Shown: piece by piece, positions 1 to 64,000 of the stretch
Position numbering within the stretch: position 1 is the stretch's first letter
Layout of the letters: each line of letters starts with the position of its first letter
Source: Lachnospiraceae bacterium
Lineage (GTDB): Bacteria; Bacillota; Clostridia; Lachnospirales; Lachnospiraceae
DNA: 64,000 nt
NCBI GenBank assembly: GCA_014804795.1
Contig: JAAUZC010000020.1
Location: 1 to 64,000 of the forward strand
Direction of reading: 5' to 3'
Position numbers and translations under genes: made by a program
The notes under the pieces: model-generated
Databases searched by the model: none
The model's input: the letters and a program-made list of their open reading frames with translations, nothing else
Told to the model about the DNA's origin: nothing

Positions 1-127
1 GCAGTGCCGCTCGATTCCGCTTTGCTTCATCTCGCTCACGGGCTTCGCCCTATCACTTCGCAATCTGACAAAATTGACTGCAAGCAGTCATTTTGCCATC
101 TTACTTCGTGGCACTGCTCATTGCCAA
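1..127 (-). repeat. Copy 1 of a dispersed structured element (probable transcribed leader or ncRNA on the minus strand; may continue past the left edge)
   Basis: Shares 'gggcttcgccctatcact..gcaatctgacaaaattgactgcaagcagtcattttg.catcttact.cgtggcactgctcattgc' with 44917-45043. Preceded on the minus strand by TTGTCA-17-TATAAT. Confidence 0.7.
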
Positions 128-134
128 CGTGTAT

Positions 135-163
135 ATTATACCACATTCTCCCGTTTCTGACAA
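135..163 (-). promoter_or_regulatory. Sigma-A-type promoter reading into repeat copy 1
   Basis: Minus strand TTGTCA (158-163), 17-bp spacer, TATAAT (135-140). Confidence 0.65.
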
Positions 164-304
164 TTTTGACGAAAAGTTCCAACAAATTTTGGTTTTTGTT
201 TCCAACTATTTTATTTTTCTCACATAATTTTCATCTGAAGAACACACTTTTGACACATTTTCCGCTTATAGTAAGTATTGATAGTCAAAGCAATTCACTA
301 TCTC

Positions 305-360
305 CCCCCTCATAAGTAAAAAGCGCCTGATTCGTCAGGCGTTTTTTACTTATGAGGGGG
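305..360. terminator. Near-perfect bidirectional terminator hairpin downstream of recJ
   Basis: ccccctcataagtaaaaagcgcctga-ttcg-tcaggcgttttttacttatgaggggg: 26-bp stem with one G-U-type mismatch and a TTCG loop. Confidence 0.85.
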
Positions 361-387
361 ATGCGCATGCGAACTCCTTATTCTTGT

Positions 388-2157
388 TTAACAGTAATTC
401 GTCACCACAAACTCAATTTCTCTCCGTCCCCGGTACTCATTCAGATTCGGATAGTATGTAATTGTAAGCGGCAGTGATACGCCGCCTCCCGAAAACAGCC
501 TTCCCGCATCCGCGCCGTACTTTTCCAAGAGAAATTTCTCCATTCCTTCCACATCTCCGAAATAAACCAGTGTATGCGCAATATTTTCCTGATCCAGCGC
601 ATCAAATTTGACCACATTCCTGTTCTTTCCGAAAATCCGTCCCGAGCGAAGCAGTACGTTTTTCTGGGCAAAAACCGGTTTCGGATTCCCTGTCCCGAAT
701 GGAGCAAGCAGTTCCAGCTCCTGAATAAATCCCTCTGAAACATAGGACAACGGCAGAGCAATATCGATATGTACTTTCGGCGTAAAATCATCCTCTGTCA
801 GAGAACAGTTCTCGTTCAGCCTTTGCCGCAGCTTTGCCACATTTTCTTTGACAAGAGAGAGACCGGCCGCCATCTTATGTCCGCCGAATTTTTCAAACAG
901 ATCTTTGCAGGCGGAAAGATGTGCAAACATATCATACCCTTCTATGGAACGCCCGGAACCTTTTACTCCCTCCTCCGCATCCGTCAGAACAATTGTCGGC
1001 CTATGATATTTTTCCCTGATGCGTCCTGCTATGATTCCCGCAAGGCTTTCATGACAGTCCGGCAGGTATAAAATCAAAACTTTATCCCTTTTGTCGGAAC
1101 TGAAACTGTCCCGCTCTTTTCTCTCAAGCAGCTTCACCGCCTGCCGCACGCCGGCCTCGGTCATCTCTTTCCGGCTGTCATTTAAATTCTTTAATTCCGC
1201 CGCCATTGGCACGGCCTTTTTATAGTCTTCCTCCAGCCAGAGTTTCAAAGAAAGCGCTGCACTCTCCAGCCTCCCGGAAGCGTTGACGCAAGGTCCTAAC
1301 ACAAAACCGATATGATAAGCTTCTATCTTCCGCATATCCAGTTTATTTACTTCTATCAGCGCCCGCAGCCCCGGATGGGAAGTATGGCTCATCCGCTTCA
1401 GTCCCTCTTTGACAATAATGCGGTTTTCATCTTTCAGTTCCATTACATCGCCTATCGTCGCAAAAGCCGCAGGCTCCAGCAATGTGTTAAGAAGCTCTCT
1501 ATCTACCCCTAATGCCCATGCCAGTTTCCAGGCAACCACAGCGCCGCAGATACCGGAAAACGGATAAGTCTCTCCCGGCTGTTTCGGATCCACCACCGCC
1601 TCCGCAGGCGGCATAGAATATACCCGCTCCCCGCCCGGATTTTCTTCCGTAAAAGGCACCTCATGGTGATCGGTCACTATCACCTGCATACCAAGCCGAT
1701 GTGCTAACTCAATCTGATCCGCCGCTGCGATCCCATTGTCACAGGTCACGATCAACTCTACTTTCTCTGCAGCAGCCTGCTCGATCAGATGGTCATTCAA
1801 TCCATAACCGTCCTTTATCCGATGCGGAATCGCCATATCCACATCCGCTCCCAGAGACTGAAAAGAACGCACCAGAATATAGGTGGCGCAGACGCCGTCT
1901 ATATCATAATCCCCGATCACGCGTATTTTTCTCTTTGCTTCGATTGCACTTTTTATGACAGATACGGCCTGATCCATACCCTTCAACAGTTCCGGCGCAT
2001 ACAGATCTTGTATACTTCCATACAAATATTTTCTGATTTCTTCTTCTCCGCAGACATCCCTGTTGCGTATCAGCCTCGCAAGCACCGGCGAAATATCAAA
2101 TTTCTTCGCTATCGCATCAAAGTCCGCTTTCTTCGCAGCCACAAACCAATTTGCCAT
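388..2157 (-). CDS. recJ: Single-stranded-DNA-specific exonuclease RecJ
   Basis: DHH/DHHA1 motifs (GDYDIDGVCA, VTCDNGIAA, VTDHHE, GTGNPKPVFA). The likely start is the internal Met (MANWFVAAKK); the longer ORF start runs through a repeat. Confidence 0.93.
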   Translation of the reverse strand: MANWFVAAKKADFDAIAKKFDISPVLARLIRNRDVCGEEEIRKYLYGSIQDLYAPELLKGMDQAVSVIKSAIEAKRKIRVIGDYDIDGVCATYILVRSFQSLGADVDMAIPHRIKDGYGLNDHLIEQAAAEKVELIVTCDNGIAAADQIELAHRLGMQVIVTDHHEVPFTEENPGGERVYSMPPAEAVVDPKQPGETYPFSGICGAVVAWKLAWALGVDRELLNTLLEPAAFATIGDVMELKDENRIIVKEGLKRMSHTSHPGLRALIEVNKLDMRKIEAYHIGFVLGPCVNASGRLESAALSLKLWLEEDYKKAVPMAAELKNLNDSRKEMTEAGVRQAVKLLERKERDSFSSDKRDKVLILYLPDCHESLAGIIAGRIREKYHRPTIVLTDAEEGVKGSGRSIEGYDMFAHLSACKDLFEKFGGHKMAAGLSLVKENVAKLRQRLNENCSLTEDDFTPKVHIDIALPLSYVSEGFIQELELLAPFGTGNPKPVFAQKNVLLRSGRIFGKNRNVVKFDALDQENIAHTLVYFGDVEGMEKFLLEKYGADAGRLFSGGGVSLPLTITYYPNLNEYRGRREIEFVVTNYC

Positions 2158-2180
2158 CTTATCCCTGCTCTCTCTACAAA

Positions 2181-2210
2181 ACAGGGCAGGGCTTACTCCG
2201 CCCTGCCCGT
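2181..2210. other. GC-rich hairpin in the recJ upstream region (possible attenuator or terminator)
   Basis: acagggcagggc-ttactcc-gccctgcccgt inverted repeat about 25 bp upstream of the recJ start. Confidence 0.6.
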
Positions 2211-2260
2211 CATTTTTCTCATATTTTCTCTGCAAAATAACATAAACTGGAGTCTGCCAG

Positions 2261-2389
2261 CCTGGAAGAAAATATCCCTGAAGCAGCCCTGCTAAACGCC
2301 GGCACTTAGCGAGGTATTTCACGAGCTTAGTGTCCGCTGCGTTTAGCTCGGAGCGAGAGCGCGCTGCAGAAGGGATATTTCTATCCGGG
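2261..2389. repeat. Nested imperfect inverted repeat between secDF and recJ
   Basis: Outer arms cctggaagaaaatatccctgaagcag / ctgcagaagggatatttctatccggg; inner arms ctaaacgccggcac / gtgtccgctgcgtttag. Confidence 0.6.
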
Positions 2390-2411
2390 CGTCCGGCATG
2401 GCCTCATACAT

Positions 2412-4580
2412 TTATTTCGCTTCCTCTTTCTGTTTGATCTTCGTCCTGAGCACAAACCACAGCGCCCCCGTAATGCATACCGATGAATAAGTACCGCAAA
2501 GAATACCGGCCATCAGCGGCAGAGCAAACTCACGAATGCTGGAAACGCCAAACACATACAAAGCCGCCACCATGATAAAAGTAGTCAAAGAAGTAAAGAT
2601 ACTTCTGGAAAGCGTCTGTGTGATGGAGTGGTTTACCATCTCCTGCAGATCATCCTTTCTTGTCATGCCCCGCATATTCTCCCTGATACGGTCAAAGATA
2701 ACAATGGTTGCATTGATGGAATAACCTACGATCGTCAGCATACAGGCTATAAAAGTGGAACCTACGGAAACTCTTGTCACCGCATAGAACGCCAGCACTA
2801 CCAACACGTCGTGAATCAATGCGATCACCGCACTCGCGCCGAACCGGATGTCCTTAAACCTGAACCAGATGTAAAGCAGCATGCAGACTGTTGCAATAGC
2901 AACCGCCACGATTGCATCCATCTGTGCTTCGGAACTGATCGTTGAACTGATGGTCTCTTCCGTGATCGGATAAGCCTCATCCAGCTCAAAGTTCTCCTCC
3001 ATCATACTCTCTAACGTTTCTCTCTCATCCACACTTAACGTTCTGGTCTTAAAGATGACCTGATTACTGCCCGCCACTTTCTGAACCTGTACGTTTGCAT
3101 CACCTGTGATTTCTTCAATACCCGGCACTACTTCGGCATCCAGTCTTTCAATAGAGTAATCTTCCGTAAAGGTAACCGTAGTCTGCGTACCGCCCATGAA
3201 ATCCAGAGAGTAATTCAACGCGCCGTTTCCGCCGCCCTTCTGCACACCCATGACAACAAAACCTGCAAGAATAGCCACAGCGGAAATGCCGAAGAATATA
3301 TGCTTTTTGCCAAGGAAACCAATGGACTTTTTCTCTTTTGCCACACCGAAGAGCTTCACGGAATCAAGTCCCAGCCCCATCAGTGCATTTAAAATAATAC
3401 GGGTGACAAACACCGCCGTAAACATGGACAGGATAATACCGAGCACCAGTGTCTGTGCAAAGCCCTTGATCGCGCCCGTCCCCCGGGCCCACAGAACAAC
3501 AGCAGCGAGCAGGGTCGTAACATTACCGTCGATAATAGCGGACAAAGCCTTGTTAAAACCGATCTTCACGGAAGAAGCCACTGTCTTTCCGGTAGCCAGT
3601 TCCTCACGGATTCTGGCAAAGATGATCACGTTTGCATCCACCGCCATACCGATACCCAGAATAATACCCGCAATACCCGGCAGAGTCAGCGTTATATTAA
3701 AGGATCCCAGTAAAATAACGACCATTTCCACATACATGCCAAGCGCTAACACTGCAGCCAGACCCGGCAGGAAATAAACCGCTATCATAAACACCGCGAT
3801 AATGGCAAAGCCGACTGCACCGGCGATCAGAGCTGTCCGGATCGCGTCGGAACCGAGCTGAGCCCCTACCACATTGCTTCGCAGCTCTTCCAACGTCAAT
3901 GTCAATCCGCCGATACGGATTGTCGAAGCCAGATTTTCCGCCGCTTCAAAGGATTCCATATTGGTGATCACACAGTTGCCGTCCGTGATCTGCTGCTGTA
4001 CCGCAGGCCAGCTGATAATTGCATTGTCATATATGATATAAATCGGATCATGATTGGGTGCTGCCGCTGCCGTAGCATCAGAGAACTTTTTCGCGCCCTC
4101 ATCAGTCAGTGTCAGCCTTACCTCATAGTCAATGCTCCCCATATCGCTCTGTCTGCTGGCTGCCTGGGCATCCACGACATCCGTGCCCTCCAAAACCAAC
4201 TCGCCGTTTATATCATAAAATTCCAGAGAGCCGGGGCGCCCCAGTTCCGACAAAATCTCATTGGCATCCGCCACACCGGGGATTTCGATACTGATCCGGT
4301 CGTTTCCTTCCTGATAAACCTGCGCTTCCGTGCTGTAACCCTCCACACGTTTCTGCAGCTTGTAGATCGTATCGCTCATATCCGCGGCACTGGGATTTTT
4401 TTCACCCACTACCTGATACGTGATGCTGACACCACCCTCTAAGTCAAGTCCCAGCTTGATATCTTCACCGGAACCTGATTTTGTTTCTCCCCAGCCATAT
4501 ACGGCGGTATATCCGAACAGCGCTAAAAGCGCTATAAAGATCACCAGTACAATGGCTGATTTTACTTTGCTCTGTTTCAT
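2412..4580 (-). CDS. secDF: Fused protein translocase subunit SecDF
   Basis: SecD-type N-terminus (DIKLGLDLEGGVSITYQV) and SecF-type second half (DFMGGTQTTVTF, TIVGYSINATIVIFDRIREN) in one 722-aa ORF. Confidence 0.93.
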   Translation of the reverse strand: MKQSKVKSAIVLVIFIALLALFGYTAVYGWGETKSGSGEDIKLGLDLEGGVSITYQVVGEKNPSAADMSDTIYKLQKRVEGYSTEAQVYQEGNDRISIEIPGVADANEILSELGRPGSLEFYDINGELVLEGTDVVDAQAASRQSDMGSIDYEVRLTLTDEGAKKFSDATAAAAPNHDPIYIIYDNAIISWPAVQQQITDGNCVITNMESFEAAENLASTIRIGGLTLTLEELRSNVVGAQLGSDAIRTALIAGAVGFAIIAVFMIAVYFLPGLAAVLALGMYVEMVVILLGSFNITLTLPGIAGIILGIGMAVDANVIIFARIREELATGKTVASSVKIGFNKALSAIIDGNVTTLLAAVVLWARGTGAIKGFAQTLVLGIILSMFTAVFVTRIILNALMGLGLDSVKLFGVAKEKKSIGFLGKKHIFFGISAVAILAGFVVMGVQKGGGNGALNYSLDFMGGTQTTVTFTEDYSIERLDAEVVPGIEEITGDANVQVQKVAGSNQVIFKTRTLSVDERETLESMMEENFELDEAYPITEETISSTISSEAQMDAIVAVAIATVCMLLYIWFRFKDIRFGASAVIALIHDVLVVLAFYAVTRVSVGSTFIACMLTIVGYSINATIVIFDRIRENMRGMTRKDDLQEMVNHSITQTLSRSIFTSLTTFIMVAALYVFGVSSIREFALPLMAGILCGTYSSVCITGALWFVLRTKIKQKEEAK

Positions 4581-4591
4581 AATCCTATTCT

Positions 4592-4704
4592 CCTATCCTG
4601 GTTCCGCATAAGTCCTGACAGTACACTTTAACCGAAATTAATTCCCGGCCGTATATTCATACGTCCGTAAATCAATTTGTGCACTGTCCCGATTTATGCT
4701 GTTT
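4592..4704 (-). repeat. Intercistronic repeat family, copy A (between scfB stop and secDF start)
   Basis: Shares ordered blocks with 33083-33195 and 55941-56060; closing stem gacagtgcac/gtgtactgtc (minus strand). Confidence 0.65.
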
Positions 4705-4711
4705 TTTATAT

Positions 4712-6148
4712 TTACTCCGCCTCTGCGGCTTTTAACATGATCGCACACTCTATCCGCTTTCGCTGCAGCTCGCAGCCGATCTCATAGGTATCTGTTATGC
4801 TCCCGTGAAAATTGTAAGAGTTTGCCGCGCAGCCGCCGCTGCAGTAAAATTTTGCAAAACAGTCTTTACATTTTTCTTTCGCATATACATTGCACTCTTT
4901 AAAGTTGTCCCTGATATCCGTGCGAAGGATTCCTTCATCCACATTGCCCATCAGAAATTCCTCCTGTCCGACAAACTGATGACAGGGATAAAAATCTCCC
5001 CAGGGCGTGACCGCAAGGTATTCCGTTCCGCTGCCGCAGCCCGACAGCCGCTTTGCCACACAGGGACCACCCTCTAAATCTATCATAAAATGGAAAAAAT
5101 TGAAACCTTTTCCTTCTTTTTTATAGCGAATTATTTCTTTGGCCAGATTATCGTACTCTTCCAGGATTACCGGAATATCCTCTTCCCGGATCGCGTACTC
5201 TTCCGTTTTCTCCGCAACCACCGGTTCCACGGATATCTGTTTAAAGCCCAGATCCGCCAGATGCAGCACATCCTTCGAAAAATCAAGGTTGTTTCTTGTG
5301 AAAGTACCCCGCACATAGTAATTCATCTGACCCCGGCTTTCAGCCACTTTTTGATATTTCGGCACTACCATGTCATAACTGCCCTGCCCGCCCCTGAAGG
5401 GCCTCATCAGGTCATGGATTTCTTTCCGCCCGTCCACAGACAGAACAATGTTTGCCATCTCCTTATTGCAGAATTCCAGTATCTCATCATTCAAGAGTAC
5501 GCCGTTGGTAGTCAGCGTAAACCGGAATTTTTTATGGAACGGTTCTTCCAGACTTCTGCCGTAAGCCACCAGATCCTTCACCACCTGCCAGTTCATCAGG
5601 GGTTCTCCGCCGAAAAAGTCCACTTCCAGATGAACACGGTTCCCGGAATTTGCCACCAGAAAATCTAACGCCTTTTTTCCGACTTCAAATGTCATAAGCG
5701 CCCGCCTGCCATGATACTCTCCCTCTTCCGCAAAACAGTATTTGCAGGCAAGATTACAGTCATGGGCAATATGCAGGCACAGTGCCTTCACGACAGTTTT
5801 TCTGTTTTTAAAATCAAAAATATAATTTTTATAGATATCCTTTGTATAAAGCCGGTTCGCCCCGGCCAGCGCAAACAGTTCTTCGGCTATCTCCCGCTTT
5901 TCCTCTTCCGAACCGGAAAGCTCCCGCAAAGCTTTTGCCGCTTTTTCCAGAAGCTTTTCTGAAATACCGTCTTCCTGTTCCTTTTCCGGAAGTTCCCCGG
6001 AATCACTTTCTTTCTGCTCCTGCCACGCTTCCCAGACAGGTTCCAATAACGGCACCGCCTGATAGCTCAGCTCGTCCATCACATGAACACTTCCGCTGTT
6101 CACATCCAAAACAATAGGATATCCGTTATTCACATACTGATGTATCAT
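4712..6148 (-). CDS. scfB: SCIFF (ranthipeptide) radical SAM maturase with SPASM domain
   Basis: Radical SAM motif CNLACKYCF; C-terminal Cys-rich SPASM region (CKDCFAKFYCSGGCAANSY); next to the SCIFF precursor. Confidence 0.9.
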   Translation of the reverse strand: MIHQYVNNGYPIVLDVNSGSVHVMDELSYQAVPLLEPVWEAWQEQKESDSGELPEKEQEDGISEKLLEKAAKALRELSGSEEEKREIAEELFALAGANRLYTKDIYKNYIFDFKNRKTVVKALCLHIAHDCNLACKYCFAEEGEYHGRRALMTFEVGKKALDFLVANSGNRVHLEVDFFGGEPLMNWQVVKDLVAYGRSLEEPFHKKFRFTLTTNGVLLNDEILEFCNKEMANIVLSVDGRKEIHDLMRPFRGGQGSYDMVVPKYQKVAESRGQMNYYVRGTFTRNNLDFSKDVLHLADLGFKQISVEPVVAEKTEEYAIREEDIPVILEEYDNLAKEIIRYKKEGKGFNFFHFMIDLEGGPCVAKRLSGCGSGTEYLAVTPWGDFYPCHQFVGQEEFLMGNVDEGILRTDIRDNFKECNVYAKEKCKDCFAKFYCSGGCAANSYNFHGSITDTYEIGCELQRKRIECAIMLKAAEAE

Positions 6149-6263
6149 ATAAATAACCTCTTTATCCGTTTTCCCTCACACCACAAAGAAGCAGCGAGAG
6201 ATTTCCCGCTGCTTAAAACTGACAAATCTGCTTCCTTTTCGATATGTCTGTGATACGCAGTAC

Positions 6264-6410
6264 TTATTTCTGAACTTTTTCACAACTCTGATTACCAACC
6301 GTACAGGAAGTCTTGCATGCTGACTGGCAGGATGTCTGACACTCGCCGCAGCCGCCTTTCTTCATGGATTCCTTCAAGTCTCTGGTCGTTAATGTCTTAA
6401 TATGTTTCAT
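6264..6410 (-). CDS. scfA: SCIFF ranthipeptide precursor (six Cys in forty-five residues)
   Basis: MKHIKTLTTRDLKESMKKGGCGECQTSCQSACKTSCTVGNQSCEKVQK; strong RBS (aaaggaggagg) before the internal ATG at 6410. Confidence 0.92.
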   Translation of the reverse strand: MKHIKTLTTRDLKESMKKGGCGECQTSCQSACKTSCTVGNQSCEKVQK

Positions 6411-6487
6411 AACAGGACCTCCTCCTTTTATATCGGCTTTCTTTTGTCCGCGTCCGCAGGTATATCCCTGCGGACACATCATCTAGG

Positions 6488-6516
6488 AGTATAGCATAAA
6501 AGTCCGGAGATGAAAA
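6488..6516 (-). promoter_or_regulatory. Extended -10 promoter of scfA
   Basis: Minus strand TTTTCA-17-TATACT with TG extension (TGCTATACT); a 9-bp hairpin follows in the 5' UTR (6452-6475). Confidence 0.55.
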
Positions 6517-6535
6517 GAGGGATTGAAAAATTTTT

Positions 6536-7840
6536 CTATTTTACTGCTTCAAATGCCGCTTCCAATGCCGCGATCAGATCTTCTACCTTCTCAATACCAA
6601 TAGAAAGACGAATGGTATTTTCTTTAATGTCCTGCTCCTCCAGCTCTTGCTTTGTGCACTGGCTGTGGGTCGTGGTAGCCGGATGGATCACAAGGGATTT
6701 CACGTCCGCCACATTGGCAAGCAGAGAGAAGATCGCCAGATTATCAATGAATTTCTGGGCTGTCTGCCCGTCTCCTTTGATCTCGAATGTGAAAATGGAG
6801 CCGCCGCCGTTTGGCAGATATTTCTTATAAAGATCATGTGTCGGCTCACCCGGAAGCGAAGGATGGTGCACAGCTTCCACCTGCGGGTGGTTTGATAAAT
6901 ATTCTACGATCTTTAATGCATTGCTCACATGGCGTTCCACCCGGAGAGATAAGGTTTCCAGTCCCTGCAGGAAAACAAATGCGTGGAACGGGGAAAGAGT
7001 TGCGCCGGTATCTCTCAGGATGACTGCGCGGATATAGGCGACAAAAGCTGCCGGGCCCGCCGCATCGCTGAAGGATACACCATGATAACTCGGATTCGGT
7101 TCGGATATCCACGGATATTTTCCTGCCGCCTTCCAGTCAAAGTTTCCGCCGTCAATGATCACGCCGCCGATAGCCGTCCCATGGCCGCCGATAAACTTTG
7201 TGGCGGAATGCACTACAATATCTGCGCCATATTCTATCGGACGGATCAGATAAGGGGTCGCAAAAGTAGAATCCACCACCAGCGGAATGTTATATTTATG
7301 CGCTACTTTGGACACTTCTTCCAGATCGATCAGATTGGAGTTCGGATTGCCCAGAGTCTCTACGAAAATCGCTTTTGTATTTTCCTGAATAGCCGCCTCA
7401 AAAGAACCTTCCACATAAGGATCGACAAACGTAGTCGTCACATTATTATTTAACGGGAATGTATGTGCCAGATAATTGTAGGTTCCGCCATAGATCGTTT
7501 TGGACGCTACAATATGCTCTCCTGCCTGTGCCAGTGCCTGAAAAGTATAGCTCAATGCCGCCGCACCGGATGCCACTGCCAGCGCTGCCGCACCGCCTTC
7601 CAGAGCCGCAATACGCTGTTCAAATACATCTTCCGTCGGGTTTGTCAGTCTTCCGTAAATATTTCCTGCATCTTTCAGGCTAAAACGATCCGCCGCATGC
7701 TGTGAATCATGAAATACATAGGATGTAGTTGCATAAATCGGCACCGCCCTCGCATCTGTCACCGGATCTGCCTGTTCCTGTCCGATATGCAGCTGCTTTG
7801 TTTCAAATCCCCAGTTTTTAGAATCTCTGATATCTGCCAT
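6536..7840 (-). CDS. metY: O-acetylhomoserine aminocarboxypropyltransferase (sulfhydrylase)
   Basis: Cys/Met metabolism PLP-enzyme family: FETKQLHIGQ, PIYATTSYVF, VVDSTFATPYLIRPIEYGADIVVHSATKFIGGHG. Confidence 0.9.
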   Translation of the reverse strand: MADIRDSKNWGFETKQLHIGQEQADPVTDARAVPIYATTSYVFHDSQHAADRFSLKDAGNIYGRLTNPTEDVFEQRIAALEGGAAALAVASGAAALSYTFQALAQAGEHIVASKTIYGGTYNYLAHTFPLNNNVTTTFVDPYVEGSFEAAIQENTKAIFVETLGNPNSNLIDLEEVSKVAHKYNIPLVVDSTFATPYLIRPIEYGADIVVHSATKFIGGHGTAIGGVIIDGGNFDWKAAGKYPWISEPNPSYHGVSFSDAAGPAAFVAYIRAVILRDTGATLSPFHAFVFLQGLETLSLRVERHVSNALKIVEYLSNHPQVEAVHHPSLPGEPTHDLYKKYLPNGGGSIFTFEIKGDGQTAQKFIDNLAIFSLLANVADVKSLVIHPATTTHSQCTKQELEEQDIKENTIRLSIGIEKVEDLIAALEAAFEAVK

Positions 7841-7936
7841 GATTGATTTCCTCCTGTTTACTGATCTATATCCGCTGTCTCTTATTTTGTCATTAAATAC
7901 ATACTATCACAGCGGGTTTATTCTGTATAATATCTA

Positions 7937-7984
7937 AAAAAGATACCCGGCTATAAGATTTTCCTATAGCCAGGTATCTTTTTC
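7937..7984. terminator. Rho-independent terminator hairpin
   Basis: aaaagatacc.cggctata-agattttcc-tatagcc.aggtatctttttt. Confidence 0.75.
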
Positions 7985-8144
7985 TCTATGGCCTGTACCA
8001 CTCCGAAAAGCATACCACTTCCCCGTCTTCCAGATCTACCATCGCAAAGTCTGCATCCGTCAATATCTGCTCAATCGGATAGCCACTCTCAAAATCGGCC
8101 ATTCATATCCTGACATCAAGTGACTATCCGGCAAACTATGCTTA

Positions 8145-9947
8145 TTAATCCATCAAAGAAGAAATAAATTCTCCATTGTCAAATATACCTTCATACAGCA
8201 GATTCCCATCCGCGTCATATTCTCTGCCCTCACCTGAGTAACTCCCTGCCTGCCAATTACCTTCATATTTAATCTTCCCATTTGGCCAATAAGAAATGCC
8301 TTGACCATTCCATTCGTCATCAAGAAAATCCCCCTCATAATTTTTAATGCCAGTATTGTCATATGAGATGCCATATCCGCTTCGATAACCGTTTTCGCAA
8401 TTACCTTCATAATTGATTGTTCCACTTTCTAAATATATAGTTCCAAGGCCGTTTGGTTTCCCACTTGCAAAATCACCTTCATAATATTTTTCTCCATTTT
8501 CCCAAAACCAAGTCCCTTGTCCGTTCCAACTCCCGGAACTCCAATTTCCCGAATATTGAGGAGTTCCATCTCTATAATACTTGGTGCCAGTGCCATTCTT
8601 AACTCCATTGTTGAAACGACCATCATACTGAAGGGTCATTCCATCCTCATAATATAATTTGCCATATCCAGAATATTGATCGTCCTGCCATCCGCCAATA
8701 TATTCTATCGTTCCATCCTCCCGATAACTGGTGCCACTCCCACTCTTTTTGTCATCGACCCAATCCCCGTCAAATCGTGTATTACCATTTTGCCAGTAAA
8801 GCGTTCCCCTGCCGTTATAGTTATTTCCATCCCACTCTCCTATATATCGGACTCCTCCGCCGCTGAAATAGGAAGTTCCTTCAACAGATTTTCCACTCTC
8901 ATAAGTTCCATCAAAAAGAATAGTCCCATCTGGATAATACTTTTTCCCGGGTCCATTGATAGAGCCATTCAGATAAGTCCCCGCTATTTTATAAATCTTT
9001 TTATTAGAGGAATCTAAAAACCATTCATTTCCATAACCGTTATACTCCCCTCCGAAAAAGACCCCTTCATACTTGCTTTCTATACCATACAAGGTTCCGT
9101 AACCACAGTATTCGCCCTCTACGAACTGTCCCTCATAGTAAAGATTAGGATCCACATCTTCCCCTTTCTCGAACGTATATTCTGCATCGTATCGATATTC
9201 ACACCCCTGACCATCAGGGAGCCCATCTTTATAAAATCCCTCGTATACGCATTGATAGGATTGTGAAACCTCTGTATTATGAACAGTATTAATCAGTTCA
9301 AACTCTTTTCCATAACCGTCAAACAGGTTATTTTTAAATCCTCCAATATAAACAAGTTCACCCTGACTGTTGAACAGCCGACCCATTCCGGACGCAAATT
9401 CCCCAGTGGCATTACCAAAGTACTGCTGCATCTCTCCTGTACTGGAATTATTGATTTCCAATGGGCAATACTGCGTTTCCATGATGATATTCATTGCAAG
9501 AATAAGTGTGATGCATTCGACCACAACAATAACCAGATCACCCCGTTTTATGTTTTCCGCACGGCCATTCTGTTCGCCAGACTTTGCATAAAGTTTCGGA
9601 GAAAAATCAAGAGATAAAAATGAACATGCAGCCGAAATCAGTATGGAAGTGAACAGCGGATTCAGTGCCGTAACCGATTTATTAAAAGAATAAGATTTTT
9701 GAAAAAAAGGAAAGCAAATGATGAACAAAATCACAGTCGACAGCACCGTCATGATTAGAAACGGAAATGACATGAAAATTTTCGGGACTTTAATGGGATA
9801 AAGCCATATAATCCGCCCTCCCTTGCCGCAGTTGGGACATTTGCTTCGTTCCTCCTTTTTGAATTCATTTCTATCATAAGTAAATATTTTCTTGCAGTGC
9901 CTACATTTAAGGTAAAATGAATCCTTATCTTGTGCAATATAACGCAT
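8145..9947 (-). CDS. MORN-repeat protein with N-terminal zinc ribbon and transmembrane segments
   Basis: CxxC..CxxC (CRHCKKIF...CPNCGKGG), three hydrophobic segments, then a long run of YxGxxxxGxxxGxGxxY MORN repeats. Start could instead be 10037. Confidence 0.85.
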   Translation of the reverse strand: MRYIAQDKDSFYLKCRHCKKIFTYDRNEFKKEERSKCPNCGKGGRIIWLYPIKVPKIFMSFPFLIMTVLSTVILFIICFPFFQKSYSFNKSVTALNPLFTSILISAACSFLSLDFSPKLYAKSGEQNGRAENIKRGDLVIVVVECITLILAMNIIMETQYCPLEINNSSTGEMQQYFGNATGEFASGMGRLFNSQGELVYIGGFKNNLFDGYGKEFELINTVHNTEVSQSYQCVYEGFYKDGLPDGQGCEYRYDAEYTFEKGEDVDPNLYYEGQFVEGEYCGYGTLYGIESKYEGVFFGGEYNGYGNEWFLDSSNKKIYKIAGTYLNGSINGPGKKYYPDGTILFDGTYESGKSVEGTSYFSGGGVRYIGEWDGNNYNGRGTLYWQNGNTRFDGDWVDDKKSGSGTSYREDGTIEYIGGWQDDQYSGYGKLYYEDGMTLQYDGRFNNGVKNGTGTKYYRDGTPQYSGNWSSGSWNGQGTWFWENGEKYYEGDFASGKPNGLGTIYLESGTINYEGNCENGYRSGYGISYDNTGIKNYEGDFLDDEWNGQGISYWPNGKIKYEGNWQAGSYSGEGREYDADGNLLYEGIFDNGEFISSLMD

Positions 9948-10263
9948 AATAGTATCTTCCCCATAATAATCAATATTGTTTTTGTTGCCGGCTTCAAGAA
10001 ATACATAATACCCAGCATAGTCTCTGTTTAACAGCAATCAAAAACAGGCAATGTAGAACAGTAGAGCATTAGAAAATTCTTTTATATTTTCCCTCTCTAT
10101 ATTTTTTATATTTTATCAAAATTTGTCGAATTTGCAAACTGTTTTCTGCAACTTGATTTACCTTCATGATAATATTTCTCATATTTTTATTGACAAAACT
10201 TTTCGGATATCACAAAATTGAAACAGAAAAACGCAAAGAACAAATATGTGAGGAGATATAAAA

Positions 10264-10791
10264 GTGAAAAAACGACTACACTTTTTTATAATACCGCTGC
10301 TGCTTTTTATGTTAGCCGGCTGCGGTCAGACCCCTGAACCCCCTGTCACAGAAGCGTCCCAAACTGCTGTCGATTCCACAACAGCAATTGAATCAAATGA
10401 GCGGGACAATCTCAATACAGATGCCGACGCCCCTGTCCTATCGGAAGACGGCTCCTACACCTCCAAGGAGGATGTGGCTCTATACATTTATCAATATGGA
10501 CATCTGCCTTCAAACTTCATCACCAAAAAGGAAGCAGAAGAGCTGGGCTGGAGCGGCGGCTCTCTGGAACCCTATGCACCGGGCAAGTGTATCGGCGGAA
10601 ACCGATTCGGCAATTATGAGGGACTCCTGCCGCAAAAGGATGGCCGCAGCTATACCGAATGTGACATAGACACTCTGGGAGCCGACAAACGCGGTGCCAA
10701 GCGCATTGTATTTTCTAATGATGGTCTGATATACTATACGGAAGATCACTATAAAAGCTTTGAACTTTTATACGGCGAAGCCGATCCCTGA
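10264..10791 (+). CDS. Barnase-family ribonuclease carried as a predicted lipoprotein (GTG start)
   Basis: Lipobox signal MKKRLHFFIIPLLLFMLAGC; C-terminal domain aligns with barnase by eye and keeps the equivalents of Lys27 (FITK), Glu73 (TECDI), Arg83/Arg87 (KRGAKRI) and His102 (EDHYKSF). Confidence 0.88.
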   Translation: MKKRLHFFIIPLLLFMLAGCGQTPEPPVTEASQTAVDSTTAIESNERDNLNTDADAPVLSEDGSYTSKEDVALYIYQYGHLPSNFITKKEAEELGWSGGSLEPYAPGKCIGGNRFGNYEGLLPQKDGRSYTECDIDTLGADKRGAKRIVFSNDGLIYYTEDHYKSFELLYGEADP

Positions 10792-10867
10792 TCAGAATGA
10801 AATACAGCAACGGACATTACACCCAAAATTTATCGGAAACCCCGAAACCGGAAAAGCCATCACAAAA

Positions 10868-11158
10868 ATGGAGATAACCAGAAAGATGCTTATTTGTATA
10901 TTAGACGGAAACAACATCACAAACAGAGAAATACTCCACGACACGTTAGCCGCCTCCCTTCAGTTTCCCGATTGGTACGGCAGGAATCTGGATGCCTTAT
11001 ACGACTGTCTCTCGGAAATACGGGAGGAAACCGAGATCCTGCTTTTGCATGAAGAAGCTCTGGAAAATCATCTGGGATGCTATTCCAAAGCCTTTAGAAA
11101 ATCAGTAGATGACGCATGTCTGGAAAATTCCAGAATACATTTTAAGTCATACACCTAA
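10868..11158 (+). CDS. Barstar-family ribonuclease inhibitor
   Basis: FPDWYGRNLDALYDCLSE matches the barstar LPEYYGENLDALWDCLTG motif (Asp35 and Asp39 equivalents kept); directly downstream of the barnase-like gene. Confidence 0.87.
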   Translation: MEITRKMLICILDGNNITNREILHDTLAASLQFPDWYGRNLDALYDCLSEIREETEILLLHEEALENHLGCYSKAFRKSVDDACLENSRIHFKSYT

Positions 11159-11172
11159 GCTGTTAAGACTAT

Positions 11173-12258
11173 CTATTGTTCATCAGGTATCCGATAGGCT
11201 TTACTGATCTCCTCTTCCACAGCAAAAAAGCAGTCTAAAAGATGAGGATTAAATACTCCGCAAGCCCCCGACCATATCATTTCCAGCACCTTCTTTCTGG
11301 GAAACGGTCCTTTATAGACACGCGGACTGTTCAGAGCATCATATACGTCGGCCAAAGAAACAATCTGAGCCCAAGGGGATATCTCATCTTTCGCCAAATG
11401 ATCAGGATATCCATTTCCATCCCACCGCTCATGGTGATGACAGGCAATATCACACGCATATTTGTAGATGCCGCCCTCTCTCAGCTGGGTGATTTTTTCC
11501 AATAATACCACGCCCTGTGTTGTATGGGTCTTCATGATCTCATACTCTTCATTCGTCAGCTTTCCCGGCTTTGTCAGAATTTCATCGGGAATCGCAATCT
11601 TTCCCACATCATGCATGATAGAGGCAATCGCAATATTCTCGATTTCCTCTGCGCTCAACCCTTCAACAAAATCCGTATTCTCCAGTATGAACTTTGTAAT
11701 ATCATAGATACGGTTTACATGCTCACCCGATTCTGCATCACGGAATTCAATGGCGGTAGCCAACGCTTCTATCATACCCCGGTTCAACCGGCTGATTCTG
11801 TTCGACTGTTCTTTCAGTTCGAACTTTTGCATTTCTATCATATTATGGAGGCGTTTCCGGGCGGCAAACAGTTCAAGGACCGACTGAACCCGTCGACGCA
11901 CCCTGTGAGGCATCACAGGCTTCATAATGATATCCATTACTCCAAGCTCATAAGCCTCCTGTTCCAATATGATTTCATTCTCAGCCGTGATCAGGAATAC
12001 GGGAATCTCATCCAGCACTTTCATCTTCGCCAGATGCCGCAAGACCGTCATGCCATCCATACCCGGCATAACTACATCCAGTAAAATAGCACAAAAACTC
12101 TCACGGTTCGTCAGAACCTCCGAGAGGCCCTCACTTCCGCTTCCCACTTCTCTGACCTTATAAAAATTCTCAAAAATCTTTCCCAGAATCCTACGATTTA
12201 CTAAATCATCGTCAATGATCAAAATGGTATTAAAACTATCCCTGTCATGCTGCTCCAT
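11173..12258 (-). CDS. Response regulator with HD-GYP phosphodiesterase-type output domain
   Basis: REC domain (IIDDDLVNRRIL, LLDVVMPGMDG) plus IMHDVGKIAIPDEILTKPGKL and HHERWDGNGYP. Confidence 0.9.
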   Translation of the reverse strand: MEQHDRDSFNTILIIDDDLVNRRILGKIFENFYKVREVGSGSEGLSEVLTNRESFCAILLDVVMPGMDGMTVLRHLAKMKVLDEIPVFLITAENEIILEQEAYELGVMDIIMKPVMPHRVRRRVQSVLELFAARKRLHNMIEMQKFELKEQSNRISRLNRGMIEALATAIEFRDAESGEHVNRIYDITKFILENTDFVEGLSAEEIENIAIASIMHDVGKIAIPDEILTKPGKLTNEEYEIMKTHTTQGVVLLEKITQLREGGIYKYACDIACHHHERWDGNGYPDHLAKDEISPWAQIVSLADVYDALNSPRVYKGPFPRKKVLEMIWSGACGVFNPHLLDCFFAVEEEISKAYRIPDEQ

Positions 12259-12297
12259 AATATCTACTCCCCATCAATGCCCGGCCTGTATCTTTCT

Positions 12298-13317
12298 TTA
12301 TAAATAATAATCAAAAATCAAAGGCTCACATTCTTCCAGCAAATTATATACTTCTTTACCTGCCACGGACATGCCGTCCTCTACCAGATGTGCAATAATA
12401 AACTTGATCGGCTTGGCCTTATCGCCATAGAATCTTGAACGCCTTTCATCCAATTCATCCAGTACCCGGCAAATCTGATTATAAATGGAATTACACTTTC
12501 CCTTGATTCCATGAGGATATCCTCTCCCGTCATAACGTTCATGATGGTGGAGGCACATACCGGAACATATCTCCACGAAATACCGGCAGGCTTTTGATCT
12601 GTTCAGCTTGATCAGATTGGCGCCCAATATCGTATGCTTTTCCTTATCCCGGTTCTTCACAAAACCTTCTAACGAGTCTTTCTGCTTTTCCTCCGGAACG
12701 AACATTTCGCCGATATCGCAAAAATATGCCGCTTTACTGATAAGCATGATACTGTCCGGATTCAAATCTCCTCCGCGCCTGCGGTATGCATTCAACATGA
12801 TCTGCATCAGATCTGCCCGCCTCTGATACCGTTCATCGCTCTTCTCATGATTATCCAGATAAGCCTTATAAATGGTCTCCAGATCCGCAATATATTTCAT
12901 TGTCTCTATCAGTTCTTCCCTTGTAAGATCATACTCGGGAATAACCCCCGTTCTTAACCTGAGACGTTCCAGCACATCATCTTTGTCATATGGCTTCTTG
13001 ATAAATTCGCTCACATCATACTGAACCGCTTTCTGCACGTTCTCTATCGTGGTCTCTGTAGACACTACCAATACCGGAATATCATCTATTCCTTTTTCTT
13101 TCATAAAACTCAATACATCAAATCCGTCAATATGAGGCATAGACAAATCTAACAAAATCACATCCAGTTCATCTCTCATCGTAGTAATATATTCAAACGC
13201 CTTGTTTCCGCTGTCTGCCTCTATAACCTTAAAAGAGCTCTCCAGAATGTTTTTCAAAATCATTCTGTCTACCATACTGTCATCTACGATCAATACCCGC
13301 TTTACATCCTGTGCCAT
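12298..13317 (-). CDS. Response regulator with divergent (probably degenerate) HD-GYP-type domain
   Basis: REC domain (LIVDDSMVDRMIL, LLDLSMPHIDG); output domain has FCDIGEMFVP in place of HDIGK but keeps HHHERYDGRGYP. Confidence 0.85.
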   Translation of the reverse strand: MAQDVKRVLIVDDSMVDRMILKNILESSFKVIEADSGNKAFEYITTMRDELDVILLDLSMPHIDGFDVLSFMKEKGIDDIPVLVVSTETTIENVQKAVQYDVSEFIKKPYDKDDVLERLRLRTGVIPEYDLTREELIETMKYIADLETIYKAYLDNHEKSDERYQRRADLMQIMLNAYRRRGGDLNPDSIMLISKAAYFCDIGEMFVPEEKQKDSLEGFVKNRDKEKHTILGANLIKLNRSKACRYFVEICSGMCLHHHERYDGRGYPHGIKGKCNSIYNQICRVLDELDERRSRFYGDKAKPIKFIIAHLVEDGMSVAGKEVYNLLEECEPLIFDYYL

Positions 13318-13368
13318 TTTCCGCTTCTCTCCTGCTCTGCAATCTATCTTTTTGCCGCCCCGGTTTCA

Positions 13369-13725
13369 TCATGCCCCGTGATTTTTAATACATTCCACAA
13401 TTTTCTCCTGAACAGGCAGCACCTTCTCCATCGCTACTCCCGCTTCTTTTGGCTTGCCGTCCCGCAATAGTCCCAGTACTTCCATATAACCGTTAAAAAG
13501 CGGTGTGATCGATAAATTCCCGGTCATCCCCTTCATCATATGTACCTGTCCTATCAAATCCTCTACATTATCCTTTGCAAAATCTTCAAGGTTGATCTTG
13601 TTTTCATTTACCGTATCCACAAATATTCCAAGCATTGTCTCATAGAAGGCCTCATCGCCCATCACGCGATCGATTCCTTCATCTACATTCACTCCCAAGC
13701 TCTCCAACTCATCTCTGTATCCCAT
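13369..13725 (-). CDS. Histidine phosphotransfer (Hpt) domain protein
   Basis: 118 aa with the Hpt-like motif VHMMKGMTGNL. Confidence 0.8.
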   Translation of the reverse strand: MGYRDELESLGVNVDEGIDRVMGDEAFYETMLGIFVDTVNENKINLEDFAKDNVEDLIGQVHMMKGMTGNLSITPLFNGYMEVLGLLRDGKPKEAGVAMEKVLPVQEKIVECIKNHGA

Positions 13726-13752
13726 AATTCACTCCATTCATTCTACTTTCTA

Positions 13753-16710
13753 TTATGCATTTGTTAACAGTTCCTTTTTATCTAACACATCTTTTATTGT
13801 TTTTTCAAGCACTTCCAACATGATCGGTTTCGCCACATGGGCATCCATGCCCGCCTCCAATGCATCTGCCACATCTTCCACAAATGCATTCGCTGTCATG
13901 GCAATAATGGGAATGGTCTCCGCACAGGGATGATGCCCTGTTCGTATCACTCTTGTGGCCTGATAACCATCCATTACAGGCATCTTCACATCCATAAGGA
14001 TAAAATCATACGCCTCTATTTCGGAAGCTTCAAACAGGTCCACGGCCTCCTGCCCGTTTTCCGCCACATCATAGGTTGCTCCGCAGGATGTAAGTATTTT
14101 CTGCAGAACGAACCTGTTGACCTTATTATCCTCCACCATCAGGATATGCTTATCTTTCATGATGCTGTCCCTTGCCTTAGACAGTCCAGCTCCTTCAGAA
14201 GAATTTTTGTATGTCACCCGCTTAATAGCTTCCTTAAATGTAGACAGGAAAAACGGTTTTGACATAAAGTGGTCTATCCCCACCTCCTGAGCCTCTTCTT
14301 CAATATCAGTCCAGTCATAAGCGGTGATGAGCAAAATCGGAATCTTCTGTTTATAATCTCTCCGAATCAGTCCTGCCACCTCCAAGCCGTTTGCTTTCGG
14401 CATCTGCCAATCCAGTAAGATCAGATCATAGGGTTCTCCTCTTTCCTTTGCCTCACACAGCGCGCTGACCACCATCTCTCCGTCTGTAACATAATCTACG
14501 GTGACTCCCCTCTCGGACATGACCTGAACTACATTCTCACACACATCCCTGTCATCATCCACTACGATGATACGCCTGATGCCATGTTCTTCCCAAAAAC
14601 CCGAATCTTCTTCCTTTTCCTGTATCCGCAGATTCAGTTCCACTGTAAACACAGACCCCTCCCCCAGTCTGCTCTCTATCGACAGTCTGCCGCCCATGAT
14701 ATCCACCAGATTTTTGGTGATAGCCATGCCAAGTCCCGTGCCCTGAACCTCATTTACCATCGAATTCTGTTCCCGGGTAAAAGGATCAAAAATAACTTTC
14801 TGATACTCTTCGGACATCCCCGGTCCGTTATCCTTTATTTGAAAAAGAATATGGCTGAAACCCTTTGAAATCTGCGGCAGTTCTCTCGCCGTAAATTCAA
14901 TCCTGCCGCCTTTTGGCGTATACTTCACCGCATTTGACAAAATATTGATAAAAATCTGATTGATACGCGTCTTATCTCCTATCAGATGCTCATATCTGAA
15001 ACAGGACGTATTGATAATCAGAGTCTGCTCTTTTGCCTTCACCTGAGGACGGATAATACTGTTGATCCTCTCGATAAGCTCCGCGAGATTCACTTCTCCG
15101 ATGTTCAGCATCATTTTACCGCTCTCAATTTTGTTCATATCCAGAACATCATTGATCAATCCCAGCAAATACTGGCTCGAAGCATCTATCCTCTTCGTAT
15201 ACTCCAATACGCTCTCGGGATTGTCCGCTTCCTGCTGCAGCAATGTAACAAGACCTATGATCGCATTCATCGGAGTCCTGATATCATGGCTCACACTGCT
15301 CAAAAATGTGCTTTTCGCCTTATTTGCTTCCTTTGCCGAATCTAACGCTGTCTTCAGGCTATCCTGTATTTTTCTGTTTTCTGTTCTGTCAGATATATAG
15401 AAAACATATTTCTTCTCGTCCTGTATGTACGTGCAGTAAACAGTCTCCTGAAACCATTTACGCTCCCCTGTCTTAGGATTGACCCGCTCCACCTCTATCG
15501 GCGGCAGCGACTCATCTTCCTTCATCCCATCCAGCATATCCTCTGTGAAAGCCAATGCCTTTAAATCACCCAGGGGTTCCCCCGGCGAAATGGAAATGCC
15601 CCACAGACGTTCAAAATTCGGACTGACATACTCTACGATCTTTTCGTTCTCCTCCAGCATGATATAGGCATCATCCGTATTATTCGCAAGATAGTTTGCC
15701 AGAATTCTGAACTGCTGCTCTTTGTATTCTTTTTCCAGTTCCTTCTCTAAGAGATCTCTGTGAGCCCCCCAGGCAAATAAAACAAATGTGAACAAAAACG
15801 CTATCAGCACGACTGCAACCGCAATACCTGTCTGGGAACCGCTTACGATCCGGTTCGCCTCATCCATGACCGCCGTTCTGGGTACAATAGATATCAGAAA
15901 CCATCCGTCCACATTATCCAACGGAATATAAGTATATATGTATGCGTTCTCTTCTTCATGGAAAACTATCGTTCCGGTCTTATCCTCATTCAGCGCCACT
16001 TTCAACTCGGCAATCTGTTCCTCGCAGTCCTCATCGCCTTCATACATATCAAAAATATTTTGTCCGATGGGATCCCTTTCCGTTTGAAACGGACGCACCA
16101 GAACATCACCGTCAGCGTTCACAACATATGCGAACCCCTGATCATTATAAAAAGAAAGGGTGAATTCTTCCGAAATCCGGTCCGACTCATATCCTTTCTG
16201 AATCATCCCTTTCGCGCCGTCCTTAAAAGTAAAGCGCTCATAATACCCAAACATCTGCGTCTCCGTATATATGCTGATATACGACTCCCTGACGCCTGTG
16301 TCCGAATAACCGAGCAGGTTATTCCAGCCTTTCTCGCTTAACTGTGTGACTTCCTTTGACTTACTGTTGTAATATTCTCCCGTATCCAGATTTATTACGC
16401 TGTAAATCGCACCTACATCAAAAAAAACCGCCAGCTTATCCTGGATCCTTTCCACATCCTCAGAATCCAGGCTGGAAAAATCCCCCGCATAGCTGTGGAT
16501 CCGCTCCAGATCCCTTCTGATAAAACTGTCAAATGCCTGTTGATGCTGCTTTGTCACGATTTGGACATTCGCGATCGTCTGATCCATCAGGCAGTCTCTT
16601 ATATATCGTATATAGTAGAAAGATGCCACTATTACAAATACTATGCTTGCCACACCCACAAAATACATCCAATACTTTTGAAGGTATCCCCTCTTTCTTT
16701 TCTCACCCAT
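13753..16710 (-). CDS. Hybrid sensor histidine kinase with two receiver domains
   Basis: Two TM segments flanking an extracytoplasmic region, SHDIRTPMNAIIG (HisKA), DNGPGMSEEYQ/GTGLGMAI (HATPase), two REC domains (LLDWQMP, LMDVKMP). Confidence 0.93.
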   Translation of the reverse strand: MGEKRKRGYLQKYWMYFVGVASIVFVIVASFYYIRYIRDCLMDQTIANVQIVTKQHQQAFDSFIRRDLERIHSYAGDFSSLDSEDVERIQDKLAVFFDVGAIYSVINLDTGEYYNSKSKEVTQLSEKGWNNLLGYSDTGVRESYISIYTETQMFGYYERFTFKDGAKGMIQKGYESDRISEEFTLSFYNDQGFAYVVNADGDVLVRPFQTERDPIGQNIFDMYEGDEDCEEQIAELKVALNEDKTGTIVFHEEENAYIYTYIPLDNVDGWFLISIVPRTAVMDEANRIVSGSQTGIAVAVVLIAFLFTFVLFAWGAHRDLLEKELEKEYKEQQFRILANYLANNTDDAYIMLEENEKIVEYVSPNFERLWGISISPGEPLGDLKALAFTEDMLDGMKEDESLPPIEVERVNPKTGERKWFQETVYCTYIQDEKKYVFYISDRTENRKIQDSLKTALDSAKEANKAKSTFLSSVSHDIRTPMNAIIGLVTLLQQEADNPESVLEYTKRIDASSQYLLGLINDVLDMNKIESGKMMLNIGEVNLAELIERINSIIRPQVKAKEQTLIINTSCFRYEHLIGDKTRINQIFINILSNAVKYTPKGGRIEFTARELPQISKGFSHILFQIKDNGPGMSEEYQKVIFDPFTREQNSMVNEVQGTGLGMAITKNLVDIMGGRLSIESRLGEGSVFTVELNLRIQEKEEDSGFWEEHGIRRIIVVDDDRDVCENVVQVMSERGVTVDYVTDGEMVVSALCEAKERGEPYDLILLDWQMPKANGLEVAGLIRRDYKQKIPILLITAYDWTDIEEEAQEVGIDHFMSKPFFLSTFKEAIKRVTYKNSSEGAGLSKARDSIMKDKHILMVEDNKVNRFVLQKILTSCGATYDVAENGQEAVDLFEASEIEAYDFILMDVKMPVMDGYQATRVIRTGHHPCAETIPIIAMTANAFVEDVADALEAGMDAHVAKPIMLEVLEKTIKDVLDKKELLTNA

Positions 16711-16731
16711 CCGCTGTTCACCTTTCTGTCC

Positions 16732-16944
16732 CTAAACATCCGGATATCTTCTCTGCCCCAACCGCTTTTCGGCATCCCTCTGCCCAACTACACAGTCGTG
16801 TGCGTACTTCATCAACATTGCTGTCATTAGCAGCAGCTCCTGATTTTCCGGCGGAAGCTCATTTGCGTTATTCACAGTCTCATTTAGTGTAGTAACTTTA
16901 TCTGCAGAATCGCTTTGCCTTGTCCATGTCTTCTTAAATTTCAT
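16732..16944 (-). CDS. Small hypothetical protein upstream of the hybrid kinase
   Basis: MKFKKTWTRQSDSADKVTTLNETVNNANELPPENQELLLMTAMLMKYAHDCVVGQ...; lies just downstream of a promoter. The listed start at 16974 falls upstream of the predicted transcription start. Confidence 0.45.
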   Translation of the reverse strand: MKFKKTWTRQSDSADKVTTLNETVNNANELPPENQELLLMTAMLMKYAHDCVVGQRDAEKRLGQRRYPDV

Positions 16945-16964
16945 ATTATGTTTTACATTAATAA

Positions 16965-16993
16965 ATTGTACCATCGGGTCTTTTCATTGTCAA
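16965..16993 (-). promoter_or_regulatory. Sigma-A-type promoter for the minus-strand kinase operon
   Basis: TTGACA-17-TACAAT on the minus strand. Confidence 0.65.
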
Positions 16994-17034
16994 TGAATAT
17001 CACCAAAAATCGATCATACACCGGATGAACTTCC

Positions 17035-17063
17035 TTGACAATAAATTTACGGTAATATATACT
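17035..17063 (+). promoter_or_regulatory. Sigma-A-type promoter for the plus-strand hybrid kinase
   Basis: TTGACA-17-TATACT. Confidence 0.65.
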
Positions 17064-17180
17064 GACTATGGAAGCAACATCTGAAACAGGGCAATAGGTA
17101 ACCGATACATGTGCTGTTCAGTCTATCGGCAGACAGAGCAGCATTCACAAAGATATACCCAAATATGAAGGTGGTTCGGA

Positions 17181-20132
17181 ATGATTGAAAAAATCAAGAA
17201 ATACCAACGTTTGTTGTTTGTTGTTTTGATTGTTATTTGTATAGGATGCGCTTCCGCTATTGGAATCAGCTATGTCAAGGCGCTGCAGAACAAACTGCAG
17301 AATCAGGCCATTCAAAATGTCATGACAGTGACCCTGCAGCAACAGCAGGCATTCGACAATTTTATCTCCCAGGACACGGAACGGGTACACAGCTTCGCAA
17401 CTTATTTTGCCAACTCCGGCAAAAACCCGGAGGAAATACAGGAACAGCTGACAATATTCAACGACATAGACGCTACTTATGCCGTAATCTGCCTTGATGA
17501 GGGATTGTTCTGCTGCAATGCCTTCGAAGATATTCTTCCGATAGATGAAGAAAATCTGGAAACCTATCTCGGTCTCACCGGCACCGGTATCCGTGACAGC
17601 TATATCGGACCTTATACCGGCATCCCAAGGTTCTGTTATTATGAGACCTTCACCTTTTCCGACGGTCATAAGGGCCTGATTCAAAAAAGCTACGACCGCA
17701 GCAGAATTTCCGAAACTTTTTCACTCTCTTTCTACAATAACCAGGGCTTTTCCTATGTAATAAACCAAAACGGGGATATTCTGCTGCGAGCCGCCGATAT
17801 GCTTGACAATCATTTTTATGAGAATATTCTTGACCTACTGACCGATACCCAGGCTGACCCGGAGGATATTGAGCAGTTCAGGCAGGCATTGAACACCCGG
17901 GCAACGGGCAGCATAATATTCACAGGGAAGCTGAAGGATTATGTCTACAGTTATGTCCCCATGGAAAATGCGGAAAACTGGTATCTGGTCTCTATCGTGC
18001 CAATGGACGCGATCACAGACGAAGCAAACCACCTGCTGTTGGATTCTCAAAAAACAGTGGGGCTCCTGATCCTTATTCTGCTCATTTGTGTCCTGCTCAT
18101 TCTGTCGATGTTTCTCACCGGTAAATATATCAAGGCCAAGGAGCAGGATGCTGATTATCAGACACAGCTGTTTGATATCTTCATTAGTTATCTTTCGCGC
18201 AATACAAACGATATTTATATGATGTTGGATCATAAAACGGAAACCCTCGAGTATGTCAGCCCCAACGTAAAGCAGGTGCTTGGCGTGGATCCGGAAGACG
18301 TGATCGACGTTCTTAAAGCTTCCGATATGACTGCAGATTCTGAGTCTGTTGAGGCTTACTATAAACAGCTTCAGTCCATGATCCCCGGTGAAACAGTGCT
18401 TTCCCGGACTACGGAGCGAATCAATCCCCAGACCGGAGAACACCTATATTTTCAGGAAAATGCCTACTGCGCAGTCGTTCATGGCCGTATCAAACGCATG
18501 GCCTATATCTCTGACCGAACGAAAGAGCGGCAGGTTCAGGCAAATCTGACTGAGGCGCTGCAGATGGCTAAAATCGCCAGCGAGGCTAAAAGCACTTTTC
18601 TGAGCAGCATCAGCCACGACATCCGCACTCCCATGAACGCTATCATCGGTTTCCTGACCCTGATGCGGGATGAGGTGCATAATCCTGAAACGGTGATGGA
18701 ATATAATAAACGCATTGATGCTGCCAGCCAGCATCTTTTGGGCCTCATCAACGATGTGCTGGATCTGAACAAGATTGAGAGCGGCAGCGCTACGCTGAAC
18801 ATTGTCGAGTTCACTCTGGCCGAGATCATTGACGGACTTAACACCATTATCCGTCCTCAAACCAACGCCAAAAACCAGACTTTCGATATTTCCGTCTCCC
18901 AATTGACTTACGAACATCTGTCGGGCGACAAGCTGCGGATCAATCAGATTCTGATCAATCTTCTGTCCAACGCCGTGAAGTATACACCGGAAAACGGAAC
19001 TATTGAACTGCAGATAGAAGAACTGCCTCAGACAATAGAAGACTATAGCCGTATCCGTTTTACCGTCAGCGACAACGGCCTGGGAATGAGCGAGGATTAT
19101 CTGAAAGTGATCTTCGACCCGTTCACCCGGGAAGAGACTAAAAACACCCGGCAAATACAGGGTACCGGCCTGGGGATGCCCATCACTAAAAGCCTGGTGG
19201 AGTTGATGGGCGGCAGCATTCACGTGGAAAGCGAACCGGGCAAAGGAAGCACCTTTACCGTGGAGTTGACGCTGCACATTCAGGAACAGAACGAAGAACC
19301 CGCGTTCTGGAAAGATCACAATATAACCAAAATCCTCGTAATTGATGACGAGGAAGAGATATGCCTCAATATCATAAAGGCGATGTCCCAGACAGGCGTA
19401 GCCACAGACTATTCCACAAATGGTGCGAAGGCAACCCAAATGCTGCTTGCGGCCAGAAAGGAAGGTTCCCCTTACAGTCTGGTTCTTCTGGACTGGAAAA
19501 TGCCGAATCTCAGTGGACTGGAGACCGCCCGCCTCATCCGGGAAAACTATCCGGACAAAATACTTATCTTCCTCCTTACCGCTTACGACTGGAGTGATAT
19601 CGAGCAGGAAGCTTCTAAAAGCGGCGTAAACCACTTTATGCCCAAACCTTTTTTCGTGAGTACGCTCAAGGAGGCCGTCCATCAGATAACCGCGGGTGAT
19701 GAAAAAAAAGCTGATGACACTCTGTCCAATGTAGTTCGAGAAAAACATATTCTTGTCGTGGATGACATGAAAGCCAACCAGTTCATCTTGTCCAAGATCC
19801 TGGGCACTCTGGGTGCCCGCTGCGACATTGCAGGCAACGGACAGGAAGCCGTAGAGATGTTCGAAGCTGCTGTTTCCGATACATATGACCTGATTCTGAT
19901 GGATGTGCAGATGCCTGTAGTAGACGGCTACACTGCTACCGGAATGATTCGAGGCAGCAGCCACCCTTTGGCGAAAACAATACCGATCATTGCCATGACC
20001 GCCAACGCCTTTGTGGAGGATATACAGAACGCTCTGGATGCCGGTATGGACGCTCATGTGGCCAAACCGGTTCAACGAAATAAACTTCTCGCTACCATTC
20101 AAGAGGTGATGAAGAAATATGAGAATCCTTAA
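17181..20132 (+). CDS. Hybrid sensor histidine kinase with two receiver domains (paralogue of 13753-16710)
   Basis: STFLSSISHDIRTPMNAIIG, SDNGLGMSEDYLK, GTGLGMPITK, LLDWKMPNLSG, LMDVQMPVVDG; same length and architecture as the divergent neighbour. Confidence 0.93.
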   Translation: MIEKIKKYQRLLFVVLIVICIGCASAIGISYVKALQNKLQNQAIQNVMTVTLQQQQAFDNFISQDTERVHSFATYFANSGKNPEEIQEQLTIFNDIDATYAVICLDEGLFCCNAFEDILPIDEENLETYLGLTGTGIRDSYIGPYTGIPRFCYYETFTFSDGHKGLIQKSYDRSRISETFSLSFYNNQGFSYVINQNGDILLRAADMLDNHFYENILDLLTDTQADPEDIEQFRQALNTRATGSIIFTGKLKDYVYSYVPMENAENWYLVSIVPMDAITDEANHLLLDSQKTVGLLILILLICVLLILSMFLTGKYIKAKEQDADYQTQLFDIFISYLSRNTNDIYMMLDHKTETLEYVSPNVKQVLGVDPEDVIDVLKASDMTADSESVEAYYKQLQSMIPGETVLSRTTERINPQTGEHLYFQENAYCAVVHGRIKRMAYISDRTKERQVQANLTEALQMAKIASEAKSTFLSSISHDIRTPMNAIIGFLTLMRDEVHNPETVMEYNKRIDAASQHLLGLINDVLDLNKIESGSATLNIVEFTLAEIIDGLNTIIRPQTNAKNQTFDISVSQLTYEHLSGDKLRINQILINLLSNAVKYTPENGTIELQIEELPQTIEDYSRIRFTVSDNGLGMSEDYLKVIFDPFTREETKNTRQIQGTGLGMPITKSLVELMGGSIHVESEPGKGSTFTVELTLHIQEQNEEPAFWKDHNITKILVIDDEEEICLNIIKAMSQTGVATDYSTNGAKATQMLLAARKEGSPYSLVLLDWKMPNLSGLETARLIRENYPDKILIFLLTAYDWSDIEQEASKSGVNHFMPKPFFVSTLKEAVHQITAGDEKKADDTLSNVVREKHILVVDDMKANQFILSKILGTLGARCDIAGNGQEAVEMFEAAVSDTYDLILMDVQMPVVDGYTATGMIRGSSHPLAKTIPIIAMTANAFVEDIQNALDAGMDAHVAKPVQRNKLLATIQEVMKKYENP

Positions 20133-20137
20133 GAAAG

Positions 20138-20170
20138 CGGCAGGCCAAACAGCCTGCCGTTTATTTTATC
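20138..20170 (+). terminator. Rho-independent terminator
   Basis: cggcaggc-caaaca-gcctgccg followed by tttatttta. Confidence 0.8.
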
Positions 20171-20189
20171 GGTTTTGTCTGCCTGCTTC

Positions 20190-20564
20190 CTAGCTCAACA
20201 TACCGCCCAGCATGCCGCCTCCCACACACAACAGCATCGTCGTTGTAAAGTCCGAAGAAAGCTGCGGAAACGAACGGTTTACAACCGCGGATATCACAAA
20301 TAATATCGCAAAGTACAGTGCCCCCATTGCTGCTCCCCAGAAAAATTTTTTTGTTCCCGTCTTCTTTCCCGTAACAAATCCGGCAAAAAAGGATGCCGCA
20401 ACATAGATCAGGATAATAGCGGCATTTACTGCTTTTTCCGATAAGTGCAGTTTATAAAGCAAAAGGGCCAGTAACAGCAAAAGCCCTCCTGTCAGAATAT
20501 AGGAAAACAGCAGGCATTTTAATGTAAACAAAATCTGTGGCATATACTTTTTAGAAATAGGCAT
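20190..20564 (-). CDS. Small integral membrane protein (TIGR04086-like)
   Basis: Four predicted TM segments from MPISKKYMPQILFTLKCLLFSY; internal start favoured. Confidence 0.6.
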   Translation of the reverse strand: MPISKKYMPQILFTLKCLLFSYILTGGLLLLLALLLYKLHLSEKAVNAAIILIYVAASFFAGFVTGKKTGTKKFFWGAAMGALYFAILFVISAVVNRSFPQLSSDFTTTMLLCVGGGMLGGMLS

Positions 20565-20700
20565 ATTTTCTCCTCCCCAGGAATCAATCCCCGATAAAAT
20601 TTTTATTATATTTTCCTTAAACAAATATATGCGTCTTGACAATACAGTATTCTATTTATACAATGTATGTTGTTCAAAGACAGAAAAGAAAGGAAACCTT

Positions 20701-22005
20701 ATGGATACCACCGGTGTCATACAACTGCTTATCTTACTTATTCTTTTGATGTTATCCGGCTTTTTTTCCTCTGCGGAAACGGCGTTTACCTGTACCAATA
20801 AAGTGCGGCTTCGCTCCCTCGCCGAGGACGGCAATAAAAAAGCCATTCGCGTACAAACCATTTTAGAATCTTACAGTAAAATGCTCAGCACCATTTTAAT
20901 CGGCAATAACATTGTCAACATTGGTGCTTCTTCGCTTGCCACTACCCTGACGATCCGTCTGTTCGGCAGCCAGTTTGTGGGGTTTTGCACCGGGCTTTTG
21001 ACTTTTCTCGTACTGATATTCGGTGAAATCGTACCAAAAACCTGGGCGGGTGTTCACGCTGATCAGATAGCCCTTGCCTACAGTGGTATTATCCATATTT
21101 TGATGTTGATACTGACTCCTGTAATCTGGGTCGTAGACAATATCGCCCAGGGTATTATCCGCCTTTTTCATCTCGGGGCCAAACCCGGAGAAAGCAGTAT
21201 TACGGAAGATGAACTGCGCACATACGTGGATGTGAGCCACGAGGAGGGCGTTATCGAATCCGAAGAACGGGAATTTATTCATAATGTGTTTGATTTTTCG
21301 GACTCTACCGCGTCGGAGATCATGATACCGAAAATTGACGTAGCCGCTGTCTCCTCCTGCGCCACTTATGAGGAAATTTTTGCGCTGTTTAAAAAGACCA
21401 TGTATACAAGAATTCCTGTCTATGAGGAAGAAAACCCCGATAATATCATCGGTTTTATCCATATGAAGGATTTTCTTTTAACAAAGGATTCTCCCAGATT
21501 TAAGATCGGCAAACTGCTGCGGAAAGTACACTATACTTATGAGCGCAAAAAAACTTCCGATCTCTTTGTGGAACTGCGTGAAAAGGCTACCAGCCTCGTT
21601 ATCGTACTGGATGAATACGGTTCTGCTGTCGGCATGATCACAATGGAAGATCTGTTGGAAGAGATCGTTGGAGAGATTCGCGATGAATATGATGCGGATG
21701 AGGCGGAACTGATCAAGCATATTGATGATGATACATACCTTATTGAAGCCAGCATGAAGTTGGATGATGTAAATGATGCGCTGAATCTTTCCCTGGAATC
21801 CGAGGATTACGATTCTTTAGGCGGCATTATGATCGACAAGCTGGACAGACTGCCTAAAAATAATGAAACTATCCTGTTGGAAGACGGCACTACGCTTCAG
21901 GCAAGAGGTATTTTTCAAAACCGCATCCGCAAAGTGCTGTTAAAGATTCCCGAGGTTCCCATGGAAGAAAGCAGTATCGCTGAAAAGGAGCCCTACAACA
22001 TTTGA
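20701..22005 (+). CDS. Hemolysin/CorC-family protein (DUF21-CBS-transporter-associated domain)
   Basis: MLSGFFSSAETAFTCTNKVRLRSLAEDGNKKA, CBS region (MIPKIDVAAVSSCATYEEI), VLDEYGSAVGMITMEDLLEEIVGEIRDEYD. Confidence 0.9.
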   Translation: MDTTGVIQLLILLILLMLSGFFSSAETAFTCTNKVRLRSLAEDGNKKAIRVQTILESYSKMLSTILIGNNIVNIGASSLATTLTIRLFGSQFVGFCTGLLTFLVLIFGEIVPKTWAGVHADQIALAYSGIIHILMLILTPVIWVVDNIAQGIIRLFHLGAKPGESSITEDELRTYVDVSHEEGVIESEEREFIHNVFDFSDSTASEIMIPKIDVAAVSSCATYEEIFALFKKTMYTRIPVYEEENPDNIIGFIHMKDFLLTKDSPRFKIGKLLRKVHYTYERKKTSDLFVELREKATSLVIVLDEYGSAVGMITMEDLLEEIVGEIRDEYDADEAELIKHIDDDTYLIEASMKLDDVNDALNLSLESEDYDSLGGIMIDKLDRLPKNNETILLEDGTTLQARGIFQNRIRKVLLKIPEVPMEESSIAEKEPYNI

Positions 22006-22664
22006 TACACTTCTTCCAGCTTTCGGTTTTCTTTTTCGACCGCCGCAATTCTGCCGTTCTTCAAGAAAATATTGTTATCAGAGATACTGCTTATAAAATC
22101 CAGTATGTGACTTGAAATGATAATGATGCTTCCCGTATTTTTTGCCGCTCTGATAGATTGCTTAAGCGCAATGATTCCCGATGTATCCACACCATTCGTT
22201 GGTTCATCCAGAATGATCAACCGCGGATTTCCGAGAAAGGCGGCGATAATTGCAACCTTTCTCTGATTTCCCATTGACAGCTTATGAAAATCCTGATTCT
22301 GATACTCTGTCAATCCAAACGCAAAAACAGCCTGCTCTATTTCCTTCTTAAACTGTCCGCCATATTTGTAGTCGGATACCATGTTCAAAAAGTTTTTTAC
22401 AGTCAATCCGCGGGCAAGTTCCATCTTATCGGGCATATAACCGATCTGTCCCCGGTTTTCATATTCTCTCGTATCACAGCCGTCGATCAACACGGTGCCC
22501 TCATCTGCATTTAATACCCCTGCCATGATTTTCAGCAAAGTACTTTTTCCTGCGCCGTTCGGACCAATGATTGCTGTTATTTCTCCGTTATTACAGGAAA
22601 AATGAATATTCTCTATTCCGTTTTTCTCATCATAATATTTTGTAACCTCATTTACTGAGAGCAT
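21993..22664 (-). CDS. ABC transporter ATP-binding protein
   Basis: Walker A GPNGAGKST, signature LSMGNQRKV, Walker B LIILDEPT. Confidence 0.9.
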   Translation of the reverse strand: MLSVNEVTKYYDEKNGIENIHFSCNNGEITAIIGPNGAGKSTLLKIMAGVLNADEGTVLIDGCDTREYENRGQIGYMPDKMELARGLTVKNFLNMVSDYKYGGQFKKEIEQAVFAFGLTEYQNQDFHKLSMGNQRKVAIIAAFLGNPRLIILDEPTNGVDTSGIIALKQSIRAAKNTGSIIIISSHILDFISSISDNNIFLKNGRIAAVEKENRKLEEVYQML

Positions 22665-23749
22665 ATTTCTTCCCCCCATTTCTGCATAATCCTTTTATAC
22701 AGCCAGACCATGACCGCAATACCGACAGGCGGAAGGACAGCCATGATCAGCAGGCCTGTTTCACACAGCGTGACCGCCGCTTCTTTATCCCTGCCTATAG
22801 TAAGATAAAGATAAACCTGCACCAGATACCAGAACATAAGCAGATAAGACAACAGAACAAAACTGACTGCTGCTGTTACCATCTCCTCTGTCATACTGTA
22901 AAAGAGCAATAGGGGAATCATGATATTGAATGCTGCCCCTGCCAAAAAATGAACATGCAGATACCGCGAAACAGGAACTCCTATCTCTGAAAAATACTGA
23001 AAATTACTGCTTTCATTTCTCCAATATCCGTCATTCAGTAAAATCAGAAATGCTTCTGCCCAAAAGAATATACTTCCCCGGAGCATATGAATCTTTGCGC
23101 AATATATCATAAAAGCAATCAATACAATCTTGCCGAACATCAGTCCTCTGCATTGATATAACCCGCAAACGGTTATTTTCAAAAGTTCCAATATCGGATG
23201 AGTTTTGAAGATATCCGCTTTCCTGTTTTTCCTTTTGCCCGTCCGATAACGGAAAAGACGCTTTTTTCTTTTACTGCCGTCTGAATCCATCCTGTTGTAA
23301 CAAAGACCAAAACTAATGATAAACAGCACTGTATATACCGGAATTAACAGCCATCCCGGCACAACTTCACTATCACAAACGGCAAGCAGCATAACGCAGG
23401 CGCAGCCATACCAGTTATGCTGTTGAAGCATCGTACAAATACATCCCGCTCTTTTGCTGACTGCAAGCTGATAAAATAAATCCTTATTTCTATGATAAGC
23501 TTCATACACAATCCGCTTCATCGCAACGCTGAATGCAATGATGAAAAACACCATTAATATCGCGATTACTTTACCGCTTTCCATATTTACTGTGAGAGAA
23601 AATTCCTTTATCCGTTCGCAGAACCTTGGAGCGACAAGCTTCATTGCCGCAAGACTTGTCACAGCAAATAAGGTAATCTGTATCACCACATATTTAAAAT
23701 TTGATATTTTTCTCCAAAGAGTTAAACCGGTTTTTAAATCTTTCAGCAT
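22652..23749 (-). CDS. ABC transporter membrane subunit (multi-TM)
   Basis: 365-aa hydrophobic protein overlapping the start of the ATPase gene. Confidence 0.7.
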   Translation of the reverse strand: MLKDLKTGLTLWRKISNFKYVVIQITLFAVTSLAAMKLVAPRFCERIKEFSLTVNMESGKVIAILMVFFIIAFSVAMKRIVYEAYHRNKDLFYQLAVSKRAGCICTMLQQHNWYGCACVMLLAVCDSEVVPGWLLIPVYTVLFIISFGLCYNRMDSDGSKRKKRLFRYRTGKRKNRKADIFKTHPILELLKITVCGLYQCRGLMFGKIVLIAFMIYCAKIHMLRGSIFFWAEAFLILLNDGYWRNESSNFQYFSEIGVPVSRYLHVHFLAGAAFNIMIPLLLFYSMTEEMVTAAVSFVLLSYLLMFWYLVQVYLYLTIGRDKEAAVTLCETGLLIMAVLPPVGIAVMVWLYKRIMQKWGEEICSQ

Positions 23750-24027
23750 TTGATTTCACCTGACATGGTAACGAAAAAATCTTTGAGCGCGCAGGGCGGC
23801 AGACGCTCAGCGGCTGGATTTTCGAGTATATTATACCTTATTTCCCCTCTCTGTGCATTAAATAAATTGTATGATTACGCCATTTATAACAATTTGTAAA
23901 ATTAACTGTTATAATGGAGAATGAAAATCATTGACATCTAATATTTTAATTTTTTTCACTATACCCGCACATTTTCCCCGGCTTATCCGTTAATCATAAC
24001 ATCAACCAAAGAAGGAGCTTCCCCGAC

Positions 24028-24546
24028 ATGTCCATGGATATCGGAGAGCAGTACGACAAAATTTACCGCTACTGCTATTTTAAACTGCATAACAGGGAAA
24101 CCGCAGAGGATATCACTCAGGAGGCCTTCCTGAGGTATCTGGAAAGATACCGCCACGCCTCCCCGGAGACGGCACTGAAATACTTATACACGATTGCCGG
24201 AAATCTCTGCATTGACGAATTTCGAAAGCCGGCCGGCATACCCCTGGAAGAAAATCCCCGGAAATGCATTGCTTCACTTTCAGGAAAAGGGATCTGTATC
24301 ACTTCCTCCGAAAATGCTGTTTTGTCTTCCGGGGAGGAGGAAGTGTTGACTGCTCTTATCCTGCGCGGCGCACTATCCGAACTTTCCGATGAGGAACAGG
24401 AACTTCTGTTGTTGAGATATGTCAATGAAGTGCCCGCCGGCGTGATTGCAAAACTCTTTGGTATTTCCCGGTTTACGCTGCGCAGGCGTCTCCTTGCGGC
24501 ATCCGAAAAACTGAAAACCAAACTGAGAGAGGAGGATTTTATATGA
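24028..24546 (+). CDS. Sigma-70 family (ECF-like) RNA polymerase sigma factor
   Basis: YRYCYFKLHNRETAEDITQEAFLRYLERY (region 2) and LSDEEQELLLLRYVNEVPAGVIAKLFGISRFTLRRRLLAASEKLK (region 4). Confidence 0.9.
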   Translation: MSMDIGEQYDKIYRYCYFKLHNRETAEDITQEAFLRYLERYRHASPETALKYLYTIAGNLCIDEFRKPAGIPLEENPRKCIASLSGKGICITSSENAVLSSGEEEVLTALILRGALSELSDEEQELLLLRYVNEVPAGVIAKLFGISRFTLRRRLLAASEKLKTKLREEDFI

Positions 24547-25268
24547 GACAGACATGGATAAAAGAATGGGAGGAAGAACTGCGCAGCGCCTTTGCAGCAC
24601 CAAAGCCCCTGCGTAAAGAGGAATTCCTGCAAAAGATCATGCCCCCGCAACTGCATTTTTCTGCTTTTCTTATGATACAGCTTCACTACATCCGCAGGCG
24701 CTTCTGGATCATTTCCGCTCTTGTTTTTGCCGCGGTTTCGTTTGGCAGTTTCGTACTTTCAGCCGATACTCTCTGGGCCGTTTCCGCTTTTACGCCGCTT
24801 CTTGCCCTTATGACGGTCGCCGAGACAGGCCGGTCAGAACAATATGAGATGGCGGAATTGGAGATGGCCACCTGTTTTTCCTTAAAAAGCGTACTCCTTG
24901 CCAGACTCGGTATTCTGGGTCTTGGCAACCTGCTTCTCTTTTTTCTGCTTCTTCCGGTGGGCCTTTTCCATAGCCGGATACGCCCCTTGCAGGCGGGACT
25001 TTATATCATAACGCCATTTTTACTGACAACCTTTCTGTGCCTGCACATTGTCCGCAGACACCGTGAGAAAGAAACGATCTATCTGTGCACAGGTATTTCT
25101 GTTTTTATCAGCCTTTTTATCTACCCGCTGCGCCTCACGCTTCCCCGGCTGTATGAAGAAAGTGCTCTCAGAAACTGGATCATTGTCTCCGCACTGCTTT
25201 GTGTCGGCATCATAAAACAATATCAAAATCTTATCACTCAGGAGGAACTGACATGGAACTTATCATAG
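24543..25268 (+). CDS. Membrane protein co-encoded with the sigma factor (candidate anti-sigma or accessory protein)
   Basis: ATGA overlap with the sigma gene; ~45-aa N-terminal cytoplasmic-type segment then six or so TM segments. Confidence 0.65.
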   Translation: MRQTWIKEWEEELRSAFAAPKPLRKEEFLQKIMPPQLHFSAFLMIQLHYIRRRFWIISALVFAAVSFGSFVLSADTLWAVSAFTPLLALMTVAETGRSEQYEMAELEMATCFSLKSVLLARLGILGLGNLLLFFLLLPVGLFHSRIRPLQAGLYIITPFLLTTFLCLHIVRRHREKETIYLCTGISVFISLFIYPLRLTLPRLYEESALRNWIIVSALLCVGIIKQYQNLITQEELTWNLS

Positions 25269-25954
25269 ACCGTTTGTCAAAACAGTATCAAAACAAAATT
25301 GCCGTAGACCGTATTTCCCTGACACTTCATAAAGGCGTCCACGGCCTGCTCGGCGCAAACGGCGCCGGCAAAACCACTTTTATGCGTATGCTTTGCGGCA
25401 TTCTAAAACCCACCGGCGGCACCATCACTTTTGACGGGATCGATGTCAGTGAAGAAGCCTACCGCAGAGTTCTCGGGTATCTGCCACAGGACTTCGGCTA
25501 CTATCCGGAGTTTTCCGCCATGGACTTTCTGCTCTATCTGGCCGCTTTAAAAGGGCTGCCGAAAGATACGGCAAAGCGAAGGACAAAAGAATTGCTGGAA
25601 CTTGTCTCTCTGTCGGATATGACGCGGAAAAAGATCAAAACTTTCTCCGGCGGCATGAAACAAAGACTCGGCATCGCCCAGGCGCTGTTAAATGACCCGA
25701 AACTACTGATTCTGGATGAGCCCACCGCAGGGTTAGACCCCAAAGAGCGCGTCCGCTTCCGGGAACTCATTGAAACCCTCGGAAAAAACAGTATTGTTCT
25801 ACTGTCCACCCATATCGTATCGGACATCGAACATATTGCGGATCAGGTGCTGATGATGAAGGACGGTCAGCTTATTTATCAGGGTAAGTGGAATGAGACA
25901 AAGGGGGATCTGGAATCCTTTTATCTGAAACAATTTGAATCGGAAAATGTATAA
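25253..25954 (+). CDS. ABC transporter ATP-binding protein
   Basis: GANGAGKTTFMRML, FSGGMKQRLGIAQALL, LLILDEPTAGLDP; starts at internal Met MELIIDRLSK. Confidence 0.92.
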   Translation: MELIIDRLSKQYQNKIAVDRISLTLHKGVHGLLGANGAGKTTFMRMLCGILKPTGGTITFDGIDVSEEAYRRVLGYLPQDFGYYPEFSAMDFLLYLAALKGLPKDTAKRRTKELLELVSLSDMTRKKIKTFSGGMKQRLGIAQALLNDPKLLILDEPTAGLDPKERVRFRELIETLGKNSIVLLSTHIVSDIEHIADQVLMMKDGQLIYQGKWNETKGDLESFYLKQFESENV

Positions 25955-25994
25955 AGTATATTTTTTACTCACTCAATCAAAAGGAGACCCATTT

Positions 25995-27206
25995 ATGAAT
26001 AATCTGAACATACTTTACAAATATGAACTGAAAAAAATTACCGACAGAAAAATTTTCCGGATCACGCTGTTTCTGTGCCTTTCTGCCATTATTTTGCTTA
26101 CCGTAATACAGCTTAGCGGAAAATACTATGTAGACGGGGAAGTGGCCGATACCCATTATCATATGTTTCGGGTGGACCAAGCGTATGAAAGGGCGCTCTC
26201 CGGCAGAGCCATAGACGATGCGCTGCTGAAAGAAACCATAGAGGCCTATCAAAAAATCCCGGATCCGGAGGGCAGATATACGCTGACGGAGGAATACCAG
26301 ACCTGCGCCCGCCCTTACGCTGCAATCTGTCAGCTGATCAGCCGCTGGGGGGATACGGATTTTCTGGAAGATATCCTGAAATGGGAGCCGGATGAAAAAG
26401 CCTTTTATCAGGCCAGGGAAAATTTGCTGAAAGAACACTGGCAGCACTATTTTCTGACGGAATCCGAGAAAACATTCTGGATGGAGAAAGAATCACAGCT
26501 CCGGATACCCTTCACTTACTATTATCATGAGGGTTACACGCAGTTTACCAAGTCCTTTAATACTTTGAGCATGCTGATCCAACTGTTTGCGGCAATCTGT
26601 CTTTCCGGTGTGTTTGCCACGGAGCACACAAGGCGGACAGACCAGCTCATCCTCTCCGGCGCAAATGGGAAGACAACGGTCTATCTCGCAAAAATTCTGG
26701 CCGGCATCACGGTTTCCTTCACCAGCACTGCTCTTATGTTACTCACTTCCGCTCTGGTTTCTCTGGGAATTTACGGACCCGACGGATTTTCCATGCAGAT
26801 GCAGGTAACACTCTATCCTTTTTCCTGGCCTATGAGTATCGGGCAGGCCTGTCTTATCATGAGTGGTGCCGCACTGGTTCTCTCCGTTTTTATCGCCACT
26901 CTGGTCATGATACTGTCGGAAGTCCTGCACAGCAATATCGCCGCAATGGCAGTTTCCACCGCTCTGCTCATTCTGGGAACATCCATCAGTATGCCGCCGC
27001 AGTACCGGATTGCCGCCCAGATATGGAACTGGCTTCCGTTTTCTTTCCTGAATATATGGAATATCTTTGATGTGAGGACCATTCCCGTGTTCGGCCGTTT
27101 TCTTGTGTCCTGGCAGATCGTACCGGTGCTTTACCTTCTCTGTGCTGCCCTGATCGCTGCCATCGGAAAGAAAGTTTATCAGAGATATCAGGTTTCGGGG
27201 AGATGA
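25995..27206 (+). CDS. ABC transporter permease
   Basis: MNNLNILYKYELKKITDRKIFRITL... with a large extracytoplasmic insert and C-terminal TM cluster. Confidence 0.75.
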   Translation: MNNLNILYKYELKKITDRKIFRITLFLCLSAIILLTVIQLSGKYYVDGEVADTHYHMFRVDQAYERALSGRAIDDALLKETIEAYQKIPDPEGRYTLTEEYQTCARPYAAICQLISRWGDTDFLEDILKWEPDEKAFYQARENLLKEHWQHYFLTESEKTFWMEKESQLRIPFTYYYHEGYTQFTKSFNTLSMLIQLFAAICLSGVFATEHTRRTDQLILSGANGKTTVYLAKILAGITVSFTSTALMLLTSALVSLGIYGPDGFSMQMQVTLYPFSWPMSIGQACLIMSGAALVLSVFIATLVMILSEVLHSNIAAMAVSTALLILGTSISMPPQYRIAAQIWNWLPFSFLNIWNIFDVRTIPVFGRFLVSWQIVPVLYLLCAALIAAIGKKVYQRYQVSGR

Positions 27207-27216
27207 TCTGTCCCCC

Positions 27217-27243
27217 GGGGCTGCCTGACTTTACGGCAGCCCC
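27217..27243. terminator. Bidirectional terminator hairpin between convergent genes
   Basis: ggggctgcc-tgacttta.c-ggcagcccc. Confidence 0.7.
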
Positions 27244-27252
27244 GCCTCCACT

Positions 27253-29907
27253 CTACTCGCTCTCCCGCAGCCTCTCTACAATACTCCTCTTCCGGAGACT
27301 CCGGTAGGCAAATACCGGCACGGCCACGGCCGAAAGCACAAGCACCGGCATGATGATCACAAAGGGCAGCACCTGAAAACGATACTCAAAAAACAGGATC
27401 ACATTGTTTATGGCTCCCAGAATGATCCGGGAAAGCAGACTTCCCAGAACCAAACTGATCATGCCGGAGATCACAACATAACTGATTCCCTCAAAGACAA
27501 GGGTTGTAAGCAGCTGGTCACCCGTCATCCCGATGCTCTGCAGCATGGCAAACTCCCGCTTTCTGGAGATGACCTCCGTGATCATGGCGTTGGTGAAATT
27601 CAAAATGCCGATCAGGGCGATCACTGCCGACAGGGTAATCCCGAAGGTCGCCATGATCCCCACCATACCCTCAAATTCATCTTCCAGTGTCTCTTTGCTC
27701 GTATAAGCCATCTCGGGATTGTTCTCCGTGTAGGCCTCAAGCGCTGCCCGAAAAGCCTCTTTATTTTCCTCCGCTACAAGATAGGACGCCGCAAAGAGAT
27801 ACGTATACTCATCCTCCGTATCAAACTCCGTAAGCGGCAGCACCACATCGCAGCCGTTTGCGGTGTATCTGTGGGTGTCCATACTGTAGGGGATTCCTAC
27901 GATGGCCATCACCTCGTACTCCTTTTCTTCAAGATTCTCGTAAGTAAAGCCCACAGTCGCTCCTGACGCATCCCTGATCTCATGGGAAATGGAATTTTCC
28001 CCGCAACTTTTCACGGTCACCTTGTCTCCGGGATGATAGATATGCTCCTCTGCCTCCAGTGTGTCACTTCCCAGTATCTGCGTCAGCAGAACATAATCCC
28101 CGGTCTTAAACCGTTCCATATCAAACGTCCCGTCCAACACTTCCAGATTGGAGAGAAGTTTCTCGCTGTAGGCGTAAAAGTTGCCGTCAAAATCCCTTTC
28201 ACCCCGCAGCATCTCCTCCAGCTCATCCACCGAAAAAGTATCCCGGCGAAGTTTTCCCTGATCGTCCAGATCCTGTAACCGTTCCATCGCGTTCCCGTCA
28301 AGCTGCAGAAAAGACCGGTAACGAATCCACATTTCCGTCTTTCCCCAGATGCCCTCCTGTGCCTCCGCCATCGCCAGAAATTCGGGTGCTATCCTCACAT
28401 CACCGCTTCTCGCCGCAGAGGAGATGGTGCCGATATTCCCCAGCACATAATCTCCCACAATGCGCTGTTCCAGATATTCGTCCAGCCGGAAACTCCCCAC
28501 GGCGGTCATTACCATTGTCAGAAGAATAATGCTTAAAGAAATTGCGGATATGACCACGGCAGTGGTCCTTCTGTTCCTGCCCAGATTGGCGAGGGCCATC
28601 GAAAGGGCATCAAAGCGGCCGCGGTCCCTCTGTCTTTTCTTCTTTTTCCTGCCTGTCGTCTTCCCCTTTCCGCCCATCTCCGCATACCGGACCGCTTCGA
28701 TGGGGGAAACGCTGCCCGCGATCCTGCCCGGTTTTCCGCTGCTGAGCCAGACCGTAAAAGCGGAAAATCCCGCACTGAACACTAAAATCCAGGGATTAAA
28801 CTCCAAAGAAACTTCCATCCCCCTGTAGGAATCCCCAAAGTCCAACAGAAAGGGCAGCAGAAGCTTTCCGATGCCGAAACCTGCGAGAAGTCCGATGGGA
28901 ATCCCCGCCGCAGACAGCAAGAATGCCTGCCGCCTGACCAGCCTGCGAATCTGCCCTTTGGTTGTCCCGATGGTCTTTAACAGACCGTAAAACCGGATAT
29001 CGCTGACAACGGATATCTGAAAAATATTGTAGATGATCAGATAACCGGTGAGCAGGATCACAAAAACCGCACCAAACAGAATGATCATCGTCATGGGATC
29101 CAGCGCTTCCATACGACTGCCCATATAGGCCCAGTTTACTCCGTAGGCCAGTTCCGTCCCCGGCTCATAGCCCGCATTCTGAATGACGGTCCGTATTTTT
29201 TCCTCCACATTTTTCGCGTTTTCAAAGTAGAAATCGCCGGCCAATAATCCTGCGCCGCAGTACTCCGGGTGTTCCTCTGTCCACAGCAGGAAATCTTCAT
29301 CGGTATAGGAACCCTTTAAGTCTGTCCAATAGTCTTCCGACACAAAAAGCTCACTGGCATGGGCGATGGCATCCCCTCTGTAAAACCCGCACACCACAAA
29401 TTCCTCTTCCACCGTCTCCCCCATAAAAGGAAACCTGAGCGGCACCCTCGTCCCGAGCTCGCAGGGCAGCCCCAGTTCATCCAGCACAAAGGTATCCACG
29501 ATGATCTCGTTTTTCGCCTCCGGCATGCGCCCCTCTTCCAGTGTGATAAACATGTCATACAGCATGCTCTCATCCGGCGTATAGCGGATCTCCGCCTGAC
29601 GCTTTATGAGATTGTCCGCCATGCCGATCAGAATTGTGTAACCGCTTGCTTTCACAAGCGGATCCGCGGCGATTTCCTCATACTGTTTCATCGTCGCCGT
29701 TTTTAACCCTGCGTGAAAGCGCCCGCCGACTTCCCGCATAATCTCTTCTTCGGCCGCCTGCATGGCACCGCTCGTCAGGGAAAAGACCGCCGTGAAAAGA
29801 ATCCCGGTCAGAGTAATCGCCAGGATTGCAAATACATTCCGCATGCGGTTGTTTTGAAGGCTCCTTGCCGACAGCCTGCGGATGGATGCACCGTTATTGT
29901 TTCTCAT
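27253..29907 (-). CDS. FtsX/MacB-type ABC transporter permease
   Basis: 884 aa; RNVFAILAITLTGILFTAVFSL, duplicated FtsX-like regions (FGAVFVILLTGYLIIYNIFQISV; REFAMLQSIGMTGDQLLTTLVFEG). Confidence 0.9.
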   Translation of the reverse strand: MRNNNGASIRRLSARSLQNNRMRNVFAILAITLTGILFTAVFSLTSGAMQAAEEEIMREVGGRFHAGLKTATMKQYEEIAADPLVKASGYTILIGMADNLIKRQAEIRYTPDESMLYDMFITLEEGRMPEAKNEIIVDTFVLDELGLPCELGTRVPLRFPFMGETVEEEFVVCGFYRGDAIAHASELFVSEDYWTDLKGSYTDEDFLLWTEEHPEYCGAGLLAGDFYFENAKNVEEKIRTVIQNAGYEPGTELAYGVNWAYMGSRMEALDPMTMIILFGAVFVILLTGYLIIYNIFQISVVSDIRFYGLLKTIGTTKGQIRRLVRRQAFLLSAAGIPIGLLAGFGIGKLLLPFLLDFGDSYRGMEVSLEFNPWILVFSAGFSAFTVWLSSGKPGRIAGSVSPIEAVRYAEMGGKGKTTGRKKKKRQRDRGRFDALSMALANLGRNRRTTAVVISAISLSIILLTMVMTAVGSFRLDEYLEQRIVGDYVLGNIGTISSAARSGDVRIAPEFLAMAEAQEGIWGKTEMWIRYRSFLQLDGNAMERLQDLDDQGKLRRDTFSVDELEEMLRGERDFDGNFYAYSEKLLSNLEVLDGTFDMERFKTGDYVLLTQILGSDTLEAEEHIYHPGDKVTVKSCGENSISHEIRDASGATVGFTYENLEEKEYEVMAIVGIPYSMDTHRYTANGCDVVLPLTEFDTEDEYTYLFAASYLVAEENKEAFRAALEAYTENNPEMAYTSKETLEDEFEGMVGIMATFGITLSAVIALIGILNFTNAMITEVISRKREFAMLQSIGMTGDQLLTTLVFEGISYVVISGMISLVLGSLLSRIILGAINNVILFFEYRFQVLPFVIIMPVLVLSAVAVPVFAYRSLRKRSIVERLRESE

Positions 29908-30695
29908 ATGAGCACCTCCTCATCCGCCTGTGCTGCCAATCTATTCGCTTTTCCGGAAGCCGCTGTAATCTCCGGCGATACAACATCACGGTCAGGAAGT
30001 TCCCCCGGGCTGTCGTCACGCTTTGTATGATCATCCACGATCCTGCCGTCCTCAATGTGGATGATCCTGTCGCTCAGCTGCGCTAACGACTCGTTGTGAG
30101 TGATCATCACGATCGTCTGATGGAACTGCTCGCCGGTCAGCTTCAAAAGCCCCAGCACTTCCTGGGTCGTCTTGCTGTCCAGATTTCCGGTGGGCTCGTC
30201 GGCGAGAATAATAGCCGGTTTTGTCACAAGCGCCCGGGCGATCGCAACTCTCTGCTGCTGCCCGCCGGAAAGCTGCCCCGGAAAGGCATCCAGTTTGCTC
30301 TCAAGCCCCAGTGTCTGAACGATCTGATGCATAAACTTCTTGTCCACTCTTCTGCCGTCCAGTTCCATCGGAAGCACGATATTCTCTCTGACGCTCAAAA
30401 TCGGCACCAAATTGTAACTCTGGAAAACAAAGCCGATCTGACGTCTGCGGAAAATCGTCAAATCTTTTTCGTTCAGTTCAAAAATCTTTTTTCCGGCCAC
30501 AGTCACTGTGCCGGAAGTGGCATAATCCAGCCCGCCGAGCATGTGTAAAAGTGTGGACTTCCCGGATCCGGAAGTACCTACCACCGCAGCGAACTCTCCC
30601 TCCTCTATCTTTAAATCCACACCGTCCAAAGCTTTGACCTGAATGTCACCGTCTCCGTAATATTTTTTCAGATCTTTTGTCTCCAATATTGTCAT
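29904..30695 (-). CDS. ABC transporter ATP-binding protein (MacB/LolD type)
   Basis: [47 protein letters not shown]. Confidence 0.93.
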
Positions 30696-30819
30696 ATGAT
30701 TCCTCCTGTTTTAGGTTATATAGTTCTTCTATGATACACGGATTGCTCCGCATTTCATGCTCCCGCAATCCTAAAACATTCGAAATCCGCCCTGATCGGG
30801 CTTCTTTCTCATGTTTTGC

Positions 30820-30882
30820 GGGTCCCAAGGTCAAAAATCCTTTTGCAAGCAAGCTTGCATCGGATTTTAGACCTTTTGACCC
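30820..30882. repeat. Large imperfect palindrome within a probable repetitive extragenic element
   Basis: gggtcccaaggtcaaaaatcc...tgcaagcaagcttgca...ggattttagaccttttgaccc. Confidence 0.65.
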
Positions 30883-31027
30883 TGGTATCATAATACCAGA
30901 TACATCTTACAGTATCCTGACAGAACGGAAAAAATATTATGACAATTTTGTCAGAAAAAAACTGCGGCGCAGGTATGCCTGCCGAGCGCAGTTACACAAA
31001 ATGGACTGAAAATAAGAATTCCAAAAT

Positions 31028-32050
31028 CTACTTTGGTTCATTTAACAAAAACAAAGAGAAGCTGCTGCCCTTCCCCACATTGGAGGACACGGTGATATAT
31101 CCTTTTTCGCACTGTAAGATCAGCTGTGCCAGATACAGCCCCAGACCGCTTCCCTCCTGTCCCTCCACTTCCTTTCCCCGGTAAAACCGCTTGAAAATAC
31201 GGTTGAAGTCACTTTGAGGAATACCGATACCTTCATCCGAAATCGTAATCTTTGTATAAATGTCAAGTCTGTCAAGCGTTATTCTGACGCTGCTGTTTTC
31301 CGGCGAGTATTTGACAGCATTTTCCAGGATGTTCGACATCGCCTCCGCCGTCCACTTCGGATTATGATACAGATTAAAGTCCTGAAAATCTTCCACGATC
31401 AGCTTCATATTTTTGGAGGACGCCTGCGCAAAAACAGAACTGACAGCCTTTGCGACCGTCTCTTTAATCCCTGTGTACTCCGCAGTAAAACGAATCATGC
31501 CGTTTTCCAGTCTCGACGCTTTCAGAAGATCTGCCATCAGCCACTGCATCTTATCCGCCTGACTTTTCGTATGCGCCAGAAATTCTTTTCTGCGCTCTTC
31601 CTCCAGCGCAGCATTCTGTAAAAGTTCCATATTCATCATGATATTGGCAAGCGGCGTTTTCAGCTGGTGTGAAAGGTCTGAGATCAGTTTCATCACCTGG
31701 TTTTTATCCTCCATAGCCTGCCTCTCGACAAACCTCACTCTCGACAAAATGCGCCGCAGCTGGCTGATAATGCGGGATTCCCTTGTTTCCAGCACATCCG
31801 CGTTAATATTCCGCAGTGTGGACTTTCGCTGCAGCCGCCGACTATGTGCAGATCGCCGCCCGGTTCCCTGTTCCATGGAATATGTGTGTGATTCATCCTC
31901 CTTCTCCGCCATACTGTCTTGCCAGAACTCTTCCAGAATAGTATCCATCCGCTTCCACTGCCACAGAAAATAAGCTGTACTCAAAATGAGCACAGCAACA
32001 CATACCAAAAGGCACAGGGCAAGTATCAGAATGATTGTTTCCGCCCTCAT
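31028..32050 (-). CDS. Sensor histidine kinase
   Basis: DLSHQLKTPLANIMMNMELLQ, NILENAVKYSPENS, ISDEGIGIPQSDFNRIFKRFYRG, GSGLGLYLAQLI. Confidence 0.92.
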   Translation of the reverse strand: MRAETIILILALCLLVCVAVLILSTAYFLWQWKRMDTILEEFWQDSMAEKEDESHTYSMEQGTGRRSAHSRRLQRKSTLRNINADVLETRESRIISQLRRILSRVRFVERQAMEDKNQVMKLISDLSHQLKTPLANIMMNMELLQNAALEEERRKEFLAHTKSQADKMQWLMADLLKASRLENGMIRFTAEYTGIKETVAKAVSSVFAQASSKNMKLIVEDFQDFNLYHNPKWTAEAMSNILENAVKYSPENSSVRITLDRLDIYTKITISDEGIGIPQSDFNRIFKRFYRGKEVEGQEGSGLGLYLAQLILQCEKGYITVSSNVGKGSSFSLFLLNEPK

Positions 32051-32736
32051 ACATTCTCCTCCCACAGATAGCCGATTCCCTGAATCGTGCGGATATGGTC
32101 TTTTCCCAGCTTTTTCCGCAGGCGGCTGATATTGACGGAGAGTGTATTCTCCTCCACATAGTTCCCGTCCGCATCCCAGATACGCTGCAGAATCTGCTCT
32201 TTCAAAAGCGCCTGGTTCTTGTTTTCCATGAAATATTGCAGCAGCCGGAACTCGGTCATACTAAGTTCCAGTTCTTTTTCTCCACAGGATACACGAAACG
32301 TTTCCAAATCCAGCACAATGTCTCCGGACGAAATAATCCGCCCTGCATCTTTCACCTCTTTACCCTCCGCCTTTCTGCGCAGAATATTCTGCAATCTAAG
32401 CTTTAAGACAGAGACCGAAAACGGCTTTGTCATGTAATCATCGGCTCCGCTTGTAAGCCCCATGATCTCGTCCGTCTCCAGATCTCTCGCTGTGAGCATC
32501 AAAATAACGGTATCCGCATCCTGACCTGAAAGCTGCCGTATCCTCTTACAGAATGCAATACCATCCCCGTCCGGCAGGTTCAAATCCAGAATAACAGCAA
32601 CGGGACTTTCCCTCTCAAAAAGTGAATATCCTTCCTGTAGGGTCCGCGCGCTTGCCGTTTCATAGCCATCCTGTTCCAACGCAAAACAGATTCCACTGTT
32701 TAAGCCTATATCGTCTTCAATGATCAATATTTTCAT
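32047..32736 (-). CDS. OmpR-family response regulator
   Basis: MKILIIEDDIGLNSGI, LDLNLPDGDG, winged-helix C-terminus ENTLSVNISRLRKKLGKDHIRTIQGIGYLW. Confidence 0.93.
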   Translation of the reverse strand: MKILIIEDDIGLNSGICFALEQDGYETASARTLQEGYSLFERESPVAVILDLNLPDGDGIAFCKRIRQLSGQDADTVILMLTARDLETDEIMGLTSGADDYMTKPFSVSVLKLRLQNILRRKAEGKEVKDAGRIISSGDIVLDLETFRVSCGEKELELSMTEFRLLQYFMENKNQALLKEQILQRIWDADGNYVEENTLSVNISRLRKKLGKDHIRTIQGIGYLWEENV

Positions 32737-33079
32737 GTTTTTTGTAATGTCCGATCTCTATTTCCGGAAAATGCTCTTCCAGATAATCAAGCACTTCTTT
32801 CGCATCCTCCGGATGTTCCATACGCAGCTTATGCTGTTTGTCCCGTTTATCTATCAACATCAGATAATGCTCTGTCAACGGAAATTCCCCTACCTCTCCG
32901 CTCTCAATGCGCAGATACGCCTTTTTAATCTCTTCATAAGCAATCGCATGAATCCTGATAAAATAGCGGTAAAACAGGAAATGCTCTCCCAGACGGGCTT
33001 CCGCCGCCTTTTTTCCCTTTTGAAATTCTTCACGAAGCGCCTCTTCGGAGGCGCTTCCGGCAAGCACTTTGATCTTCAT
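32717..33079 (-). CDS. Hypothetical protein, 120 aa
   Basis: Full-length ORF overlapping the downstream response regulator start by 20 nt; repeat copy B lies immediately upstream. Confidence 0.6.
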   Translation of the reverse strand: MKIKVLAGSASEEALREEFQKGKKAAEARLGEHFLFYRYFIRIHAIAYEEIKKAYLRIESGEVGEFPLTEHYLMLIDKRDKQHKLRMEHPEDAKEVLDYLEEHFPEIEIGHYKKHENIDH

Positions 33080-33082
33080 ATT

Positions 33083-33195
33083 TTAGTCCCGTAACAATCC
33101 TACCAGCACACTTTATCCGGGCTTACATTTCCGGCCGTCTGAAATGCAACATCCGTAAATGAAGCCGTGCGCTGTCCGAGTATCTGCTGTTTATT
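33083..33195 (-). repeat. Intercistronic repeat family, copy B (between aspS stop and the 33079 gene start)
   Basis: Shares ordered blocks with 4592-4704 and 55941-56060; closing stem cagcgcac/gtgtgctg (minus strand). Confidence 0.65.
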
Positions 33196-34993
33196 CCACT
33201 TCCTTAGAATTTTCCTTCACAATCGCAATTCCCAGTTCCTCAAGCTGCGCCTCGTCCACCACATTGGGCGTCTCGCACATCAGATCGGAAGCGTCCTTCA
33301 CTTTCGGGAACGCGATCACCTCTCTGATACTGTCCGCATGGGCAAGCAGCATCATAAGACGGTCCACGCCGTAAGCCAGCCCCGCGTGAGGCGGCACGCC
33401 GTACCGGAAAGCGGAGAGCAGATATCCGAATTTCTCCCAGGCCTTCTCCTGCCCGATGCCCAATACCTCAAACATCTTCTCCTGAATATCATTCTGGTGG
33501 ATTCTGACGGAACCGCCGCCAATCTCTACGCCGTTTAACACAATATCATAAGCCTTTGCCCGCACTCTGCCCGGATCGGAATCAATATACTGCCAGTCTT
33601 CTTCCATCGGCATCGTGAATGGATGATGCATCGCCATATAACGGTTTTCTTCTTCGGACCACTCAAGTAACGGGAATTCCGTCACCCAGAGGAAATTATA
33701 CTGGTTCGGATCATACAAACCGAGCTGTTTTCCGAGTTCCAGACGAAGCTGCCCAAGTACACCCCACACGATTGTATTTTTATCCGCCGCAAATAACAGC
33801 AGATCGCCGTTTTCGCCGCCCATCGCCTGAATCAGCGCCGATACCTCTTCCTCCGTCAGGAATTTTGTGAAAGAGGACTTTACAGTACCGTCTTCTCCGA
33901 TACACAGATAGGCAAGTCCTTTCGCACCGCTGCCCTTCGCCATATCCACTAATGCATCTATTTTCTTTCTGGGCATAGCGCCCTGCCCTTTAACATTGAT
34001 GCCCCGTACCGAGCCGCCGTTTTCCAGTGCGGAAGTAAAGACACCGAAACCGCATCCTCTCACCACTTCCGATACGTCCACCAGTTCCATGCCGAAACGG
34101 GTATCCGGTTTATCGGAGCCGTAACGATCCATCGCCTCCTGCCATTTCATGCGCGGCAGGGGAAGCTCCACATCCAGGCCGATGCTTTCTTTGCAGACGT
34201 ACTGAATCAGCCGTTCATTCACGTCAAGTACATCCTCCACATCCACAAAGGAAAGTTCCATATCCGCCTGGGTAAATTCCGGCTGTCTGTGCGCCCGCAA
34301 ATCCTCGTCTCTGAAACATCTTGCAATCTGGAAGTACCTGTCATATCCGGAACACATGAGAAGCTGCTTGTAGAGCTGAGGGGACTGGGGCAGTGCATAA
34401 AAGTTGCCCGGATGCACCCTGCTGGGTACAAGATAGTCCCTTGCGCCCTCCGGTGTAGAACGGCATAAGATCGGTGTCTCGATCTCCAGAAATCCTTCTT
34501 TCGCCATAAACTCCCGCATCGCCATAACCATTTTACTGCGCAGCATTAACTTCTGCTGTAAATCCGGTCTTCGCAGATCAAGGAATCTGTATTTTAGACG
34601 AATCTCTTCCTTTGTTTTAGAATCGGATTCAATAGGAAACGGCGGTGTCTCCGCTTCCGCTAAAACACGCACCTGCTTTGCCCTTACCTCAATCTCACCG
34701 GTGGCAAGATTCTCATTTACCGCGCCGCCGCGCTTCTCCACGGTACCTGTCACCGCAATAACAAACTCGCTTCGCATTTTCTCCGCTTTGGCAAACGCCT
34801 CACTGCCGCAGTCCGCTTCCTCAAAAATAAGCTGTAAAATACCGGAACGGTCCCGCAGATCCACAAAAATAATACCGCCCTTATTTCTCTGTTTCTGTAC
34901 CCAGCCCATTACGGTCACTGTCTCTCCCACATTTTTGATGGAGAGTTCCGCGCATCGATGACTCCTTTTCAATCCCTGTATTGATTCTGCCAT
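33191..34993 (-). CDS. aspS: Aspartyl-tRNA synthetase
   Basis: VMGWVQKQRNKGGIIFVDLRDRSGILQ, FLEIETPILCRSTPEGARDYLVPSR, class II motifs FRDEDLRAHRQPEFTQ and GLAYGVDRLMMLL. Confidence 0.96.
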   Translation of the reverse strand: MAESIQGLKRSHRCAELSIKNVGETVTVMGWVQKQRNKGGIIFVDLRDRSGILQLIFEEADCGSEAFAKAEKMRSEFVIAVTGTVEKRGGAVNENLATGEIEVRAKQVRVLAEAETPPFPIESDSKTKEEIRLKYRFLDLRRPDLQQKLMLRSKMVMAMREFMAKEGFLEIETPILCRSTPEGARDYLVPSRVHPGNFYALPQSPQLYKQLLMCSGYDRYFQIARCFRDEDLRAHRQPEFTQADMELSFVDVEDVLDVNERLIQYVCKESIGLDVELPLPRMKWQEAMDRYGSDKPDTRFGMELVDVSEVVRGCGFGVFTSALENGGSVRGINVKGQGAMPRKKIDALVDMAKGSGAKGLAYLCIGEDGTVKSSFTKFLTEEEVSALIQAMGGENGDLLLFAADKNTIVWGVLGQLRLELGKQLGLYDPNQYNFLWVTEFPLLEWSEEENRYMAMHHPFTMPMEEDWQYIDSDPGRVRAKAYDIVLNGVEIGGGSVRIHQNDIQEKMFEVLGIGQEKAWEKFGYLLSAFRYGVPPHAGLAYGVDRLMMLLAHADSIREVIAFPKVKDASDLMCETPNVVDEAQLEELGIAIVKENSKEVE

Positions 34994-35028
34994 TTTTCTT
35001 CCCTCTTTTCTGTCGTTGTTTTATTTTC

Positions 35029-36291
35029 CTAATATTTCAGTGCTTCTCTGTAAAACTCTTTAAATTCCGTATATCCCTGCGCTGTCAACTGCTCTTTCTG
35101 GAACTTCTTGTTTTTATTCATGCGGGTGACAAGCACTTTCTTTCCGCTTTCGCGCTCTGCCTGCGCCTGCCTCATTACGTTCGTCATCACTTCCGCCGAA
35201 ATGCCTTTTTCGATCAGATAAGCCGTTTTTTCTGCCGCTCCCGGCACTTTAAATCCGCTCTCCAGAAGCAGCAGGATAATCCGTTCAAAACCGATTGAAA
35301 AGCCACATGCAGGTACATCTTTCCCTGTAAACTTTCCTACCATCTTATCATAACGTCCCCCGCCTCCGCAGCTTCCGCCAAACTCCGGCATCGCAATCTC
35401 AAAGATCGTGCCCGTATAGTAGGACATGCCGCGCACAAGAGTCGGATCAAATATCAGTTCAAAAAAATCACCCTTTGATGCATTTACACTGTCCAGAATT
35501 TCCTGAAAACCTGTGCTCACTTCCTCCGCCAGATATCCGGCAAGCTTTTCTGTTACATAAGCCGCCTTATCTTTCGCCGCCTCCATCTCTTCAAACAGGC
35601 TTAAATATTTCTCCACTACGGCTTCCCCGTATCCTGCGGATAATAGCTCAGCGCGCACACCAGAGAGACCGATCTTGTCCATCTTATCTAAAATAATAAA
35701 GACTTCATCATAGCTTTCTTCGGCAAAACCGCTGTAAGCCGCCATCGCCTTCAAAATCTGTCTGTCATTGATACGGATCTGGAAATTTTTGAATCCCAGC
35801 TTCCCGAGCGTCGTTGTCGTGGCCAAAATCAATTCTATCTCCGCCAGATTTGACGCTTCCCCAAGAATATCAATGTCACACTGCATAAACTGTCTGTACC
35901 GCCCTCTCTGAGGCCTGTCCGCCCGCCATACATTCCCCATCTGCAATGCTTTAAAGGGTGCGGGCAGTTCGCCGCTGTGCGCCGCATAGTAACGTACAAG
36001 AGGTACCGTCAGATCATAGCGCAGACCGCCGTCCGTCAGGTCTTCCTCCTTTACCTCTCCTTCCAGTTTCAGTTTTTCGCCCCTCTTTAAAATCTTGAAG
36101 ATCAGTTTTTCGTTTTCTCCGCCTGCCTTGCAATTGAGATTTTCCAGATGCTCCACTGCAGGTGTCTCCATAGATGTAAAACCAAAACTTCCATAAGTAT
36201 CTTTAATAACGCCTATCACATAATCTCTGATTTCCATTTCCTCCGGCAGAATATCTTTCATGCCGGTAACCGGTTTCTTACTTAATGCCAT
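35029..36291 (-). CDS. hisS: Histidyl-tRNA synthetase
   Basis: GMKDILPEE, LRYDLTVPLVRYYA, FKALQMGNVWRADRPQRGRYRQFMQCDIDILG, SCGGGGRYDKMVGKF. Confidence 0.95.
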   Translation of the reverse strand: MALSKKPVTGMKDILPEEMEIRDYVIGVIKDTYGSFGFTSMETPAVEHLENLNCKAGGENEKLIFKILKRGEKLKLEGEVKEEDLTDGGLRYDLTVPLVRYYAAHSGELPAPFKALQMGNVWRADRPQRGRYRQFMQCDIDILGEASNLAEIELILATTTTLGKLGFKNFQIRINDRQILKAMAAYSGFAEESYDEVFIILDKMDKIGLSGVRAELLSAGYGEAVVEKYLSLFEEMEAAKDKAAYVTEKLAGYLAEEVSTGFQEILDSVNASKGDFFELIFDPTLVRGMSYYTGTIFEIAMPEFGGSCGGGGRYDKMVGKFTGKDVPACGFSIGFERIILLLLESGFKVPGAAEKTAYLIEKGISAEVMTNVMRQAQAERESGKKVLVTRMNKNKKFQKEQLTAQGYTEFKEFYREALKY

Positions 36292-36483
36292 AATTTTTCT
36301 CCCCGTTCTTTTACTTAACACTTAATATTACAATGAAATGGAATACTTTTCAAGAGTTTAGATGACAATATGATTTAAATAGTAACAGTTCGGCCATGAA
36401 CCGCCGCCCTAAATGAAATTTTATTTGTATCAAAAAAAATACATAAAAAAATGAAATAACTATAGACAAAAATGAGAATAACT

Positions 36484-36530
36484 ACTATTATTAAATTAAA
36501 GAAACAGTAATCATTACTATTATTAAATTA
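36484..36530 (+). promoter_or_regulatory. 32-bp-spaced direct repeat upstream of the grcA-like gene
   Basis: actattattaaatta at 36484-36498 and 36516-36530. Confidence 0.45.
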
Positions 36531-36555
36531 TAATTCTTTTAAGGAGGAACTTATT

Positions 36556-36801
36556 ATGGCAACAAGCACAAACGCACAGGTAGACAATCTCGTCAGCTTA
36601 TTAGACGGCTATTCCACAAAGGGCGGACATCATTTGAATGTAAACGTATTAAACAGAGATATGTTACTGGATGCTCAGAAACATCCTGAGAACTATCCGC
36701 AGCTTACGATCCGTGTTTCCGGTTATGCCGTAAACTTTATCAAGCTGACCCCGGAACAGCAGGCGGACGTAATCAGCCGTACTTTCCATGAGTCAATATA
36801 A
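36556..36801 (+). CDS. grcA: Autonomous glycyl radical cofactor (GrcA/YfiD-like)
   Basis: 81 aa matching the PFL C-terminal glycyl-radical domain: [60 protein letters not shown] aaggagg. Confidence 0.9.
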
Positions 36802-36820
36802 AACAGTAAGCACTATCCTT

Positions 36821-36853
36821 AAAAACCCGATGCATCTCTGCACCGGGTTTTTT
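36821..36853. terminator. Terminator hairpin between convergent genes
   Basis: aaaaacccgatgca-tctc-tgcaccgggtttttt. Confidence 0.8.
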
Positions 36854-36862
36854 AACGCTTCC

Positions 36863-37507
36863 CTACTCCTGAATAATAGAATATCCAAATGCATTTGCAA
36901 ATGCATCAATCGGTTTCTTTTCTTTACACATACTGCAGTTTTCCGGCTCGTACTTTCTGTAATCAGGGATATCCGCCATACTGAACAGGGAATTGATCGT
37001 TATCCCTCCTATGCTGTTTGCCGCACTGAAAATCGCGCTGATACCGCTGATCGTCGCCCCATAGTATCCGAGCGCACGCACAGCTCTGACAATAGTCTCG
37101 CCCGTCGTTACAGATGCTAAAAGCAGCAGGACATTCTTCCCTCTCACCATCGGTTTTAAGTTTTCCCGAAACAGCATCTGACCGGAAGCCGCAAACTCCG
37201 GCGTGATAATATACATCGTTTTATGGGAATTCATAGAATATATCCCTGCTTTTGTCAGCTCCTCTGCTAAATATCCCCCAATAATTTCACAGCCGTCCAT
37301 ACAGACGATCGTATCCACAACCGTTGTTGCCAGTATCTGTTTGCTGAGCTCTGCTGCGACAGCCGCCGCCTCACTCTGCCTTGCCTTTAAAGCTGTCATA
37401 TCCAGATAATAGTTTACGTGGGAGTTGGGTGTTGCAAAATGCCCGGGTATCACTCTTAATGCTACTTTCGGATGTTCCTTCGATTCAATTTTAATTACGT
37501 CCTGCAT
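36863..37507 (-). CDS. Orotate phosphoribosyltransferase-like protein
   Basis: PRTase-like arrangement (IVCMDGCEIIGGYLAEEL, KNVLLLLASVTTGETIVRAVRALGYYGA). Confidence 0.75.
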   Translation of the reverse strand: MQDVIKIESKEHPKVALRVIPGHFATPNSHVNYYLDMTALKARQSEAAAVAAELSKQILATTVVDTIVCMDGCEIIGGYLAEELTKAGIYSMNSHKTMYIITPEFAASGQMLFRENLKPMVRGKNVLLLLASVTTGETIVRAVRALGYYGATISGISAIFSAANSIGGITINSLFSMADIPDYRKYEPENCSMCKEKKPIDAFANAFGYSIIQE

Positions 37508-37695
37508 AACATACCTCCTCCAAAGTTGTTTGATAATACCATAATTTTATTTTAATTTATTACGCAATTTTAGTCAAGAAAAGATGACATAGTTTAATAT
37601 ATACTTACATATTTATTAAAACTATCTAAAATGCATGCAATTCTTTCAAAGAAGTGCTATACTGTTGATAAATACTTGAGGAAGGGACTGTTGAT

Positions 37696-38517
37696 ATGAA
37701 AGACTTTACTATTTTTACAGACGGAGATGTCGATGTACCGAAACCCTATGATGCAGATGTCATTGTACTGCCGCAGTATTACTATTTTGATCCCAATATT
37801 GTTTACGGCGATGAACAGATTTTATCCCGCGAAGAATTTTTTGAAAAATTAAGCAGCCAGAGAGCGTATACTTCCGGCGTCAACCCTGACTTAGCCCGCC
37901 GGCGTTTTGAGGAAGTCCTAAAAGCCGGCAAAGACATTTTATGTATTACAGTGTCTTCCGGGCTCAGTGGTTCCCACAATACGATCTGCGCTGTCGCTCA
38001 GGAATTGGCGGAAACTTATCCTGATGCTGCAATTAAAATTATCGATTCCTTAAGCGCTACTCTTGCCTGCGGTTTTCTCTGTGCGGACGCTGTTGAATTA
38101 AGAAAACAGGGAAAATCTATCGAAGAGACTGCTGCCGATATTGAAAGACGCTCAAAACTGTTGGATATTTACTTTGTTGTGGATGATTTCAAATATCTGG
38201 TGCAGGGCGGCCGGGTATCCCCCGCTGTCGGAAAAATCGGAGATATTCTGGATATCAAACCGATCCTGACTATGCGTGACGGACATATTGAAGCATATAA
38301 GAAAACCAGAGGCTTCCATTCAGCGCTGCGCAATATCCAGACTATAGCGGAAAGCCGAAAAGCGGCCCGCATCGGCAATATTTATGTTGGAAATGAAGAA
38401 ATGTTTGAAAAATGCAAATCCTATGTTAAAGGCACCAGCGAAGCAAAGCTGAACCTCATTATCTCCTCCCATGTAGGTCCCGATACCACCGGCATTGCAA
38501 TCGAATGGGAAGAATAG
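37696..38517 (+). CDS. DegV family protein (fatty-acid-binding type)
   Basis: FTDGDVDVP, SGVNPDLARRRFEEVLKAGKDILCITVSSGLSGSHN, YLVQGGRVSPAVGKIGDILDIKPIL. Confidence 0.92.
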   Translation: MKDFTIFTDGDVDVPKPYDADVIVLPQYYYFDPNIVYGDEQILSREEFFEKLSSQRAYTSGVNPDLARRRFEEVLKAGKDILCITVSSGLSGSHNTICAVAQELAETYPDAAIKIIDSLSATLACGFLCADAVELRKQGKSIEETAADIERRSKLLDIYFVVDDFKYLVQGGRVSPAVGKIGDILDIKPILTMRDGHIEAYKKTRGFHSALRNIQTIAESRKAARIGNIYVGNEEMFEKCKSYVKGTSEAKLNLIISSHVGPDTTGIAIEWEE

Positions 38518-38543
38518 AACAGAATTTATATTCCATTATAAAA

Positions 38544-38580
38544 GGCGGCTGTCCTTTCGGATAACCGCCGTCTTTATTTT
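38544..38580. terminator. Terminator hairpin between convergent degV and pnp
   Basis: ggcggctgtcc-tttc-ggataaccgcc followed by a T-rich tract. Confidence 0.75.
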
Positions 38581-38582
38581 CT

Positions 38583-40673
38583 TTACTTCTGTGCTACATC
38601 CTTCATGGAGAAGCTGATTCTTCCCATCTTATCTTTTCCAAGACATACAACTGTCACCATATCGCCCAAGGTCAGCACATCTTCCACATGATTGATTCTC
38701 TCTTTTGCAATTTTTGAAATATGAACCATGCCTTCCTTGCCCGGTGCAAACTCAATGAATGCGCCAAACTCCTTGATGCTGACTACTTTACCCTTAAATA
38801 CCTGGCCCGCTTCAAAATCAGTCACGATAGTCTTGATCATTTCCACTGCTTTATCCATCATCGCCTGCTCTGTGCCGCATACGGAAACCTGTCCGTCATC
38901 TGTGATGTCGATCTTCACACCGGTACGGGCAATGATCTCATTGATTGTCTTACCTCGCTGTCCGACCACATCACCGATCTTCTCCGGATCGATCTGCAGA
39001 GAAATGATCTTCGGCGCATAAGGTCCGACTTCCGCTCTCGGTGCGGAAATGGCAGGTTTCATACAGGTATCCATAATAAACATTCTCGCTTCGCGGCAGC
39101 GTGCGATCGCACCTTCCACGATAGGTCTTGTCAGACCGTGGATCTTGATATCCATCTGGATTGCTGTAATACCCTCTGTTGTACCTGTTACCTTAAAGTC
39201 CATATCGCCAAAGAAATCTTCAAGACCCTGGATATCGGTAAGCAGTACAAAATCATCATCCGTATCGCCTGTTACAAGGCCGCAGGAAATACCGGCTACC
39301 ATCTTCTTGATCGGTACGCCCGCCGCCATCAGGGACATACAGGAAGCACAGGTAGAAGCCATAGATGTTGATCCGTTGGACTCAAAAGTCTCTGATACGG
39401 TACGGATCGCATAAGGGAACTCCTCTATGGACGGCAGTACCGGCAGAAGCGCTCTCTCAGCCAGTGCGCCATGTCCAATCTCTCTACGTCCAGGTCCTCT
39501 GCTTACTTTCGTTTCACCAACAGAGTAGGAAGGGAAATTATAGTGATGCATATATCTCTTTTCTGTGATGTTAACGTCCAGCCCGTCCACTTTCTGTGCT
39601 TCAGACAAAGGCGCCAGTGTAGTCACGTTACAAATCTGTGTCTGTCCGCGGGTAAACATAGCGGAGCCGTGTACTCTCGGAATAATGTCAACCTCCGCTG
39701 CCAGCGGACGAATCTGGTTTAATTCACGGCCGTCAGGACGCTTGTGGTCTTTTAAGATCATCTTGCGGACTGTCTTTTTCTGATACTGATATACCGCTTC
39801 TCCAAGAACAGCCAGCCACTCTTCTTTTTCAGCAAATGCCTCTTCCAGTCTCTCTGTGACCTTTCTGATATTTTCCTCACGTACCTGCTTTTCATCCGTG
39901 AAAACAGCTGTTTCCATCTCTTCAGGCGGTACGATCTTTTTGATCTCTTCAAACATTTCTTCGGGGATTGCGCAGCTTACATATTCATGTTTCGGCCTGC
40001 CGCATTCCGCTACGATCTGATTGATAAATGCGATGATCGTCTGGTTGATCTCATGCGCTTTGTAGATAGCGGCAAGCATTGTATCTTCCGGAATCTCATT
40101 TGCGCCTGCTTCGATCATGATCACTTTCTGTGCTGTGGAAGCAACAGTCAGCCTCATATCACCCTTATCCCACTGTTCCTGACCGGGGTTCACGATCAGC
40201 TCTCCATTTACCATACCGATCTGGGTCATAGCACAGGGACCGTCAAACGGAATATCCGAAATGCAGGTTGCAATAGAAGTACCGATCATCGCCACCAGTT
40301 CAGGACGGCATGCTGGATCTACCGACATTACCATATTGTTTAATGTCACATCGTTTCTGTAATCTTTCGGGAACAGGGGACGCATCGGCCTGTCAATCAC
40401 ACGGCTTGTCAATACTGCGTTCTCGGAAGCCTTCCCCTCTCTCTTGTTAAATCCTCCCGGAATTTTTCCTACAGAATAAAATTTCTCTTCATATTCTACA
40501 CTGCACGGGAAAAAGTCAATACCATCTCTGGGCTTTTCGGAAGCCGTTGCTGTGGAGAGCACCGTTGTCTCACCGTACTGCATAAAAGCACAGCCATTTG
40601 CCTGTTTGCCGACTCTGCCGATATCCACTTTTAAAGTACGTCCGGCAAGTTCCATTGTGTAAGTCTTGTACAT
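38583..40673 (-). CDS. pnp: Polynucleotide phosphorylase
   Basis: GRVGKQANGCAFMQYGETTVLSTAT, RGQTQICNVTTLAP, KH domain and S1 domain (VFKGKVVSIKEFGAFIEFAPGKEGMVHISKI). Confidence 0.97.
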   Translation of the reverse strand: MYKTYTMELAGRTLKVDIGRVGKQANGCAFMQYGETTVLSTATASEKPRDGIDFFPCSVEYEEKFYSVGKIPGGFNKREGKASENAVLTSRVIDRPMRPLFPKDYRNDVTLNNMVMSVDPACRPELVAMIGTSIATCISDIPFDGPCAMTQIGMVNGELIVNPGQEQWDKGDMRLTVASTAQKVIMIEAGANEIPEDTMLAAIYKAHEINQTIIAFINQIVAECGRPKHEYVSCAIPEEMFEEIKKIVPPEEMETAVFTDEKQVREENIRKVTERLEEAFAEKEEWLAVLGEAVYQYQKKTVRKMILKDHKRPDGRELNQIRPLAAEVDIIPRVHGSAMFTRGQTQICNVTTLAPLSEAQKVDGLDVNITEKRYMHHYNFPSYSVGETKVSRGPGRREIGHGALAERALLPVLPSIEEFPYAIRTVSETFESNGSTSMASTCASCMSLMAAGVPIKKMVAGISCGLVTGDTDDDFVLLTDIQGLEDFFGDMDFKVTGTTEGITAIQMDIKIHGLTRPIVEGAIARCREARMFIMDTCMKPAISAPRAEVGPYAPKIISLQIDPEKIGDVVGQRGKTINEIIARTGVKIDITDDGQVSVCGTEQAMMDKAVEMIKTIVTDFEAGQVFKGKVVSIKEFGAFIEFAPGKEGMVHISKIAKERINHVEDVLTLGDMVTVVCLGKDKMGRISFSMKDVAQK

Positions 40674-40882
40674 AATTTTTCTCTTCTCCTTTTCTTCTTA
40701 AATCTTATTATGATCATCAGGCAGAAGAGACCGAAACTACAGAAAATGCCACTTCTTTTTTCTGTATAGGAACTCCTCTTACCGGAAAGTCTGCCGCTTC
40801 TCAAAATCTATCTCCGGGAAATAGCACTTTCTGTGGTCTCGGGATATTTCTCCTACCTGAACTGAATACCCTATACGCAGAA

Positions 40883-40931
40883 AATTCTGCTTTACAGAAT
40901 TACTCTCGTTTCAAGCGTTTACGCTTGAAAC
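40883..40931 (-). other. Paired hairpins in the rpsO-pnp intercistronic region
   Basis: gtttcaagcg-ttta-cgcttgaaac (40908-40931) and aattctg-ctttа-like stem aattctg/cagaatt (40883-40901). Confidence 0.6.
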
Positions 40932-40992
40932 TGGGAAAGGCGTCACCAAAAACAACGTCCCCGGTTACGCCCTCCCCTTTATACTCTTATCT

Positions 40993-41259
40993 TTACTTTC
41001 TGATGCCAAGTCTTTCAATCAGAGTACGATATCTTTCGATATCTTTTTTCTTTAAATAATCCAGAAGACCACGTCTCTGACCGATCATCATATACATACC
41101 GCGACGGGAATGATGATCTTTCTGGTTCACTTTCAGATGCTCTGTCAGCTCCTGGATTCTTGCTGTCAGAATCGCGATCTGTACTTCCGGTGAACCTGTA
41201 TCGCCCGGTGTTCTCTCATACTCTTTGATAATTGCTGCTTTCTTTTCTTTGGAAATCAT
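40993..41259 (-). CDS. rpsO: 30S ribosomal protein S15
   Basis: [53 protein letters not shown]. Confidence 0.97.
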
Positions 41260-41417
41260 TGTTTTTTCCTCCTCCTATTTATAACCGCCGGATACTAAGA
41301 GCAGGTCGGAGTTTCCTCACTCTGGGTATCGGCTGAACTCATACTGTTTTACTATACCATAAAATGTAAATAATGTAAACAAAAAAATTTGAACTGTTGC
41401 AATAAGCGCCAATTTAA

Positions 41418-41957
41418 TCATCGACTGCTTTCCCGATGTTCCCCGATAATTTTTTCCATCCAGATCATATGATACCAGCGTCCGAATTTATAGCCGCATT
41501 TATAAAATTCCCCGGCCTTTGAAAAACCCAGATGTGCATGGAACTCTGCGCTGTTTTTATTAAGATACTCGTCGTCCGCTTCCGGATAAGCGATACAGGC
41601 GTATAAATTCAAAATTTGCATTTTACGCAGTCTGTTTTCAAGTTCTTCATAGAGCATCCTTCCAAAACCACTTTTCAAAGCAGTATGGTCAAGATATATT
41701 GTCAGTTCACATGACCAGTCATAAGCAGCCCGCCTGACAAATGGACCCGCATACGCGTACCCCTGTATTTTCCCGTCCTTCTCCACTACAAGATAAGGAT
41801 ACTTTTTCATCGTATTCCTCATCCTGCTTTCGAATTCGGCAAGTGTCGGCACATCGTACTCAAAACTGATAGCTGTATGCTCCACATAATACGCATATAT
41901 TTCCAATATGCGTTCCGCATCTTCAAGTTTTGCATCTCTTACGATTGCCATATCCAC
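41418..41957 (-). CDS. GNAT family N-acetyltransferase (phosphinothricin acetyltransferase-like)
   Basis: MAIVRDAKLEDAERILEIYAYYVEHTAISFEYDVP, VVEKDGKIQGYAYAGPFVRRAAYDWS, GFGRMLYEELE. Confidence 0.88.
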   Translation of the reverse strand: MDMAIVRDAKLEDAERILEIYAYYVEHTAISFEYDVPTLAEFESRMRNTMKKYPYLVVEKDGKIQGYAYAGPFVRRAAYDWSCELTIYLDHTALKSGFGRMLYEELENRLRKMQILNLYACIAYPEADDEYLNKNSAEFHAHLGFSKAGEFYKCGYKFGRWYHMIWMEKIIGEHRESSR

Positions 41958-41967
41958 TATCTATCTC

Positions 41968-43026
41968 CTAAGAATTGATAATCCGCACCACTTTCACCGG
42001 CGTCCTGTAATTACAGCTGCTGATCCTTATTCCCGTCTTCGGCGAACTGGCATGTATCACCTGTCCGCCGCCGATATAAAGCGCCACATGATTGATATAT
42101 CCTTTTCCTCCGTAAAAGAACAAATCCCCCGGCTTTGCTTCCGATGCGCTTATCTTTGTCCCCATATTTGCCTGCGCTCTTGAAGAATGCGGAAGGCTGA
42201 TGCCAAACTGCTGATAAACACGCATGGTAAAACCGGAACAGTCTGTTCCTTTCGTCAAACTGCTGCCGCCATACACATAGCGGTTCCCCAAAAACTGCTT
42301 TGCATACTCACAAATACTTACACGGACGTCAGAAACTCCCGCGCCGTACAACAGCTCCGTCATTGTAACCGCCGTATTAAGCTGCTCCTCAAGCTCCACA
42401 TATTCCCCGGCAACATACACTGTCTCATCATCCAGCATGATCTCAACCCAGCCGTTATCAAGAGTCTGCACATATTCAAGCATCTCGCCCTGTGCAACCT
42501 GCGTATAGATAGACGCTTCCGTGCTGGGTTCCTGTCTGACGCGCAGTGCGTCCGCATGCACTACTGCATAAACAGAAATCAGATCCATCGCTTTCAATCT
42601 GGCTTCTGAACCGGTAAAGAGAAACTCCGTCTTAACATATCCTTCCACCTTCCCTGAGGTGATCTTTGACCAGTCCCCGTCCTGTTCAATAATTTCACAG
42701 GCGCAATCCCTCGGCAGCTTTCCCACTAAGGAGGCACTCTCATCCGCCCCGGCCCTGATGTTCAGATTGTTTTCCACATTGGCAATACCCAGATTTTTAT
42801 ACCCGAACATCTCAATGCTCTCCGCTTCCGCCAGGATCTCTTCATCGCTCTTTTCTGTCTCCATCAGCATTTCGCTTCCCACAGGGGCAAGCATTACATC
42901 GCTTCTTCTTACTTTCTCTTCCGCCCGTGCCGGAAAACCCGTCCGTAAAAATATTCCTGCGGCAAGAAACATGCCGCAGAAAACTATAACCTTTCTATTC
43001 CAAAGTTTTCTTATGTATAATGCCAT
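41968..43026 (-). CDS. Secreted NlpC/P60 endopeptidase with SH3 domains
   Basis: Signal/TM N-terminus, two SH3b-like regions (NIRAGADESASLVGKLPRDC; LRVRQEPSTEASIYTQV), NlpC/P60 catalytic GTDCSGFTMRVYQQFGISLPHSS and NHVALYIGGGQVIHA. Confidence 0.92.
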   Translation of the reverse strand: MALYIRKLWNRKVIVFCGMFLAAGIFLRTGFPARAEEKVRRSDVMLAPVGSEMLMETEKSDEEILAEAESIEMFGYKNLGIANVENNLNIRAGADESASLVGKLPRDCACEIIEQDGDWSKITSGKVEGYVKTEFLFTGSEARLKAMDLISVYAVVHADALRVRQEPSTEASIYTQVAQGEMLEYVQTLDNGWVEIMLDDETVYVAGEYVELEEQLNTAVTMTELLYGAGVSDVRVSICEYAKQFLGNRYVYGGSSLTKGTDCSGFTMRVYQQFGISLPHSSRAQANMGTKISASEAKPGDLFFYGGKGYINHVALYIGGGQVIHASSPKTGIRISSCNYRTPVKVVRIINS

Positions 43027-43077
43027 ATCCATACCCTTCACTGATATGCAGTACGTTATATCAATTTTTGTACGTTT

Positions 43078-44724
43078 TTAATCTTCTGCCTCTTCATTAT
43101 CACTGCCATAAATGGAGAAGGCAATATTTGTTGCATGGTCGGAAACTCTCTCAAGTCCCGATACAATATCCGAAAACAGCATTCCCGCTGCCGGTGTACA
43201 TTCGTTTCTTGTGAGCCTGTCCACATGATGCTGCTGCAGTTCCCTTTCCTTTTCATCTACCGCCGCTTCCAACCTCACAATATCATTCAAATGCTCTAAT
43301 GTACCATTTGCAAACATGTCCACTGAATAGCGGACCACTGTATTGACCATGTCCAACATCTCGCCCAATTCATGCTGCGCATCTTTGCTGATCAAGATAT
43401 TTTCTTCTCTTCTTCTGACAGCGCTGTCCGCAATATTCTCCGCATGATCACCGATTCTCTCTATGTCGTTTACCACATGGAAGAGGCCGCCGATCATCTT
43501 CGCATCCTCTATCGGCAGGGTTGTCTGGTTGATCTTGACAAGATACCCTGTGATCGCATGATTCAGGAAGTTAATGTTTTCTTCCACAGAATAAACTTCC
43601 TGTATATCCTCTTCATCCAACGTGACCAGTGCATTCATTGCTCTGTTTAAGTTCTCGCTGGCAAGAGAAGCCATACGGTCGATTTCCTTTATTACTTCCA
43701 CAACTGCCGTGGCCGGATTCAAGACTACTTTATTGCCGATATATTTAAGCTGGAAGCTGTCTCTGTAACCTACATTCTTGTCGCTGCCCGGTATGAGGAC
43801 ATAAGTCAGCTTCACGATGGCGCCGATAAACGGTGTCAGCACGATCACAAGGAATATCTTGATAAACATGTGCGCGTAAGCCACAATACGTCCCGGGTCA
43901 TTGCCCGCCATGCTCTCAAACATCCAAAGCAGTTTATCCATTGCAAACTGTAAGATTATGTACATGATAACCGTGCCGAAAACATTGAACAGCAGATGTA
44001 TCATAGCTGCCCGCTTTGCGTCTTTCTTACCGGCAAGAGATGCCAGAATGGACGTTGTGCAGGCTCCGATATTACAGCCCAATGTAATATACATACACAT
44101 ATCCAGTCCCATCAGTCCCTGATTTGCCATTAACACCATAATACTGACCGTCACAGAGGAACTCTGAATGATCGCCGTCAATACAAAACCAAGCAGGATG
44201 CCGAGAAGCGGACTTTTCAGCGCCGCAAACATATCCATAATAACCGGAGATTCTTTCAGTCCGGACATAGCTCCCGACATTGTAGCAAGCCCCATAAACA
44301 ATACGCCAAAGCCGACGATCACCTCACCGATCTTTTTCATCGCCTCTTTTTTGCAGAACATCACCATGAGCACACCGAGTAATAAAATAACCGGTGCAAC
44401 TTTCTCCAGTTTAAAAGATACAAGAAGGGCTGTTACTGTTGTTCCGATATTGGATCCAAAGATAACGCCCGCCGCCTGAAACAGAGTCATCAGACCGGCG
44501 TTTACGAAACTGACTACCATAGCGGTACAGGCAGAAGAAGATTGAATCACTGCCGTAAAGATAAATCCTACCAGAATACCGGTAAAACGATTTGTGGTGA
44601 ACATTTCCAGAATTCTTCTGAGTTTTGCACCGGCTACTTTTTCAATGCTGTCACTCATGACACGCATGCCATACAAAAATAGCCCAAGCCCTCCGGCCAT
44701 CGATAATATTATGCCAGCTTCCAT
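43078..44724 (-). CDS. Na/Pi cotransporter family protein with C-terminal PhoU domain
   Basis: Duplicated transport motifs (GFIFTAVIQSSSACTAMVVSFVNAG; GFVLTAIIQSSSVTVSIMVLMA) and PhoU-like helices. Confidence 0.93.
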   Translation of the reverse strand: MEAGIILSMAGGLGLFLYGMRVMSDSIEKVAGAKLRRILEMFTTNRFTGILVGFIFTAVIQSSSACTAMVVSFVNAGLMTLFQAAGVIFGSNIGTTVTALLVSFKLEKVAPVILLLGVLMVMFCKKEAMKKIGEVIVGFGVLFMGLATMSGAMSGLKESPVIMDMFAALKSPLLGILLGFVLTAIIQSSSVTVSIMVLMANQGLMGLDMCMYITLGCNIGACTTSILASLAGKKDAKRAAMIHLLFNVFGTVIMYIILQFAMDKLLWMFESMAGNDPGRIVAYAHMFIKIFLVIVLTPFIGAIVKLTYVLIPGSDKNVGYRDSFQLKYIGNKVVLNPATAVVEVIKEIDRMASLASENLNRAMNALVTLDEEDIQEVYSVEENINFLNHAITGYLVKINQTTLPIEDAKMIGGLFHVVNDIERIGDHAENIADSAVRRREENILISKDAQHELGEMLDMVNTVVRYSVDMFANGTLEHLNDIVRLEAAVDEKERELQQHHVDRLTRNECTPAAGMLFSDIVSGLERVSDHATNIAFSIYGSDNEEAED

Positions 44725-44754
44725 ATTTTCCTCCCCATATCGCACAACATATGC

Positions 44755-45043
44755 CGCAGTGCGCATTCGGTAAATCTTCGATTTCCCTCTTTCGCGGGCT
44801 TCGCCCTATCACTCTCTGATCAGGCCGCTTTACCCCGCAGTGCACGCTCGCAAAACCTCCGGTTTTACTCGCTCGCGGGCTTCGCCCTATCAGACCCTGA
44901 TTCGGCTGCTTTACCCCGCAGTGCACGCTCGCAAAACCTCTGGTTTTACTCGCTCGCGGGCTTCGCCCTATCACTCTGCAATCTGACAAAATTGACTGCA
45001 AGCAGTCATTTTGTCATCTTACTCCGTGGCACTGCTCATTGCA
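44755..45043 (-). repeat. Structured repeat with three tandem 81-bp modules (probable 5' leader RNA of the Na/Pi cotransporter gene)
   Basis: Units 44755-44835, 44836-44916, and 44917 onward. Each has gggcttcgccc and a T-rich/A-rich hairpin. The tail 44981-45043 matches window positions 62-125. Confidence 0.75.
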
Positions 45044-45052
45044 TACGCGTAC

Positions 45053-45081
45053 ATTATAACCTGTTTGTCGACTTCTTTCAA
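45053..45081 (-). promoter_or_regulatory. Sigma-A-type promoter driving the leader/cotransporter
   Basis: Minus strand TTGAAA (45076-45081), 17-bp spacer, TATAAT (45053-45058). Confidence 0.7.
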
Positions 45082-45110
45082 CAAAAAAGTCTCTCTGCCC
45101 GAAAATCACG

Positions 45111-46277
45111 TTATCCGGAAGTACGGCTCATCTCCAACAGCTTCTGCCGCATCTCATTCTCAATCTTCCCGAGTTCTTCCTCTGCGCTTCTTCTTCTGGC
45201 GCGGCCTTCCTCCTGTATCTTTATCACCTCGTCCAACGTACTGATAAGTGTCTGGTTCGTCGCCGTCAACGTCTCAATATCCACTATGCCCCGCTCGCTT
45301 TCTCTGGCTGTTTCAATGGTTGCGCTCTTAAGCTTTTCCGCATTTTTCTTAAGCAGCTCGTTGGTCATATCCGTCACTTCCCGCTGTGCCTTTGCCGCTT
45401 CGCCCGCATGCTCCGCTCCGATAGCAATAACCATCTGGCTTTTCCACAGAGGTATCGTATTTACCAGAGTAGACTGTATCTTTTCCGACATAGCCGTATC
45501 GTTTCCCTGAATCAGCCGAATCTGTGGCGCCATCTGCATGGATACTGCCCTCGTCAGTTCCAGATCATAAATCTTCTTTTCAAAGCGCTCGCACATAGCC
45601 GCATAGTCCTTTGCCGCCTGTGTATCCTCCGGCAGCCCGCTTCGCTGTGCTTTTTCAAGTAATTTTGGCAGTTCTTCGGTCTTTGCCTGCCCCAACTTCT
45701 TTTTGCCCGCCAGAATATACATGGAAAGTTCCTTAAAATAATTCAGATTCAGCTCATACATCTTGTCCAACATTGCCACATCTTTCAGAAGTGTCACCTG
45801 ATGATTTTCCAACACTTTGACAATCTTATTGATATTATTTTCCGCCTTATCATATTTCGCTTTCAGACTGTTCAGTTTATTACTGCTTTTTTTAAAGATT
45901 CCGAGAAATCCCCTTTCCTCTTCCTCATCAAAACTCTTAAGTTCCGCCACCACCCCTGTGAGCATCTGGCCGATTTCTCCCATATCTTTGGTGCGCACAT
46001 TATTTAAAGCGTTCTCCGAGAAATCAGCGATCTTTTTCTGGCTGCCCGCTCCATAGCACAATACCATCTGGGTATTGGTAATATCGATCTGCTTTGCGAA
46101 ATCATCTACCATCTTCTGTTCTTTCGCTGTCAGCACCACCTCAGGCTCTTTCTTTGAAACCTCCTCTTCGGACTGTGCCCCGCTCTCCACAGGTGCCGAC
46201 GTCTTTTCCGCAAATATCTCCGGCTCAAAAGTAAGTACAGGGGCCTCCTTCAACATTTCATCCAAATTGTTTGCCAT
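45111..46277 (-). CDS. Toxic anion resistance protein (TelA family)
   Basis: LDKMYELNLNYFKELSMYILAGKKKL, TRAVSMQMAPQIRLIQGNDTAMSEKIQSTLVNTIPLWKSQMVIAIG. Confidence 0.92.
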   Translation of the reverse strand: MANNLDEMLKEAPVLTFEPEIFAEKTSAPVESGAQSEEEVSKKEPEVVLTAKEQKMVDDFAKQIDITNTQMVLCYGAGSQKKIADFSENALNNVRTKDMGEIGQMLTGVVAELKSFDEEEERGFLGIFKKSSNKLNSLKAKYDKAENNINKIVKVLENHQVTLLKDVAMLDKMYELNLNYFKELSMYILAGKKKLGQAKTEELPKLLEKAQRSGLPEDTQAAKDYAAMCERFEKKIYDLELTRAVSMQMAPQIRLIQGNDTAMSEKIQSTLVNTIPLWKSQMVIAIGAEHAGEAAKAQREVTDMTNELLKKNAEKLKSATIETARESERGIVDIETLTATNQTLISTLDEVIKIQEEGRARRRSAEEELGKIENEMRQKLLEMSRTSG

Positions 46278-46330
46278 GATATATCCTCCTAATCCTTATC
46301 ATTACAGGTTTCGATCTGCATCTTCTTTTC

Positions 46331-47698
46331 TCAAGTAAACTCCATCTCCTTCGTAAGCCCTTCTCTTGCCAGCATGCTCTTTAATACCCGTGCATCCGCA
46401 GTCGCATCAAACACAGCATCCTGAAACAGATTATTTAAAAGCTCCGCAAACGCCTGGTTGATAATATCCAGCGTTTTTTCTATCTCCGCCTTTGCCTGCA
46501 AAACCTCTTCCCCCGGCACACTGATCCTGTCAAACTCTTCATATGCCTCCACCAGTTTCAGGGTAGTCGGCAGATAGTAATCCATGGGTTTATGCATCCG
46601 ATGCATCTGCTCAGGATGTTCCCTTACACTGTCAAAAATCTCTTTTAACAGATTTTCCAGTCGGAACAGCTTATCGGAAATCACTTCCCCCTCAATGTTA
46701 TCATTCAGATCTCTCAGTTTGCGGATACACTCCATTCCCTCCGACACCATGGCGTTCAGTTCATTTTCCGGAGAATTTTCCGCTGGTCCGCTGCTTAAGT
46801 CTTGTCCGTCCGGCACATGACCTGTAACGGCCGCCTTTTTCTCCTCTTCTTCTCTGATCCGCCTGTTTTTTTCCGCCTCCAAATACTGCCCGTAAACCAG
46901 ATCATTCAACATGAAGCAGGTTTCCTGCTCGTCCAGATGTCCCTCAGGAAACATCCCTGCCTTCAGCATTTTCCGGATGTCCTTTTTTACATAACCGTCG
47001 CTTTTTCCTGTTGCTTTTGCCAGTTTTTCAATATCACCGTACATTTTCGAGCCACACAGATCTATGTATCTGTCTGCCCGTTTTAACCGCTTCCACTTAC
47101 TGATGCCGGTTCCGATCATCCCCGCAAATCCTGCCATAAGCGCCAGATGAATACCCCAACTCGCCAAAGTGCCCGATACACCGATGAAAGAAAGAAACAT
47201 CCTTCCAATCATGGCTAATCCCATAACGCCGACGCCGATGCCGCCAAATACCTGATACAGAACGCCTGAAACACTTCCCACCTTGTTTTTCCTTACCGCC
47301 GGAACACTCGCGGAACTCTGCCTGCACGTAAACTGCTCCGGCTGCCCGGACTGCTCTCTGTACTTGAACTGCACCTCCCTGAACTGCTCTTTGTACCTGA
47401 ACTGTTCCTTCCTGAAGTGCTCCTGACGTCTGCGCTCTTCCTCGCGTCTGAACTGTTCCTGCCGGTCCCTTCGATTTTCTTCCTGTTTTTTTCTCTCCTC
47501 AGCTTTCTGCTTCCATTTGGAAATATCCTCAGATGAAACAGTGCCTTTCGCAATCTGCTTTCCCACTTCATTCAAAGTATCTGTCACCGTCTGGGCAACA
47601 AGGTTGTTCAGAACTTTAAAATCCCCGCTCTGTAAAGCATCCGCAACCGCGTCCTTTATCCGCTCCCCCATATTATTTTGATTATGATTTCCATTCAT
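46331..47698 (-). CDS. XpaC-like (5-bromo-4-chloroindolyl phosphate hydrolysis) family protein
   Basis: Charged N-terminal repeat region, two TM segments, C-terminal helical region; adjacent to telA as in known xpaC-telA pairs. Confidence 0.75.
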   Translation of the reverse strand: MNGNHNQNNMGERIKDAVADALQSGDFKVLNNLVAQTVTDTLNEVGKQIAKGTVSSEDISKWKQKAEERKKQEENRRDRQEQFRREEERRRQEHFRKEQFRYKEQFREVQFKYREQSGQPEQFTCRQSSASVPAVRKNKVGSVSGVLYQVFGGIGVGVMGLAMIGRMFLSFIGVSGTLASWGIHLALMAGFAGMIGTGISKWKRLKRADRYIDLCGSKMYGDIEKLAKATGKSDGYVKKDIRKMLKAGMFPEGHLDEQETCFMLNDLVYGQYLEAEKNRRIREEEEKKAAVTGHVPDGQDLSSGPAENSPENELNAMVSEGMECIRKLRDLNDNIEGEVISDKLFRLENLLKEIFDSVREHPEQMHRMHKPMDYYLPTTLKLVEAYEEFDRISVPGEEVLQAKAEIEKTLDIINQAFAELLNNLFQDAVFDATADARVLKSMLAREGLTKEMEFT

Positions 47699-47729
47699 TC
47701 TAACAAAACCTCATTTCATCCGCAAGTCA

Positions 47730-48653
47730 TCATTTTCTGTGAACATAATATCGGCCCTCGGCGATATCTGCGGCCATCTGTTTTTTCAACGCTTCCACGG
47801 ACTCAAATTTATATTCCGGCCTGTGGAAAGAAAACAGCCTGACCGTAATCTCTTTTCCGTAGATATCCTGCGCAAAGTCGTAGAGGTAAGTCTCCACTCC
47901 GGCCTGCTTTTCATCATTTACTGTAGGCTTGCAGCCAATATTTGTAATCCCTTTATATACCTGCTCGCCAAAGGAAACCTCTGAAAAATAAACGCCATAG
48001 GGCGGCAGCAGTTTTTCTTTTTCGGGCAAAAGATTTACGGTAGGCATTCCTAACCTTCTGCCCAGCTTTTTCCCGTGAGCTACGATGCCGCTCACACTGT
48101 AAGCTTCCCCTATCAGGCGCTCCGCTTTCTCCATATCGCCTGTTTTTATCACTTCCCGCACATAACTGGAACTGATCTCCACTTTCTCCAGACAGACTTT
48201 CTCGATGATCTCCGTCTGATAGCCAAACTGTGCGGACATTTTTTTCAGCAGTGCTGCATCGCCTTTTCCTTTTTTCCCGAATGACAGATCTCTCCCCGCC
48301 GCAATATAGGCCGTCTTCATCTGTCCTGCCAGTACCCTTTCGATAAACTGCTCCGGTTCTATTGCCGCTGTCGTAAAATCCAGTGGAAATTCGATCAGCA
48401 CATCTATACCAAGTTCTTCAAAAATCCTGCGTTTCTCTTTCTTTGTTGTCAGCTCCGGCAGGCTTATTCCGGAAAAAAGTACTGCCGGTGACGGATCAAA
48501 TGTAAAAACCACCGCCTGCAGCCCTCTCTCTTTCTGCTCCAACACATGCCGCAGAAGGCTCTGGTGTCCCCTGTGAATCCCGTCAAACTTTCCGATTGCC
48601 ACAGCCGACGGCCTGTTTAATTGAAATGCAGTTTCTTTTTCAATGATCTGCAT
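47730..48653 (-). CDS. ribF: Bifunctional riboflavin kinase/FAD synthetase
   Basis: VAIGKFDGIHRGHQSLLRHV, GRDLSFGKKGKGD, GRRLGMPTVNLLPEKEKLLPPYGVYF. Confidence 0.95.
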   Translation of the reverse strand: MQIIEKETAFQLNRPSAVAIGKFDGIHRGHQSLLRHVLEQKERGLQAVVFTFDPSPAVLFSGISLPELTTKKEKRRIFEELGIDVLIEFPLDFTTAAIEPEQFIERVLAGQMKTAYIAAGRDLSFGKKGKGDAALLKKMSAQFGYQTEIIEKVCLEKVEISSSYVREVIKTGDMEKAERLIGEAYSVSGIVAHGKKLGRRLGMPTVNLLPEKEKLLPPYGVYFSEVSFGEQVYKGITNIGCKPTVNDEKQAGVETYLYDFAQDIYGKEITVRLFSFHRPEYKFESVEALKKQMAADIAEGRYYVHRK

Positions 48654-48764
48654 CTGCTCTTCCTCTCTCGCAAAATCGCCAAATTATTCCATAACAGTTT
48701 GACCACACATCACTAAGTCAAAGTCAAATTCAGCCCGCTCATTCAACTTAATAACGTGATTCAC

Positions 48765-49736
48765 TCATCCCGGCAAAAACATCTTCCAGGGCTTTAACGT
48801 TTTTCTTCCTTTTTCCAGCAGATATACCCCGTAGAAAATTCCGTTTCTATGGTATACCCTGACGGGACTGTTATCCGGCAGTTTTTCTAAACTGACGTCT
48901 TTCGTTTCCGCCGCAGAAAAACGCAGTTTATTTCCGTTTTCCAACAAAGCACATTGCGTCCCTTCTGTGACCATCACCGCCGGATACTCCTTAAAACAGC
49001 CATCCACCGGTATCAGCACACTCTCCAATCCCGCACTGTCACGGATCTGTTCTATTTCCGCCAATGTATGTGCCTTTTCCAGTTCAAAACTTCCAACCCT
49101 TGTCCGCACAAGAGAGCTCATCGCAGCGCCGCACCCCAGTCTTTCCCCGATATCCTGACACAATGTACGGATATAGGTTCCTTTGGAACAAACTACTCTG
49201 ATGCGCAGTTTTGGCAGAGCAGAAAAATATACCGTCTGATGAGCCTCTTTTTCAGCGTGACCCGCAGACGGCAATAATTCTATTTCTTCTATATCTATTT
49301 CCCGCGGCTTTCTCTCCACTTCCACGCCTGCGCGGGCAAGCTCATAAAGCCGCTTTCCATTCACCTTGAGCGCCGAATACATGGGCGGCATCTGAAGCTG
49401 TTTTCCCCGAAAAGAAAGAATTGTCTTTTCCATCTCTTCCACGGGTATTTCCCGCCATTTTTCGCCGCTGTCCGTGAGTATTTTCCCCCAAATATCCTGG
49501 GTGTCGGTGGTGATGCCGAGCGTCATCTCCGCCACATATTCTTTGCTGCGGTCTGTCAGCATATCGCAGAGTTTTGTAGCATTTCCCAGGCATACCGGTA
49601 GCACTCCCTCCGCATTCGGATCAAGCGTTCCCGTATGCCCGATCTTTTTCTGACGGCATATCCCCCGCAGCTTCGCAACCACATCATTCGAGGTATAATC
49701 CCTCTCTTTTCTGATGATCAGTATTCCGTTAAGCAC
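48765..49736 (-). CDS. truB: tRNA pseudouridine(55) synthase
   Basis: GILIIRKERDYTSNDVVAKLR, KIGHTGTLDPNAEGVLPVCLGNATKL, KGTYIRTLCQDIGERLG. Confidence 0.95.
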   Translation of the reverse strand: MLNGILIIRKERDYTSNDVVAKLRGICRQKKIGHTGTLDPNAEGVLPVCLGNATKLCDMLTDRSKEYVAEMTLGITTDTQDIWGKILTDSGEKWREIPVEEMEKTILSFRGKQLQMPPMYSALKVNGKRLYELARAGVEVERKPREIDIEEIELLPSAGHAEKEAHQTVYFSALPKLRIRVVCSKGTYIRTLCQDIGERLGCGAAMSSLVRTRVGSFELEKAHTLAEIEQIRDSAGLESVLIPVDGCFKEYPAVMVTEGTQCALLENGNKLRFSAAETKDVSLEKLPDNSPVRVYHRNGIFYGVYLLEKGRKTLKPWKMFLPG

Positions 49737-50697
49737 CGGCTTCCTCCAATTGTTCCTCTATATGTACTGACAGGTTATTGATCACATCATAGAATGTACC
49801 GTTCATTGTACAGCCCGCCGCTCTCACATGGCCGCCGCCGCCGAACAGTTCCGCTATCTTTGCCACATTGACCTTTTCACCCGAACGCAGACTCACCTTA
49901 TATTGCATTGTTCTGATCTCATACATAAACACTGCGCACTCTGCGCCTTTTGTAAGCTTGAGCTGACTGACGATTCCCTCTAAATCCGCTCCGGTCACCT
50001 GATAAAACTCCATTGTCTTTCTGTTGATATAACTGACAATACACTTCCCGTCCATGATCAGCATACTCTCAAGAAGCGCCCGCCCCATAACCTGATTCTG
50101 CACATATGTCTTCTCATAAAAAGTTTCTTCGATCAGCTTTGAAAAATCAAATCCGTAACTGATCAGCTTTGCGGCGGCCTGCATTGTTTTCGGTGAAGTG
50201 CAGGAGTAACGGAATACTCCTGTATCATGTACAATGCCTGTATATAACGCCGCCGCAATATCCGCGTCCAGCATATCTTCTTCCACCAGCTCATACACAA
50301 GCTCACTGGCAGAACTCGCCTCCGGATAAATGTAGTTATACATTCCCGTACCGTCCGCATTGCTGACGTGATGATCAATATTGACCGTTGTCTTCGCCTT
50401 ATCAAATAATCTTTCGGCGCTGCCCAGCCTCTCTTTGCCGCAGTCCACGGCAAAAAATACATCAAACTCTGCCTCTTTCGGTACTTCTTTTCCCAATATC
50501 ACGATGTCCCGAAAGCCTTTGATACAGGAAAAAATATCAGACGGTTTTTCCAGAAAAACTTTCACTTCTTTTGCAGGAAACAGCTTTTTCAGATACAGAG
50601 AAAGCCCCAGGCAGGAACCGACACAATCGCCGTCCGGTCTGATATGCCCGCCGATTCCGATTCTCTCCGCATCTTTACATATTTCCTTGATATTCAT
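49729..50697 (-). CDS. nrnA: DHH family nanoRNase/pAp phosphatase
   Basis: GGHIRPDGDCVGSCLGL, FFAVDCGKERLG, NIDHHVSNADG, FGGGGHVRAAGCTM. Confidence 0.92.
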   Translation of the reverse strand: MNIKEICKDAERIGIGGHIRPDGDCVGSCLGLSLYLKKLFPAKEVKVFLEKPSDIFSCIKGFRDIVILGKEVPKEAEFDVFFAVDCGKERLGSAERLFDKAKTTVNIDHHVSNADGTGMYNYIYPEASSASELVYELVEEDMLDADIAAALYTGIVHDTGVFRYSCTSPKTMQAAAKLISYGFDFSKLIEETFYEKTYVQNQVMGRALLESMLIMDGKCIVSYINRKTMEFYQVTGADLEGIVSQLKLTKGAECAVFMYEIRTMQYKVSLRSGEKVNVAKIAELFGGGGHVRAAGCTMNGTFYDVINNLSVHIEEQLEEAGA

Positions 50698-50726
50698 GAT
50701 ACTTCCCTCTTTTCTGCACTTGCTTT

Positions 50727-51095
50727 TCAGTCTCCTGATGAATGGCCCGCCATTACCTCATCGATTTTTTTTGACATATCGACACCGTAGGCAATGGACT
50801 GATCCATCACAAAAGTAATCTCCGGCGTATTGCGCAGATTGATCTGCCTTGCCAGCTCTTTCCTGATATAACCTCCGGCACTTTTCAGACCGGCTAACGT
50901 ATCTTCCTGTGCCTTTTCGTCCCCCAGCACGCTGATCCACGCCTTACACGTCTTTAAATCCGGCGCCACTGTCACAGCGACAACTGACGTCATCGGATGA
51001 ATCCTCGGATCCTTGATATCACTGCGGATAATCTCTGCAAGGACTCTATGCACTTCCCCGTTGATCCGGGTATTTTTTAGGCTGTTCTTTCTCAT
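50727..51095 (-). CDS. rbfA: Ribosome-binding factor A
   Basis: RINGEVHRVLAEIIRSDIKDPRIHPMTSVVAVTVAPDLKTCKAWISVLGD; position after infB. Confidence 0.94.
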   Translation of the reverse strand: MRKNSLKNTRINGEVHRVLAEIIRSDIKDPRIHPMTSVVAVTVAPDLKTCKAWISVLGDEKAQEDTLAGLKSAGGYIRKELARQINLRNTPEITFVMDQSIAYGVDMSKKIDEVMAGHSSGD

Positions 51096-54038
51096 TTACT
51101 CTCTTGGAACCTCCACCATAATATATGCTTCCACGATATCCAGTTCTTTCATCTGGTCATAACCATCAAATACAAGACCACACTCATAGCCGGCCCGTAC
51201 TTCTTTTACATCGTCCTTAAACCGCTTTAAGGAAGCAAGCTGTCCCTCATATATCTGCTCGCCCTCACGGGTGATACGGATCTTGCAATCCCGCTTAAAC
51301 TCACCGTCCAGCACATAGGAACCGGCAATATTGCCCACTGCGGAAGCTTTGAATATCTGGCGCACCTCTGCATGACCGATCACTTTCTCTTCATAAACCG
51401 GTGCAAGCATGCCCTTCATAGCGCGCTCCACATCTTCGATTGCCTTATAGATCACATCATATAACCGCACATCCACTTTTTCCCGCTCTGCGGTCGCTTT
51501 CGCCTGCACGTCCGGCTTTACGTTAAAGCCGATAATGATCGCGTTGGATGCGGAGGCAAGAGTAACATCGGACTCGTTGATCGCACCTACACCGCCGTGG
51601 ATACATTTTACTATTACTTCTTCGTTGGTGAGTTTGAGCAGGCTCTGCTTCACCGCTTCCACAGATCCCTGCACATCCGCTTTTACCACAAGGTTCAGCT
51701 CTTTTAAATCGCCCTCTTTAATCTGCGAGAACAGATCATCCAGAGACATACGCACTCTTGTATCCGCCAACATCTGTTCTTTATGCTGGGACAGATAAGT
51801 TTCGGCATAGCTCTTGGCTGTCTTGTCGCTGTCGTGGGCAAGGAATACTTCGCCTGCCACTGGTACGTCGGAAAGACCGAGAATCTCTATCGGCATGGAA
51901 GGACCTGCTTCCTTCACACGTTTGCCTTTGTCATCGATCATCGCTCTGACTTTACCGTAGCTTGCACCGGCAGACACAAAATCACCGATCTTTAATGTCC
52001 CTTTCTGCACCAGAATGGTCGCTACCGGCCCTCTGCCTCTGTCAAGTTCTGCTTCGATCACAAGACCTCTCGCTTTTCTCTTCTTATTCGCTTTCAGTTC
52101 CATGATCTCTGCCGTCAACAGAATAGTCTCTAACAGATCTTCGATGCCCGCTCCGCTCTTGGCCGATACCGGCACAAACTCTGTGCTGCCGCCCCAATCT
52201 GTAGGAACCAGTTCGTACTCCATCAGCTCCTGTTTTACCTTATCCACATTGGCCGCAGGTTTATCAATCTTATTGACTGCAACGATAATTTCCACGCCGG
52301 CTGCTTTGGCATGGTTGATCGCCTCCACGGTCTGGGGCATCACACCGTCATCCGCCGCAATCACCAGAATCGCAATGTCTGTCGCATTGGCGCCGCGCAT
52401 ACGCATCGCCGTAAACGCCTCATGTCCCGGCGTATCCAAAAACGTAATTTTTGAATTGTTAATGTTTACAGTATATGCACCGATCGCCTGTGTAATACCA
52501 CCGGCTTCTTTATCTGTTACGTTTGTCTTCCTTATTGCATCTAAAAGAGACGTTTTACCATGGTCAACGTGTCCCATCACACAGACTACAGGAGGACGTT
52601 TTACCATTTTTGCCACATCTTCCTCATCCTCTTTCAACAGTTCTTCGATCACATCCACCTGCACTTCTTTTTCGCACATGATCTCATATTCGATTGCAAT
52701 ATTCTCCGCTTCCTCATAGGAAACTTCCGTGTTCAGAGTCACGATCTGCCCTGCCAAAAACAGTTTCTTGATAATAACGGAGGGCTGCATTTTCATCTTG
52801 TCGGCAAGCTCTTTGATCGTCAGCTTCTCCGGCAGTGTGATGACCTTGATCTGCTCTTCCACTACGGTTTCTTTCTTTTCCGGTTTAATAAAGCGGCCCG
52901 CCTTATTTTTCAGTGCAGTCTTCTCTTCCTCCTCATAGATCATATCTTTTCTGGAGCGTTTATCCCTGTCCTGATTTCCGCGGCGTTTTTCATCCTGCGG
53001 TCTCTTTTCTGCCGGAGCTGCCGGTGCATCCATTGCAAAGCCTTTCCCCTGCCCGTTTCGTTTTCCGGGAGCCTGGTTTCTGCTATCCGGTCTAGCACTG
53101 CGGCCATTATTATTGAAAGGTTTATTGCCAGAACCGCTGCCAGTCTGACCCCTTTGATTATTCTGATATCCCGGACGGCTGCCGCTTTCATTCCTCCTGC
53201 CCTCGTTTTTGCCGCCTGCAGACTGTCTGCTATTTTGCCGCTCCCTGTTATCCCTGTTCTGGAATTCTCTTCTTTCATTACTTTTCTGCTCACTGAGTCT
53301 GTCTCCATTATTTGTGCGGGGTGCTTCAACAGGCCTGTTTTCTTTGTTTACAGGCTCTTTACTTTCCACCGCCGTCACTTTGATTTCCTCTTCTTTCGGC
53401 GCCACCGGTGCTTTTTTCACCGGTCTGTTATTCATCTGCGCTTTGTTGCGGTTTCCGAAATCATTTGTCACCGGCGTCGGTTTTACGCTGGGCTTGATCA
53501 AAGGTCTATACGGATTTGCCGCAGATACTGTTCTTGCCCCGTTTCCCTGAGGACGTCCCTGCCCCTGCTTTTCGGGTCTTCTGTCCCTGTCGCGACCGTT
53601 TCTGTCGGGATTGCGGTCAGAATTTCTTTCACCATTTCTGTTTCCCTGCATTTTACTGTTGCCGGAATTGTTAATGATGATGATTTTTTTCTTCTTTTTC
53701 GGAGGCTCCTCTGTTTTGGTTCCTTCCCCGACAGGTCTTTTTTCAGCCGCTGCCGGTTTTTCTTCTTTTCCTGCGGGTACCTCTTTCTTTTCTACAGGTG
53801 CGGTCTTTTCCGCTTTCACTGTTTCTTTTTCAGACACTGCCGGTTTTTCTGTTTCCAACACTTTCTCCTGTCCCTTATCTGCTTTCTTAAACTGTTCCTT
53901 TACCAACGCGATCGCCTCTTCCTCAATGGAGCTCTGCGCCGCTTTCACGTCCATACCCTTTTCTCTCAGGTATGTAATAACATCCTTACTCTGTATTTCC
54001 AACTCTTTGGCCAGTTCAAACACTTTCATTTTCGCCAT
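51096..54038 (-). CDS. infB: Translation initiation factor IF-2
   Basis: [37 protein letters not shown]; long low-complexity N-terminal linker. Confidence 0.97.
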
Positions 54039-54381
54039 ATATTACTCTCCCTTCATTCTGGTTCCGCATAAGCCCTGCATCTTCTTCTATGCGCTTCCGA
54101 ATCGCATCCGCCAGTCCCTTCTCCGTTATAGCAAGATTTACCCGCATTCCTTTTCCGATCGCATGCCCTAAAGCATCTTTGTCCCCATAGATACATATCG
54201 GAATATTCCTGTATGCACACATATCCGAAAAGTGTTTTCTGGTATTCCCGGAAGCATCCGATGCCAGGATGACCAGACAGGCTTTTCGACTTTTAATCGC
54301 TTTTTCTGTAGAAAACTCACCACTCACCACATTGCCCGCTTTTTCCGCAAGACCTATCATGGAATATATTTTATTTACCAT
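54016..54381 (-). CDS. ylxQ: L7Ae/L30e-family ribosomal-like protein (YlxQ)
   Basis: [40 protein letters not shown]; position between ylxR and infB. Confidence 0.88.
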
Positions 54382-54643
54382 CTATCTCTTCAAACTCCTT
54401 TTCCAGCCTCTCATATATTTCCGACGGAATCTTCATCTGAAAAGAACGCTCCAGACCTTTTGTTTTCATCGCCCGTTGCAGACATTCTTTTGAAAAACAA
54501 AGATATGCGCCTCTTCCGTTCTTTCTGCCGGTAACATCGAATGTGAACTCATCATCCGCTGTTTTCAGTATGCGCAGCAGTTCCTTTTTACTTTTCATCT
54601 GTCCGCAGCCAATGCACTGCCTCATGGGAATTTTCTTTGTCAT
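54371..54643 (-). CDS. ylxR: YlxR/RnpM family protein
   Basis: MTKKIPMRQCIGCGQMKSKKELLRI, GRKNGRGAYLC; internal start favoured. Confidence 0.92.
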   Translation of the reverse strand: MTKKIPMRQCIGCGQMKSKKELLRILKTADDEFTFDVTGRKNGRGAYLCFSKECLQRAMKTKGLERSFQMKIPSEIYERLEKEFEEIDGK

Positions 54644-54701
54644 CTCAAACCTTTCTTTTTCGTTTCTATCCGTTCTCTTCCTTACAGACTTCTCCGGTAT
54701 T

Positions 54702-55928
54702 TTATTCCTGCAGTGCATCCTCCGGGCTTTCTTCCTCCGTCGGTTCTTCGTACTCTCCTACAGGCTCCTCATCATATTCCTCTGCCGACTCTCCGTATGT
54801 CTCATCATATTCATACGCATCATCCTCATAATCATCTTCATACTCATCATCGTCCAGATAGTCTTCATAACGGAATCCCGGAGCATCCTTCGCCTGGGTC
54901 TCCGATTTAATATCAATCTTGTAACCTGTCAGTTTTGCCGCAAGTCTTGCATTCTGTCCTGATTTACCGATTGCAAGGGAAAGCTGATAATCGGGTACTA
55001 CCACTTTTGCCGTCTTTTCCTCCGGGTCTGCAAACACTGCTACGATCTTGGCCGGGGCAAGTGCATTCTGAATAAAGTTACCCGGATTCTCATCCCACTC
55101 CACAATATCTATTTTTTCATTTCTCAGCTCAGCCACTACAGCATCCACACGGGCACCACCCTGACCTACACAGGAACCTACCGGATCCACATCCGGATCG
55201 TTGGAACGCACTGCCATCTTTGTCCTGCTGCCCGGTTCTCTTGCCACACTGACGATCTCCACCGTGCCGTCCTTGATCTCTGTCACTTCTTCCTCGAACA
55301 ATTTTCTGACCAGATTCGCGTGAGTTCTGCTGACTAATATCTTAAATCCCTTCTTTGTATCAGGCACACCCAGAATATATACCTTCACTCTCTCTGTCAG
55401 GCGCAGATTTTCTGTCGGTACAGTTTCTTTCTCCGTGAGCTGTGCATCTGCTTTTCCCAGATTAATGTTTATCGTACTGCCCACATAACGCTGTACAATG
55501 CCCGTAACCACCTGTCCCACTTTATCTCTATAAAAGTTAGAGACAGAACTTTTCTCTTCTTCTCTGATCTTCTGCAAAATAACGTTCTTCGCTCTCCCGG
55601 CCGCGATTCTGCTAAACTCGGCGGAATCCACTTCCATTCTGATCATATCGCCTGCCACTGCCGAAGAAGCGATCTCCTGCGCCTGCGCAAGAGCAATCTG
55701 CAGACTGTCATCTTCTATATCGTCCTCGGTCTCCACCACTTCCTTTTCATAATAGCAGTGAAAATCTCCGGTTTCCCTGTCTACTTCCACATAGACATTC
55801 TCATTTTTGCCCAGGTGCTCCTTGCAGGCCGCTTTCAGAGAATCTTCGATTGCGGCAAACAAGACGTCTTTGCTGATCTCCTTCTCCTTTTCCAGCATGT
55901 CAAGTGCCTTTAATAATTCGCTGTTCAT
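54702..55928 (-). CDS. nusA: Transcription termination/antitermination protein NusA with acidic C-terminal tail
   Basis: MNSELLKALDMLEKEKEISKDVLFAAIEDSL, S1 and KH regions (DPVGSCVGQGGARVDAVVAELRNEKIDIVEW); tail DYLDDDEYEDDYEDDAYEYDETYGE. Confidence 0.96.
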   Translation of the reverse strand: MNSELLKALDMLEKEKEISKDVLFAAIEDSLKAACKEHLGKNENVYVEVDRETGDFHCYYEKEVVETEDDIEDDSLQIALAQAQEIASSAVAGDMIRMEVDSAEFSRIAAGRAKNVILQKIREEEKSSVSNFYRDKVGQVVTGIVQRYVGSTININLGKADAQLTEKETVPTENLRLTERVKVYILGVPDTKKGFKILVSRTHANLVRKLFEEEVTEIKDGTVEIVSVAREPGSRTKMAVRSNDPDVDPVGSCVGQGGARVDAVVAELRNEKIDIVEWDENPGNFIQNALAPAKIVAVFADPEEKTAKVVVPDYQLSLAIGKSGQNARLAAKLTGYKIDIKSETQAKDAPGFRYEDYLDDDEYEDDYEDDAYEYDETYGESAEEYDEEPVGEYEEPTEEESPEDALQE

Positions 55929-55940
55929 TGATCTTTCCTC

Positions 55941-56060
55941 CTATTTTAGTTCCGCATCCGCCCTTTTGGCACACTGACACAGAAAACAAGTTTCCAGCCG
56001 CTCTGCGTCTGTAAATTATTTTGTGCGCTGTCCGGGCTTCTGCTGTTTTAAGCTTCTGCT
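55941..56060 (-). repeat. Intercistronic repeat family, copy C (between rimP stop and nusA start)
   Basis: Shares aaacagcagaagcccggacagcgcacaaa..atttac.gacg and gcggaactaaaatagga (minus strand) with copies A and B; one edge is locally duplicated (gcttctgctgtttta twice). Confidence 0.65.
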
Positions 56061-56063
56061 GTT

Positions 56064-56531
56064 TTACAAATTGAGTGCCAGTCTGATAAGCGCCACATCG
56101 CTTCTGGCAAATTTTATGTTCTCATCCTCTCCCGACCCGATCGTAATGCTTTCTTCATCAAAAGCTTTCAGAATGCCGGAAAACTCTTTCTGCTTCTCTA
56201 TCGGCTTATAAGTTTTTACTTCCACTTCTTCCCCGATGCTCTTTAAAAGATGCTTATCCTTTTTCAAAGCCCGGCCAAGTCCCGGTGAACTTACTTCCAG
56301 TATATAGGCATCCTCAATAAAGTCCTCTTTGTCCATGATATCGGAAACTGCTCTGCTCACTTTCTCGCAATCCTCTATCGTAACGCCACCCTCCTTGTCG
56401 ATATAGGCGCGCAGATACCAGTCGCTCCCTTCCTTCACATACTCCACGTCGTAAATTTCCACGCCATTCTCTTCTGTAATCGGAAGCAGTATCTTTTCAA
56501 ATCTTGATTCATAATTCTCTTTCTTTGACAT
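56064..56531 (-). CDS. rimP: Ribosome maturation factor RimP
   Basis: VEIYDVEYVKEGSDWYLRAYIDKEGGVTIEDCEKVSRAVSDIMDKEDFIEDAYILEVSSPGLGRALK. Confidence 0.94.
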   Translation of the reverse strand: MSKKENYESRFEKILLPITEENGVEIYDVEYVKEGSDWYLRAYIDKEGGVTIEDCEKVSRAVSDIMDKEDFIEDAYILEVSSPGLGRALKKDKHLLKSIGEEVEVKTYKPIEKQKEFSGILKAFDEESITIGSGEDENIKFARSDVALIRLALNL

Positions 56532-56560
56532 AGCACCTCTCATTCTTACCGCCTCACAGT

Positions 56561-56590
56561 AAAAGAGTGGACTTGCAAGCCCACTCTTTA
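56561..56590 (-). terminator. Terminator hairpin downstream of the hydrolase gene
   Basis: aaagagtgggc-ttgc-aagtccactcttt (minus strand). Confidence 0.65.
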
Positions 56591-56679
56591 ACCTGTAATC
56601 CATATTTATCATCTCAAGTATAGCACTTTTTTCAGGAAATGCAAGTGTTTTTCGGATTTTTATTCACCATTCAGCGAAA

Positions 56680-58128
56680 TTAATTTTCATCATCAAACGT
56701 AATACTGTCAATGATCTCCTGAAACAGGATATCGGCCTCCTCCATATAATCTTCATATATAATAAAATCGAGATCCACATAAACCGTACCGTTCCAGACG
56801 CATACATAGCGTTCATAATAAGTCCCGCCGTCATTGCTCTGAAGCATGGCAATGGCATCTATGGCCGGATTGCCGTCAATCGATATTTCATCTACCACAT
56901 ATCCCTGATTTCCCAGGTTTTCATAAAGACTCTGCAGTTCCCCGGCATCATCGGAATCATAAGGCGTTATATAAAGTATCGCCATATCCCACGGATTTGC
57001 ATCCTCATAACGAGAATACGCATTATAGCCATCCCCTTCCTCATTTTCTATAATATCCCACAAGTAAGGAATGGAGAGAGTCATTCCCAGTTCCTCCACA
57101 TAACGACTCGTCATAACCGGTGCCGGTATGGGTCTTTCCTGATTCATCGCTTCATCCAGTTCTCTCTGCGTTATCACGATTGCAGAGCCGGAATCGGTAT
57201 CCTCCACAATTTTCTGTGCCACAACCCTTGTTGCAGGTCCCAATACAGAGAAATGATCCGCCCCTTCGATAACATAGCAGTGTATGTTGTTATTCTCGGA
57301 AGCCTCTTCCATTCTCTCCAGATTTTTCGAATTACCGTCTCTTCCCTCAATCAGGAAGGTAGGACTTTTTACATTGTCCAGCCAGTAGATCGGTGAACGC
57401 ATGATATACTCGTCCTCATTATCCGTATCAAAAGTGAACTGGCTGTTGTTGTGATATTTTATCTCATCTACCGCTCCAAAGCAGAATACCGCCCTGAATT
57501 TATCCGTGTACTCGGACGCAAGCAGCGCTCTTGTGCCGCCTGTACTGTGACCGCCCAGATAAATGCGCTCGGAATCCACATACGGCAGAGAAGCGGCATA
57601 CTCATAGGCGGATATGATATCATCCACTTCGCCAAACAACGTCTCATAATAACCGGGATTTCCGCTGCCGCCCCGGAAAGAGGGATACATCGTCAAAATT
57701 CCTGCCTGCCAGAAAGCCGACCCGGTCTGATCATCATCCCATTCCGGATAAACCCACGGAAAGTCATCAATGCCGTTGCCCCAGCCGCCGACTACCCATA
57801 TGATCAGAGGATGCTTTTCGCCATCGCCTGGATCGCTGGATACATATGCCGCCAGGTCTCCCACTTCAGATGAATAAGAAACCAGATCAAAAACCCCTTC
57901 CGGCGGCTCCGGTATGGAATAATCATCATTTTCCTTCTTCGCCAGCGTGGTGGTAAAAGCATCATGGGCCTCAGCGAAGCTGACAGAAGTGTCAATATTG
58001 GAATCGGCCACGGCGTCTTTACTTGAAAAACTTTTCTGTTCCCGCGCCGCTCCGCAGGCCGCCGTGAGAGACATTATCAAAATCATAAAAAATAATACAA
58101 CCGCTTTTCCAACTGTTTTTTTGCTCAT
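56680..58128 (-). CDS. Lipoprotein alpha/beta hydrolase (prolyl-oligopeptidase/dienelactone-hydrolase-like) with extra C-terminal domain
   Basis: Lipobox MSLTAACG; nucleophile elbow YLGGHSTGGTRALL; HF near GADHFSVLGP. Confidence 0.85.
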   Translation of the reverse strand: MSKKTVGKAVVLFFMILIMSLTAACGAAREQKSFSSKDAVADSNIDTSVSFAEAHDAFTTTLAKKENDDYSIPEPPEGVFDLVSYSSEVGDLAAYVSSDPGDGEKHPLIIWVVGGWGNGIDDFPWVYPEWDDDQTGSAFWQAGILTMYPSFRGGSGNPGYYETLFGEVDDIISAYEYAASLPYVDSERIYLGGHSTGGTRALLASEYTDKFRAVFCFGAVDEIKYHNNSQFTFDTDNEDEYIMRSPIYWLDNVKSPTFLIEGRDGNSKNLERMEEASENNNIHCYVIEGADHFSVLGPATRVVAQKIVEDTDSGSAIVITQRELDEAMNQERPIPAPVMTSRYVEELGMTLSIPYLWDIIENEEGDGYNAYSRYEDANPWDMAILYITPYDSDDAGELQSLYENLGNQGYVVDEISIDGNPAIDAIAMLQSNDGGTYYERYVCVWNGTVYVDLDFIIYEDYMEEADILFQEIIDSITFDDEN

Positions 58129-58250
58129 AAAACAATCTCCTTTGTCCGTATTGTTCTTGACCAGATTATATCATCTAAATACGTCAATGTCATTATAATT
58201 TTCAAGCACCTTGACATATCTGAACTGTTTTAAAATTTCTTCTTGACATA

Positions 58251-58288
58251 TATAGATATCCGATATATTATATAGATATCCGATATAT
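58251..58288 (+). promoter_or_regulatory. Tandem operator-like repeats at the padR promoter
   Basis: tatagatatccgatatat twice (58251-58268, 58271-58288), immediately after TTGACA (58243-58248). Confidence 0.6.
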
Positions 58289-58331
58289 CGAACATCTACG
58301 CAAACAATCAAACAATACAGGAGGAATAAAA

Positions 58332-58661
58332 ATGGCTATTGATAAAAGTCTGGTTTCCGGCAGTACCACCATGTTGCTGCTCAAACTCTTATCCGAAAAA
58401 GACATGTACGGCTATGAAATGATCGAGGAACTGAAAAAGCGTTCAGAAAATGTTTTTGCTCTGAAAGCAGGTACTTTATACCCGCTGCTTCACGGATTGG
58501 AAGATAAAGGTCTCCTGACCTGTTATGAACAGGAGACACAGGGCAAAGTGCGCAAGTATTATTCCATTACGGGAAAAGGCAGAAAAGAACTGAATGAACG
58601 CAAAAAATCCTGGCAGGAATATTCCCATGCCGTAGCCAGTGTTCTCTGCTGCGAGGCATAA
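58332..58661 (+). CDS. PadR family transcriptional regulator
   Basis: LLLLKLLSEKDMYGYEMIEELKKRSENVFALKAGTLYPLLHGLEDKGLLTCYEQETQGKVRKYYSITGKGRKEL. Confidence 0.94.
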   Translation: MAIDKSLVSGSTTMLLLKLLSEKDMYGYEMIEELKKRSENVFALKAGTLYPLLHGLEDKGLLTCYEQETQGKVRKYYSITGKGRKELNERKKSWQEYSHAVASVLCCEA

Positions 58662-58674
58662 AAAGGAGGTTTCC

Positions 58675-60039
58675 ATGGACAGAACAGAATATTTAAACAC
58701 TTTAACAGAACAGATTCAAAATAAAAATGCAAAGAAATTGGTACTGGAAGAAATCATCGCCCATATCGAAGATCAGAAAGAGGCTTATCTTCTGGATGGA
58801 AAAAATGAAGCGGAAGCGGAAGAACTCGCCGTGAAAGAAATGGGAAACCCGATAGACACCGGCGCCAGACTCAATAAAATACACCGCCCGAAAACAGATA
58901 TATGGATGCTGCTTGTCATGGTCGTTTTGACATTGATCGGTATTATCATGCAGTCCATTATCTGTTCCGGATTTGACAACTTCACTGTTGCAAACAGCTA
59001 TCATATCAATACGATTCTTTTTAATCTGACAGGTTTTGCCCTTATGCTGGCTGTTTATTTTGCAGATTACCGCATTCTCGGAAAATATGTATGGTATATC
59101 TATGGTGTCTATCTCATAGCCGCTGTGGTCTTACCGCATATCCCGCCGTACTATGAGTATTCACACCACTGGCAGCTGGGACAGACCCTGAGCATACTGT
59201 TTGTCCCTCTGTTTGCGGTGCTATGCTATCAATTCAGAGGAGAAAAAGGAAAAGGTATCATCAAGGCCATCGGTCTGCTTTTCCTCAATATGCTTCTTCT
59301 GCTGCTTTTCGGTTACTATACTTCCGCTGCGATGATCCTTGCTTTCATGGCCTGCCTGATCACTCTGTGCGGAGCGGCGTTTAAAGGAATCTTCGGGGGC
59401 AGAAAAAAACTGCAGACAGGTCTGCTGCTTGCTTTTATCATAGGCGTCCCCACCCTGTTTTTCGGAGATGTGCTGTTATTTAACGGACGTTTTCTGTTTC
59501 TTGCAGAATATCAGATCAGGCGCATACAGGTGATGCTCCATCCCGCCGCCTTCGCAAGTGAAGCCGGATATCAGACCCTGTTAGTGCGAAACCAGCTCTC
59601 GGAGGCCTCCTTCTTCGGCGGCGGAAGCGTCGGAAAAGTCGGCGAACTGTCCGGCGCCTGGTGCGACTACGTGTTGATCTGCCTGACCGCTTATTTCGGT
59701 CTTTTCATTGCCCTCGCCGTGGTGCTTATCATCGCTGCTTATTTTATACGCTCTCTCCATATTTCTTTTATACAGAGCAACCGCCTGGGCTTTTTGTTAG
59801 GTATTTCCTGCAGCAGCATCCTGATCCTTAAGACCATTGTCTATGTGGCCATGAATTTCGGTGTTGGGCTCACGGTAAGTATCGATATGCCGTTTTTAAC
59901 ATACGGACTGCACTGTACGCTGATCAATTTCCTGTTTATGGGAATGATTCTCTCAGTGTACCGGAATACAAATATATTGCCCGAATACAATGACACGCCG
60001 CACTTCCGGCTGAGATTTGAAAAGATATCCAATAAGTAA
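58675..60039 (+). CDS. FtsW/RodA/SpoVE-like (SEDS) membrane protein with N-terminal permease-prefix/HAAS-like domain
   Basis: N-terminus MDRTEYLNTLTEQIQNKNAKKLVLEEIIAHIEDQKEAYLLDGKNEAEAEELAVKEMG; ~10 TM SEDS-like core (EYQIRRIQVMLHP, YQTLLVRNQLSEASFFGGGSVG, WCDYVL). Confidence 0.82.
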   Translation: MDRTEYLNTLTEQIQNKNAKKLVLEEIIAHIEDQKEAYLLDGKNEAEAEELAVKEMGNPIDTGARLNKIHRPKTDIWMLLVMVVLTLIGIIMQSIICSGFDNFTVANSYHINTILFNLTGFALMLAVYFADYRILGKYVWYIYGVYLIAAVVLPHIPPYYEYSHHWQLGQTLSILFVPLFAVLCYQFRGEKGKGIIKAIGLLFLNMLLLLLFGYYTSAAMILAFMACLITLCGAAFKGIFGGRKKLQTGLLLAFIIGVPTLFFGDVLLFNGRFLFLAEYQIRRIQVMLHPAAFASEAGYQTLLVRNQLSEASFFGGGSVGKVGELSGAWCDYVLICLTAYFGLFIALAVVLIIAAYFIRSLHISFIQSNRLGFLLGISCSSILILKTIVYVAMNFGVGLTVSIDMPFLTYGLHCTLINFLFMGMILSVYRNTNILPEYNDTPHFRLRFEKISNK

Positions 60040-60081
60040 AAAGAAAGCGCTTATCTGAGATAGTTTCAATCTTTACACTTA

Positions 60082-60117
60082 TATCAGGGGCTGACGCGAA
60101 AGTAGCAGCCCCTGATA
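60082..60117. terminator. Bidirectional terminator hairpin
   Basis: tatcaggggctg-acgcgaaagtag-cagcccctgata. Confidence 0.8.
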
Positions 60118-60122
60118 ATATC

Positions 60123-60329
60123 CTATTCGCAGGATACTTCGCCGGTTCTTCCATAGAATGTCAGAAGATACAGCCCGCAAATACCCACTACAGCATAAAT
60201 TGTCCGCGCTATCCAGCCGATTCCGAATAAGGATTCCACCAGATTGAATCTGAAAAACCCGATAAGTCCCCAGTTTACAGCGCCGATAATGCCGATTGTG
60301 AGTGCTATTATATTCAATGTTTTATTCAT
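60123..60329 (-). CDS. DUF378 family small membrane protein
   Basis: MNKTLNIIALTIGIIGAVNWGLIGFFRFNLVESLFG...ARTIYAVVGICGLYLL. Confidence 0.88.
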   Translation of the reverse strand: MNKTLNIIALTIGIIGAVNWGLIGFFRFNLVESLFGIGWIARTIYAVVGICGLYLLTFYGRTGEVSCE

Positions 60330-60568
60330 AATAATACCTCCTCTGTCTTCATTTTAAGTTTCATTTGACACATAATATGTCACTTTTTAAAATCCCCTTA
60401 ACTCATGAAATTTATTCTTTTTTGCTTCAGATGGTTAAAGCTGCTTTTGGAGGCAGTTATTACAAAAAATAAAATTTTAACGGTTAGCGCAAAAATTTTA
60501 AAAAAGTACTTGCATTTTTTCGAAATGTGTAATAAGATATCTAAGTGCAAAACACATAACTACATCAT

Positions 60569-60640
60569 GGCTGATTGGTCAAGCGGTCAAGACGCCGCCC
60601 TCTCACGGCGGAAACAGGGGTTCGATTCCCCTATCAGCTG
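60569..60640 (+). tRNA. tRNA-Glu (anticodon CTC)
   Basis: Cloverleaf by eye: acceptor ggctgat/atcagct, anticodon arm ccgcc-ctctcac-ggcgg, T arm aggggttcgattcccct; no encoded CCA. Confidence 0.92.
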
Positions 60641-60739
60641 CGACTGTTTATAACAGCCCAACCCTAAGAATGCTGAAAAATTAAGTTTTTTTGGCATTTT
60701 ATTTTTTATCAGAATATTACAAAAAAATGGCAAAATAGG

Positions 60740-60767
60740 TTGACTAACAGAAAATTTGTGCTATAAT
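60740..60767 (+). promoter_or_regulatory. Promoter upstream of rpsU
   Basis: TTGACT-16-TATAAT with extended -10 (TGCTATAAT). Confidence 0.7.
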
Positions 60768-60875
60768 ATTTAAAGTATATAAGGCGGATGGTGCTTTGCA
60801 TATCGGTTTTATATATGAGAATAACCCATTCAGTCGTAAGAGTTGAAGGGACTGAAGGGAGGTCAGGGTGATTTA

Positions 60876-61052
60876 ATGTCTAACGTTATCGTAAAAGAAA
60901 ATGAATCTTTGGACAGCGCATTACGCCGCTTTAAAAGAAGCTGCGCTAAAGCTGGTATTCAGCAGGAGATCCGTAAAAGAGAACATTACGAGAAACCCAG
61001 CGTAAGGCGTAAGAAAAAATCCGAAGCAGCAAGAAAACGGAAATACAATTAA
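60876..61052 (+). CDS. rpsU: 30S ribosomal protein S21
   Basis: [58 protein letters not shown]. Confidence 0.96.
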
Positions 61053-61062
61053 TTCAAATATT

Positions 61063-61104
61063 AAACTGCTACCACATGAAATGCTTCATATGGCAGCAGT
61101 TTTT
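61063..61104. terminator. Bidirectional terminator hairpin
   Basis: aaactgctaccacatgaa-atgc-ttcatatggcagcagtttt. Confidence 0.8.
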
Positions 61105-61109
61105 ATTTT

Positions 61110-61772
61110 TTACTCTTCTGCCGCTTCGGTTTCCTCATCTTCCGATTTTACTAATTGCTTCAGTTTATCAAATACGCACCGCAAAACCAGGGATTGCAGA
61201 GAAGCTACTGCCGCAAAACCTATGAACAGCCAGACGATAAAGCCGATCACAAGCGTCTGTGCTGTCAAAAATGTCACGATAACCGGTGCTATTGTTATGA
61301 CAAGGAGCAACGCCGTATACGGCAGTCTTGCAAATACCAGTATCACTGCATTTTTCAATGTATTTTTCACCGTATTTACAAACCTTGCCTGCAGTCCAAA
61401 AGCATAAATCATCGCACTGAAAAGCAGGCATGCCATAATCCCAAAAAGTACTCTGTAAAATGTCGCCAGATTATCCGACATCAGTTTCAGGGCGGAAAAA
61501 TCAATAATAAGTGCGATATCGGCCAAAAGAAAAATACTCCACAAAGCCGTACTCTGCTTCCAATTTTCCTTAAACGCTTTTAAATATCCTTTTACAATAT
61601 ATCCTTCTTCATTTTTTACTAACTTCAACGTAACCGAAAAAAGCGCCGTAGTGGAAGCTCCTATCGTAATGACCGGTACGGAACATACTAACCATAACAA
61701 ATTTAATATAACAAAATCAACAAGCCTGCTTATTCCCCGCACAATCGGATTATCTATCCAGTCAAAATTCAT
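61110..61772 (-). CDS. YesL/DUF624-like membrane protein
   Basis: MNFDWIDNPIVRGISRLVDFVILNLLWLVCSVPVITIGASTTALFSVTLKLVKNEEGYIVKGYLKAFKENWKQST. Confidence 0.88.
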   Translation of the reverse strand: MNFDWIDNPIVRGISRLVDFVILNLLWLVCSVPVITIGASTTALFSVTLKLVKNEEGYIVKGYLKAFKENWKQSTALWSIFLLADIALIIDFSALKLMSDNLATFYRVLFGIMACLLFSAMIYAFGLQARFVNTVKNTLKNAVILVFARLPYTALLLVITIAPVIVTFLTAQTLVIGFIVWLFIGFAAVASLQSLVLRCVFDKLKQLVKSEDEETEAAEE

Positions 61773-61787
61773 TTCTTTTTCTACCTT

Positions 61788-61923
61788 TCTTTTATGGCTA
61801 CTCCGCTTCGCTCCGAGCCAGTATAATATCTGACGATATTATATCATGTCTGCAAACAGACATGATATCTTTTATGGCTACTCCGCTTCGCTCCGAGCCA
61901 GTATAATATCTGACGATATTATA
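61788..61923. repeat. 56-bp direct repeat (period 80 bp) enclosing hairpins
   Basis: tcttttatggctactccgcttcgctccgagccagtataatatctgacgatattata at 61788-61843 and 61868-61923; the spacer is a palindrome (tcatgtctg-caaa-cagacatga). Confidence 0.9.
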
Positions 61924-61945
61924 CTATATTTCTTACACATAAGAA

Positions 61946-61978
61946 AAGCCCTCTTTACAATTTGCAAAGAAGGCTCTT
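61946..61978 (-). terminator. Terminator hairpin downstream of the 62009-62230 gene
   Basis: aagccctctttaca-att-tgcaaagaaggctctt. Confidence 0.7.
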
Positions 61979-62008
61979 AATTCTGTGATCAAACAGGTAA
62001 TACCTTAC

Positions 62009-62230
62009 TTATACTTTCGCCGCGCCTTTGATTATCATAACAATACCCACAATGATCAATACCGGAAATGCAATATAAAGTAATCCTGCGCATACAAGTC
62101 CGATCAGTATTACCGGCAGCAAAATAACCGTACAGATTAACTTCGCTATTCCCCAGGTTGCTTTCAGGCCAAATACAAACATCTTCCATACGACCCCTAT
62201 TAAAGCCACAAAAAATATGATCGTCAGCAT
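62009..62230 (-). CDS. Small hydrophobic membrane protein
   Basis: MLTIIFFVALIGVVWKMFVFGLKATWGIAKLICTVILLPVILIGLVCAGLLYIAFPVLIIVGIVMIIKGAAKV. Confidence 0.65.
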   Translation of the reverse strand: MLTIIFFVALIGVVWKMFVFGLKATWGIAKLICTVILLPVILIGLVCAGLLYIAFPVLIIVGIVMIIKGAAKV

Positions 62231-62272
62231 ATGACTGTCTCCTTCATCTGGTAATAAATCTTGAATCCCTAT

Positions 62273-64000
62273 CTACTTAATCTGGCCTTCCAGCACCTTC
62301 GCTGCTTCCGCTATCGCTGTGGAAATTCCATCCGGATTCTTTCCGCCTGCCTGTGCCATGTTCGGACGGCCGCCGCCGCCACCGCCTACAAAACCTGCGA
62401 TTCCTTTGATCAGATTGCCGGCATGAGCGCCCTTTTTCTGTGCTTCCCCGGTTGCCATCGCTACCAGATTGACTTTGCCGTCCTTAGCAGATGCCAACAC
62501 CACGACGCCTTCACCCAGCTTCTCTTTCAGCTGATCGCCCAAGTCACGCAGCCCGTTCATATCCACATCCGCCACGCTGACAGCTAAAAGTTTTACCCCT
62601 TTCACCTCTGCCACATTATCCATCACATCGCCAAGCGCCTCTTTTGCCGCCTTGCTCTTTAACGATTCATTTTCGCTCTGCAGCGCTTTCATATCCGCCA
62701 TTACATGTTTACACTTCTCTACAATGCCTGCCGGTGTTGTCTTTAACACTTTTGCCGCCTGATTTAACCGCTCTTCTATCTCTGCATAGTAGGAAAGCAC
62801 ATTGCTGCCGGTCAGCGCCTCTATCCTGCGGACACCCGCCGCCACACCGCTTTCGGAAATAATCTTAAACGCGGAAATCACACCGGTATCCTTTACATGA
62901 GTACCGCCGCAGAATTCTTTCGACTCGCCCATTTCCACGACACGAACCGTCTCCCCGTACTTTTCTCCGAACAATGCCATTGCGCCGGTCTTCTTCGCCT
63001 CTTCCACGGTCATGATCTTTGTCACAACCGGAACATTCGCCTCAATCTGTGCACTCACGAGTGCTTCCACTCTGGCAATCTCTTCCGTTGTCATAGCAGA
63101 GAAATGACTGAAGTCAAAACGCAGCCTGTCCGGATCATTATAGGAACCGGCCTGCTCTACATGCTCGCCCAGCACTTCCCTGAGCGCTTTCTGCAAAAGA
63201 TGTGTTGCACTGTGGTTTTTGCAGGTGTTCATCCTGCGGGTCTCATCCACATGGAGCGTTGCTTTGTCGCCGGTTTTCAGCATTCCCTTTGTCACTCTGC
63301 CGATATGGCCGACTTTGCCGCCAAGCAGTTTTACGGTATCTTCTACTGTAAACTCTCCCTCCGCCGTGGTGATCACGCCGTGATCTCCTGCCTGACCGCC
63401 CATCGTCGCATAGAAAGGAGTCTCTTTCACAAAAATCGTTCCTACTTCACCGTCTGTCAATGCATCCACAATTTCGGTTTCTGTCGTCATAACCGTAATG
63501 TCCGACTCATAAACCAGATTATCGTATCCGACAAATTCCGTTGTCACGGAAGGGTCAATAGACTCATAGACTGTAGCGTCAGCTCCCATGTAATTTGTCA
63601 CTTTACGTGCTTTGCGGGCTTTTTCTTTCTGCTGCTTCATGCAGCTCTGAAAACCCTCTTCCTCCACGCTAAAGCCTTTCTCCTCCAAAATCTCTTTTGT
63701 CAGATCAAGAGGAAAACCAAAAGTATCATAAAGCCTGAAAGCGTCTTCTCCTGCCAGCTCTTTCTTTCCTTCTTTTTCCAATGTCTCCATCATCTCACTC
63801 AGGATACTAAGCCCCTGATCGATCGTACTGTTGAATTTATTCTCTTCCTGGGTCAGTACATTCAAGATAAATGCTTTCTTTTCTTCCAACTCCGGATAAC
63901 CGTCCTTAGAACCCTCGATCACCGCTTCGGAAAGCCCTGCAAGGAATGTTCCCTGCACCCCTAACTTTCTGCCCTGGCGCGCCGCGCGTCTGATAATACG
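62273..64000 (-). CDS. alaS: Alanyl-tRNA synthetase (N-terminal part beyond the window)
   Basis: RLYDTFGFPLDLTKEILEE, NHSATHLLQKALREVLGEHVEQAGSY, ESGVAAGVRRIEALTG, GGGGGGRPNMAQAGG. The frame stays open to the window edge. Confidence 0.96.
   Translation of the reverse strand, partial: RIIRRAARQGRKLGVQGTFLAGLSEAVIEGSKDGYPELEEKKAFILNVLTQEENKFNSTIDQGLSILSEMMETLEKEGKKELAGEDAFRLYDTFGFPLDLTKEILEEKGFSVEEEGFQSCMKQQKEKARKARKVTNYMGADATVYESIDPSVTTEFVGYDNLVYESDITVMTTETEIVDALTDGEVGTIFVKETPFYATMGGQAGDHGVITTAEGEFTVEDTVKLLGGKVGHIGRVTKGMLKTGDKATLHVDETRRMNTCKNHSATHLLQKALREVLGEHVEQAGSYNDPDRLRFDFSHFSAMTTEEIARVEALVSAQIEANVPVVTKIMTVEEAKKTGAMALFGEKYGETVRVVEMGESKEFCGGTHVKDTGVISAFKIISESGVAAGVRRIEALTGSNVLSYYAEIEERLNQAAKVLKTTPAGIVEKCKHVMADMKALQSENESLKSKAAKEALGDVMDNVAEVKGVKLLAVSVADVDMNGLRDLGDQLKEKLGEGVVVLASAKDGKVNLVAMATGEAQKKGAHAGNLIKGIAGFVGGGGGGRPNMAQAGGKNPDGISTAIAEAAKVLEGQIK

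Follow-up and report, generated by a model that had tools for sequence, protein, structure and literature searches.

The 64,000-nt stretch of Lachnospiraceae DNA analysed here (the window) contains, on the minus strand, a gene for a Na/Pi cotransporter with a PhoU domain (43,078–44,724; PF02690, 3e-65; PF01895, 3e-32), and the leader in front of it raises the question of what kind of sequence has come to stand between this gene and its promoter. A preliminary description of the locus offered three readings, namely a regulatory leader, a non-coding RNA, or a mobile palindromic element behind the promoter. The promoter itself was found as claimed there, with a TTGAAA -35 box (45,081–45,076), a 17-nt spacer and a TATAAT -10 box (45,058–45,053) ahead of the ATG at 44,724. 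The -35 box is also part of the element-free promoter present in six relatives, and the -10 box is the insertion point of the element described below, from which its final base or bases may derive. Behind the -10 box lies the element's conserved 5′ block GTACGCGTA (45,044–45,052, minus strand; T-R-T-N-C-R-C-G-N-A by column frequencies in 69 promoter copies), and transcription is predicted from this arrangement to start at about 45,044–45,046 on the minus strand. Two ORFs (388 and 455 aa; 45,111–47,698, minus strand) separate the cotransporter gene from a RibF-like gene in the window, and in at least five relatives (L268–L271, L273) coding sequence for a RibF-like C-terminus lies shortly upstream of the cotransporter promoter. 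Elsewhere in the window, a 20-bp tandem repeat, TATATAGATATCCGATATAT, is present in two perfect copies (58,249–58,288).

Analysis of the leader recovered three 81-nt copies on the minus strand (44,754–44,834, 44,835–44,915 and 44,916–44,996; spacing 81/81; TRF score 323), which stop about 30 nt short of the cotransporter ATG, as well as the initial hairpin TGACAAAATGACTGC..GCAGTCAATTTTGTCA with its CUUG loop. All three modules carry GGGC-GAA-GCCC, and the compensatory change in their A/T stem is present as described (AAAACC/GGTTTT in two modules, AAATC/GATTT in the third). While the three modules thus stand, the first of them is not an independent unit: it forms the 3′ half of a full element copy (44,918–45,043, minus strand), which has the initial hairpin within it and GCAGTGC/GCACTGC as its closing stem. 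This copy scored 145.9 bits with model R1, built from six copies of the host genome, and 130.4 bits with model R2. Fold and covariation divide it, on the minus strand, into an outer stem P1 (GCAGTGC, 45,029–45,035; GCACTGC, 44,918–44,924), a long hypervariable hairpin P2 with a G-CUUG-C cap (44,972–45,028), the mini-hairpin P3, GGGCGAAGCCC (44,958–44,968), and a hairpin P4 with a tandem-GA base, GCGAG..CGAGC (44,927–44,953). The second (44,837–44,917) and the more diverged third module (44,756–44,836) are duplications of the 3′ half, comprising P3, P4 and the outer edge, as established by repeat analysis and model matches. Similar 3′ expansions occur in 3 of 90 copies, the target counted in, and in 11 of 76 copies. 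The leader folded better than all of 100 dinucleotide shuffles (z = -4.9).

Comparison of many copies defined a complete unit of about 127 nt, in which the outer stem encloses the long first hairpin, AUA, GGGCGAAGCCC and the hairpin on GCGAG/CGAGC, and which opens with the 5′ consensus T-R-T-N-C-R-C-G-W-A-R-G-C-A-A-T-G-A. The arms of the first hairpin vary in sequence among copies and nevertheless pair in each, the G-CUUG-C loop usually being kept. The proposal of a conserved, covarying fold is strongly supported: in an alignment of 104 copies under a covariance model, both sides varied in every one of the 42 base pairs, and complementarity held in 93.6% of paired cells as against 32–49% when the partner was slid, although this alignment and a second one from named genomes (mostly Lachnospiraceae assemblies; 91% versus 32–45%) were both model-fitted, which biases the counts towards structure. 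G-U pairs outnumbered A-C cells by 106 to 27, a ratio that a fitted alignment favours to some degree and that suggests that it is the transcribed-sense strand that folds, be it as RNA or, possibly, as single-stranded DNA.

In the host genome, hairpin and module co-occur and are scattered across many contigs, with 22–24 model matches when partial modules are counted and about 20 dispersed copies. Several contigs of this draft genome terminate in a copy, including the present one (1–125, minus strand; complete, 124.8 bits). A covariance-model scan of relatives, as the preliminary description had suggested, gave matches in 26 of 61 near-relative genomes; under strict filters, the order yielded 76 positive genomes out of 295 and the class 26 out of 391. 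One copy (L188) lies in the genome of Lachnospiraceae bacterium A4, a cultured relative. Copies that are 97.6–99.2% identical have unrelated flanks, indicating recent spread, and some sites are common to several species (greA, L105 group), so that copies can also be of long standing, perhaps retained for a function. Rfam scans at gathering and permissive thresholds returned nothing meaningful at the target, and we found no paper on such a repeat in Lachnospiraceae among open-access papers. A phage origin was considered and set aside, as a search of viral contigs with one exact pattern of the element gave zero matches.

Placement of the copies was examined relative to promoters, stop codons and genes. 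A -10-like hexamer stands at a near-fixed distance from 87 of 131 copies, which strongly supports the promoter link proposed for this leader; the distance between the -10 hexamer and GCAATGAGC is exactly 16 nt in 69 copies, the -35 signal peaks at a 17-nt spacer, and 60 of the 87 have an extended TGn. A further 26 of the 131 copies start at the stop codon of the gene ahead of them, 5 follow a T-run and the remaining 13 are unassigned. Genes ending in this way, as read by eye, include tuf (L086, L211) and others whose ends resemble those of atpG, pfkA, etfB and gltB. In other families of the class, most related copies stand behind terminator-like T-runs, and some carry longer inverted ends. Group IIC introns insert behind terminators; identity with such an intron was considered, and no intron domain was recognised in the element. 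With genes called by a simple longest-ORF rule, the downstream gene was co-oriented with the element in 111 cases and opposed in 16 (co-oriented in 60 of 72 and 51 of 55 in two sets). These genes encode diverse products, among them the cotransporter, an amidohydrolase, a response regulator, CorC, a SpoU methylase, RtcB and an alpha-amylase, and the association with a single pathway that would be expected of a riboswitch was not found. A second tandem repeat family, TGACATGGTATAATATCGNCAGATATTATACCAGCGCCGAGCGAAGCGAGTGTGCAT.., palindromic and with a -10-like core, often adjoins the element; it occurs in L004 (G000:C51, 120–340) and also upstream of L138.

The history of the locus became apparent from relatives at which the element is missing. 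In six same-genus species, the cotransporter orthologues (88–90% identical) retain TTGTTGAAAGATGTCG..GTTATAATG, followed by an unrelated leader without the element, indicating that the promoter predates the insertion. Similar element-free promoters are found at the orthologues of L050, L053, L058, L063, L065, L079, L109 and L112. The cleanest empty site is that of L065, where relatives read TTATACTGATTCCGTAGACTT and the host genome reads TTATAATATACGCGAC-element-GGCTGACTTCGCAGACTTG; by this comparison the junction falls within the -10 hexamer, which the element restores. The empty sites away from the target put insertions at the -10 hexamer or within it. A target-site duplication, as expected of a MITE with terminal inverted repeats, was not seen at L065 and none was clear overall, with one possible ATGGTATAMT repeat around the element at L053. 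The ancestral leader is missing over about 100 nt at the target, so that a clean insertion does not account for the locus and a later loss or an unclean event is needed.

These comparisons bear directly on the possibility that the leader is a cis-regulatory RNA, that is, a riboswitch or protein-binding leader controlling the downstream gene, here a phosphate transporter. A conserved fold right after a promoter and upstream of a gene is what such a reading predicts, and at greA the element copy is kept in four species, while in G001, G005 and G008 the GTGCGCGAAGGC block alone remains, perhaps as a remnant of the element. Yet six relatives manage the same promoter without the element, its downstream genes share no function, and many copies follow stop codons or T-runs, all of which makes this reading very improbable. 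Among the three original readings, a mobile palindromic element behind the promoter fits best, because the same promoter is element-free in the six species and copies stand before unrelated genes; a regulatory leader specific to the cotransporter found no support.

The element resembles a known RNA family in both architecture and behaviour. Clostridiales-1 (Rfam RF01699; Weinberg 2010, PMC2864571) was listed in 2010 without a function, and in open-access papers its literature consists of the 2010 table and passing mentions only. RF01699 has 11 matches in the host genome, one of them in the window (30,732–30,890, minus strand; 134.8 bits). This copy lies directly behind GGTATTA and is followed, about 40 nt on, by AGGAGG and the ATG (30,695) of a gene, the same placement as that of the target element. 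Both families have a closing outer stem, a long variable GCUUGC hairpin and further hairpins (two in the element) with tandem-GA motifs; both are dispersed in the same genomes and follow -10 boxes, T-runs and stop codons, and the first T of Clostridiales-1 often supplies the base by which TATAA or TATTA becomes a -10 box. Their conserved sequences differ, however, and the larger third hairpin of Clostridiales-1 (AUGAGcA..CGAAU, GGAUUGCGGGAG) is not found in the element, which has GGGCGAAGCCC and GCGAG..CGAGC instead. The RF01699 and element models cross-match chiefly through the long hairpin. Since the target gave no RF01699 match even at E ≤ 10 (gathering cutoff 48 bits), and the sibling copy L061 passed the cutoff (50.8 bits) mainly on the long hairpin, we regard the two as sister kinds and leave the target outside RF01699; the element appears to be an undescribed sister of Clostridiales-1. 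A further relative with TTCAGCC-type ends and a weak RF01699 score (L435, L436, L440, L457) suggests a third subfamily, and L435, L436 and L457 seem to stand after stop codons, in the case of L435 after a PNPase-like end. One promoter, that of the L106 orthologue, has TATACT and an ordinary leader in four species; at the same point G003 has the element and G000 has Clostridiales-1, followed by an apparent relic of the element's last hairpin. At this promoter, G006 (L380) has a third, different sequence after TATAAT, which may be another insertion.

Rfam types Clostridiales-1 as an RNA gene, and the element could by analogy be a family of stand-alone, trans-acting non-coding RNA genes with their own promoter. 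Its own -10, a fixed predicted start, a strong RNA fold and many copies would suit such genes, but the promoter is that of the downstream gene and is older than the insertion, no terminator was seen by eye between element and cotransporter gene in the target leader, and 26 of 131 copies are preceded by a stop codon and not by a -10 box. We therefore consider stand-alone RNA genes distinctly unlikely.

Among known dispersed repeats, pneumococcal BOX elements (Croucher 2011, PMC3049150) are similar in being small, dispersed, modular and RNA-structured, in multiplying internal units and in showing no functional theme downstream, and their mobiliser is likewise not certain. BOX is over-represented between convergent genes (PMC3049150), whereas the element lies in sense to the downstream gene (111:16), is registered to the -10 box and does not show this enrichment. 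REP/RAYT systems (PMC3733652, PMC8266576) also involve short, dispersed palindromic repeats that are thought to be mobilised in trans. Unlike REPs, which measure 20–40 bp (PMC3733652), the element is a promoter-registered, multi-hairpin unit of about 127 nt, occurs in genomes without a Y1 match and lacks, in its 5′ consensus, the GTAG or CGTC tag beside a 20–40 bp palindrome.

A related reading takes the element for a REP-like DNA palindrome, mobilised in single-stranded form by an IS200/IS605-type (Y1) transposase, with an incidental RNA fold; it overlaps with the mobile-element reading, of which it would be one possible way of moving. The element is rich in hairpins, has a short AT-rich target (TATAA, TAA or T-run) in which it takes a fixed orientation, leaves no clear target duplication, and shares the host genome with Y1 transposase genes. 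On the other hand, no Y1 match (PF01797, E ≤ 1e-5) was found in the carriers G001, G005, G021 and G176, although G021 alone has 13 copies, the orientation follows transcription (111:16), and the G-U excess suits RNA at least as well, which leaves this reading rather unlikely. As a general mobiliser, Y1/RAYT was set aside, being patchy and not tracking the element, and no mobilising enzyme was identified.

We conclude, with a probability of roughly 70%, that the leader represents one copy of a non-autonomous mobile element that is small, occurs in Clostridia and would be transcribed as a structured 5′ leader, a conclusion drawn from its observed covariation, dispersal, empty sites, fixed -10 register and orientation bias; the cotransporter is incidental to the finding. 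Bringing no -35 box, the element would insert into a promoter already in place, at the -10 box and in sense orientation, and transcription would then start at the element's own 5′ end, giving the downstream mRNA a structured 5′ leader; position and orientation make its expression as RNA likely. Other copies, directly behind a stop codon or terminator T-run, would form a structured 3′ tail. At the target, the element would have landed behind the cotransporter promoter in the host lineage, the old leader would have been lost and the 3′ half duplicated twice. Mobilisation is probably by an enzyme supplied in trans, and the effect on the mRNA would be mild, with stability or insulation likelier than ligand sensing. 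The route may have been transposition of single-stranded DNA, insertion mediated by RNA, or random insertion followed by selection for tolerated sites. The register to promoters is unusually precise, and the predicted RNA 5′ end coincides with the end of the element. In the boldest reading, which we consider unlikely, a new class of mobile elements would be at work, within which Clostridiales-1 and the element family form two branches; its members would recognise open promoters, or other AT-rich DNA that is transcribed and locally melted, and would integrate at the -10 box in the sense direction, possibly via their own RNA.

The finding is of more interest than a single regulatory leader. In Lachnospiraceae and other gut Clostridia, the element seems to be a common repeat that carries no label and rewrites the 5′ ends of mRNAs, with a fold that annotators would otherwise read as a riboswitch or regulatory leader, and its behaviour as a dispersed insertion offers an explanation for Clostridiales-1.
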